DNA from: Selenomonadaceae bacterium | Lineage (GTDB): Bacteria; Bacillota; Negativicutes; Selenomonadales; Selenomonadaceae | Assembly (NCBI GenBank): GCA_017476425.1 | Contig: JAFUZV010000040.1 | Location: 1-32,797 of the forward strand | Direction: 5' to 3' | DNA: 32,797 nt | Shown: positions 1 to 32,797 of the stretch, one piece after another | How positions within the stretch are numbered: position 1 is the stretch's first letter | Layout of the letters: each line of letters starts with the position of its first letter | The notes under the pieces: model-generated | Seen by the model: only the letters and a program-made list of their open reading frames with translations | Database searches by the model: none | What the model was told of the DNA's origin: nothing | Made by a program: the position numbers and the translations under genes

Positions 1-122
1 AAACAATTCACCTCATTCAGTAAAAATTTCATCAAAGAATGAGTAAACGAACATACAAAAGATCAATCCGATCAAAAATAAATCACCCAAAAATTTCACC
101 TTCTACAAAAATAATCTTCAAA

Positions 123-155
123 ATTATAGCACAATGCTAAACTCTATGCTATAAT
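123..155. promoter_or_regulatory. Palindromic divergent promoter pair upstream of folB
   Basis: A perfect 9-bp inverted repeat, ATTATAGCA at 123-131 and TGCTATAAT at 147-155, is separated by 15 bp. Each arm read outward is an extended -10 element (TG-N-TATAAT), one firing rightward to the gene at 228 and one leftward out of the window. At the left edge, GAGGTGA on the minus strand (about 8-14) looks like the ribosome binding site of a leftward gene whose start lies just outside. No good -35 box is visible for either side, which fits extended -10 promoters. The symmetry could also be an operator. Promoter function is inferred. Confidence 0.5.
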
Positions 156-227
156 TAGAAAAAAGTTTTAAGGATTAGGAATCAGAAAAATTTTCTGCAT
201 TCTGAATGAAATTTGAGGTGATCATTT

Positions 228-596
228 ATGGTAAAAGTTCGTATAGCTAATATGATGTTCTACGGTTTTCACGGTTATTACGAATATGAACGTGAACAAG
301 GTCAGAAATTTTTCTTTGATGTTGAACTTATGATGGAAGATGACAAAGCGGCTGATACTGATAGTCTTAATGATGGTGTCGACACTGCAAGAGTTTATGA
401 TATTGTCAAAGAAGTCACCGAAAATAAACGCTTTCAACTTCTTGCAGCACTTGCCGGTCATATTGCTGATAGACTTCTTGCAAAATTTCCACATATCGAC
501 GAAGCATCGGTTAGAGTTCGTAAACCTTCTGTTCCGATTGCCGGTCCGATCGATTATGTTGAAGTTGAAGTAATTCGTAAGCAGAAGAAAGAATAA
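228..596 (+). CDS. FolB-like dihydroneopterin aldolase family protein (active site incomplete)
   Basis: The 122-residue product has the fold signature of dihydroneopterin aldolase/epimerase of the folate pathway. It shows FYGFHG near residues 11-16, Glu21 in the position of the Glu22 of the S. aureus enzyme, and the R-K-P-x-x-P-I-x-G segment with Lys99 near the end. By eye alignment to S. aureus and E. coli FolB, the conserved active-site Tyr is Thr53 and the conserved pterin-anchoring Glu of the LLExLAE helix is Ala73. The ATG at 228 has a strong GAGGTGAT site at 215-222. It is a single gene with no folK or folP beside it and ends before a terminator. It may be a diverged FolB or a paralogue with another role, so no gene symbol is given. 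Confidence 0.75.
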   Translation: MVKVRIANMMFYGFHGYYEYEREQGQKFFFDVELMMEDDKAADTDSLNDGVDTARVYDIVKEVTENKRFQLLAALAGHIADRLLAKFPHIDEASVRVRKPSVPIAGPIDYVEVEVIRKQKKE

Positions 597-599
597 TTT

Positions 600-655
600 A
601 AAATTGAAATTGAATTTGAATTTGAAATCGAAATCGAAATTAAAATCGAAAATAA
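600..655. repeat. Degenerate hexanucleotide tract (GAAATY-like)
   Basis: Directly after the folB-like stop codon the sequence is a run of about nine imperfect six-base units such as GAAATT, GAATTT, GAAATC and AAAATC. It is purine-rich and non-coding and leads into the terminator at 660. A slippage-prone microsatellite is the simplest reading. Confidence 0.6.
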
Positions 656-659
656 AAAT

Positions 660-697
660 GGCGATTCACTTTTGTATAATTAGTGAGTCGCTTTTTA
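660..697 (+). terminator. Rho-independent terminator after folB-like gene
   Basis: GCGATTCAC (661-669) pairs with GTGAGTCGC (683-691) using one G-U pair, and is followed by five T residues at 692-696. Confidence 0.8.
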
Positions 698-744
698 TTG
701 CAAAAAAATTTTTTCGTTAATTAATAGACTTCAAAGAAAATTTT

Positions 745-773
745 TTGACTTATAACTGCTTGTCTGTTAAAAT
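745..773 (+). promoter_or_regulatory. secA promoter
   Basis: TTGACT (745-750), a 17-bp spacer and TAAAAT (768-773), with TG one base before the -10 (extended -10). The predicted transcript starts near 780 and carries the GAGGTGA site at 799-805 used by the TTG start at 812. Confidence 0.7.
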
Positions 774-811
774 TCAAACACAAGATAAAAATATTTGTGA
801 GGTGAAAATTT

Positions 812-3349
812 TTGTTTGGATTTTTAAAAAGATTTTTAGGTGATAACAACGAAAAAGAAATTAAACGAATGCAAAAAGTTGTAGATAAAATTAATTCGCT
901 TGAAACGACAATGCAAAATATGACTGATGATAAACTTGCAGGTCATACAGATAAATTCAAAGAACGTTTAGCCGCCGGCGAAAGTCTTGATGATTTTTTG
1001 CCGGAAGCATTCGCCGTTGTAAGAGAAGCATCACGAAGAGTTTTAGGAATGAGACATTTCGATGTTCAGTTGATCGGCGGAATGTGTTTGCACGAAGGAA
1101 AGATCGCTGAAATGAAAACCGGCGAAGGTAAAACTTTAGTAGCAACGTTACCTGTTTATTTGAATGCACTTGAAGGTAAAGGCGTTCATATGGTTACGGT
1201 TAATGATTATCTTGCTAAACGTGACTCTGAATGGATGGGACAATTATATAATTTTCTCGGCTTAACTGTTGGTTTGATTGTTCACGATCTTGATTTTCCT
1301 GAAAGAAAATTTGCTTATGGCTGCGATGTCACTTTTGGAACTAATAACGAATTTGGATTTGATTATCTGCGTGATAATATGGTAATTCACGAAGATCAAA
1401 TGGTTCAACGTCCGTTGCATTATGCGATCGTTGATGAAGTTGATTCGATTTTGATCGACGAGGCAAGAACGCCGCTGATAATTTCAGGACCCGGTGCAAA
1501 ATCGACTGAAATGTATGCAGTTATGGCTCGTGCCGTTGCTAATCTTAAAGAAGGTGATGACTATACTGTTGATGAGAAACAAAAAACCGTTGCACCGAAA
1601 GATGAAGTTATTCCACGAATTGAAAAATTATTAGGAATTAAAAATCTTTACGCGCCGGAAAATATTGAACTCTCTCATTGTTTCACCGCTGCATTGAGAG
1701 CTAAAGCACTTATGAAACGCGATCGAGATTATGTTGTTCGTGACAATGAAATTATTATTGTCGATGAATTTACCGGGCGTTTGATGACAGGTCGTCGTTA
1801 TTCTGACGGTTTACATCAAGCGATCGAAGCTAAAGAAGGCGTAAAAATTCAGCGTGAATCACAGACGCTTGCAACGATCACATTTCAAAATTATTTTAGA
1901 ATGTACGATAAATTAGCAGGTATGACTGGCACTGCTAAGACTGAAGAAGACGAATTTTTGAAAATCTACAAATTGCCGGTTATCGTTGTACCGACTAATA
2001 AACCTGTCAGACGTGTCGATCACCCGGACGTTATTTATAAAAATAAGCGTGCGAAATATAAAGCTGTTGGAAATGCTGTCGAAGAAATTCACGCTAAAGG
2101 ACAACCTATTTTGATCGGTACAACTTCAATCACTCAATCAGAAGAACTTTCAGCGATTCTTAAAAAACGTGGTATTCCTCATAATGTTTTGAATGCAAAA
2201 TTTCACGAAAAAGAGGCTGAAATTGTTGCTGATGCCGGTCAACGTGATGCAGTAACGATCGCAACGAATATGGCAGGTCGTGGAACTGATATTAAACTAG
2301 GTGAAGGTGTTCCTGAACTCGGCGGACTTTTCATTATTGGAACGGAACGCCACGAATCAAGGCGAATTGATAATCAGCTTAGAGGTCGCAGCGGTCGACA
2401 AGGTGATCCCGGCGAATCAAGATTTTATTTATCGCTTGAAGATGATCTGATGAGACTTTTTGCCTCTGAAAATATTGCTAAAATTATGGACAAGCTCGGT
2501 ATGGAAGAAGATGAACCGATCGAACATTCATTGATAACAAGATCGATTGAACACGCACAGAAAAAAGTTGAAGCTAGAAACTTTGATATTAGAAAACACG
2601 TTTTGGAATATGATGACGTTATGAATCAACAACGTGAAGTTATGTATGGTGAGCGCAAAAAAATTCTTCACGGTGAAAATTTGCGTGAAAATATTATTGG
2701 AATGGTTAATCACATTATCAAGCAAGAAATGAATCAATATGCTAATGAAAAACTTTATCCTGAAGAATGGCAACTTGATGAACTCATTAAGGACGCAGAA
2801 AGAATTTATGCGCCGAGTGGTAAATTAAAAGTTGATGAATTAGAACAACTTAGCCGCGATGAACTCAAGGAAGAATTAGAAAGCGTTGCTGAAAATTCTT
2901 ATAAACAGCGTGAAGAAATGTTCGGAGAATCAACAATGCGTGAACTTGAAAAAGTTGTAATGCTCCGAGTTGTCGATAATAAATGGATGGAACACCTTGA
3001 TCATATGGATATGTTGCGTGAAGGTATCAATTTAAGAGCTTACGGTCAGAGAAATCCACTTGTTGAATATAAAATTGAGGCTTTAGCAATGTTTGAAGAA
3101 ATGGAAGCGGCGATTCAAGATCAAATTGCAAGTCTAATGTATCACGTTGCAGTAGTCCAGCAAGAAGAAGAACAACTTGAAGATCGTCTGCAAAATGCAC
3201 AAGCATCTCACGGTGATGAAGTTTCTTCTGCTGAGGCTAAGAAGTCACCGAAAAAAAATCCTGACGGCAGTAAAGTTGGTAGAAATGATCCTTGTCCGTG
3301 CGGCAGTGGCAAGAAGTATAAAAATTGTTGTGGACGCAAGAAAAAATAA
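812..3349 (+). CDS. secA: SecA preprotein translocase ATPase
   Basis: The 845-residue product is the motor ATPase that drives unfolded secretory proteins through SecYEG. Visible features are the Walker A motif MKTGEGKT near residue 101, the [14 protein letters not shown] Walker B/DEAD region, the [10 protein letters not shown] and [10 protein letters not shown] helicase motifs, and a C-terminal zinc-binding tail [13 protein letters not shown] (CxCx8CC) of the kind that contacts SecB or the ribosome. The length is typical for Firmicutes. Translation starts at TTG 812, since GAGGTGA ends six bases upstream and the sequence reads [19 protein letters not shown]. The stop at 3347-3349 is followed directly by the ribosome binding site of the next gene, so secA probably heads a long operon reaching prfB and beyond. 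Confidence 0.98.
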
Positions 3350-3364
3350 TTGAGGTGGAAAATT

Positions 3365-4129
3365 TTGGCACTGTCTCAAGACAAAACATATCCGCTTGAA
3401 AATATTAAACTGACTAAAGAATATATTGACGCGTGGAAAATTACCGGTCTGCACTTACAAAAATTATTCAACGAATATAATAAAATCGAAAATACTCAAG
3501 GAAATGGTTTTAATTGGCTGCGAACAAAAATTATTACGCCGTCTTTTGATTCGATGACATTCAGATATAAAAATCAAGTTTTTTCTATTCTGATCGATCT
3601 GATTGAATTTGATGATGATAAAGTAATTTCAAAGACGACTCAAGCGGCAAAAGATTTACAGATAAAAATTTGTGCTGAAAATAATTTGTTGCCGTGCCTT
3701 TTCAAAATCAAAATTCGTAATATGAAACCTGCAACAGGCAGCTGGAATTTATTCGACACTCGAACGGACAAGAAAATTAATCTCTTTGATCTCGTTTCTG
3801 ATACGCCGATTGAAATTTCTGATTGGGAACTTTCAAATTGGGCAGTCAGCACGGTTAGAAATTACCTTGAAAGAGACGGTAATAAAATTATTTCTTTCAA
3901 TGATTCGCCGGGAATTTCACCGAATGTATTTTTTGAGGATAAATCGGGCAATAAAAATTGGGTTTTAATTTCCGTCAATGGCAAGCATCAAAATTCAAAT
4001 GTTAAAATCAACGGTGATTTTCAAAAATTCTCTGCAAATGTTTTGATAAATCCTATCAATGCAGAAAAAATTTATCGCTCAAATGTAGCTCAAGTAAAAT
4101 ATAGCGGCTTGAAACCTATTAAAGATTGA
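3365..4129 (+). CDS. Conserved-looking protein of unknown function in the secA-prfB gap
   Basis: This 254-residue soluble protein is not one I can name. The best start is TTG 3365, because GAGGTGG (3352-3358) lies six bases upstream and the in-frame TTG at 3350 has no room for a site. No signal peptide or membrane segment is seen. Notable segments are a Phe/Tyr-rich strand region (MTFRYKNQVFSILIDLIEF), the motif AENNLLPCLFKI, a Trp-Asn-Leu-Phe-Asp-Thr segment near the middle, and a C-terminal VFFEDKSGNKNWVLISVNG stretch. It lies 15 nt before the Rpn nuclease gene and in the same operon as secA and prfB. It might belong functionally with the nuclease, but that rests on position only. Confidence 0.75.
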   Translation: MALSQDKTYPLENIKLTKEYIDAWKITGLHLQKLFNEYNKIENTQGNGFNWLRTKIITPSFDSMTFRYKNQVFSILIDLIEFDDDKVISKTTQAAKDLQIKICAENNLLPCLFKIKIRNMKPATGSWNLFDTRTDKKINLFDLVSDTPIEISDWELSNWAVSTVRNYLERDGNKIISFNDSPGISPNVFFEDKSGNKNWVLISVNGKHQNSNVKINGDFQKFSANVLINPINAEKIYRSNVAQVKYSGLKPIKD

Positions 4130-4144
4130 AAGAATGATCTAATT

Positions 4145-4930
4145 ATGAATGAAGAAGAAATTATTGCCAGGATAAAAAATTTGCGTTTAATTGATGATAT
4201 ATTTTTCAATAAAGTTATGGAGATCAGCAGAGAATGTTTAGAATTAGTATTGAGAATAATTCTTGACATTGATGATCTTCACGTTGAAGAAGTTATAACT
4301 CAATGCGATGTTCCGAACGTAATTTATAAAGGCGTTCGTTTTGATGTTTTGGCAACGGCTAAAGGTAAGATTTACGATATTGAAATTCAACGCTCCGATG
4401 AAGGTGCAATTCCACGCCGTGCAAGATATAATAGCAGTATGTTAGACTCTCGATCGCTTGCTAAAGGTGTTGAATATCAAAAATTGCCTGAGTCCTATGT
4501 TATTTTTATAACTGAACACGACGTATTGAAAAAGAATTTGCCGATCTATCATATTGAAAGAATGATCACGGAAACAAACGAATCATTTAATGATGCTAGT
4601 CATATAATTTATGTCAACGGCGAAAATCGTGATGACAGTAAACTTGGTAGATTGATGCAAGATTTTTTCTGCAGAGATCCGCATAAGCTGAATTATAAAG
4701 AGATCGCCGAATGTTCAATTTATCTTAAAGAATCGAAAGAAGGTGTAACGTTTATGAGTCCAGTAGTTGAAGAGATTTATAATCAAGGTCTTGCTGTTGG
4801 AGAAAAAAAATTGATAGATGTTATAAAAAATCTCATAAATGCCGGAATGCCTATTGAGTTCATAAAGAATGTAACAGGTTATAACGAAGAGCAGATTATT
4901 GAAATTATTGGACAAAATCAAAAAAGTTGA
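4145..4930 (+). CDS. Rpn family PD-(D/E)XK nuclease / transposase-like protein (copy 1)
   Basis: The 261-residue protein belongs to the Rpn / PDDEXK_2 group (recombination-promoting nucleases, often annotated as transposases). The N-terminal half carries the catalytic pattern GVRFDVLATAKGKIYDIEIQ, giving Asp67, Glu80 and Gln82. This is followed by IPRRARYNSSMLDS and the usual YVIFITEHD and IIYVNGENR segments. The last 58 residues form a separate helical domain (GMPIEFIKNVTGYNEEQI). An ATG at codon 204 with a good ribosome binding site could start that domain alone (see 4754-4930). The upstream ribosome binding site of the full gene is weak. It sits inside the secA-prfB operon, an unusual place for an accessory nuclease. 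It is about 60 percent identical by eye to copy 2 at 23610-24452 over the nuclease domain. Confidence 0.88.
   Translation: MNEEEIIARIKNLRLIDDIFFNKVMEISRECLELVLRIILDIDDLHVEEVITQCDVPNVIYKGVRFDVLATAKGKIYDIEIQRSDEGAIPRRARYNSSMLDSRSLAKGVEYQKLPESYVIFITEHDVLKKNLPIYHIERMITETNESFNDASHIIYVNGENRDDSKLGRLMQDFFCRDPHKLNYKEIAECSIYLKESKEGVTFMSPVVEEIYNQGLAVGEKKLIDVIKNLINAGMPIEFIKNVTGYNEEQIIEIIGQNQKS
4754..4930 (+). CDS. Possible internal small isoform of Rpn copy 1 (C-terminal domain)
   Basis: An in-frame ATG at 4754 (codon 204 of the host gene) is preceded by AAGAAGGTG (about 4737-4745) with eight bases to the start. It would yield a 58-residue protein beginning MSPVVEEIYNQG. The same codon position and the same ATGAGTCC start context recur in the second Rpn gene. 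In the E. coli Rpn family, internally translated C-terminal proteins have been described that neutralise the toxic full-length nuclease. That mechanism is borrowed by analogy here; the sequence shows only the start site and the domain. Confidence 0.5.
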   Translation: MSPVVEEIYNQGLAVGEKKLIDVIKNLINAGMPIEFIKNVTGYNEEQIIEIIGQNQKS

Positions 4931-4952
4931 ATTGATTGAAGGACGTGAGATA

Positions 4953-5138
4953 ATGAGTCCGATTGTTGAAGAAATTTATAATCAAGGCAAAACTGAAAAT
5001 ATGTTTGAAATGGTGAGAAATTTTCTTAACGATGGAACACCGATTGAATTTATTAAAAAAGCAACCGGCTGGTCTGAAGAAAAGATCAATAAAATTATCC
5101 AAAAAAGCGATAACAAAAATAATGAGGAAGTGATTTAA
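4953..5138 (+). CDS. Stand-alone copy of the Rpn C-terminal domain
   Basis: The ORF encodes 61 residues starting MSPIVEEIYNQGK and containing DGTPIEFIKKATGWSEEKI, matching the C-terminal domain of the upstream Rpn (GMPIEFIKNVTGYNEEQI) at roughly half the positions. It has its own ribosome binding site, AAGGA (4939-4943) with nine bases to ATG 4953. A longer start at 4899 would overlap the Rpn gene and has no such site. It arose by a partial tandem duplication. Its TAA shares the A of the prfB ATG (TAATG), so prfB translation is likely coupled to it. By analogy with intragenic Rpn antitoxins it could act as a separate antitoxin or a divergent decoy. It could also be a leftover of a decayed second Rpn gene, but the frame is intact. 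Confidence 0.7.
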   Translation: MSPIVEEIYNQGKTENMFEMVRNFLNDGTPIEFIKKATGWSEEKINKIIQKSDNKNNEEVI

Positions 5139-6245
5139 TGCTTGAAGATTTAAAGCCGGAGTTGACAACACTCCGTGAAAAGCTGAATGAAATGGGGGAT
5201 TCACTTTGACGTTGCCAACAAGGAAAATAAAATTGCAGAGTTAGAATACAAGATGAGTGGTCCGACGTTTTGGGACGATCCTGATTCGGCGCAAAAGATC
5301 ACTCAAGAACTCAATGACATTAAAAGCGGCGTTGAAAATTACAAAAATCTCGTCAACAAATTTGAAGATGCTCAAACGCTTTACGATATGGGAATTGAAG
5401 AAGGCGATCAAAGTCTTGAAAGCGATGTTGCAAATGAAATTGAAGAGATCAAAGCCGGTCTTGAGTCATTGCAGCTTGAAATTTTACTTAGTGAACCTTA
5501 CGATGCTAACAATGCGATCTTGACACTTCACGCTGGAGCCGGTGGAACTGAAGCGCAAGATTGGACGCAAATGCTTTTGAGAATGTATACACGTTGGTCA
5601 GAACGTCACGGCTTTACAGTTGATATGGTTGATATTTTGCCCGGTGATGAAGCCGGTGTTAAATCAGTAACGTTATTTATCAAAGGTCATAATGCTTACG
5701 GATTTTTGAAGTCTGAAAAAGGCGTTCATCGACTTGTAAGAATTTCGCCGTTTGATTCAAATGCTCGCCGTCATACTTCATTTAGTGCTTGTGATATTAT
5801 GCCGGAGATTGATGACGCAGTTGAAGTTGATCTGAATATGGCTGATGTTCGAGTTGATACTTACAGAGCCAGCGGTGCAGGCGGTCAGCATATCAATAAA
5901 ACTTCTTCGGCAGTTAGAATGACACATTTACCGACGGGTATTGTTGTGCAATGTCAGAATGAAAGATCGCAGTTGCAAAATCGTGAACAATGTTTGAAAA
6001 TGCTCCGTGCAAAACTTTTTGAAATGGAACTTGAGAAAAAAGAAGATGAGATCGCAAAACTTGAAGGTGATCGAATGAAGATTGAATGGGGCAGTCAGAT
6101 CAGATCGTATGTCTTTCAACCTTACACATTGGTTAAAGATTTACGAACAGGTGAAGAGACAGGCAATGTTCAAGCTGTTATGGACGGCAGCATTGACAAT
6201 TTTATTCGTTCGTTTCTTGCCGCTAAAGTTGGTCAGAAGGCTTGA
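5138..6245 (+). CDS. prfB: Peptide chain release factor 2 (programmed +1 frameshift)
   Basis: RF2 reads UAA and UGA stop codons. The gene starts at ATG 5138 (GAGGAAGTG site upstream) with MLEDLKPELTTLREKLNEMGDSL, hits an in-frame TGA at 5207-5209, and continues in the +1 frame as DVANKENKIAELEYK, as usual for prfB. The full product is 368 residues. The peptide-release motif GAGGQHIN and the codon-recognition tripeptide SPF (within RISPFDSNARRHTSF) are both present. It is translationally coupled to the preceding small Rpn-domain gene through TAATG. The next gene begins 10 nt after the stop. Confidence 0.97.
5194..5210 (+). promoter_or_regulatory. RF2 autoregulatory frameshift site
   Basis: The slippery CTT TGA C (5204-5210) is preceded by an internal Shine-Dalgarno-like GGGGG (5194-5198). 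When RF2 is scarce the ribosome slips +1 on CTT and makes full-length RF2. The purine run is five bases from CTT, against three in the classic E. coli site. Confidence 0.92.
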
Positions 6246-6255
6246 GGTATTATAA

Positions 6256-6978
6256 ATGAGAAAATTTTTAATTGTGATCGGAGTGCTGTTTATAATTTTA
6301 GCAGTACTTACTGAAATTGTTTTGCCGCAAATTTTAAGCGGAATGCTCAAAGAAAAAATTTCTCAACTGACTTATTCACAAGAAGTTGATCTGTCGATCG
6401 ATTCTTCACCGAGATTTTTAATTACAACAGGACAAGTTGACGAAATTCACGGCGAAGTTGTCAACGGTCGAATAGGTGAACTTGAAACGACAGACTTAAG
6501 ACTTAACGGTGAACAGATCAAAGTTGATATGCCGATGTTGCTTTTCGGTGATAAGAAAGATGAAAATGGTCGAACTCGTCGAGTTGAAGATTATTTGAAG
6601 TCAGTCGGAAAAGTTGAAATGATCGGCGTGATAAGTGAAGAGAATTTGAAAAAATTTTTGGAGCAAAAAGTTGCAGGCAAGTTGGAAAATTTGCAGTTGA
6701 AAATTACACCTGAAGAGATCAACGCAACGGCTAATGTAATGATTATGAATCGCAATGCTGATTTGGAACTTAGCGGCTTGATCATTGCTGACGAAGGTGA
6801 TTTATATTTTCGTATGACAAAATTAAATGCTCGTGCGCCGTTGTTAAGACACGTTCAACTTGATAGATTTTTCGGTGATATAAAAATTGCCTCAGCTGAT
6901 AAATTGCCGTTGAATTTAAAATTTGAAAATGTTGAATTGCAAGAAGGTCAAGCAATTTTAACGGCGATCAGAAATTGA
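6256..6978 (+). CDS. LmeA-like (DUF2993) phospholipid-binding protein
   Basis: The 240-residue protein begins with a single hydrophobic segment (about residues 4-25, FLIVIGVLFIILAVLTEIVL), probably an uncleaved signal anchor placing the rest outside the cytoplasmic membrane. The remainder matches the DUF2993/LmeA pattern of alternating strands: SGMLKEKISQLT, then SIDSSPRFLITTGQVDEIHGEV, and a C-terminal GDIKIASADKLPLNLKFENV. Family members bind phospholipids or act in envelope lipid handling. GAGGTA lies before ATG 6256. It sits between prfB and the DUF5693/csaB envelope genes, which fits an envelope role. The family call is by recognition of the pattern. Confidence 0.7.
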   Translation: MRKFLIVIGVLFIILAVLTEIVLPQILSGMLKEKISQLTYSQEVDLSIDSSPRFLITTGQVDEIHGEVVNGRIGELETTDLRLNGEQIKVDMPMLLFGDKKDENGRTRRVEDYLKSVGKVEMIGVISEENLKKFLEQKVAGKLENLQLKITPEEINATANVMIMNRNADLELSGLIIADEGDLYFRMTKLNARAPLLRHVQLDRFFGDIKIASADKLPLNLKFENVELQEGQAILTAIRN

Positions 6979-7008
6979 TCGACTAATAATCAAGGAAATT
7001 ATTAAACG

Positions 7009-9114
7009 ATGAAAAAATTTTTTTACAATAGAATTTTAATGATCGCAATTCTGATCGGTTTAATAGCCTCTTTAGTGATCGCTTGGCAGCGTCACGAAGT
7101 CGAAATTAAGAATCAACAAATTGATATTGCGGTTGATTATGAAAGTCTTTGGAATATTGCCGAACGTGACGGCTTGAATTTTTCTGACGTATTAATTAAC
7201 GCTAAAGAGGCAGGAATAACTTCACTTGCGATTTATGAAACGACTTATGAAAAATTAACTCGACGCGGTAAAGTTATTGCGATCGCCGGATCAGAGATCG
7301 TCGGCAATTATTACAATGGATCGCTTGCTAATGATAATTGGCGGCAGCTTGTAGCTGACGGAGCGATCGACGCAAATAAAGTTTATATCATAGGTCACGA
7401 TCTGGCGGCTTACGTTGAGACTAAAGATGATCTGATTCGCCGGATCGGTGCTGATCGTGTCAACATTATTAATGTTGGTGATAGTGAAGTTTTGGAAGTC
7501 AAGGCGCAATATTCACCGTTTATGACGATGAAGATCGGCTTTTTGACTGAAGAACTTGAGACGGCAAAAAATTTCGGCTTTACGATTTTAGCTCGTCCGT
7601 CAAATTATATGAATTGTTCTGCTGAAGATATTCACGCTGTATTTAATCGTCTTGACGGTTATCCGATCTCTGAAATGGTTTTTGACGGTCCGGAAGTGCT
7701 CGGCGCAACGAAAGAAATTAAAACGACGATCGAAGAAATTGGCAGAAGAAATATAATTTTCGGCTTGATTGAAGATCCGACGCAATTACAATTCTATAAG
7801 CAAACCGGAATGGATCAACTTGCAAAAGGTTTAGGCTATGATCGTGTTGCTCGTTTATATGCAATTCCGAAAGATGAACAGCCGAAATTACAAATGAATG
7901 TTGCTGTTAATCGTTGGTCGTCAACTGATCACGAAAGAAATATCAGAATTAATTTGCTGCGAATTTATGAAAAGCCTTTGCAAGGTATGACGCTTTACGA
8001 AACGAATATGAAATATTTTCGCAACACAACTGAACTTTTGAAGGCAAAAGGTTTTACATTAGGAAAAGCCTCAACATTTGAAGATTATTATCCGTCAGTA
8101 ATGTTAAGAGCGTTGGTAATGATCGGAACAGCGGCGGCGATCATTTTATATTTATCGTTGATCTCAAAATGGTTAAATGCAAATTTCAAAATTCAGTTGA
8201 TAAGTTTCGGAGTGCTTGCCTTGTTGATGGCAATACCGGTTTTAATGGGTGCAGGAAATAAAGTCAGATTGATCGCTGCGCTTGCAAGTGCAAATTTATT
8301 TCCGGTGCTTGCAGTGATCTGGCAACTAGATCGAATCAGATTTATTAAATTAAGAGAACATTTAAAACTTCGTAAGATCAAAGACAGTGAACGCCCAATG
8401 ATGATCAAAGAGCCGACACCATTAAGACAAATAATTTTGATGGCAGTGATCGCACTGATAATAACCGGCTTAATGTCAATGGCAGGCGCAGCATATTTAT
8501 CCGGTGCATTGTCTGACGTTGAATACTTTTTAGAAATTCAAATCTTTCGTGGTATAAAATTAACATTCGTATTGCCATTGATTTTAGTTTCGATCGCTTT
8601 CCTGCAACGTTTCAATGTTATCGACGAATCAACAAATTTAAAAAATATCGACGTAGTTTCACAGATCAAAAAAATTTTAGATATGCCGATCAAAGTCAAA
8701 ACATTTATCATATTTTTGATCGCCGCTTTAGCTTTCGTTGTATTGATCGCAAGAAGTGGACATACTGCAGGAATGCCGGTATCGAATGCTGAAATTCAAT
8801 TCAGATCATTTTTAGAAAATTTATTTTATGCACGTCCACGATCGAAAGAATTATTGATCGGTCACCCGGCGTTTATGCTTGCAATTATGGCTTATTTTAA
8901 ACGTTGGAAAATGATGATCTTTTTCGGTTTAGTTGTCGTTGCAACTCTCGGTCAATCGTCAATGGTTGAAACTTTTGCACATATGCGAACACCGATCTTT
9001 ATGTCATTTATGCGCGGCGTTGATGGTCTCTTAGTTGGTTCATTACTCGGTATCATTTCAATGATCGCTATTCATTTTTATTCAAAGTGGAATAACAAAA
9101 TTTCTAATTCTTAA
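7009..9114 (+). CDS. DUF5693 family multi-pass membrane protein
   Basis: The 701-residue protein has one N-terminal membrane segment (about residues 8-26), a large external domain to about residue 365, and roughly eight hydrophobic segments in the C-terminal half. The domain starts with YESLWNIAERDGLNFSDVLINAKEAGITSLAIYETTYEKL, typical of DUF5693. This family is regularly found just upstream of csaB in Firmicutes, as here, so a role in surface polysaccharide assembly or export is suspected but not shown. The ribosome binding site is AAGGAAATT. The last codons (ISNS and stop) fall inside an ATTCTTAATTCT repeat tract, so the original C-terminus may have been replaced by repeat DNA. Confidence 0.75.
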   Translation: MKKFFYNRILMIAILIGLIASLVIAWQRHEVEIKNQQIDIAVDYESLWNIAERDGLNFSDVLINAKEAGITSLAIYETTYEKLTRRGKVIAIAGSEIVGNYYNGSLANDNWRQLVADGAIDANKVYIIGHDLAAYVETKDDLIRRIGADRVNIINVGDSEVLEVKAQYSPFMTMKIGFLTEELETAKNFGFTILARPSNYMNCSAEDIHAVFNRLDGYPISEMVFDGPEVLGATKEIKTTIEEIGRRNIIFGLIEDPTQLQFYKQTGMDQLAKGLGYDRVARLYAIPKDEQPKLQMNVAVNRWSSTDHERNIRINLLRIYEKPLQGMTLYETNMKYFRNTTELLKAKGFTLGKASTFEDYYPSVMLRALVMIGTAAAIILYLSLISKWLNANFKIQLISFGVLALLMAIPVLMGAGNKVRLIAALASANLFPVLAVIWQLDRIRFIKLREHLKLRKIKDSERPMMIKEPTPLRQIILMAVIALIITGLMSMAGAAYLSGALSDVEYFLEIQIFRGIKLTFVLPLILVSIAFLQRFNVIDESTNLKNIDVVSQIKKILDMPIKVKTFIIFLIAALAFVVLIARSGHTAGMPVSNAEIQFRSFLENLFYARPRSKELLIGHPAFMLAIMAYFKRWKMMIFFGLVVVATLGQSSMVETFAHMRTPIFMSFMRGVDGLLVGSLLGIISMIAIHFYSKWNNKISNS

Positions 9115-9144
9115 TTCTTAATTCTGCATTCTACATTCTAAATT
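9101..9144. repeat. Dispersed ATTCTTAATTCTGCATTCT-type repeat
   Basis: A run of near-octamer units (TTCTAATTC, TTAATTCT, GCATTCTAC, ATTCT) covers the end of the DUF5693 gene and the gap to csaB. The same family recurs near 193-207, 16521-16555, 19255-19290, 22322-22389 and 26904-26925. Confidence 0.75.
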
Positions 9145-9172
9145 AATAATAACTGTGAGGATTGTTAAATTT

Positions 9173-10276
9173 ATGAAAATCGTGATTTCAGGATATTACG
9201 GCTCAAAAAATGCCGGCGATGAAGCAATGCTTGATGCTATGCTTGAAGTTTTGCACGAAATTGATCCGAATATTTCTATCACGGTGATTTCTGTTAATCC
9301 GGAGAATACTCGTAAACGTCATAATGTTGAGGCGATCGCTTGGCTTGATATTTTTTCGATCGTCAGAAAAATTTTCTCTGCCGATCTTTTGATTAGCGGC
9401 GGCGGATCACTTCTGCAGAATGTTACCAGCCGTCGAAGTTTATATTATTATCTCGGAATAATTTTTCTTGCTGAATTTTTTTGTAAGCCTGTTATGCTTT
9501 ATGCTCAAGGTATCGGTCCGATCTGCGGAAATTTTGCAAAGCGTTTAACAAATTTGATCGTCAATCGTGTTAAATTGATCACTGTTCGAGATCACGGATC
9601 ACTTGAAGAGTTGAGACAATTAAAAATCACTCGTCCGAAAATTTTTTGTACGGCTGATCCTGTGCTTGCTATCAAGGCTACAACTCTTGATGTTGGTCGA
9701 AAAATTTTGCATAATTACAACGAAGATCAATTTATTGACGATGAGCAAACGCCATTGATCGGGCTTGCTGTTCGACGTTGGCACGGTTTCGATCATTTTC
9801 AAAATGAACTTGCAAAAGCGATCGATCAGATCGTTGAAAAATTCAATGCAAGAATTATTTTTTTGCCGATGCAAGCCTCTGAAGATGTCAAAGCCGCTAA
9901 AGCTGTCGCCGAAATTACAAATGTTGATTGCACGATTCTCAACGATGAATATATTACTTCTGATCTTCTTTCGCTTGTCGGTTGTATGGATATTTTGATA
10001 AGCATTAGACTTCACGCTTTGATTTTTGCCGGCGTGATGAATGTTCCAATGATCGGAATTTCTTACGATCCGAAGATCGATCGCTTTCTTGATTCGATCG
10101 GTGAAAATCCGATCGGTGATCTTGAAAATATTACTGCTGAAAAAATTTTTAAAGCCGTTGAAAAAATTTTGCAAAATAAAAATTCCAAGTCACGAGACTC
10201 GGAACTTTTAAAAAATCTTCACGATAAGGCTCGGCTTAATGCGGAGCTTGCAATCGATCTGATTCGCAGATCATAA
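9173..10276 (+). CDS. csaB: CsaB-type polysaccharide pyruvyl transferase
   Basis: The product (367 residues from ATG 9173) is a pyruvyl transferase-fold enzyme like CsaB, which adds ketal pyruvate to cell-wall polysaccharide so that SLH-domain surface proteins can bind. The N-terminus MKIVISGYYGSKNAGDEAML, the LISGGGSLLQNVTS loop, LYAQGIGPICG and the C-terminal SIRLHALIFAGVMNVPMIGISYDPKI are hallmark segments. An in-frame GTG at 9155 is disfavoured because the GTGAGGA site starts there, so ATG 9173 is used. It lies just downstream of DUF5693 and ends before a terminator, closing the long secA-csaB transcription unit. Confidence 0.9.
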   Translation: MKIVISGYYGSKNAGDEAMLDAMLEVLHEIDPNISITVISVNPENTRKRHNVEAIAWLDIFSIVRKIFSADLLISGGGSLLQNVTSRRSLYYYLGIIFLAEFFCKPVMLYAQGIGPICGNFAKRLTNLIVNRVKLITVRDHGSLEELRQLKITRPKIFCTADPVLAIKATTLDVGRKILHNYNEDQFIDDEQTPLIGLAVRRWHGFDHFQNELAKAIDQIVEKFNARIIFLPMQASEDVKAAKAVAEITNVDCTILNDEYITSDLLSLVGCMDILISIRLHALIFAGVMNVPMIGISYDPKIDRFLDSIGENPIGDLENITAEKIFKAVEKILQNKNSKSRDSELLKNLHDKARLNAELAIDLIRRS

Positions 10277-10285
10277 TTTAATCTT

Positions 10286-10309
10286 GCCGTTGATGTTGAC
10301 GGCTTTTTT
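10286..10309 (+). terminator. Terminator after csaB
   Basis: GCCGTT pairs with GACGGC (one G-U pair) around GATGTT, followed by a run of six or seven T residues. Confidence 0.8.
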
Positions 10310-10357
10310 ATTGCAAAAAATTTTTTTAATAAATCTCATTTAATTTGATCGAAAATA

Positions 10358-10386
10358 TTTACTATTCGTTTGATAACGTTTATAAT
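10358..10386 (+). promoter_or_regulatory. Promoter of the aldo/keto reductase gene
   Basis: TTTACT (10358-10363), a 17-bp spacer and TATAAT (10381-10386). The gene has a GAGGAGC site before ATG 10427. Confidence 0.65.
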
Positions 10387-10426
10387 TTTCGTATGGAAAA
10401 AATATTTTTGTGAGAGGAGCATTTTA

Positions 10427-11461
10427 ATGAATTACGTTAAACTTGGCAACTCAGATTTAAAAGTTTCTCGAATTTGTCTCGGCTGTATGGGTTTTGGTGA
10501 GGCAAATTCTGGGCAACATACCTGGACACTTAATGAAGAAGATAGCCGTGAAGTTATCAAACACGCAATCGATCTCGGAATTAATTTTTTCGATACAGCG
10601 ATTGTCTATTCAAACGGAACTAGTGAACAATTTGTTGGTCGTGCCTTGAAAGATTTTGCAAAGCGTGATGAAGTCGTTGTTGCTACAAAATTTTTGCCGA
10701 GAACTCAAGAAGAGATTGATAACGGCGTAACCGGTCAACAACACATTGCAACGATGATCGACAAGAGTTTAAAGAATCTCGGAATGGATTATGTCGATCT
10801 TTATATTTATCATATGTGGGATTATCAAACGCCTATTTATGATGTCCTTGAAGGACTTAACAACGCTGTCAAAGCCGGCAAAGTTCGTGAGATCGGAATT
10901 GCAAATTGTTACGCTTGGCAACTTGCTAAGGCTAATGCACTTGCTGATCGTGAAGGCTTTAAAAAATTTGTTTCCGTTCAAAATCATTATAATTTGATCT
11001 TCCGTGAAGAAGAACACGAAATGGTTCAATTCTGCGCTGAAGATAATATTGCAATGACACCTTACAGTGCACTTGCAAGCGGTCGTTTGTCTCGTCGTCT
11101 CGGTGAAACTACAAAACGTCTTCAAGAAGATACTTATGCAAAGGGTAAATATGATAATTCAGCGTCGCAAGATCAAATGATTATTAATCGTGTTACTGCA
11201 CTTGCTGACAAGTATAAAGTTTCTATGACTGAAATTGCGATCGCTTGGCTCTTGACAAAAGTTACTGCTCCGGTTGTCGGTGCAACTAAAGTTAGTCACG
11301 TTGAAGCACCTGTTAAGGCGGTTGATTTTAAACTTACACCGGAAGATATAAGTTTTCTTGAAAAATATTATGTTCCTCATAGACTTGTTGGAGTTATGGC
11401 GCAGAATAAACCGGGCTCTGATAAAAAATCTCAAGTATGGATGCAAAACGCTCCGAAATAA
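10427..11461 (+). CDS. Aldo/keto reductase
   Basis: The 344-residue TIM-barrel oxidoreductase has the complete AKR catalytic tetrad: Asp56 and Tyr61 in NFFDTAIVYSNGTSE, Lys88 in VVATKF and His129 in YIYHMWD. The NADP-binding C-terminal region is recognisable in SMTEIAIAWLLTKVTAPVVGATK. The overall pattern (LGNSDLKVSRICLGCMGFG) resembles the YajO/Tas-like subgroup, whose substrates are sugars or small aldehydes. The natural substrate cannot be told from the sequence. The start at ATG 10427 is set by GAGGAGC six bases upstream. The gene stands alone between its own promoter and a terminator. Confidence 0.92.
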   Translation: MNYVKLGNSDLKVSRICLGCMGFGEANSGQHTWTLNEEDSREVIKHAIDLGINFFDTAIVYSNGTSEQFVGRALKDFAKRDEVVVATKFLPRTQEEIDNGVTGQQHIATMIDKSLKNLGMDYVDLYIYHMWDYQTPIYDVLEGLNNAVKAGKVREIGIANCYAWQLAKANALADREGFKKFVSVQNHYNLIFREEEHEMVQFCAEDNIAMTPYSALASGRLSRRLGETTKRLQEDTYAKGKYDNSASQDQMIINRVTALADKYKVSMTEIAIAWLLTKVTAPVVGATKVSHVEAPVKAVDFKLTPEDISFLEKYYVPHRLVGVMAQNKPGSDKKSQVWMQNAPK

Positions 11462-11483
11462 ATTTTGAAGAATTTAATTTTAT

Positions 11484-11520
11484 GCCTTTCGTGATTTAAA
11501 TTGCGAGAGGCTTAATTTTT
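11484..11520 (+). terminator. Terminator after the aldo/keto reductase gene
   Basis: GCCTTTCG (11484-11491) pairs with CGAGAGGC (11504-11511) with one G-U pair, followed by a T-rich tail. Confidence 0.8.
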
Positions 11521-11541
11521 TTGATCAGTATAGATAAATCT

Positions 11542-11570
11542 TTGCAAGGAAAAATTATTTGTTATATAAT
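11542..11570 (+). promoter_or_regulatory. Promoter of the hisC-hisB transcription unit
   Basis: TTGCAA (11542-11547), a 17-bp spacer and TATAAT (11565-11570), with the hisC start 35 bases further on. Confidence 0.65.
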
Positions 11571-11604
11571 AGGAAAAATTTTTTTTATTTTGGAGGAAAT
11601 TATT

Positions 11605-12681
11605 TTGAAATATCGCAAGGATTTAGAAAATATGCCTTCGTATGATGGCGTTGAAAAAGATTATAGAATTAAAGTCAATGCTAACGAATGCAATTTAAAT
11701 TTACCGCCGATCGTTGAAGAACGTGTAATGAGTCGACTCTCAAGAATTGCATTTAATCGTTATCCTAATTATGAATATGATTCATTGCGTGAACAGATCG
11801 CAGAAAATTTTTCAGTCGACAAGGAACAAATTTTAATCGGCGGCGGCTCCAGTGAAATAATCGAAAAAATTTTTTATTCATTCGGCGGCTCCAGGTTTAA
11901 TAAAATTGTTTATCCGCAGCCGTCGTTTTCTATGTATAAAATTTACGCTAAATCCGCTGAAGGTGTTCCGGTGCAATTCGATCTTGATGATGATTATAAT
12001 TTAAACGTTGACAAATATATTTCACTCGTCAAGAGTAAAAAAGCCTCATTAGCCGTTGTTTGTAATCCTAACAATCCAACCGGCAATGTTTTAACTGTCG
12101 AAGAGATCGAAGAGATCGCAAAATCGATCAGCGATATTGATTGTGCTTTTCTTGTTGATGAGGCTTATATTGAATTTTATGGTAAATCGTCAGTCGATCT
12201 TGTAAAAAAATATCCTAATATGATCGTTGCAAGGACTTTTTCAAAGGCTTATGGACTTGCCGGTGCCAGAGTTGGTTATATGATCGCTAATCGTGAAGTT
12301 ACGAAGATGATCGAAAAATCTTTTATGCCTTATCATATGAATACTTTATCACTTGCAACGGCTGATATTGTTTATCAAATGCGTGATGAATTTCAATCAA
12401 GAATTGATATGATGATCTCTGAACGTGATAGAATGTCCGAACAATTAAAAAATCTGCCTCAATTAAAAATTTTTCCGTCAGCAACTAATTTTTTGCTGAT
12501 TCGTTACGCTAAAGCAATTCAACTTAATGAATGGCTTGAGTCACTTGATATAGGCGTGAGAAGTTTCGGCTCTAATCCATATCTTGAAAATTGCTTAAGA
12601 ATTTCAATGGGTACGCCTGAAGAAAATGACGAAGTTTTCAAAGTCATTAAGAAATTTCACGACGAACATTTTTCAAATTAA
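11605..12681 (+). CDS. hisC: Histidinol-phosphate aminotransferase
   Basis: HisC moves an amino group from glutamate to imidazole acetol phosphate in histidine synthesis. The 358-residue product starts at TTG 11605, eight bases after GGAGG (11592-11596). Class I/II aminotransferase features include VCNPNNPTGN, FLVDEAYIEF, the PLP lysine Lys214 in TFSKAYGLAGARVGY, and the C-terminal arginine segment NCLRISMGTPEEN. The N-terminus IKVNANECNLNLPP is typical of HisC. It heads an operon that also holds hisB. The other his genes are not in this window, so the pathway is split in this genome. Confidence 0.92.
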   Translation: MKYRKDLENMPSYDGVEKDYRIKVNANECNLNLPPIVEERVMSRLSRIAFNRYPNYEYDSLREQIAENFSVDKEQILIGGGSSEIIEKIFYSFGGSRFNKIVYPQPSFSMYKIYAKSAEGVPVQFDLDDDYNLNVDKYISLVKSKKASLAVVCNPNNPTGNVLTVEEIEEIAKSISDIDCAFLVDEAYIEFYGKSSVDLVKKYPNMIVARTFSKAYGLAGARVGYMIANREVTKMIEKSFMPYHMNTLSLATADIVYQMRDEFQSRIDMMISERDRMSEQLKNLPQLKIFPSATNFLLIRYAKAIQLNEWLESLDIGVRSFGSNPYLENCLRISMGTPEENDEVFKVIKKFHDEHFSN

Positions 12682-12702
12682 TATTTAAATGGTGAATTAA
12701 CA

Positions 12703-13569
12703 ATGCCTGTAATGAGTTTATTAAAAAATTTATTGTTTACTGAGAATGAAGCGAAAGTGTATTTATCACTTCTAAAAAATTCTCCGGCAACAAGTTATGC
12801 TATTGCTAAAAATGCTGACGTTCCGAGATCAAAGATTTATGAAGTGCTTGACAATATGATCAAACGTGGCGATGTGTTAGTAAGTCCGGGCAATCCTCAA
12901 TTTTATCGTGCTTTATCACCGAAATCGTTAATTGCATCACGTAAAGAACAAGCTGAAAGAAATTTTGTTGCGGCTGAGGAAATTTTAGGAAAACTTACTC
13001 CCAACGAAAATGACAATTACGATATTTGGAATATTACCGGGCGTGATTCGATCATTCAGAAGATCAAAGAATGCATTAACGCAGCAAATAAGCGAATACT
13101 ATTAGAAATTTGGACTGAAGATTTTAAAGAAGTTGAAGACGAATTAAAAAACGCCTCAATGCGAGGTGTTGATATAGTAATTGTTTCTTACGGTGAGATC
13201 ACGGCGAATTTTGCTAAAGTATATTTTCACGATATGAGCGAAAAGATTTTAGAGGAACACGGCGGACGCTGGATTATTTTCAGTGTTGATGATTCTCAGG
13301 TTATAGCCGGAACGGTTGCTTTCAAAGGTAAAGAACGTGTTGCTTGGACAATGCACGCCGGTTTAGTCGTTCCGATAACTGAAATTATCATTCACGATCT
13401 TTATATCATTGAATTACTCAATGCACATAGAGAGACTTTAGAAAAAACTTTTGGAAAAAATTTAGTTAATCTTAGAGAAAAATTTTCAATCTATCCTAAT
13501 TACAAAAAACTTTATAAGATAGAAGGTGAAAATAATGAGGCAAGCACAAATTCAACGAACAACGAATGA
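12703..13569 (+). CDS. TrmB family transcriptional regulator
   Basis: The 288-residue protein has an N-terminal winged helix (about residues 5-75: LLFTENEAKVYLSLLKNSPATSYAIAKNADVPRSKIYEVLDNMIKRG) followed by a C-terminal effector domain (IIQKIKECINAANKRILLEIWTEDF onward) as in TrmB/sugar-sensing regulators. Such proteins are mostly archaeal and bind sugars or other small ligands. It lies 21 nt after hisC, and its last 35 bases overlap the hisB start. It may regulate this operon or a nearby sugar/envelope gene set. The ligand is unknown. Confidence 0.85.
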   Translation: MPVMSLLKNLLFTENEAKVYLSLLKNSPATSYAIAKNADVPRSKIYEVLDNMIKRGDVLVSPGNPQFYRALSPKSLIASRKEQAERNFVAAEEILGKLTPNENDNYDIWNITGRDSIIQKIKECINAANKRILLEIWTEDFKEVEDELKNASMRGVDIVIVSYGEITANFAKVYFHDMSEKILEEHGGRWIIFSVDDSQVIAGTVAFKGKERVAWTMHAGLVVPITEIIIHDLYIIELLNAHRETLEKTFGKNLVNLREKFSIYPNYKKLYKIEGENNEASTNSTNNE

Positions 13570-14122
13570 GACGAATATAAATATTTCGATCAACCTTGAC
13601 GGTGAAGGCGTAACGAATATTAACAGCGGAATAGGATTTTTCGATCATATGTTAAACCTTTTCGCTGTGCACGGACGCTTTGATCTTGACGTTGAATGTG
13701 AAGGTGATATTGAAGTTGACGGTCACCATAGCATTGAAGATATAGGAATTGCACTCGGCACGGCGATCAAAAATGCTTTAGGTGATAAGTGTGGGATCAA
13801 TCGTTATGGAACTTTTTATTTGCCGATGGACGAATCATTAGCATTTGTATCGCTTGATATTAGCGGACGACCTTATTTAGTTTATGACGGCGGCGAAATG
13901 TCACCTATGATCGGCAACTATGATACTGAATTGACTGAAGAATTTCTGCGGGCTTTAGCATTCAACGCAGGGATCACTCTTCACGTAAAAATTATTTATG
14001 GAAAAAATTCTCATCATAAAGTTGAGGCAATTTTTAAGGCACTTGGTCACGCCTTAAGAATCGCCGTTAAAAGTGATCCGAGAATGAAAAATAAAATTCC
14101 ATCAACTAAAGGAGCTTTATAA
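13535..14122 (+). CDS. hisB: Imidazoleglycerol-phosphate dehydratase
   Basis: The product has 195 residues and performs the dehydration step of histidine synthesis. The metal-binding histidine motifs GFFDHML, VDGHHSIEDIGIALG and HHKVEAIFKALGHALR are all present, and the C-terminal KIPSTKGAL is typical. The start is ATG 13535, after AAGGTGA inside the end of the TrmB gene. It is the monofunctional form without a phosphatase domain. The next gene starts two bases after its stop. Confidence 0.95.
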   Translation: MRQAQIQRTTNETNINISINLDGEGVTNINSGIGFFDHMLNLFAVHGRFDLDVECEGDIEVDGHHSIEDIGIALGTAIKNALGDKCGINRYGTFYLPMDESLAFVSLDISGRPYLVYDGGEMSPMIGNYDTELTEEFLRALAFNAGITLHVKIIYGKNSHHKVEAIFKALGHALRIAVKSDPRMKNKIPSTKGAL

Positions 14123-14124
14123 TT

Positions 14125-15531
14125 ATGTCAACAAATGAATCTATAACAAATTCAAATACTCAACAAGAAACGGTTGCAACTCAAGAAGGCAATATCAATC
14201 AACCTCAACAACAGCCTCAAGTGAATATTAATCAAAGTCCGCTTGAGCCTTCGTTAAATCCTCAAGAAGTATTCAAGGTTTATAAATATCCTGTAAGATT
14301 TTTTTATGGTCCCAGCTTGTCACATTTTCCGCAGGAAATTTTAGGAAAGATTTTAACTTATTTTCATGGCAACCCGATAACAAATAGTCCAATTCGTGGA
14401 CAAACTAACATTCCGGGTATAAAACTTGATTTTAATTTCGGCTTGAGAATGGAAATTCCGCCGGGAAAAAAATATCGTGTCAGAATCGGTGATTATGTTA
14501 ATGGCTTACTCCTTTTCGATGAAGAAGTTGAAAATACAACTTTAATATCAGGCGAAAAATTTTTTATTCATTGGAAAGTAATAATTTTTGATGGCTCTCA
14601 AGTTGTGTTTGATTATAATTTTGATCCTCGTGGTCAGCACATTCATTTTCTCTTTCATCTTGCATTAGGCGATAATATAACACTTTTTCCATATATGGAT
14701 GCTTTTCAAAGAGCTCACGGCTGTAAAATTTCCTGTACAATTCCATCTTACCTTCAAGAACTTGCTGCAACTTATTATCCACATATTCCACAAGTTCCAC
14801 AATTAGAATTGCCTTACGATACCTACGCTTCTTATTATATGGCGGCTTGTATAAATATGCCTGTTGGTGCTGTTTGGGATTCTCGTGCAATTCCATTAGT
14901 TGATATCGGAAAAACTATTTTAGGTGATTCTCAAATGGGTGCGGTCAACAGAATTATTTTTAAACCTACTAGACCGCGTCAAATTCAAGAAAAATATGTT
15001 TGCATTGCTGTGCAAGCGTCAACTACAGCAAAAAGTTGGCTTTTTCCAGGCGGCTGGGACATAGTCGTTAATTTTTTGAAACAACAAGGTTATAGGGTAA
15101 TTTGTATAGATAGAGAACGTGAAACTACAAATTATGGTAACACTGTTAAAATGCCTGAAGGTGCAGAAGATTTCACCGGCAATATTCCACTTATGGAGCG
15201 TGCTAATATGCTTGCTTATGCTGATTTCTTTGTCGGACTCAGTAGCGGTCTTTCCTGGATCGCCTGGTCGATGAATATTCCTGTTGTTATGATAAGTGGA
15301 ATTACTGAGAGTTGGTACGAATTTCCGACACCTTATAGAGTAAGTAATAATATGGCTTGTCATGGTTGCTTTAATGATCTTCGTGTTGATCTTGCTCAAT
15401 GTTATAATTGTCAAAGATATGCTAATACTGACAGGCAATTTGAATGTTCTAAAAAAATTCCGCCTCAAAAAGTTTTGGCTACTATTATTAGATTGATTAA
15501 TGATCTGCAAAATAATTTTAATTCGAGGTGA
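14125..15531 (+). CDS. Autotransporter-type heptosyltransferase (Aah/TibC-like)
   Basis: The 468-residue protein resembles the bacterial autotransporter heptosyltransferases, GT9-fold enzymes that move heptose from ADP-heptose onto serines of surface adhesins. Recognised segments are HFLFHLALGDNI in the middle, FFVGLSSGLSWIAWSMNIPVVMISG and the following FPTPYRV. A cysteine cluster follows (Cys412, Cys415, Cys426, Cys429, Cys441) where TibC holds an iron-binding finger. The first 45 residues are a Gln/Asn-rich low-complexity tail not expected in the family. It starts two bases after hisB and its stop overlaps the ribosome binding site of the isomerase gene. The acceptor protein is not in the window. 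The exact sugar is inferred from the family. Confidence 0.75.
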   Translation: MSTNESITNSNTQQETVATQEGNINQPQQQPQVNINQSPLEPSLNPQEVFKVYKYPVRFFYGPSLSHFPQEILGKILTYFHGNPITNSPIRGQTNIPGIKLDFNFGLRMEIPPGKKYRVRIGDYVNGLLLFDEEVENTTLISGEKFFIHWKVIIFDGSQVVFDYNFDPRGQHIHFLFHLALGDNITLFPYMDAFQRAHGCKISCTIPSYLQELAATYYPHIPQVPQLELPYDTYASYYMAACINMPVGAVWDSRAIPLVDIGKTILGDSQMGAVNRIIFKPTRPRQIQEKYVCIAVQASTTAKSWLFPGGWDIVVNFLKQQGYRVICIDRERETTNYGNTVKMPEGAEDFTGNIPLMERANMLAYADFFVGLSSGLSWIAWSMNIPVVMISGITESWYEFPTPYRVSNNMACHGCFNDLRVDLAQCYNCQRYANTDRQFECSKKIPPQKVLATIIRLINDLQNNFNSR

Positions 15532-15535
15532 TTTT

Positions 15536-16468
15536 ATGCTTAAGCTCGGAATACAAACACAGCATATTTTAAAAGATGATAATTTAGTTGAAGGCTTTCA
15601 AATGATCCGAAATGCCGGTTTTGATTGCGTTGATTTTAGTCTTCATCAATATCTTTTGAATGTTGATATTTATCAAGGACGCTTGAATAATTTTTTTGAT
15701 CAATCGATCGACGAATTAGAAAAATTTTTTCAACAGCATAAATCGGCAGCGGAAAATGCCGGAATTAAAATTCATCAAATGCATATGCCTTATCCGGTTT
15801 TTGTTGAGATGAGCAAGAATAATGACTACCTTGAAAAAGTTATGGCGGTTAAAAGTCTTCAAATTTGTTCATTTTTGAATTGTAAATATATTGTCATTCA
15901 CGGGATCAAGCTTACTAATTTTATCGGCTCTGAAGAATTAGAATGGCAACAGACAAGATCATTTTTAGAGAAACTTGCTCCATTAGCTAGAGAATTGAAT
16001 ATTATAATGTGTGTTGAGAATCTCTATAACAGTACTGCAAAACATTTGACTGAAGGTCCTTGTTGTAATGCAAAAAAAATGATCGAACGAATCGATCAAT
16101 TCAATGATAAATTCAAGGCAGAAGTTTTAGGATTTTGTTTTGATACCGGTCACGCTAATCTTCTTGGCTTAGACTTTGAAAAATTTATTACGATACTCGG
16201 CGATCGTTTAAAAGTTTTACATATTCACGATAATGACGGCGTTAGAGATTTGCATCAAGTGCCATTTACATTTTCAAAGCACAGAGAAAATCCATCAACA
16301 ACTGATTGGAATGGTTTTATCAACGGCTTGAAAAATATTCATTTCGATAAAGTTTTGAATTTTGAAACGGGATCGGTTATGAATGCTTTTCCGCAAGAAC
16401 TCAAACAAGATGTATTGATCTTTCTTGCTAAGATCGGAAAATATTTCGCTAACAAATTAAAAGCATAA
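15536..16468 (+). CDS. Sugar phosphate isomerase/epimerase family TIM barrel
   Basis: The product (310 residues from ATG 15536, GAGGTGA just upstream) is an AP-endonuclease-2-like TIM barrel. Metal-ligand positions are visible in IMCVENLYNS (Glu), GFCFDTGHANLLG (Asp, His), VLHIHDNDG (His, Asp) and the C-terminal LNFETG (Glu). Members isomerise or epimerise sugars or polyols. It follows the heptosyltransferase without a gap, so it may help prepare the sugar donor or a related sugar. The substrate cannot be deduced. It ends at a terminator. Confidence 0.82.
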   Translation: MLKLGIQTQHILKDDNLVEGFQMIRNAGFDCVDFSLHQYLLNVDIYQGRLNNFFDQSIDELEKFFQQHKSAAENAGIKIHQMHMPYPVFVEMSKNNDYLEKVMAVKSLQICSFLNCKYIVIHGIKLTNFIGSEELEWQQTRSFLEKLAPLARELNIIMCVENLYNSTAKHLTEGPCCNAKKMIERIDQFNDKFKAEVLGFCFDTGHANLLGLDFEKFITILGDRLKVLHIHDNDGVRDLHQVPFTFSKHRENPSTTDWNGFINGLKNIHFDKVLNFETGSVMNAFPQELKQDVLIFLAKIGKYFANKLKA

Positions 16469-16478
16469 AATAAAAAAC

Positions 16479-16515
16479 GTCCTGAACTTAAAAATTAGTT
16501 CAAGACATTTTTTTT
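16479..16515. terminator. Bidirectional terminator between isomerase and gdhA genes
   Basis: GTCCTGAACT (16479-16488) pairs with AGTTCAAGAC (16497-16506) with one mismatch. T-runs flank it on both strands, serving the two convergent genes. Confidence 0.8.
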
Positions 16516-16520
16516 ATTTT

Positions 16521-16555
16521 TAATTCCACATTCTGAATTTCTAATTCTGAATTAA
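16521..16555. repeat. Dispersed ATTCTGAATT-type repeat
   Basis: TTAATTCC, ACATTCTGAATT, TCTAATTCTGAATT units of the same family as 9101-9144, placed between the terminator and the gdhA stop codon. Confidence 0.6.
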
Positions 16556-17901
16556 ACTAAACCTTGTGCCATCATAGCATTAGCAACTTTGATGAATGCT
16601 GAAATATTTGCACCCATAACAAGATTGTCAGGATCGCCATATTTTTCAGCACAAGCCTTAGCATTTTTATAAATGTTCGTCATAATTCCTTCAAGTTTCT
16701 TGTCGACTTCTTCAAATGTCCAGCTAAGACGCATTGAATTTTGAGACATTTCAAGAGCAGAAGTAGCAACACCGCCGGCATTAGCAGCTTTCGCCGGGCC
16801 GAACATAATTTTACTCTTTTGATAATGATCGATAGCCTCAAGAGTTGAAGGCATATTTGCACCTTCAGCGATTAATTTAACGCCGTTGTTGACAAGAATT
16901 TTTGCAGATTCAAGATCAATTTCACTTTGAGTTGCACAAGGAAGAGCAATATCACATTTAACAGTCCAAACGCCTTTGCAACCTTCGTGATATTCAGCAC
17001 TCGGAACTCTTGCAGCATATTCTTTAATACGTCCACGTTCAACTTCTTTGATCTGTTTTACAACGTCAAGATTAATTCCATTCGGATCGTAAACATAACC
17101 ATTTGAGTCAGAACAAGTAACAACTTTTGCGCCGAACTCTTGAGCTTTTTGAATTGCATAAATAGCAACATTACCTGCGCCGCTGACGACTACAGTTTTA
17201 CCTTGCAATGAATCACCTTTATCAGCAAGCATATTTTTAACAAAGTAAAGAAGTCCATAGCCGGTTGCTTCAGTTCTTGTAAGTGATCCGCCATATGTTA
17301 AACCTTTACCAGTCAAAACAGCATCATCATAAGCATCACGAATGCGCTTATACTGACCATAAAGAAAACCGATCTCACGACCGCCAACACCAATATCACC
17401 GGCAGGAACATCAGTATGTGGACCAATGTGTCTATAAAGTTCCGTCATAAAGCTCTGGCAAAATCTCATAACTTCATTATCAGATTTACCTTTTGGATCA
17501 AAATCACTGCCGCCTTTACCGCCACCGATCGGAAGTCCTGTTAATGAATTTTTGAAAACTTGTTCAAAAGCCAAAAACTTTAAAATGCTGAGATTAACAC
17601 TCGGATGAAAACGCAAGCCGCCTTTATAAGGACCAATCGCACTATTCATTTGTACACGATAGCCGCGATTAATTTGAATTTCACCTTTATCATCTTGCCA
17701 AGGTACACGGAAAGTTACAACGCGTTCAGGTTCAACCATTCTTTCAAGCAATTTAACTTCTTTATATTTAGGATTGCTTTCAAGCACAGGAACGATCGTA
17801 GTCAAAACTTCCTTAACTGTGTTTTGAAATTCTACTTGATCAGGATCACGACGTTTGACGAGTTCCAAAACGTCATTAACGTATTGTTTCATATCGGACA
17901 A
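16552..17901 (-). CDS. gdhA: Glutamate dehydrogenase (NADP-type, GdhA)
   Basis: The 449-residue product interconverts glutamate with 2-oxoglutarate and ammonia. It shows the family segments GGLRFHPSVNLSILKFLAFEQ, the catalytic-lysine region LPIGGGKGGSDFDPKGKSD, PAGDIGVGGREIGFLYGQYK and the Rossmann motif VSGAGNVAIYAIQKA. The length and the SDNEVMRFCQSFM segment match the hexameric 450-residue NADP-dependent type. AAGGAG lies eight bases before TTG 17901, which I prefer to the TTG at 17910 (no spacing) and ATG 17892 (17 bases away). It is transcribed alone and converges on the preceding operon. Confidence 0.93.
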   Translation of the reverse strand: MSDMKQYVNDVLELVKRRDPDQVEFQNTVKEVLTTIVPVLESNPKYKEVKLLERMVEPERVVTFRVPWQDDKGEIQINRGYRVQMNSAIGPYKGGLRFHPSVNLSILKFLAFEQVFKNSLTGLPIGGGKGGSDFDPKGKSDNEVMRFCQSFMTELYRHIGPHTDVPAGDIGVGGREIGFLYGQYKRIRDAYDDAVLTGKGLTYGGSLTRTEATGYGLLYFVKNMLADKGDSLQGKTVVVSGAGNVAIYAIQKAQEFGAKVVTCSDSNGYVYDPNGINLDVVKQIKEVERGRIKEYAARVPSAEYHEGCKGVWTVKCDIALPCATQSEIDLESAKILVNNGVKLIAEGANMPSTLEAIDHYQKSKIMFGPAKAANAGGVATSALEMSQNSMRLSWTFEEVDKKLEGIMTNIYKNAKACAEKYGDPDNLVMGANISAFIKVANAMMAQGLV

Positions 17902-17933
17902 AATTAACAACTCCTTAAAACTATATAAAATTT

Positions 17934-17959
17934 ATTATATCTAGCTTTCGTAAGTTCAA
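17934..17959 (-). promoter_or_regulatory. Possible gdhA promoter
   Basis: On the minus strand TATAAT (17939-17934) is preceded by TTGAAC (17959-17954) at a short 14-bp spacing. A second TATAAT-like box lies further upstream near 17963-17968. Either could drive gdhA. Confidence 0.35.
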
Positions 17960-18021
17960 AATTATTATAGATCAATATAAAATTTTTGTATAGAATCACA
18001 AAGCAAAAATACTGTATACAT

Positions 18022-18436
18022 TTAAATATTATTCTGAAATTTTGCAAAGGTGGTATCGCTGACTGAGGTCGTCGTGCCGTCGAGGTGATACGTTATTGTT
18101 GAGGTCGTGGCAGTTGCGCCATTCATTGCCGTTACATCTACTGCTACACACGTTACACTCACGCTTACTGCGCCCAAGTTGATCGTATTTTGCAACGTCT
18201 GATATTATATGCGCCTTCGGTATACATATTATCTACGTCGACTACTTCGCCGCTCGTTCCATAGACGATTGTTGCACCCTGATCCGTTTCGAAATATGCT
18301 CCAGCCGAAGTACTAAACGTCATTGCAGCAAAGAAAGCGTCGAGTTTAGTATCATTAGTGCTGGTGGTGTCTTTATCCCATAAAGTACCGTCTGCAGTTT
18401 GCAAAGTTAGAATAATTATTTTTTGTCTTCTTTCAT
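18022..18436 (-). pseudogene. Decayed gene for a Thr/Ser-rich protein
   Basis: Minus-strand coding can be followed only with frame changes. A start with a TAGGAG site (ATG at 18436-18434) reads MKEDKK then stops. One frame over, LTLQTADGTLWDKDTTSTND and TFSTSAGAYFETDQGATIVYG run to about 18190. A further frame change continues as NTINLGAVSVSVTCVAVD and ATATTSTITYHLDGTTTSV to the stop at 18022-18024. The composition (Thr, Ser, Ala, Val) and the higher GC content differ from the neighbours and resemble a surface or secreted protein. I do not recognise the family. Two frameshifts in 400 bases make it a pseudogene. Confidence 0.6.
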
Positions 18437-18444
18437 AAAAAAAA

Positions 18445-18480
18445 CTCCTAATGTAGATCTTTCTTCTACATTAAGAGATT
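18445..18480. terminator. Hairpin terminator after the acylphosphatase operon
   Basis: TAATGTAGA (18449-18457) pairs perfectly with TCTACATTA (18465-18473), and T-runs lie on both sides. It ends the minus-strand operon (ireB to acylphosphatase). On the minus strand the left arm also contains the TAGGAG ribosome binding site of the decayed gene. Confidence 0.7.
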
Positions 18481-18523
18481 TTTTTCTAAATATTTTTTGG
18501 TTTGCTATCTAACATTTTAATTA

Positions 18524-18880
18524 TCAATAATGAATTGCGAATTGAGATTCACCATTAACGATCGGAATTTCGGAACTGTCTAAATGACTAACTTTAGCAA
18601 AGCCGTTACCTTTTTTGATATTCTCTTCTAAATTTGTTAATTGTTCCGGCGTGCCTTGAATTTCCATAGTCACCGATCCGTCTGATTCATTTTTAACCCA
18701 GCCTGTAACTTTTGCTTTTTTAGCTTCAGTCTGTACAAAAAATCTGAAACCAACACCTTGAACGCGACCTTGTGCACGAGCCGCTTTTCTGATTTTACCA
18801 GTCATATCCATATCAACACCTTCAATTTCATCATTAACAGTAAACATAGTCCGCCAAAGATTTTTTAAAATGCTAATCAT
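18524..18880 (-). CDS. Acylphosphatase
   Basis: Acylphosphatases hydrolyse carboxyl-phosphate bonds. The signature GRVQGVGFRFFVQ with catalytic Arg46 and GWVKNESDGSV with catalytic Asn64 are present (numbering from 18880). The core is the usual 90 residues. The first 23-25 residues (MISILKNLWRTMFTVNDEIEG) are an extra segment. Two starts compete: ATG 18880 with AGAAGTGA overlapping the end of the U32 gene, or ATG 18811/18805 with GAAGGTG just upstream, which would give a standard-length enzyme. It is the last gene of the operon. Confidence 0.88.
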   Translation of the reverse strand: MISILKNLWRTMFTVNDEIEGVDMDMTGKIRKAARAQGRVQGVGFRFFVQTEAKKAKVTGWVKNESDGSVTMEIQGTPEQLTNLEENIKKGNGFAKVSHLDSSEIPIVNGESQFAIHY

Positions 18881-18886
18881 AATTAA

Positions 18887-20101
18887 TCACTTCTGTTTCA
18901 AAGTTCGGATCAATGACCATTTCTCAACATCTTGCAAAAATTTTATTTTAACGATCTGTTGAGCGTGCGGCGCAGAATTTATAAAATTGCCTTCTTCGTC
19001 AGTCATTTCAGTCAACACTTGAGAAAAATTTTTATCGTGAGGCTGCAAAATTTCAATCTGTTGATCAATTTCCATTTTGCCACGCTGTTCCACTGTTGCA
19101 ATTTTAGTTAGCGGATCAAAATCTTTAACAAGTCCAAGAAATGTTGATGACTGTTTAGCTTTCGACGTATCATAAATTTCAGTGCTGCTGCCGTCACTTT
19201 CAAAAAATCCAGTTGTATAAGGACGATGAGCCACCTTGTCAAGCTCTTCGATCCATTCATTCTTAATTCTTAATTCTGCATTCTGCATTAGATCATCAAT
19301 CGCTTGACGATAAACTTTAACAACACTTGCAACATAATGCACGCTTTTCATTCGTCCTTCAATTTTAAGACTGCTAACGCCGCTTTCAATCACTTTGTCA
19401 AGACAAGGTAATAAACATAAATCTTTTGAGTTCATAACATAAGAACCGCGATCATCTTCACTGACTTCAAAATATTCACCTGGTCGTTTCTCTTCAACTA
19501 AATTATATTTCCAACGACAAGAATGAGTACATTCACCTTGATTGCCGTCACGCCCGGTTAAATAATGCGATAAATAACATCTGCCTGAATAAGAAATGCA
19601 CATTGCGCCGTGAATGAACATTTCTAATTCAATGGCAGAATTTTTTTTGATATTGACGATCTCATCGTGAGTTAATTCTCTTGCAAGGACAACACGACTT
19701 GCACCGAGATTTTTCCACATCTCAACCGTTTTGTAATTCGTGATATTCGCCTGCGTGCTGATATGAATTTCTAAATTCGTCAACTCTTTTGCAAGACTAA
19801 AAACACCTAAGTCAGAGATCAAAACAGCATCAACTCTTATATCATCAAGGAACTTCAAAAAATTTTTCAGCTCTTCAATATCATCATTATGTGCAAATAT
19901 ATTAACGGCAACATAAATTTTTTTATTCATTGAATGAGCAAAGTCGACGGCAATTTTTAATTCATCATCAGTAAAATTACCGCCGAACGCTCTTAAACTA
20001 AAATTTTTTCCACCAACATAAACAGCATCTGCACCATAAATCAAAGCAATTTTCAATTTCTCAAGATTTCCGGCAGGTGCTAATAATTCCGGTTTATTCA
20101 T
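18887..20101 (-). CDS. U32 family peptidase / tRNA hydroxylation protein (TrhP/RlhA-like)
   Basis: The 404-residue protein starts MNKPELLAPAGNLEKLKIAL and carries the U32 signature with cysteines in ISYSGRCYLSHYLTGRDGNQ followed by GECTHSC and later DLCLLPC, which in this family hold an iron-sulfur cluster. U32 members such as TrhP and RlhA hydroxylate RNA bases in place of, or besides, the older collagenase assignment. Its place after mltG matches the yrrN/yrrO position in Bacillus. ATG 20101 is preferred over TTG 20113, which abuts the AAGAAG site. Around residue 275 the variable loop is encoded by dispersed repeat DNA (19255-19290). Confidence 0.88.
   Translation of the reverse strand: MNKPELLAPAGNLEKLKIALIYGADAVYVGGKNFSLRAFGGNFTDDELKIAVDFAHSMNKKIYVAVNIFAHNDDIEELKNFLKFLDDIRVDAVLISDLGVFSLAKELTNLEIHISTQANITNYKTVEMWKNLGASRVVLARELTHDEIVNIKKNSAIELEMFIHGAMCISYSGRCYLSHYLTGRDGNQGECTHSCRWKYNLVEEKRPGEYFEVSEDDRGSYVMNSKDLCLLPCLDKVIESGVSSLKIEGRMKSVHYVASVVKVYRQAIDDLMQNAELRIKNEWIEELDKVAHRPYTTGFFESDGSSTEIYDTSKAKQSSTFLGLVKDFDPLTKIATVEQRGKMEIDQQIEILQPHDKNFSQVLTEMTDEEGNFINSAPHAQQIVKIKFLQDVEKWSLIRTLKQK
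19255..19290. repeat. Dispersed intergenic repeat inside the U32 coding sequence
   Basis: CATTCTTAATTCTTAATTC and CTGCATTCTGCATTA units, the same family found in intergenic gaps, read in frame on the minus strand as MQNAELRIKNE. The frame is kept and the surrounding protein is intact. Confidence 0.8.
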
Positions 20102-20119
20102 AAATAATTTCAACTTCTT

Positions 20120-21262
20120 TTATCGATACTGATTGACAAGCGTCAAATGTTCATCATAAGTATAAGCGTAATGATTATGACCATTTCGATCAGCAACGAA
20201 ATATAAATAATCAGTGTTTGCAGGATTTAACACCGCTTCAATAGCGTCAAGTCCAGGATTAGCGATCGGTCCTGGAGGCAATCCGCCGTGTTGATAAGTA
20301 TTATAAGGCGAATCGATTTGAGTATCTGCTATCGATACATCTTCTTTCGGTGCGTCCATTAAATATTGAAGTGATGCGTCTGTTTGTAAAGGCATTCCGA
20401 CTTTCAAGCGTTTGAAAAAAACTTGTGCAACGATCGGACGATCTTCAGCAAATCTTACTTCTTTTTCAACGATTGATGCTAAAGTTATCAATTCATAGAT
20501 CGAAAGTCCTTCTTCTGCCGCTCGTGATCTCATCGACGAAGTTAATCTGTAGTCGAAGTCTTCAACCATCATCATTAAAATATCTTCAGCCTCAACGGTG
20601 TCTTCAACTTCATAAGTGTCAGGAAATAAAAAACCTTCGCAGTCATAAAAAACATTACTATTCGGCGTAATATAACCATAAGGCGCAAATCGTTCGGCTT
20701 TCCTCAAAAAATCATCTTCATTGACAAGACCATTATTCGCCAGACGTTTTGCAATATCCTTAACAGTAAAACCTTCAGGTATGGTAAATCTTACAATCTC
20801 CGGTGCACCGGCAAGAAGTTTTTTAAATAAATCGTCGTAACTCATACCTGTTGATAAATTGTAATTGCCGACTTTTAATTTATCTTCATAGCCTTCAATC
20901 TTTGCAAGGATTCTAAATTTTAATCCACTTTCTATAATTCCTTCTCGTTCAAGTCTTCTTGCGATCTCACCAGCGTCCATACCTTCTTTGATCTTGAAAT
21001 TAACCTTGCGGACTTCCTTTGAAGATTTTTCAGAGGAATCACTTGCAGTAAAGGCAAAAATTCCAATCACCATAAAAACCAACGCAACAATTAAACCAAC
21101 AGCCTTTTTGATCGTAAATTGACCGCTGATCTTTTCAAAAGTGTTACTAAGTTCACCAGAAAAATTAACATCATTAAATGACGGCAATTTAAATTCCTCC
21201 AAACGCTTTTTGAGGCTATTGATAAAATTATCTTCGTCTTGATTTGGAAATTTCAATTTCAT
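20120..21262 (-). CDS. mltG: MltG-type endolytic murein transglycosylase (YceG)
   Basis: MltG cuts nascent glycan strands and sets their length. The 380-residue product has a cytoplasmic N-terminus of about 53 residues, one membrane helix (VGLIVALVFMVIGIFAF, about 55-71), a LysM-like segment (KIKEGMDAGEIARRLEREGII) and the YceG domain. The catalytic Glu266 lies in LASIVEKEV, and LPPGPIANPGLDAIEA is the family signature. The operon order ireB-ruvX-DUF1292-mltG-U32 is typical of Firmicutes. The long charged N-terminal tail is usual for Gram-positive type MltG. Confidence 0.94.
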   Translation of the reverse strand: MKLKFPNQDEDNFINSLKKRLEEFKLPSFNDVNFSGELSNTFEKISGQFTIKKAVGLIVALVFMVIGIFAFTASDSSEKSSKEVRKVNFKIKEGMDAGEIARRLEREGIIESGLKFRILAKIEGYEDKLKVGNYNLSTGMSYDDLFKKLLAGAPEIVRFTIPEGFTVKDIAKRLANNGLVNEDDFLRKAERFAPYGYITPNSNVFYDCEGFLFPDTYEVEDTVEAEDILMMMVEDFDYRLTSSMRSRAAEEGLSIYELITLASIVEKEVRFAEDRPIVAQVFFKRLKVGMPLQTDASLQYLMDAPKEDVSIADTQIDSPYNTYQHGGLPPGPIANPGLDAIEAVLNPANTDYLYFVADRNGHNHYAYTYDEHLTLVNQYR

Positions 21263-21274
21263 TACGTCAACGCC

Positions 21275-21625
21275 TTATTCTTCATCATCATCAACAAAGA
21301 AATCATTATAAGCCTTCGTCACCATTTCAAATTCTTCGTCTGTCGGCTCAATATATTCTTCTTCGCCGTCTTCATTAGTGACAATTTTTGCAATAATGAC
21401 ATCTTCATCTTCGCAGCCACAATCGCAGCCGTGATCGTGATCTTCATCTTCCGACGGCAAAGCAACAAGCAAAGCAAATTTTTTGTCGTCAATCGGAATG
21501 ATCATTTCTTCTTCATAAAGATAAACATTACCGTCTTCATCTGTCATTTCAACAATAAAATTTCCTTCTTCTTCTTCCATTTGATCAATATCTTTTTCAA
21601 GTTCAGCAGATTTTTTTCTTGACAT
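21275..21625 (-). CDS. DUF1292 family acidic protein
   Basis: The 116-residue, strongly acidic protein has the DUF1292 pattern (VEMTDEDGNVYLYEEEMIIP, then FALLVALP and DVIIAKIVTNEDGEEEYIEPTDEEFEMV). Its function is unknown; it is the yrzB counterpart in the ruvX-mltG operon. An inserted loop HDHGCDCGCEDED is rich in His and Cys and could bind a metal. The ATG follows the ruvX stop directly, and its GAGGTGA site lies within the last ruvX codons, so the two are coupled. Confidence 0.9.
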   Translation of the reverse strand: MSRKKSAELEKDIDQMEEEEGNFIVEMTDEDGNVYLYEEEMIIPIDDKKFALLVALPSEDEDHDHGCDCGCEDEDVIIAKIVTNEDGEEEYIEPTDEEFEMVTKAYNDFFVDDDEE

Positions 21626-22066
21626 TTAATAATCACCTCTAAATTTTAATCCATCTAAAAAGCCTTGCAAAATTTGCACTGCCGCCATTTTGTCGATAAC
21701 TTTTTTGCGCTTTTGACGACTTACATCAGCGGCGATAAGTGCTTTTGTAGCGGCGACGGTTGAAAGTCGTTCATCCCAAAATTTTATTTCAATTTCCGGA
21801 TAAGATTCAGCGATCTTTTCAGCAAAATTTTTAACAATCGTACAGCGATCGCCTTCTGATCCGTCCATATTTTTTGGCAAGCCTATTATTAACGTGTTGA
21901 CTTCATAAGTTTTGATAAATTCACCGAGACTTTTCAGATCATCTTTGATTGATTTTCGGCGGATCGTTTCAAGTCCTTGCGCCGTCAAGCAAAGCAGATC
22001 GCTTAATGCAAGCCCGATTGTTTTATCTCCGACATCAAGCGCAAGATAACGTTTTACTTCTTGCAT
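21626..22066 (-). CDS. ruvX: Putative pre-16S rRNA nuclease (YqgF/RuvX)
   Basis: The 146-residue product has the RNase H-like YqgF fold with acidic residues Asp11 and Asp14 in [16 protein letters not shown], Glu in [11 protein letters not shown] and Asp in [15 protein letters not shown]. It is thought to trim the 5-prime end of 16S rRNA. Its start overlaps the end of ireB by 13 bases and its stop touches the DUF1292 start, so the three are tightly coupled. Confidence 0.95.
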
Positions 22067-22305
22067 TCTAAATAAGTCCTCACAAGTTCTTCAAGCAATT
22101 CATCACGTTCAACTTTGCGAATTTTACTGCGTGCATCTAAATGACTTGTAATATAAGCCGGATCGCCGCTTAAAAGATAACCAACAAGTTGATGCACCGG
22201 ATTATAACCTTTTTCAGTCATTGCCTTGTAAGCATTGCGAATAACTTTTTCAGCACGGTTTTCTTCTACGCCAAATTGAAACATCATTGTCTCATCGCTA
22301 ACCAT
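22054..22305 (-). CDS. ireB: IreB family regulatory phosphoprotein (DUF965)
   Basis: The 83-residue protein matches IreB/YrzL throughout ([17 protein letters not shown], then [20 protein letters not shown] and the charged C-terminus). In Enterococcus IreB is phosphorylated by the PASTA kinase IreK on N-terminal threonines and affects cephalosporin resistance. Thr6 in SDETMMF is the likely site here. A GGGGGTGAT site precedes ATG 22305. It heads the ruvX operon. Confidence 0.95.
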
Positions 22306-22321
22306 TAAATCACCCCCGGAA

Positions 22322-22389
22322 TTTAATTCAGAATTAAGAATGTAGAATGCAGAATTAGGAGTTGTGAATTAATTCTACATTCTGCATTC
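22322..22389. repeat. Inverted pair of dispersed ATTCTGCATTCT repeats
   Basis: GAATGTAGAATGCAGAATTA (about 22338-22357) faces TAATTCTACATTCTGCATTC (about 22370-22389). The second is the reverse complement of the first with two mismatches. The hairpin lies between asd and ireB, directly after the asd stop, and might act as a processing or weak termination structure. There is no T-run. Confidence 0.7.
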
Positions 22390-22390
22390 A

Positions 22391-23416
22391 TCATTCTTCA
22401 TTAATAATATATTCAGCGATCTGCAAGGCATTCAATGCTGCGCCTTTTCTGATCTGATCGCCACAAACCCAAAAATTCAATCCGTGTTCAATCGAAAAAT
22501 CTTTCCTGATTCGTCCAACTTCAACATCATCTTTGCCTGAAGTGTTAAGCGGCTGAGGATAAATCATATTACTTGGATCATCACGAACAATCACGCCCGG
22601 AAATTTTTCAAGTGCTGCACGAGCCGCCTCAACACTAACTTCATCTTCAAATTCAACGTTGACTGATTCAGCGTGACTTCTATAAACCGGAACTCTAACG
22701 GTTGTTGCAGTGATCTTCATTGCGTGATCTTCCATAATTTTCTGCGTCTCGTCGATCATTTTCATTTCTTCTTTAGTGTAAAGATTTTCTTTGAAGACAT
22801 CAATTTGCGGCAGAAGATTAAAAGCGATTTGATAATGTTTGTCAAGTGAAGAAACAGGTAAAATTTTTGCCTCGACGGGTTTATTATTGACGATCTCATC
22901 AACTTGATCTGCAAGTTCCTGCATACCTTCACGACCTGCACCGCTGACGGCTTGATAAGTTGAAACAACAACACGTTTGATCTTTGCAATATCATAAAGC
23001 GGCTTGAGAGCCATAACCATAATTATAGTTGAACAGTTCGGATTTGCAATGATACCTTTATGACGAGCGATCGCTTGAGGATTAACTTCAGGCACTACAA
23101 GCGGAACTTCCGGATCCATTCTAAAACTGCTTGAATTATCGATCACGACTGCACCGGCTTTAACAGCAGCCGGCGCAAAAATTTTCGACGCAGAACCACC
23201 GGCAAAGAGTGCAATTTGAATATCTTTGAAAGAATCATTTGTTGTCTCTTCAACTGTGTATTCTTTGCCCATAAAATTAATTTTTTTACCTGCGGAACGT
23301 TTCGACGCAAGCATTTTTAAATTAGCAAATGGAAAATTTCTTTCTTCAATGAGTTTTAAAAATTCTTGTCCGACTGCGCCCGTCACTCCAACGATCGCAA
23401 TATTATATTTGTTCAT
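22391..23416 (-). CDS. asd: Aspartate-semialdehyde dehydrogenase
   Basis: Asd makes aspartate semialdehyde for lysine, diaminopimelate, threonine and methionine synthesis. The 341-residue product shows the NADP-binding IAIVGVTGAVGQEFLKLIEE, the catalytic Cys128 in IANPNCSTIIMV, the AVSGAGREGMQEL loop and the active-site histidine in VPVYRSHAESVNVEF. ATG 23416 with TTGGAGTG upstream is preferred over GTG 23425. It is monocistronic. A TATAAA preceded by TTCAAT at 16 bp near 23470-23500 may be its promoter. Confidence 0.95.
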   Translation of the reverse strand: MNKYNIAIVGVTGAVGQEFLKLIEERNFPFANLKMLASKRSAGKKINFMGKEYTVEETTNDSFKDIQIALFAGGSASKIFAPAAVKAGAVVIDNSSSFRMDPEVPLVVPEVNPQAIARHKGIIANPNCSTIIMVMALKPLYDIAKIKRVVVSTYQAVSGAGREGMQELADQVDEIVNNKPVEAKILPVSSLDKHYQIAFNLLPQIDVFKENLYTKEEMKMIDETQKIMEDHAMKITATTVRVPVYRSHAESVNVEFEDEVSVEAARAALEKFPGVIVRDDPSNMIYPQPLNTSGKDDVEVGRIRKDFSIEHGLNFWVCGDQIRKGAALNALQIAEYIINEE

Positions 23417-23609
23417 TTGAATCACTCCAATGTTGCAAAAAAAATTTAGTTTAAAAATTATTTATACATTATCGCAGATTTTATTGAAAAAAGATTGTAA
23501 ATCGCTATTAATTTGTATAACTCTGCTGGAAGAATCAAAACTATATTTAAGAGCCGCTGAAAGAATTTTATAATCAAAATTAAATTTATTCGATTAATTA
23601 TTCGTTTCG

Positions 23610-23843
23610 TTACTCAACAGCAATATCATTTTGTTTAGCAATATCTTTGATTTTGTCAACCGTGAGCTTTGTAAATTTTGAAATCATTTCGATAGGTTGA
23701 TTAGCCTTAAGCATCTCAATAATAATTTCGGTTTTAGCTTTCAACTCACCACGTTTTTCGCCACGTTTTTCACCACGTTTTTCACCACGTTCTTCACCAC
23801 GTTTTTCGCTATCGTCAAGCCACTCTTTCAAAATCGGACTCAT
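23610..23843 (-). CDS. Possible internal small isoform of Rpn copy 2
   Basis: On the minus strand GGAGG (23855-23851) is followed by seven bases and an in-frame ATG at 23843, codon 204 of the Rpn gene. The 77-residue product would start MSPILKEWLDDSEKRG and hold the GEKR repeat and the C-terminal domain. The site is stronger than the one for the full-length gene, which would favour excess small protein, as expected of an antitoxin. Translation is inferred from the site. Confidence 0.6.
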   Translation of the reverse strand: MSPILKEWLDDSEKRGEERGEKRGEKRGEKRGELKAKTEIIIEMLKANQPIEMISKFTKLTVDKIKDIAKQNDIAVE

Positions 23844-24452
23844 TTTAATCCCTCCAAATTCATCATTTTTGATGTAATCTGTACGATTAGCAAGAATTGA
23901 ATAATTCATTTCGTTAGGATTAGCGCAGAAAAAATCCTGCATCAATTTTCCAAGTGCAGTATCATCTCTATTTTTGCCGTTGACGTAGATTATATAACTT
24001 CCATCATTAAACGCTTTGCCTGTCTCTTCAACAACTCGCTTAATATGATACAGCGGCTTATTTTCACCAATAACATCATTTTCAGTTATAAAAATAACGT
24101 AGCTTTCAGGCAATTTATCATAATCGACACCGGCTCTAAGTTCCTTTGAATCAAGCATACTTGCATTGTACCTTGCACGGCGTGGAATTGCACCTTCATC
24201 ACTTCGTTGAACTTCAATGTCATAAATTTTACCATTAGAAGTTGCAAAGACATCGAATCTGACACTGTGATATTTGAAGTTCGCAATATTTCTTTGTGTT
24301 GAGACTTCAATAACTTTTAAATCTGCGTCGTCAAGAATAATTTGCAGGATCAATTCAATACACTCCGGCGCACCATCCATACAAATATTAAAAAATATAT
24401 CGTCCATAAGACATAACTGTTGAATTTGTTCATTAAATTTTTGTTCGTTCAT
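23610..24452 (-). CDS. Rpn family PD-(D/E)XK nuclease / transposase-like protein (copy 2)
   Basis: The 280-residue paralogue of the gene at 4145 has the same catalytic layout: Asp67, Glu80 and Gln82 in SVRFDVFATSNGKIYDIEVQ, then IPRRARYNASMLDS and YVIFITENDV. The C-terminal part differs: after codon 204 it has a Gly-Glu-Lys-Arg repeat array (RGEERGEKRGEKRGEKRGE) before the final helical domain (NQPIEMISKFTKLTVDKIK). The internal ATG at codon 204 has a perfect ribosome binding site (see 23610-23843). The ribosome binding site of the full gene is weak. It lies between asd and a decayed gene. Rpn proteins act in recombination or phage defence. Confidence 0.88.
   Translation of the reverse strand: MNEQKFNEQIQQLCLMDDIFFNICMDGAPECIELILQIILDDADLKVIEVSTQRNIANFKYHSVRFDVFATSNGKIYDIEVQRSDEGAIPRRARYNASMLDSKELRAGVDYDKLPESYVIFITENDVIGENKPLYHIKRVVEETGKAFNDGSYIIYVNGKNRDDTALGKLMQDFFCANPNEMNYSILANRTDYIKNDEFGGIKMSPILKEWLDDSEKRGEERGEKRGEKRGEKRGELKAKTEIIIEMLKANQPIEMISKFTKLTVDKIKDIAKQNDIAVE
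23746..23809. repeat. 12-bp tandem repeat in Rpn copy 2
   Basis: About five copies of a 12-base unit (CACCACGTTTTT on the plus strand) encode the Arg-Gly-Glu-Lys/Glu array. One unit adds four residues without changing the frame, so length can vary between strains. Confidence 0.85.
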
Positions 24453-24475
24453 TTCTAATCATCATTTCTATCAAT

Positions 24476-25058
24476 TTAAAAAATTTTCGCCGCCTCTGAA
24501 ATATTTTCATCAAACAAAGGCTGATAATCTTCAATCGCTTTAGTATCGCTGCCTTCACGAAATACGCATTTAACATTCTCACGAAAAAAATTCTCTAAAA
24601 AATTTTCTTCAAAATAATTTGTTAGTGCATACTCTGACTTTCGACGTTTAATATTTTTTCAAGCCTTGCCACCAACGTACAATCTAAAACTTTCCTCAGC
24701 TTTAAACTTGCCGGCTTTACCGCCATAAATTAAGAAAATCATTTTCGATTCATCAGAAATTATATTGTGAATCATTAAGTGTCAAATTTTCATAACCGCT
24801 TGAATGGAGATCAAGATATTTTTTGTGAATTTTGATTTTGGAAATTTTTCCGCCGTCAATAATAAATTTCCCTAAACTTGCGCCTTCAACGTATAAATTA
24901 AAATATCCATTGCGAATGCCAAGCCGTATATCAGTTTGAGGATTTTTTAACTCAGACAAAATATCTTTCAAAAATCCTTCTTGAGAATCAGCTGATCTGA
25001 TCGCGTCAATTTGAAATTCGTTTAATCCTCTGCCAACTTCTTCAAAATATTTTTTCAT
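24476..25058 (-). pseudogene. Unknown gene broken by a frameshift and a stop
   Basis: The first part (25058-24753, 101 residues, MKKYFEEVGRGLNEFQIDAI) runs through IRLGIRNGYFNLYVEGASLG to a TGA at 24755-24753. One frame over, from just after it, DESKMIFLIYGGKAGKFKAE continues to FRLYVGGKA, a TGA at 24661-24659, and then KNIKRRKSEYALTNYFEENF to the end at 24478-24476. The parts follow without loss, so this was probably a single gene of about 190 codons. I do not recognise the family. Selenocysteine at the second TGA is unlikely given the frameshift. Confidence 0.65.
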
Positions 25059-25112
25059 TCATAAATACCTTTTTGAGCTGATTTACATATCAAAATTAAT
25101 ATTTTCTTCAAC

Positions 25113-25190
25113 TCTTTAATAATTGGTAATTGATAATGGGCAATTGGTAATTAAGAATTAAGAATTTACCCATTGCACATTGCCCATTAT
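25113..25190. repeat. ATTGCCCATT-type repeat with a long inverted repeat
   Basis: ATAATGGGCAAT (25133-25144) and ATTGCCCATTAT (25179-25190) are perfect 12-bp inverted copies around 34 bases rich in TTAAGAATT units. It lies just past the acyl-CoA synthetase stop. Related ATTGCCCATT, ATTGCACATT units occur at about 26993-27020. Confidence 0.75.
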
Positions 25191-25193
25191 TCA

Positions 25194-26834
25194 TTATTTT
25201 TTCGTCACTTGATCTCTAACAAGTTTATCAGCACCGTAACGCTTACGAAGTGCAGGCTTTTCGATCTTACCGGTTGCATTGCGTGGAATATCAGCAAAAA
25301 TAATTTTCTTCGGACGCTTATAACGCGGCAAATCAAGACAGAATTTATTGATCTCATCTTCAGTGCATTTCATTCCTTCTTTGATCTCAATGATCGCCGC
25401 TGCGATCTCACCAAGACGACGATCAGATAAACCGATCACTGCAACATCTTTGATCTTGTCAAATTTATGTAAAAAGTCTTCAATCTGTACAGGATAAATA
25501 TTTTCGCCGCCGCTGACAATAACATCTTTCTTTCGATCGACAAGGAAAATAAATCCGTCTTCATCTTGCATTGCCATATCACCGGTTAAAAGCCAGTCAC
25601 CTTTTAAAACTTCAGCGGTTGCTTTCGGATCATTATAATAGCAAGTCATAACGCCGGGACCTTTAACACAAAGTTCACCAACTTCGCCGCGTTTAACTTC
25701 TGCAAAATTTTCATCAACGATCTTGCATTGCCAACGATAACCGGGCACACCGATCGCACCAACTTTATCAATATTTTCAAGTCCAAGATGAACGCAGCCC
25801 GGACCGGTTGACTCACTAAGACCATAATTAGTATCGTAGTCGTGATGAGGAAAATATTTTTTCCAATGCTGAATTAATGACGGCGGAACCGGCTGTGCTC
25901 CAATGTGCATAAGCCGCCATTGATCAAGATCGTAATCAGACAATTTCAAAGCTCCGCTGTCAAGTGCATCTAAAATATCTTGCGCCCAAGGAACAAGTAA
26001 CCAAACGATTGTACATTTTTCTTTTGATACAGCGTCAAGAATTACTTCAGGCTTTGCACCTTTTAATAAAACTGCTTTACTTCCTGCGACAAGTGATCCC
26101 ATCCAATGAAATTTTGCGCCGGTATGATAAAGCGGTGGAATACACAAGAAAACATCATTGCGATCGGTTTTGTGATGCTTTTGTTCCATCTGTGCCGCTT
26201 GAGTTAATGATTGATGTTTATGTAAGATCGCTTTTGGAAATCCTGTCGTGCCTGACGAAAAATAAATTGCTCCAAAATCTTCATCAGTGATCGGATCAAC
26301 GTTCGGTTTAGTGCTGGAACAATTCGCCGCAAGTAAATGATAACTCTCTGCAAAACTCGGACAATTATCACCAACGTAAATTAACAAACGGCCTTGACTT
26401 AAACGTTCAGCATTTGCCTCAAGACGACCGATAAATTCACTGCCGAAAATTATCACGTCGACTTCTGCAAGTTCAGCACAATAAAGAATTTCATTTGCAT
26501 CATAACGGAAATTGAAAGGTACAGCGATCGCACCGGTTTTCAAAATTCCAAAATAGATCGGCAGCCATTCAAGGCAGTTGTACATAATAATTGCAACTTT
26601 ATCACCTTTTTTAATTCCACGTTCGATCAAAAAATTTGCGCAGCGATTAGCCTTTTCATTAAAGACTGACCAAGTGATCTCACGGCGGTAAGGTTCAAAG
26701 CGATTCGATTCAATCAAGCTAAATTCTTTCCAACTCATTCTGCGATCGTCCGGCTCCGTTGGATTCAATTCGACAAGTGCAACTTCATCACCATAAAGTT
26801 CAGCGTTTCTTTCAAGATATTCCATAACTGGCAT
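25194..26834 (-). CDS. Acyl-CoA synthetase (AMP-dependent ligase)
   Basis: The 546-residue adenylating enzyme activates a carboxylic acid with ATP and CoA. All core motifs are present: the P-loop IYFSSGTTGFPKAI, NYGLSESTGPG, LLTGDMAMQDEDGFIFLVDRK with hinge-region VIVSGGENIYPVQIE, and the C-terminal PRNATGKIEK with its catalytic lysine. The best resemblance is to medium or long chain fatty acid CoA ligases, but residues lining the acyl pocket cannot fix the substrate. ATG 26834 follows GGGGATTTAATTTT. It is a single gene with repeat arrays on both sides. Confidence 0.88.
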   Translation of the reverse strand: MPVMEYLERNAELYGDEVALVELNPTEPDDRRMSWKEFSLIESNRFEPYRREITWSVFNEKANRCANFLIERGIKKGDKVAIIMYNCLEWLPIYFGILKTGAIAVPFNFRYDANEILYCAELAEVDVIIFGSEFIGRLEANAERLSQGRLLIYVGDNCPSFAESYHLLAANCSSTKPNVDPITDEDFGAIYFSSGTTGFPKAILHKHQSLTQAAQMEQKHHKTDRNDVFLCIPPLYHTGAKFHWMGSLVAGSKAVLLKGAKPEVILDAVSKEKCTIVWLLVPWAQDILDALDSGALKLSDYDLDQWRLMHIGAQPVPPSLIQHWKKYFPHHDYDTNYGLSESTGPGCVHLGLENIDKVGAIGVPGYRWQCKIVDENFAEVKRGEVGELCVKGPGVMTCYYNDPKATAEVLKGDWLLTGDMAMQDEDGFIFLVDRKKDVIVSGGENIYPVQIEDFLHKFDKIKDVAVIGLSDRRLGEIAAAIIEIKEGMKCTEDEINKFCLDLPRYKRPKKIIFADIPRNATGKIEKPALRKRYGADKLVRDQVTKK

Positions 26835-26903
26835 AAAATTAAATCCCCAATCTTAAAAATTTTTTACGTTTCATATTATAACAAAAAAATTACAATGATC
26901 AAT

Positions 26904-27025
26904 TACTCATTCTTAATTCCTAATTATCAAAGGCTAAGGGCGAAATGCTTAGGGCTAAATTTCAGCCTTCGGCTCTCAGCCCTCAGCCCTAAATTGCCCA
27001 TTAAACATTGCACATTGCCTATTAA
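26904..27025. repeat. Composite dispersed repeat array between acyl-CoA synthetase and aroQ
   Basis: Three repeat families lie side by side: ATTCTTAATTCCTAATT (from 26908), a GC-richer heptamer set (TTAGGGCT at 26949-26956 inverted to AGCCCTAA at 26985-26992, with AGCC/GGCT inside), and ATTGCCCATT/ATTGCACATT (26993-27020). The middle array can fold into a hairpin. Confidence 0.75.
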
Positions 27026-27037
27026 TTATGTTATAAT
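27008..27037 (+). promoter_or_regulatory. aroQ promoter
   Basis: TTGCAC (27008-27013), an 18-bp spacer and an extended -10 TG-T-TATAAT (27029-27037). The -35 lies in the ATTGCACATT repeat, so the repeat array supplies part of the promoter. Confidence 0.55.
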
Positions 27038-27083
27038 TCGCTGAAAAAATTTTTGCGATCAATTCGCAGTAAAGGTGATAATT

Positions 27084-27542
27084 TTGGAAGGAACAAAAAA
27101 AATTTTAGTTATCAACGGTCCGAATTTAAATCTTCTCGGAACTCGTGAGCCGGAAATTTACGGATCAACAACGCTTGCTGATATTAATGATCTGCTTAGA
27201 AATCGTGCTGAAAAGCTCGGCGTTGAGATCAATTTTTTTCAATCGAACATTGAAGGTGAAATTGTAACTCAAATTCAAAAAGCTCGCGGCGTTTACAATT
27301 TCATTTTACTAAATGCCGCCGCCTTCACTCATTATTCTATTGCAATTCGTGATGCGATCTCCGCTGTTAATGTGCCTGTGATTGAAATTCATCTTTCAAA
27401 TATTCACGCTCGTGAAGAGTTCAGACATCATTCTGTAATTGCGCCGGTAGTTATGGGACAAATTTGCGGCTTCGGCGTTGAAAGTTACATTGCGGCGTTA
27501 GATATTGCAGTAATTAAAATCAGAAGAGGCAGCAAAAAATGA
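27084..27542 (+). CDS. aroQ: 3-dehydroquinate dehydratase, type II
   Basis: The 152-residue type II enzyme performs the third shikimate-pathway step. The signature ILVINGPNLNLLGTREPEIY is followed by the catalytic Tyr26. The NAAAFTHYSIAIRDA segment (family NPGAYTH) and the catalytic His in EIHLSNIHAREEFR are visible. TTG 27084 is the start, six bases after AGGTGA; the GTG at 27075 lies within that site. Its stop overlaps the pepP start (ATGA). Confidence 0.94.
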   Translation: MEGTKKILVINGPNLNLLGTREPEIYGSTTLADINDLLRNRAEKLGVEINFFQSNIEGEIVTQIQKARGVYNFILLNAAAFTHYSIAIRDAISAVNVPVIEIHLSNIHAREEFRHHSVIAPVVMGQICGFGVESYIAALDIAVIKIRRGSKK

Positions 27543-28612
27543 TCACATATCGACTTTCAAATTTAAGAAAATTTCTTGACGATAAAAAAGTCAATGCTGT
27601 GATCATTAATAAACTTGCTAACGTCCATTATTTCAGCGGCTTCACAGGTGACAGCAGTGCATTGATTATCACGCACAAGCGAAATATTTTAGTAACTGAC
27701 GGACGATATATCGAACAGGCGGAAAGTGAATCACCGAAATTTGAAATTATCGAACAGACTGACGGCTTATGGAAAAAAGTTTCTGAAGTTTTAGCGGAAA
27801 TTTCTTTGATCAGTGTCGGCTTTGAAGGCAATTATTTAACTGTCAGTGAGTTTAATAAACTGCACGAGTTATCGCCGAAATTAAAATTGACTTCGATCAA
27901 TTTAGATGAACTCAGACAAATTAAAGACGAAACTGAAATTGCAAAGATTGAAAAGGCTTGTGAGATCGCTGACAAGTCATTTGAAGAAATTTTGAAATTC
28001 ATTCGTCCGGGCATTCGTGAAATTGATATTGCGGCTCATCTGGAACATTTTATGCGTAAACTCGGATCGAAGAAGCCGGCTTTTGATACGATCGTTGCAA
28101 GCGGACTTCGATCAACTCTGCCTCACGGTATCGCAACAGAAAAGATCATCAAGCCCGGCGAATTTGTTACAATGGATTTCGGAGCGATCTACAAAAATTA
28201 TAATTCTGATATTACACGAACAATTTTTGTCGGTCGTGCTAATGAAATGCAGAAGAAACTTTATAATTCAGTGCTTAATGCGCAGCTTCACGGCTTAAAG
28301 ATCATTAAGCCCGGAATTTCCGGCAAGACTGCTGATGCTGAAGTTCGTGCGGAACTTGAGAAAGACGGCTTTGAAAAATATTTTATTCACGGCTTAGGTC
28401 ACGGCGTTGGGATTGAAATTCACGAAGAGCCGAGATTATCGAAAAAAAGTACTTGCGAAGAACTCAAGGCAAATATGATCGTTACTGATGAGCCCGGCGT
28501 TTACATTCCGAATTTTGGCGGCGTGAGAATCGAAGATACAATTTTGATCACTGATAACGGTGCAAAACCTTTGACGAAAAGTCCTAAAAATTTTATTGAG
28601 ATCAACGTATAA
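27539..28612 (+). CDS. pepP: Xaa-Pro aminopeptidase (M24B family)
   Basis: The 357-residue metallopeptidase releases N-terminal residues next to proline. The five metal ligands fit: Asp213 and Asp224 in TMDFGAIYKNYNSDITRT, His288 in HGLGHGVG, Glu318 in TDEPGVYI and Glu332 in VRIEDTI. The N-terminal creatinase-like domain begins near residue 1 (LRKFLDDKKVNAVIINKLAN). It is translationally coupled to aroQ by a 4-base overlap, an order (aroQ-pepP, often followed by efp) seen in many Firmicutes. efp is missing here, and a terminator and pncB follow. Confidence 0.93.
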   Translation: MITYRLSNLRKFLDDKKVNAVIINKLANVHYFSGFTGDSSALIITHKRNILVTDGRYIEQAESESPKFEIIEQTDGLWKKVSEVLAEISLISVGFEGNYLTVSEFNKLHELSPKLKLTSINLDELRQIKDETEIAKIEKACEIADKSFEEILKFIRPGIREIDIAAHLEHFMRKLGSKKPAFDTIVASGLRSTLPHGIATEKIIKPGEFVTMDFGAIYKNYNSDITRTIFVGRANEMQKKLYNSVLNAQLHGLKIIKPGISGKTADAEVRAELEKDGFEKYFIHGLGHGVGIEIHEEPRLSKKSTCEELKANMIVTDEPGVYIPNFGGVRIEDTILITDNGAKPLTKSPKNFIEINV

Positions 28613-28631
28613 AATTTTTCAGAAAATTTCA

Positions 28632-28660
28632 TAGACATTTAAAATCATTTATGCTATTCT
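28632..28660 (+). promoter_or_regulatory. Possible pncB promoter
   Basis: TAGACA (28632-28637), a 17-bp spacer and TATTCT (28655-28660) with TG one base before the -10. Transcription would begin inside the loop of the hairpin at 28656-28688. Confidence 0.4.
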
Positions 28661-28695
28661 TCGCAGTGATAATAAATTTGCGAAGAATTTTTTTT
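28656..28695 (+). terminator. Terminator after pepP
   Basis: ATTCTTCGCA (28656-28665) and TGCGAAGAAT (28679-28688) pair perfectly and are followed by a run of T residues. Confidence 0.88.
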
Positions 28696-28718
28696 ACGAT
28701 TATATCGGAGGGCAAATT

Positions 28719-30176
28719 ATGACTCAATTTGATAAACGCAATATTAGTATGGTGATGGATCTTTATGAAATGACGATGGCGAACGGCTATTTTAAAAATG
28801 GCAGTACAAATTCAAGAGCCGCTTTTGATGTCTTCTATCGTCGAAATCCTGATCAAGGCGGCTTTGCGATCTTTGCCGGGCTTGAACAGATCATTGAATA
28901 CGTCGAGAATATGAATTTTTCTGATGATGACATTGATTATTTTCGCAGTCAAAAAATTTTTGCTGATGATTTTCTTGACTACTTGAAAAATTTTCATTTT
29001 CACGGCGATATTTATTCATTTCCTGAAGGCACGATTATGTATCCTAATGAGCCGTTTATGACGATCGTTGCTGATCTGATCGATGCACAGCTGATTGAAA
29101 CGGCGATACTTTGTCAAGTTAATCATCAATCATTGATCGCTACGAAGGCAAGAAGAATTGTCCGGGCGGCTGAAGGCAGATTAGTTTCTGATTTTGGTGC
29201 TCGTCGTGCACATAATATGGACGCGGCAACTTTCGGAGCTAGAGCGGCTTATATCGGCGGCGTTAATGGAACTGCAACTGTTTCAGCCGGTCACCTATTC
29301 AATATTCCTGTTAATGGAACAATGGCACATTCGTGGGTTATGTTCTTCGGCAGTGAGTTCGAGGCTTTCAAAAAGTATGCTGAATGTTATCCTGATTCAA
29401 CGGTTCTGCTTGTTGATACTTATGATGTAATTCATTCCGGCATTCCGAATGCGATCAAAGTTGCTAAAGAAGTTTTAGAGCCGATGGGTAAACGATTGAA
29501 AGGTATTAGAATCGACAGCGGCGATCTTGCTTACTTGTCGAAAAAAATTCGTAAGATGTTAGACGATGCCGGTTTAAACGATTGTAAGATTGTTGTATCA
29601 AACAGCCTTGATGAGTTCACGATAACTTCTCTGTTGAGTCAAGGCGCAGCGATCGACAGCTTTGGAGTTGGTGAGAGATTGATTACTGCAAAGTCGGAGC
29701 CGGTTTTCGGTGCAGTTTATAAAATTGCCGCTGTCCAACAAAATGATCTCTGGTCTCCACGAATTAAAGTTTCTGAGAACGTCGAAAAGATAACTAATCC
29801 GGGATTGAAAGATGTTTACAGAGTTTATAATTCTGACGGTCAAGCCGTCGCTGATATGATCGCTCTTCACGGTGAATCAGTCGATATGTCGCAGCCGTTT
29901 AGATATGTTGATCCGATCAAGCCGTGGAAGAATCGATCGTTTACTAACTGCACGGCTAAAAATCTTTGTCAGCTTTATGTTAAAGACGGTAAACGAACTC
30001 AAGCATTGCCGACGCTGAATGAGATTCGTGATTATGTTAAGGATCAACTCGCTAATGAAGTATGGCAAGAGGAACAGCGTTTTGAAAATCCTCATCATCA
30101 TTATCTTGATATGACTCCGGACTATTACGAAATGAAAATGAGTTTACTTTATGAAACGCGTAAGCAAACGAATTAA
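28719..30176 (+). CDS. pncB: Nicotinate phosphoribosyltransferase
   Basis: The 485-residue enzyme makes nicotinate mononucleotide from nicotinate and PRPP (NAD salvage). Family features are DLYEMTMANGYFKNGS at the N-terminus, SDFGARRAHNMDAA, the phosphorylated active-site His204 in NGTMAHSWVMFF, GIRIDSGDLAYLSKKIR and DSFGVGERLITA. GGAGGG precedes ATG 28719. The length is typical for the long Firmicute type. It has its own terminator and probably its own promoter. Confidence 0.95.
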   Translation: MTQFDKRNISMVMDLYEMTMANGYFKNGSTNSRAAFDVFYRRNPDQGGFAIFAGLEQIIEYVENMNFSDDDIDYFRSQKIFADDFLDYLKNFHFHGDIYSFPEGTIMYPNEPFMTIVADLIDAQLIETAILCQVNHQSLIATKARRIVRAAEGRLVSDFGARRAHNMDAATFGARAAYIGGVNGTATVSAGHLFNIPVNGTMAHSWVMFFGSEFEAFKKYAECYPDSTVLLVDTYDVIHSGIPNAIKVAKEVLEPMGKRLKGIRIDSGDLAYLSKKIRKMLDDAGLNDCKIVVSNSLDEFTITSLLSQGAAIDSFGVGERLITAKSEPVFGAVYKIAAVQQNDLWSPRIKVSENVEKITNPGLKDVYRVYNSDGQAVADMIALHGESVDMSQPFRYVDPIKPWKNRSFTNCTAKNLCQLYVKDGKRTQALPTLNEIRDYVKDQLANEVWQEEQRFENPHHHYLDMTPDYYEMKMSLLYETRKQTN

Positions 30177-30202
30177 ATGATTTAAAATTGTGAACTTGAA
30201 TG

Positions 30203-30231
30203 ATCTGCCTTAAATGACAGATTTTTTTTTG
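30203..30231 (+). terminator. Terminator after pncB
   Basis: ATCTG (30203-30207) pairs with CAGAT (30218-30222), followed by nine T residues. The stem is short. Confidence 0.65.
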
Positions 30232-30282
30232 CAGGAAAATTTTTAATTTATCATATTACAACAATATTATGGGGGTGTTCTA

Positions 30283-30345
30283 ATGGAACAGATGAACCTT
30301 TTTAATTATGACGATAGCCCTAAATCATTTAGGGACTGTTGGTAA
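30283..30345 (+). pseudogene. Gene start truncated by the IS5-like insertion
   Basis: After a GGGGGTG site, ATG 30283 reads MEQMNLFNYDDSPKSF and is cut by the insertion at 30332, ending in a stop supplied by the element. Past the element, a frame reads NKREYPRIYSWDETPKILLT (from about 30772) and then stops; it may be the continuation of the same lost gene. A perfect CCCTAAA/TTTAGGG hairpin (30318-30334) straddles the insertion point. The original protein is not recognisable. Confidence 0.45.
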
Positions 30346-30769
30346 ACTCATTTTAATTTAATTCTGATTGCAACATTCACTATAATCCAAAAACAATAAT
30401 TTATCAAATCTCATCGTAATGTGACGATTATTCTTTATCTTATTGAAATATCTCTCAACTATATTTCTCTGCTTGTATATTTCTTTATCAAATTGAACCT
30501 TGCAATAAGTTGAGTCTATTTCAATAAGGACTGATTTACCAGAGTTTAATTCTTTAAGTATGTTGATAAAAATATCTTGTTCGATCCATTGTCGGCATTT
30601 GTGATAAATACTATTCCAATTAACATAAGTTCTCAATATCCAAAAGATGGCGTTATTATCAAGTGGTGGTCTGCCTGTATTTTTGGCTTTTAAATGTTTG
30701 TCAAATTGTTCGGTTGTCAAATTAAAGAGATCAACTCTTGTTTTATTTTTATAGTTTACCAATACGCTC
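30332..30769 (-). mobile_element. Internally deleted IS5-like element, 438 bp
   Basis: The ends are GGGACTGTTGGTAAACT (30332-30348) and, inverted, GAGCGTATTGGTAAACT (30769-30753), sharing a perfect TTGGTAAACT. A TA dinucleotide flanks both sides (30330-30331 and 30770-30771), as expected of a TA target duplication. The single gene between is a shortened transposase. The element is about half the size of a full IS5-type element and is probably non-autonomous. Confidence 0.7.
30358..30762 (-). CDS. IS5-like transposase fusion with the catalytic middle deleted
   Basis: The 134-residue frame starts at TTG inside the terminal repeat. The first 90 residues match the N-terminal part of IS5-type transposases (LTTEQFDKHLK, the GRPPLDNNAIFWILRTYVNW region, then SIYHKCRQWIEQDIF) to the first catalytic Asp in LIEIDSTYCK. 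It then jumps to the C-terminal part (YKQRNIVERYFNKIKNNRHI and RFDKLLFLDY) with the catalytic Glu. The segment that normally holds the second Asp is missing, so activity is not expected. The frame stays open across the deletion. Confidence 0.72.
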   Translation of the reverse strand: MVNYKNKTRVDLFNLTTEQFDKHLKAKNTGRPPLDNNAIFWILRTYVNWNSIYHKCRQWIEQDIFINILKELNSGKSVLIEIDSTYCKVQFDKEIYKQRNIVERYFNKIKNNRHITMRFDKLLFLDYSECCNQN

Positions 30770-30771
30770 TA

Positions 30772-30825
30772 AACAAGCGTGAATACCCGCGAATTTATTC
30801 TTGGGATGAAACGCCCAAAATTTTA
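30772..30825. other. Flank remnant between IS5-like element and RNA candidate
   Basis: A short open frame (NKREYPRIYSWDETPK) and a small TTGGG/CCCAA hairpin (30801-30818) are all that can be seen; the gene they come from is lost. Confidence 0.3.
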
Positions 30826-30854
30826 TTGACATAGTCCATAAATTTCAATAAAAT
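30826..30854 (+). promoter_or_regulatory. Near-consensus promoter for an RNA candidate
   Basis: TTGACA (30826-30831), exactly 17 bp, TAAAAT (30849-30854). It is the best sigma-70-type promoter I see in the window, yet no open frame follows on this strand. Confidence 0.7.
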
Positions 30855-30860
30855 AAATTT

Positions 30861-31070
30861 ACTCAAACGGTTAGCCTTCCGTACAAAAAGTATAAACAAT
30901 CACAGTTTGAAAGAGAACCGTTTTGGAGCAAGCACTCGCCCCTTGCCGCAGCGTAGCACTTAGCGATTTAAATCGCCGGACTAAGTGAACTGTGACGGGT
31001 ATAAAAGAAGATACGAAAGTCGATAGTAAAAGATGGTGGGGAGACCTGTGGAAAGACCAGCTATAAAAAG
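30861..31070 (+). ncRNA. Candidate structured RNA of unknown family
   Basis: Downstream of the strong promoter the sequence is GC-richer than its surroundings and full of nested complementarity. AAACGGTT (30865-30872) pairs with AACCGTTT (30916-30923). CACAGTT (30901-30907) pairs with AACTGTG (30988-30994), which would cross the first stem as a pseudoknot. CACTTAG (30958-30964 region) pairs with CTAAGTG around a GCGAT/ATCGC inner stem, and GCAAG pairs with CTTGC. No plus-strand frame is convincing; the minus-strand 67-residue frame is of random composition. It matches no RNA I recognise (not RNase P, tmRNA, 6S or SRP). The 3-prime end is uncertain because no terminator is visible. Confidence 0.42.
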
Positions 31071-31328
31071 TCAAGTTAAATTGTAAGGTTTATTATCGCG
31101 AAGAACAGCAAAAATGTCAGATGCCATATCGATAACGTAATAAAGAGGAAGCCAATAATGTCCTGTCGCCTCCATTGCAAATTCTACAGGCTCATTTAAC
31201 TTTCTTACAGCATCCATAAATTTGCAATAACCGGAGTGCGAATTTTGAAACTTAATTTGCTTAACGATAACTTTGCCTTTCTCGTCAATAACGGCGGCTT
31301 CGTGAAATCTCCTGGCTATATCTTTTTA
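31071..31328 (-). pseudogene. IS110 family transposase, N-terminal fragment
   Basis: Minus-strand reading gives DIARRFHEAAVIDEKGKVIV, then FMDAVRKLNEPVEFAMEATG followed by HYWLPLYYVIDMASDIF, ending at a TGA (31073-31071). This is the start of the RuvC-like DEDD domain of IS110 transposases, including the second catalytic acid in MEATGHYW. About 300 C-terminal residues are missing, and the start codon has been lost: GGAGGGTTAAAAA is followed at once by the Asp-Ile-Ala codons, as if a few codons (Met to Gly-Ile) were deleted. Confidence 0.75.
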
Positions 31329-31335
31329 ACCCTCC

Positions 31336-31493
31336 ATTTGGACAATATATCTGATGATTTGCGGGTCAAAACCTACTTCGAGATGAAAAGACGGTACTTT
31401 ATCCGGCTCATAATTGAAAAACCATAGGTCAGAGTCTTCACACTTAGCAAAGTGGACAGCATCACAAGGTGGTTGATAGAAGAATTTCTGTCC
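31336..31493 (-). ncRNA. Possible bridge-RNA leader of the IS110 remnant
   Basis: On the minus strand an extended -10 (TG-A-TATAAT, 31508-31500) precedes about 160 bases upstream of the IS110 fragment. Read on the plus strand, the stems are GGACAG (31454-31459) with CTGTCC (31488-31493), CACTT/AAGTG (31441-31454), and AAAGAC (31387-31392) with GTCTTC (31434-31439) enclosing a large internal loop. IS110-group elements encode a bridge RNA in the left end, upstream of the recombinase, with such looped stems. The same stretch also holds a 59-codon open frame (about 31505-31326, ending IIRYIVQMEG), so a coding remnant is the alternative. Confidence 0.35.
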
Positions 31494-31562
31494 TTTGGGA
31501 TTATATCAAATTCTTATTGTTTCTAATATCTATTTTATTTTATTATAGTAGGTGGTGATTAA

Positions 31563-32339
31563 ATGGCAGATTTTGTTCCGATAGATGAGGCTATGAAGTC
31601 CGCATTGAAAGAATACGGCGAAGATTTTTACAAAGAATATTTGAGACGTTCGATAATTTATGGCTGGAAAGATATTATCGGCGAAACGAATGCTAAACAT
31701 ATTAAGCCGCTGAGAATTGAATATAAAAGACTTTATGTCTATGTCAGTGATAGTTCGTGGCGATCAACTGTTTATGCTTACAAGTCAACTTATCTTAAAA
31801 ATATCAATGAATTTGTTGGTGAAGAATTGATTGATGATATAGTTTTTGGTAAACCGGATGAAAAGCCTGTTGAAGTAGTCAAAAAGAATGATGAGCTTGA
31901 AGAAAGCGATCCGGCAGAAGAGATCAAGAAAATTAATTTGACTGATGAAGAAATTGCAGAGATCGAAAAATCCTGCGAAAAATACAATGATTCACCATTG
32001 AAAAACGTATTTTTAGAAACATCGATCAGCAGGTTGAAATATGAAAAGTATCTGCGAAAGAAAGGTCATCACGAATGCCCAAAATGTGGAAGACTTTGCA
32101 AGCCGGAAGAAAAAATTTGTAGTGATTGTCAAAGAAAAGAACGTGATCAACTTTATCAAGAGATCAGAAATATTTTTTATGAAGTGCCTTTTGCGACTTA
32201 TGCCGAAGTCAAAAATGAAATTTCTAATCGAATGCCGGAAATGTTAAGCTATTGTCAGCCTGATGTAGTCGATAGAATTAAATCAAATCTTGTTCAAGAA
32301 ATTTGCAGTACGTTGACGGCAAGGACGAAAAGAAGATAA
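31563..32339 (+). CDS. dciA: DUF721 (DciA-like) protein with C-terminal zinc-finger tail
   Basis: Residues 1-100 match DUF721 (YGWKDIIGETNAKHIKPLRIEYKRL, then LYVYVSDSSWRSTVYAYKST), the fold of the replicative helicase loader/operator DciA. An acidic linker follows, then CPKCGRLCKPEEKICSDCQ, a four-cysteine zinc-ribbon-like motif near residue 177, and a helical tail of about 60 residues. At 258 residues it is much longer than a bare DUF721 protein. It lies 114 bases before gyrB, as in many bacteria where DUF721 sits in the dnaA-dnaN-recF-gyrB cluster. GGTGGTGATTAA precedes the ATG. Confidence 0.82.
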   Translation: MADFVPIDEAMKSALKEYGEDFYKEYLRRSIIYGWKDIIGETNAKHIKPLRIEYKRLYVYVSDSSWRSTVYAYKSTYLKNINEFVGEELIDDIVFGKPDEKPVEVVKKNDELEESDPAEEIKKINLTDEEIAEIEKSCEKYNDSPLKNVFLETSISRLKYEKYLRKKGHHECPKCGRLCKPEEKICSDCQRKERDQLYQEIRNIFYEVPFATYAEVKNEISNRMPEMLSYCQPDVVDRIKSNLVQEICSTLTARTKRR

Positions 32340-32350
32340 AATTTTTAGTA

Positions 32351-32464
32351 ATGCTGTTTAAAGGTGTTAAGCCGAAAGATTTAACAGAAAAAATTATTTC
32401 TCAAACACTTTATGAATTGAGATATGATATACCGATGAAAGGAAGATGGAAATTTGAAAAATGA
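32351..32464 (+). CDS. Possible small protein between dciA and gyrB
   Basis: A 37-codon frame ([20 protein letters not shown], then a Tyr/Arg/Trp-containing end) starts at ATG 32351 and overlaps the gyrB start by 11 bases. The upstream ribosome binding site is poor. No family is recognised. It may be a leader peptide or chance. Confidence 0.3.
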
Positions 32465-32797
32465 AATTGACGAAACAAAATTAATTGATCTTGAAAATGA
32501 TGACGAAGATGAAGATGAGGAAATTCCCGTACATATTCCAAGCGATGAAGATGATGACGAAGAAGACGAGATCGAAATTCATCACGACGTAGAAAGCGCA
32601 GAGGTCACCGCCGTCAAAGGTGAATATGCTGCTGAACAAATTCAAATTCTTGAAGGACTTGACGCAGTTAGAATGCGTCCGAGTATGTATATCGGATCGA
32701 CTTCGGAGCGTGGACTTCACCATTTAGTTTACGAAGTTGTCGACAATTCGATCGACGAGGCTTTAGCCGGTTATTGTTCAAAGATCGGCGTAACAAT
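32454..32797 (+). CDS. gyrB: DNA gyrase subunit B (partial, runs off the window)
   Basis: The N-terminal 114 residues are seen. The ATPase (GHKL) start is standard: [24 protein letters not shown] and [18 protein letters not shown], with the catalytic Glu and ATP-binding Asn of the EVVDN motif. The start is TTG 32454 after a GGAAGATGGA site; no ATG precedes it in frame. The first 57 residues are an extra, very acidic segment (Asp/Glu runs such as NDDEDEDEE and DEDDDEEDE) absent from usual GyrB, which begins near the Tyr at position 58. Confidence 0.93.

Follow-up and report, generated by a model that had tools for sequence, protein, structure and literature searches.

The window analyzed here, a stretch of 32,797 nt from a Selenomonadaceae bacterium (contig JAFUZV010000040.1 of GCA_017476425.1, which is assembled in 237 contigs and estimated to be 5.8% contaminated), encodes two rpn genes on opposite strands. 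Rpn gene 1 (4145..4930, plus strand) and rpn gene 2 (23610..24452, minus strand) encode full-length proteins (RpnL) of 261 and 280 amino acids, respectively, which share one architecture: a PD-(D/E)XK nuclease followed by a C-terminal three-helix domain. Both belong to the Rpn (COG5464-type) nucleases: they match PF12784 (E 4.9e-12 and 46.5 bits for gene 1; E 3.4e-11 and 43.8 bits for gene 2; cut-off 27.4), and both pass the TIGR01784 model (60.3 bits for gene 1, and 68.6 bits over residues 17-271 for gene 2; curated cut-off 52.1). The predicted catalytic-type residues of gene 1 are D67, E80, and Q82; D67, I79, E80, and Q82 are invariant across 36 homologues. AlphaFold models gene 1 (pLDDT 87.7) as a nuclease that extends until about residue 196 and is followed by a long helix (198-232) and two shorter ones (237-244 and 248-260). 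A Foldseek search with this whole model returned weak PD-(D/E)XK matches at the top, the best being the McrC and XisH nucleases; among the matches listed, there was none with E < 0.001 and none to RpnA-S. A PDB sequence search with the full-length protein as query and a search of the PADLOC defence models gave no match. The C-terminal part of gene 2 contains ERGE/EKRG tetrapeptide repeats. Elsewhere in the window, an open reading frame at 30358-30762 (minus strand) resembles, on inspection by eye, a partial IS5-type transposase.

The first-pass annotation of this DNA had reported an internal start at codon 204 of both genes, and in-frame ATGs are indeed present there, at 4754 (plus strand) and 23843 (minus strand), each in the context ATGAGTCC (Met-Ser-Pro). 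Its account of the upstream sequence, in which both starts were preceded by AAGAAGGTG and by a perfect GGAGG at seven bases, had merged the contexts of the two genes. Gene 1 reads AAGAAGGTG-TAACGTTT-ATG, with a non-canonical Shine-Dalgarno (SD)-type sequence (core AGGTG; 4737..4745, plus strand; duplex energy -8.9) 8 nt 5' of the internal ATG and without GGAGG. Gene 2 reads TTGGAGG-GATTAAA-ATG, with GGAGG (23851..23855, minus strand; duplex energy -10.2) at 7 nt and without AAGAAGGTG. The predicted intragenic products (RpnS) comprise 58 amino acids for gene 1 (4754..4930, plus strand) and 77 for gene 2 (23610..23843, minus strand). As had also been noted in the first pass, the paralogues diverge past the domain border while keeping this start, with 64% identity in the nuclease and 32% in the last helices. 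By definition of the RpnL/RpnS kind, tetrapeptide repeats, where present, begin 8-20 residues past the internal start; those of gene 2 begin at about residue 14, and gene 1 has no clear repeat, an absence that the definition permits. When the SD of each gene was compared on its own with a set of 1000 synonymous recodings that preserve its peptide, the result was not significant for gene 1 (p 0.28) and marginal only for gene 2 (p 0.087). Scanning for promoters from which a transcript could start inside the gene gave 12 sites, compared with 8.3 +/- 2.9 in shuffles, an uninformative difference.

A profile of 37 RpnS sequences, delimited by their predicted starts, matches the crystal structure of E. 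coli RpnA-S (7TH0_A) with E 8.5e-8; the corresponding value for a single RpnS sequence is 0.2. The three-helix plan of RpnA-S is alike in the C-terminal model of gene 1, in which Met204 lies near the start of the long helix. The last-helices part of the same profile also has five tandem matches in another solved protein, CAP REPEAT (8vd6; E 2.4e-23).

The gene-within-a-gene arrangement of RpnL and RpnS was described in E. coli by Zhong et al. (2023; PMC10327210), and both window genes belong to this already known kind. Like them, E. coli RpnA-E and RpnP2 have a TIGR01784/PF12784 nuclease, a variable C-terminal three-helix domain, and, where the two domains meet, an internal start preceded by an SD of its own; the small proteins also carry tetrapeptide repeats close to their N-terminal end, a trait shared by gene 2 and not by gene 1. 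The nuclease and C-terminal sequences of the window genes are far diverged from the E. coli ones. Beyond E. coli itself, the closest experimental support comes from a Gram-positive-type rpn gene of another organism, C. difficile, which has a predicted ribosome binding site and an internal start, and from which RpnS was made when tested in E. coli (PMC10327210). The layout is thus present in a Firmicute-type genome, as the first-pass annotation had put forward, but is not new there, since the C. difficile RpnS had already been shown. We found no follow-up on this topic in the literature after Zhong et al., and no earlier statement of a class-wide start-codon test, of the frequency of downstream copies, of an SD-to-stop unit, or of a length mismatch (supplements and subscription papers lay outside the scope of this search); priority for the family-wide results is not claimed.

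Given the p-values of 0.28 and 0.087 for the single genes, 51 homologues were aligned, drawn from the genome of the window, from the genus to which it belongs, and from further bacteria, whose records bear the titles Eubacteriales, Lachnospiraceae, Erysipelotrichaceae, Spirochaetia, Synergistaceae, and Planctomycetaceae. One row (L050) was moved by one codon by hand, as the aligner had put its ATG one column early. The column of Met204 holds a start codon in every homologue (ATG in 45, TTG in 4, and GTG in 2), and the border residue at the protein level is accordingly Met, Leu, or Val; homologues without the SD and ATG, which had been proposed as the observation that would count against the internal start, were not encountered. 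The mean SD duplex energy is -11.35 at the border starts vs. -2.44 at the 342 further ATGs inside these genes (p 2e-30, a value that, like the others from this alignment, overstates independence, the homologues being related by descent). An SD match of at least 5 nt occurs at 86% of the border starts and at 3.5% of the other internal ATGs. Two of the 51 homologues are without a match of at least 4 nt at good spacing, and in both the duplex energy is still strong.

Such a pattern might also result from constraint on the protein only, if Met and a Gly/Glu-rich linker were needed at the border and the SD-like DNA arose by chance. Such an explanation suffices for gene 1 taken alone (p 0.28). The SD score is also pushed up by EGG/KGG peptides, the mean of synonymous shuffles (-7.09, sd 0.29) being stronger than the background of -2.44. 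These peptide-keeping shuffles nevertheless fall far short of the real mean (z -14.5). Furthermore, wherever Leu or Val occupies the border, it is written with a start-type codon (6 of 6, p about 2e-4): Leu is TTG in all four cases (background 26%) and Val is GTG in both (background 22%). The distance from the SD to the ATG also takes at least two registers, above differing peptides, so that the SD shifts as the peptide changes, and the copied units described below start at the SD. Protein constraint is therefore a very improbable explanation for the family. Because the start codon is kept through changes of residue and the SD exceeds that of the shuffles, the DNA is maintained as a start site and not for the protein alone. 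The DNA-level comparison suggested in the first pass has thus revealed an SD and start conserved beyond protein constraint, and, together with the TIGR01784 assignment, it supports the proposed gene-within-a-gene layout at the level of the family.

A wider, alignment-free survey covered 200 non-redundant Rpn genes, most of which belong to the class of the window and among which are E. coli rpnC and rpnE, with internal starts predicted from SD energy (strong defined as E <= -8). A strong in-frame SD and start was located in the C-terminal third of 86% of these genes, vs. 21% for other frames (p 2e-54). The internal SD was stronger than that of the best full-length-start candidate in 36 of 44 genes, with the candidate picked in favour of the full-length start. 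An excess of RpnS over RpnL is predicted from this generally stronger internal SD; RpnS in excess has been seen in E. coli (PMC10327210).

The C-terminal domains have a mosaic distribution. Between gene 1 and gene 2, the last helices are 32% identical in protein and 30% in DNA, which amounts to no detectable kinship. Gene 1 and a locus on another contig of the same genome (C148) are, conversely, 34% identical in the nuclease and 60% in the last helices. Among 156 genes, same-genome pairs share their last helices more often than cross-genome pairs at equal nuclease distance, with a significant excess in three of four distance bins; in the most distant bin, 11.5% of same-genome and 1.4% of cross-genome pairs exceed a score ratio of 0.4. 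On these sequence comparisons, the pattern suggests that C-terminal modules are exchanged within genomes.

A third ATGAGTCC, overlooked in the first pass, occurs at 4953, 22 nt past the stop of gene 1, where it opens a free-standing second RpnS cistron of 61 amino acids (MSPIVEEIYNQG...; 4953..5138, plus strand). This frame has its own start and SD (energy -11.4) and is homologous to the C-terminal domain of its neighbour, the features by which a separate cistron is recognized, and its TAA stop overlaps the ATG of prfB (TAATG). Its overall identity to the C-terminus of gene 1 is 50%: the front half matches gene 1, and the back half is 84% identical to the RpnS of the C148 locus vs. 48% to gene 1. 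The two members of the window pair differ by 3 residues in length before the last helices. The cistron has no match to PF14261 (DUF4351, the free-standing rpnS in some species), and there is no RpnS copy downstream of gene 2. Single rpnS copies directly 3' of the gene are likewise found in E. coli, at rpnE-ypaA (rpnE-S) and rpnC/rpnC-S, and the products of ypaA and rpnE have been shown to be made (PMC10327210). In rpnE, the copied unit begins 12 nt 5' of the internal start, and the repeat region of the rpnE-ypaA pair differs by one tetrapeptide; the window copy departs from these E. coli cases in its 3-residue length difference and in a back half nearer to another locus.

The neighbouring prfB (release factor 2; 5138-6245, plus strand) appears to keep its programmed +1 frameshift, with CTTTGAC near 5203-5209. 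In several relatives of the genus (L247, L248, and L254), secA lies close 5' of prfB, so that rpn gene 1, the RpnS copy that follows it, and an uncharacterized gene at 3350-4129 have the look of an insertion between the two. An rpn gene is also present upstream of prfB in genome G007 (L246/L080).

Downstream copies of this type recur among the relatives. An RpnS copy is located near the stop in 29 of 188 Rpn genes with enough downstream sequence (about one in seven), and the E. coli rpnE/ypaA pair, a positive control, was recovered by the survey. The copied DNA starts 0-30 bp 5' of the internal start in 19 of these 29, further upstream in 6, and only inside RpnS in 4. Breakpoints are thus clustered, with 19 of 25 lying within 30 bp of the internal start (null expectation 4.8% each, p 1e-20), and 18 of the 19 copies concerned begin no more than 19 nt past the stop. 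The copied unit therefore corresponds to the RpnS cistron with its SD, which is independent evidence for the internal start as a gene boundary. Alternatively, the upstream parts of longer copies may have eroded, with selection acting only from the SD onward, which would also support function. The length of the repeat region, read by hand off the alignments and then tested, differs in 20 of 24 compared pairs, by multiples of four residues in 19 of these 20. In the genome of the window, downstream RpnS copies also occur on contigs C236, C148, and C99 and, at a contig end, on C68. Among these loci (L076, L077, L079, and L075), the copies have a changed repeat number at C148 (+16 residues), C99 (-4), and C236 (-4), and the copy at C68 is shared in its front half and unrelated in its back half. 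One rpn match appears with equal score on contigs C203 (L074) and C236 (L075) of G000 and is possibly an assembly duplicate. We also considered whether a downstream copy relaxes the internal start, and rejected this, as the internal SD is equally strong in genes with and without a copy (p 0.96).

We consider, with a probability of roughly 0.85, that genes 1 and 2 are rpnL/rpnS genes-within-genes in which RpnS restrains RpnL, and that the cistron after gene 1 is a duplicated SD-to-stop unit. The sequences show the conserved start and SD, the kinship of the small product to RpnA-S, and the recurring downstream copies; from these we infer the following for translation, for the inhibition of RpnL, for a part in phage defence, and for what the copy does. 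RpnL, the full-length protein, would act as a toxic or defensive DNA nuclease of the PD-(D/E)XK type. Translation would also begin at the SD-equipped ATG of codon 204, yielding the C-terminal three-helix RpnS alone, which would pair via its first helix with the same domain of RpnL and hold the nuclease off. With an internal SD that is generally the stronger, RpnS would be in excess. The free-standing cistron would have arisen by duplication of the SD-to-stop unit and, because its back half resembles another rpn locus, probably recognizes a different RpnL or stores variants.

The purpose of the downstream cistrons in general is less certain, and several accounts compete. They may be functionless debris of tandem duplication at a recombination-prone locus, where only the internal start matters; copies that are frameshifted (L081 and L083) or otherwise frameshifted or truncated (L236 and L190) indicate that not all are functional and that some decay, and Zhong et al. 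suggested that RpnL itself may provoke tandem-duplication events (PMC10327210). This account is possible and not favoured, in that most near-stop copies retain an open frame with SD and start, the pooled dN/dS of gene/copy pairs is 0.30, the breakpoints are concentrated just 5' of the SD, and the ypaA product is made in E. coli. A copy could instead provide a higher dose of the same antitoxin for the adjacent RpnL, being adjacent, co-oriented, and similar to its neighbour in the front half. One extra tetrapeptide, however, abolished inhibition in E. coli RpnC (PMC10327210), and if this rule is general, most of the length-mismatched copies should not fit their neighbours; the back half of the window copy resembles that of another locus, and the internal start is no weaker where a copy is present, so that the copy does not replace it. 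A dosage role is for these reasons rather unlikely, slightly more so than debris. About as tentative as the debris account is the proposal that the downstream cistrons serve as cassettes with altered specificities. By changing their repeat number or swapping the last two helices, such SD-to-stop copies might neutralize RpnL variants of foreign or ancestral origin or those of a different locus, or might recombine new specificities into the toxin gene.

Our preferred reading, of RpnL and RpnS encoded by one gene, extends a claim based on genes of E. coli and a single C. difficile gene to a DNA-level rule that can be tested across a bacterial class, namely that selection keeps the internal starts of the Rpn domain border in their role as starts. 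The frequent and mostly length-mismatched downstream copies pose a further question: if judged by the E. coli RpnC result, such an antitoxin should misfit its neighbour, so why would a genome retain it?

What the first reader, a model, noticed from the sequence alone, without database searches (positions are those of the whole stretch)
30826..31070. Strong promoter feeding a structured, non-coding region
TTGACA-17-TAAAAT precedes about 200 bases with several nested stems and a possible pseudoknot, and no plausible protein. It sits among mobile fragments and faces the IS110 remnant. It could be an unknown small RNA or the RNA part of a lost mobile system (bridge, omega or retron type).
Basis: partly seen in the sequence, partly recalled or inferred. 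Interest (0 to 1): 0.55.

Follow-up and report, generated by a model that had tools for sequence, protein, structure and literature searches.

The report
Broken solo guide-RNA mobile element
The promoter and structured stretch are the front half of a tiny mobile element that carries only a guide RNA for a TnpB-type DNA-cutting enzyme encoded elsewhere; this copy is broken, but whole copies exist in related rumen bacteria.

Summary
The promoter and the RNA are real, but this copy is a relic. Window 30862-31010 matches a covarying RNA domain ("R1") found in 24 of 199 related genomes, with no Rfam match. In fuller copies R1 lies between ends of IS200/IS605 type, behind a conserved sigma-70 promoter (32 of 41 copies; random windows 34 of 820), and is followed by a second domain ("R2"). 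R2 is the omegaRNA (reRNA) of a TnpB clade: it overlaps the tnpB end in 24 of 32 TnpB C-termini. The R1 elements have no tnpB, and the TnpB frame through R2 is broken in 18 of 24 of them, against 0 of 11 linked copies. They are TnpB-less, promoter-driven omegaRNA elements that would use TnpB and TnpA in trans. In the window the omegaRNA scaffold, right end and guide are missing; an IS110 remnant starts at about 31052. New are the solo architecture and the accessory R1 domain, whose role is unknown. Transcription and TnpB binding are untested.

The parts
30777..30814 (+). Left-end (LE) hairpin of the solo element (GCGT..ACGC outer stem, CCC..GGG inner stem). No TTTAT/ATTAT motif is left in front of it.
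   Evidence: Same place and shape as in L011, L020 and L179; blastn 30777-30820 to L020 85%, 30777-30881 to L011 73%; motif absent (row L145).
30826..30854 (+). Sigma-70-type promoter TTGACA-17-TAAAAT
   Evidence: conserved at this place in 32 of 41 copies.
30862..31010 (+). R1 accessory RNA domain (5' cap hairpin 30867-30882, second helix about 30902-30923 with one mismatch in this copy, covarying core about 30945-31000)
   Evidence: Covariance model R1, 146 bits; covariation. The window sequence is one of the ten used to build R1, so its score is by construction; blastn found the relatives first.
31011..31051 (+). Remaining link sequence of the element, up to the break
   Evidence: Resembles the full-length copy L179 by eye; 30868-31034 matches L004 at 83%.
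31052..31553 (-). IS110 remnant (C-terminal end at 31052, N-terminal part from about 31140, internal deletion) that takes the place of the omegaRNA half
   Evidence: Sixteen other IS110-type ends share AGACCRRCTATRAAAAGTCAAG from this point (near-identical, by eye); blastn to L008 in three pieces shows the internal deletion.

Best explanation
30777-31051 is the 5' half of a non-autonomous IS200/IS605-type element that carries a stand-alone, promoter-driven omegaRNA instead of tnpB. An intact element is: insertion motif (TTTAT or ATTAT), left-end hairpin, sigma-70 promoter, 5' cap hairpin, accessory R1 domain, omegaRNA scaffold R2, right-end hairpin ending TCAA or TCAG, then host DNA. By the established TnpB mechanism the transcript would run past the right end, so that about 16 nt copied from the flank serve as guide. 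A TnpB made elsewhere in the cell would bind R2, trim the 5' side and cut unoccupied copies of the insertion site, so that the element is kept after TnpA-driven excision. The window copy has no R2, right end or guide, so it cannot guide anything; at most it makes an R1 transcript. Shown by comparison: anatomy, covariation, conserved promoter, identity of R2 with the tnpB 3' end, absence of tnpB, copies at unrelated sites. Inferred: transcription, TnpB loading in trans, trimming, retention by cutting, mobilisation by TnpA in trans.
For: R1 covaries and is in 24 of 199 relatives. 16 of the 20 copies fetched with flanks have R2 and a right-end hairpin behind R1. The promoter is conserved. TTTAT, ATTAT or TTGAT lies within 13 nt of the left end in 16 of 25 copies against 70 of 1250 random 13-mers. 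R2 overlaps the tnpB end in 24 of 32 TnpB C-termini, the protein is a TnpB, and synonymous codons are most conserved at that end. The TnpB frame through R2 is open in 11 of 11 linked but 6 of 24 solo copies. In one-contig genome G345 nine R2 copies are four with full TnpB, three with TnpB fragments, two with R1. Near-identical pairs L174/L175 and L240/L241 have different flanks. No R2 in the window.
Against: No expression or binding data. TnpB of this clade found in only 14 of 24 R1 genomes (6 of 20 without R1; p = 0.076) and TnpA in 8 of 44, though most are draft MAGs. 44 of 125 R2 matches have neither R1 nor TnpB listed. Single-sequence folds are no better than shuffles. Eight of 32 TnpB C-termini have no listed R2.
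Confidence: 0.78

Rival explanations
1. Ordinary MITE-like deletion derivatives: TnpB elements that lost most of tnpB; R2 is passively inherited as part of the right end needed for transposition, and promoter and R1 have no guide-related function.
For: L240, L241 and L243 still read as the last TnpB codons; shared ends with TnpB elements; cognate TnpB not found in 10 of 24 R1 genomes.
Against: R1 covaries and the promoter is conserved; R2 keeps its base pairs while its coding frame is lost in 18 of 24.
Confidence: 0.12
2. Mini-IStron or other self-splicing element: R1 is a ribozyme that removes the insertion from transcripts.
For: A TnpB element of the same clade carries a group I intron (L231, Intron_gpI 65.5 bits); insertion motif and 3' end fit group A IStrons (PMC4227781 passages).
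Against: No group I match in the seven solo loci of the same call or the eleven; own promoter. Limit: Rfam also missed L232, in which I saw group-I-like motifs by eye, so a divergent intron could be missed.
Confidence: 0.04
3. A mobile 5' leader or sRNA that regulates the gene next to it, unrelated to TnpB.
For: In 11 of 19 copies a same-strand ORF of over 100 codons begins within 60 nt after the element (mechanical ORFs, my count).
Against: R2 is TnpB omegaRNA; downstream genes differ from copy to copy; opposite-strand ORFs lie there in other copies.
Confidence: 0.04
4. IS110 bridge RNA on the + strand beside the IS110 remnant.
For: It adjoins an IS110 remnant.
Against: Homologues lie between IS605-type ends, with no IS110 needed; the IS110 end begins exactly where the homology stops.
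Confidence: 0.01

Closest known systems
TnpB reRNA/omegaRNA of IS200/IS605 elements (ISDra2; PMC8612924 passages, PMC10278001 passages)
   Same: Scaffold at the tnpB 3' end plus right end, variable flank in guide position, insertion next to a T-rich pentamer
   Different: No tnpB in the element; own promoter; extra 5' domain R1; the window copy lacks the scaffold
Non-autonomous IS200/IS605 elements (PATE/MITE type; name recalled)
   Same: Both hairpin ends, no transposase gene, several copies at different sites
   Different: Carries a promoter and a conserved guide-RNA-like gene
Group A IStrons (PMC4227781 passages)
   Same: Insertion after TTGAT/ATTAT/TTTAT, 3' end TCAG in some copies; ORF-less IStrons exist (BcISt1, which the paper places in group B)
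   Different: No group I intron found in the solo elements
Stand-alone omegaRNA loci of IscB (recalled, paper not held)
   Same: Guide RNA gene apart from its nuclease gene
   Different: Here TnpB, not IscB; different RNA; carried on its own mobile element
IS110 bridge RNA (PMC11208160, listing only)
   Same: Adjoins an IS110 piece in this window
   Different: Not part of IS110 in relatives

Membership tests
TnpB omegaRNA (IS200/IS605) | RNA scaffold shared with the 3' end of tnpB | tested here: met
   Met for full-length relatives (24 of 32 TnpB ends overlap R2). Not met for the window copy, which has no R2.
TnpB omegaRNA (IS200/IS605) | Right-end hairpin ending TCAA/TCAG, then host flank as guide | tested here: met
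   Met in 16 of 20 fetched copies (exact last letters vary); absent in the window copy.
TnpB omegaRNA (IS200/IS605) | tnpB in the same element | tested here: not met
   The TnpB reading frame through R2 is broken in 18 of 24 solo copies; the space between promoter and R2 holds R1.
TnpB omegaRNA (IS200/IS605) | Binds TnpB and guides cutting | not testable with these tools
   Needs an experiment.
Non-autonomous IS200/IS605 element | IS605-type ends, T-rich insertion motif, no tnpA or tnpB, several copies with different flanks | tested here: met
   for the window copy only the left end is present and the motif is missing.
IStron | Group I intron core | tested here: not met
   Rfam: found in L231, not in 7 + 11 solo loci; L232 also not found.
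IscB omegaRNA (HEARO) | iscB in the genome; Rfam HEARO match | tested here: not met
   RRXRR in 3 of 41 genomes, none of the ten R1 genomes among the 41; no Rfam match.
IS110 bridge RNA | Lies in the non-coding end of an IS110 | tested here: not met
   Relatives lie between IS605 ends.
Retron ncRNA | Adjacent reverse transcriptase | not tested
   No search for reverse transcriptases was run.

The most novel reading that the evidence does not exclude
R1 is a new functional RNA module that lets TnpB-less elements live off TnpB proteins made by other elements: a promoter-driven leader that makes an omegaRNA work in trans by protecting it, replacing its release from the tnpB mRNA, or tuning TnpB. 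It is joined to at least two omegaRNA types (SKQN-like and SKVV-like peptides), as expected of a transferable hijacking module; the solo elements would be guide-RNA-only parasites of RNA-guided transposons.
Probability: 0.4. Interest if true: 0.78.

Novelty: new variant of a known kind. Interest (0 to 1): 0.57.

Why it matters
TnpB nucleases are thought to keep IS200/IS605 elements in genomes by cutting empty sites with an omegaRNA released from their own mRNA. Small elements that carry only the guide RNA, with their own promoter and an extra conserved domain, would be a natural case of omegaRNA working in trans and of parasitism on RNA-guided transposons. They make it testable whether TnpB accepts guides from other elements and what a 5' leader adds. 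Neither domain gave an Rfam match here, so annotation would overlook such elements. The window copy itself is only a relic.

Tried and rejected
Rfam on the window, relatives and fuller copies: no match to the feature; the best sub-threshold match (Plastid-atpF, E 0.39) lies in AT-rich promoter DNA and was taken as chance. Single-sequence folding as evidence: rejected (z +0.81, -0.60, +0.19, -1.39). R1 as a piece of tnpB coding sequence: rejected, because synonymous identity is highest only in the last windows (0.65, 0.72, 0.80; elsewhere 0.34 to 0.70) and none of the TnpB loci L222-L233 has a same-strand R1 match (L225 has a 31.6-bit match on the other strand; partial matches of 17.6 to 24.2 bits in L234, L237, L239 are minimal solo elements). 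Group I intron: rejected. IscB: rejected. Spread by plasmids, phages, viruses: one full-length copy gave no blastn match in plasmids or phages; two exact patterns gave none in viral contigs. Empty site by synteny: blastn of window 30100-32400 against 37 relatives' loci gave matches only up to 30178, so no empty site was seen. A pairing of R1 with the right end seen in one fold was not kept across copies by eye and was dropped. Distribution: R1 in 28 of 380 genomes of the class (overlapping) and 3 of 398 of the phylum, the own genome and two others, all of this class.

Literature: nine searches (listings and abstract starts seen) listed no paper that I recognised as describing promoter-driven TnpB-less omegaRNA elements. 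Only CC-licensed papers are held and four key papers were not available, so this does not show that it is unpublished.

Full report
Origin. The window is a contig of a draft genome (G000, 2.9 Mb, 237 contigs). Its nicotinate phosphoribosyltransferase gene is closest to uncultured Selenomonadaceae, mostly from ruminants, and Quinella sp. 1Q7 and 1Q5 are among the relatives; I treat it as Quinella-like, which is inference.

The observation. The promoter TTGACA-N17-TAAAAT is at 30826-30854. The bases behind it hold no plausible protein. Energy alone does not show structure (z = +0.81). But the region is not unique: blastn against 99 related genomes gave matches in 26 of them; those to the RNA part include 83% over query 89-255 in G002 and 88% over 143-255 in G057, while many of the others are to the last 60 bases, which are IS110, or to the left end.

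A covarying RNA domain. Ten copies, the window among them, aligned with MAFFT give a consensus of 19 pairs, five with changes on both sides. The covariance model R1 built from them matches 24 of 199 related genomes, with up to 13 copies in one, and 28 of 380 genomes of the class, an overlapping set. In a sample of 398 genomes of the phylum the three matches are the own genome and two others of this class. On 43 copies 61 cells have both sides changed with the pair kept, against 20.9 in shuffles and 1 to 11 in slid controls, and 94% of cells pair; eight pairs have both-side changes against 5.3; further pair types are not above shuffles, 19 against 22.1. That alignment was fitted to the model and leans towards it. 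Rfam gave no match.

What fuller copies look like. Of 20 copies fetched with flanks, 16 have a second conserved domain and a right-end hairpin behind R1; two are cut by contig ends (L180, L191), L181 has a divergent 3' part and L187 lacks it. The common layout is a hairpin such as GCGGCGTAAGACCCCTAGCTTTAGCTATGGGGATATAAGCCGC, the promoter, R1, the second domain, and a hairpin of the form GAATCCCC..GGGGAGTGTCAA, then unrelated sequence; several copies, for example L177, L183, L189 and L190, lack a typical left end or promoter. The ends are of IS200/IS605 type (their likeness to IS608 is recalled, not tested). A promoter of >=9/12 stands directly before R1 in 32 of 41 copies, 34 of 820 in random windows (2 of 43 were too short). 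TTTAT, ATTAT or TTGAT lies within 13 nt of the left end in 16 of 25 copies, 70 of 1250 in random 13-mers; of 39 copies given, 13 showed no left end to my pattern and one was too short, and four of the 43 were not given. The window copy has no such motif. PMC4227781 (passages) gives TTGAT, ATTAT or TTTAT as insertion sites of group A IStrons and TCAG as their 3' end. The near-identical pairs L174/L175 and L240/L241 have different flanks, so the elements have moved.

The second domain is the omegaRNA of TnpB. Eighteen copies (8 pairs, 4 with both-side changes) gave model R2, which matches 49 of 199 genomes. NCBIfam names the protein guided_TnpB, and Pfam agrees; no solved structure is close by sequence. 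In 12 tnpB genes or pieces the identity of synonymous codons is highest at the end (0.65, 0.72, 0.80 in the last three windows that hold many codons; 0.34 to 0.70 before). Several TnpB-bearing elements share left and right ends with the solo elements. Of the 125 listed R2 matches in those 44 genomes 37 follow R1, 24 overlap TnpB, 20 start at a contig edge (tested on one strand only) and 44 have neither; among the last, L234 and L237 are minimal solo elements with promoter and cap hairpin but no R1 core, as seen by eye.

The solo RNA is mostly no longer coding. Through R2 the TnpB frame is open in 11 of 11 linked copies and in 6 of 24 solo copies, which include near-duplicates. The open ones are L188; L240, L241 and L243, which still read as the end of TnpB and look like an early state; and L174/L175, whose peptide resembles the TnpB of L231. 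So solo elements carry at least two omegaRNA types. In the one-contig genome G345 (2,478,942 bases) the nine R2 copies are four with full-length TnpB, three with TnpB fragments and two with R1: solo and complete elements live together.

The window copy. R1 covers 30862-31010 (146 bits, by construction high). By eye, homology to L179 runs to about 31051. There the conserved end of an IS110 begins, shared by sixteen other copies shown, and the remnant runs to about 31553, ten bases before dciA. No R2 match exists in the window at E<=1. R2, right end and guide are gone, probably through the IS110 and a deletion; no empty site was found to show the order of events.

How it would work. In the published mechanism (PMC8612924 and PMC10278001, passages) TnpB binds RNA made of the tnpB 3' end and right end plus about 16 nt of flank, can process the 5' side from its own mRNA, and cuts DNA matching the flank beside the motif. 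A solo RNA has scaffold, right end and flank, so a TnpB from elsewhere could use it to cut the empty site of the solo element. [quoted passage not shown] R1, which stands where the mRNA would be, could protect, replace or tune that part. All this is inference.

Results against. TnpB of this clade was found in 14 of 24 genomes with R1 and 6 of 20 without, p = 0.076; the 20 are those listed without a match, not a random draw. TnpA was found in 8 of 44. 39 of 76 R1 hits have no listed R2 partner. Passive, MITE-like retention is not excluded, above all for copies with an open frame.

Verdict. It is a new variant of a known kind: TnpB-less, promoter-driven omegaRNA elements with an accessory RNA domain. 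Stand-alone omegaRNAs of IscB are known to me by recall only (paper not held).

Noticed in passing
L231 (G023:C16), 204-535; L232 (own genome, G000:C16:6500-9200): A TnpB element of the same clade carries a group I intron in front of tnpB (Rfam Intron_gpI, 65.5 bits), so it is IStron-like; L232 in the own genome shows similar motifs by eye, not found by Rfam, and its tnpB is split.
   Followed up: partly
window 31140-31553, minus strand: N-terminal part and 5' non-coding end of the IS110 remnant, where a bridge RNA would lie in IS110 elements (recalled); not examined.
   Followed up: no
window 30283-30348: A start codon behind a GGGGGTG ribosome-site-like motif opens a 20-codon frame that runs into GGGACTGTTGGTAAAC, an end motif also seen near the IS110 of L008: probably a gene cut by an insertion sequence.
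   Followed up: no
window 4145-4930 and 23610-24452: Two similar ORFs that resemble Rpn/PD-(D/E)XK transposase-like proteins (recalled, not tested), beside a short duplicate at 4899-5138.
   Followed up: no
L007, L182, L184, L189, L190 and others: Solo elements often lie just before a same-strand ORF (11 of 19 within 60 nt, my count); whether the element's promoter drives that gene is unknown.
   Followed up: partly
L225 (G001:C32:5800-8524), 1203-1409, minus strand: Weak R2 (33.1 bits) and R1 (31.6 bits) matches that overlap on the strand opposite to a TnpB fragment: perhaps an old solo element.
   Followed up: no
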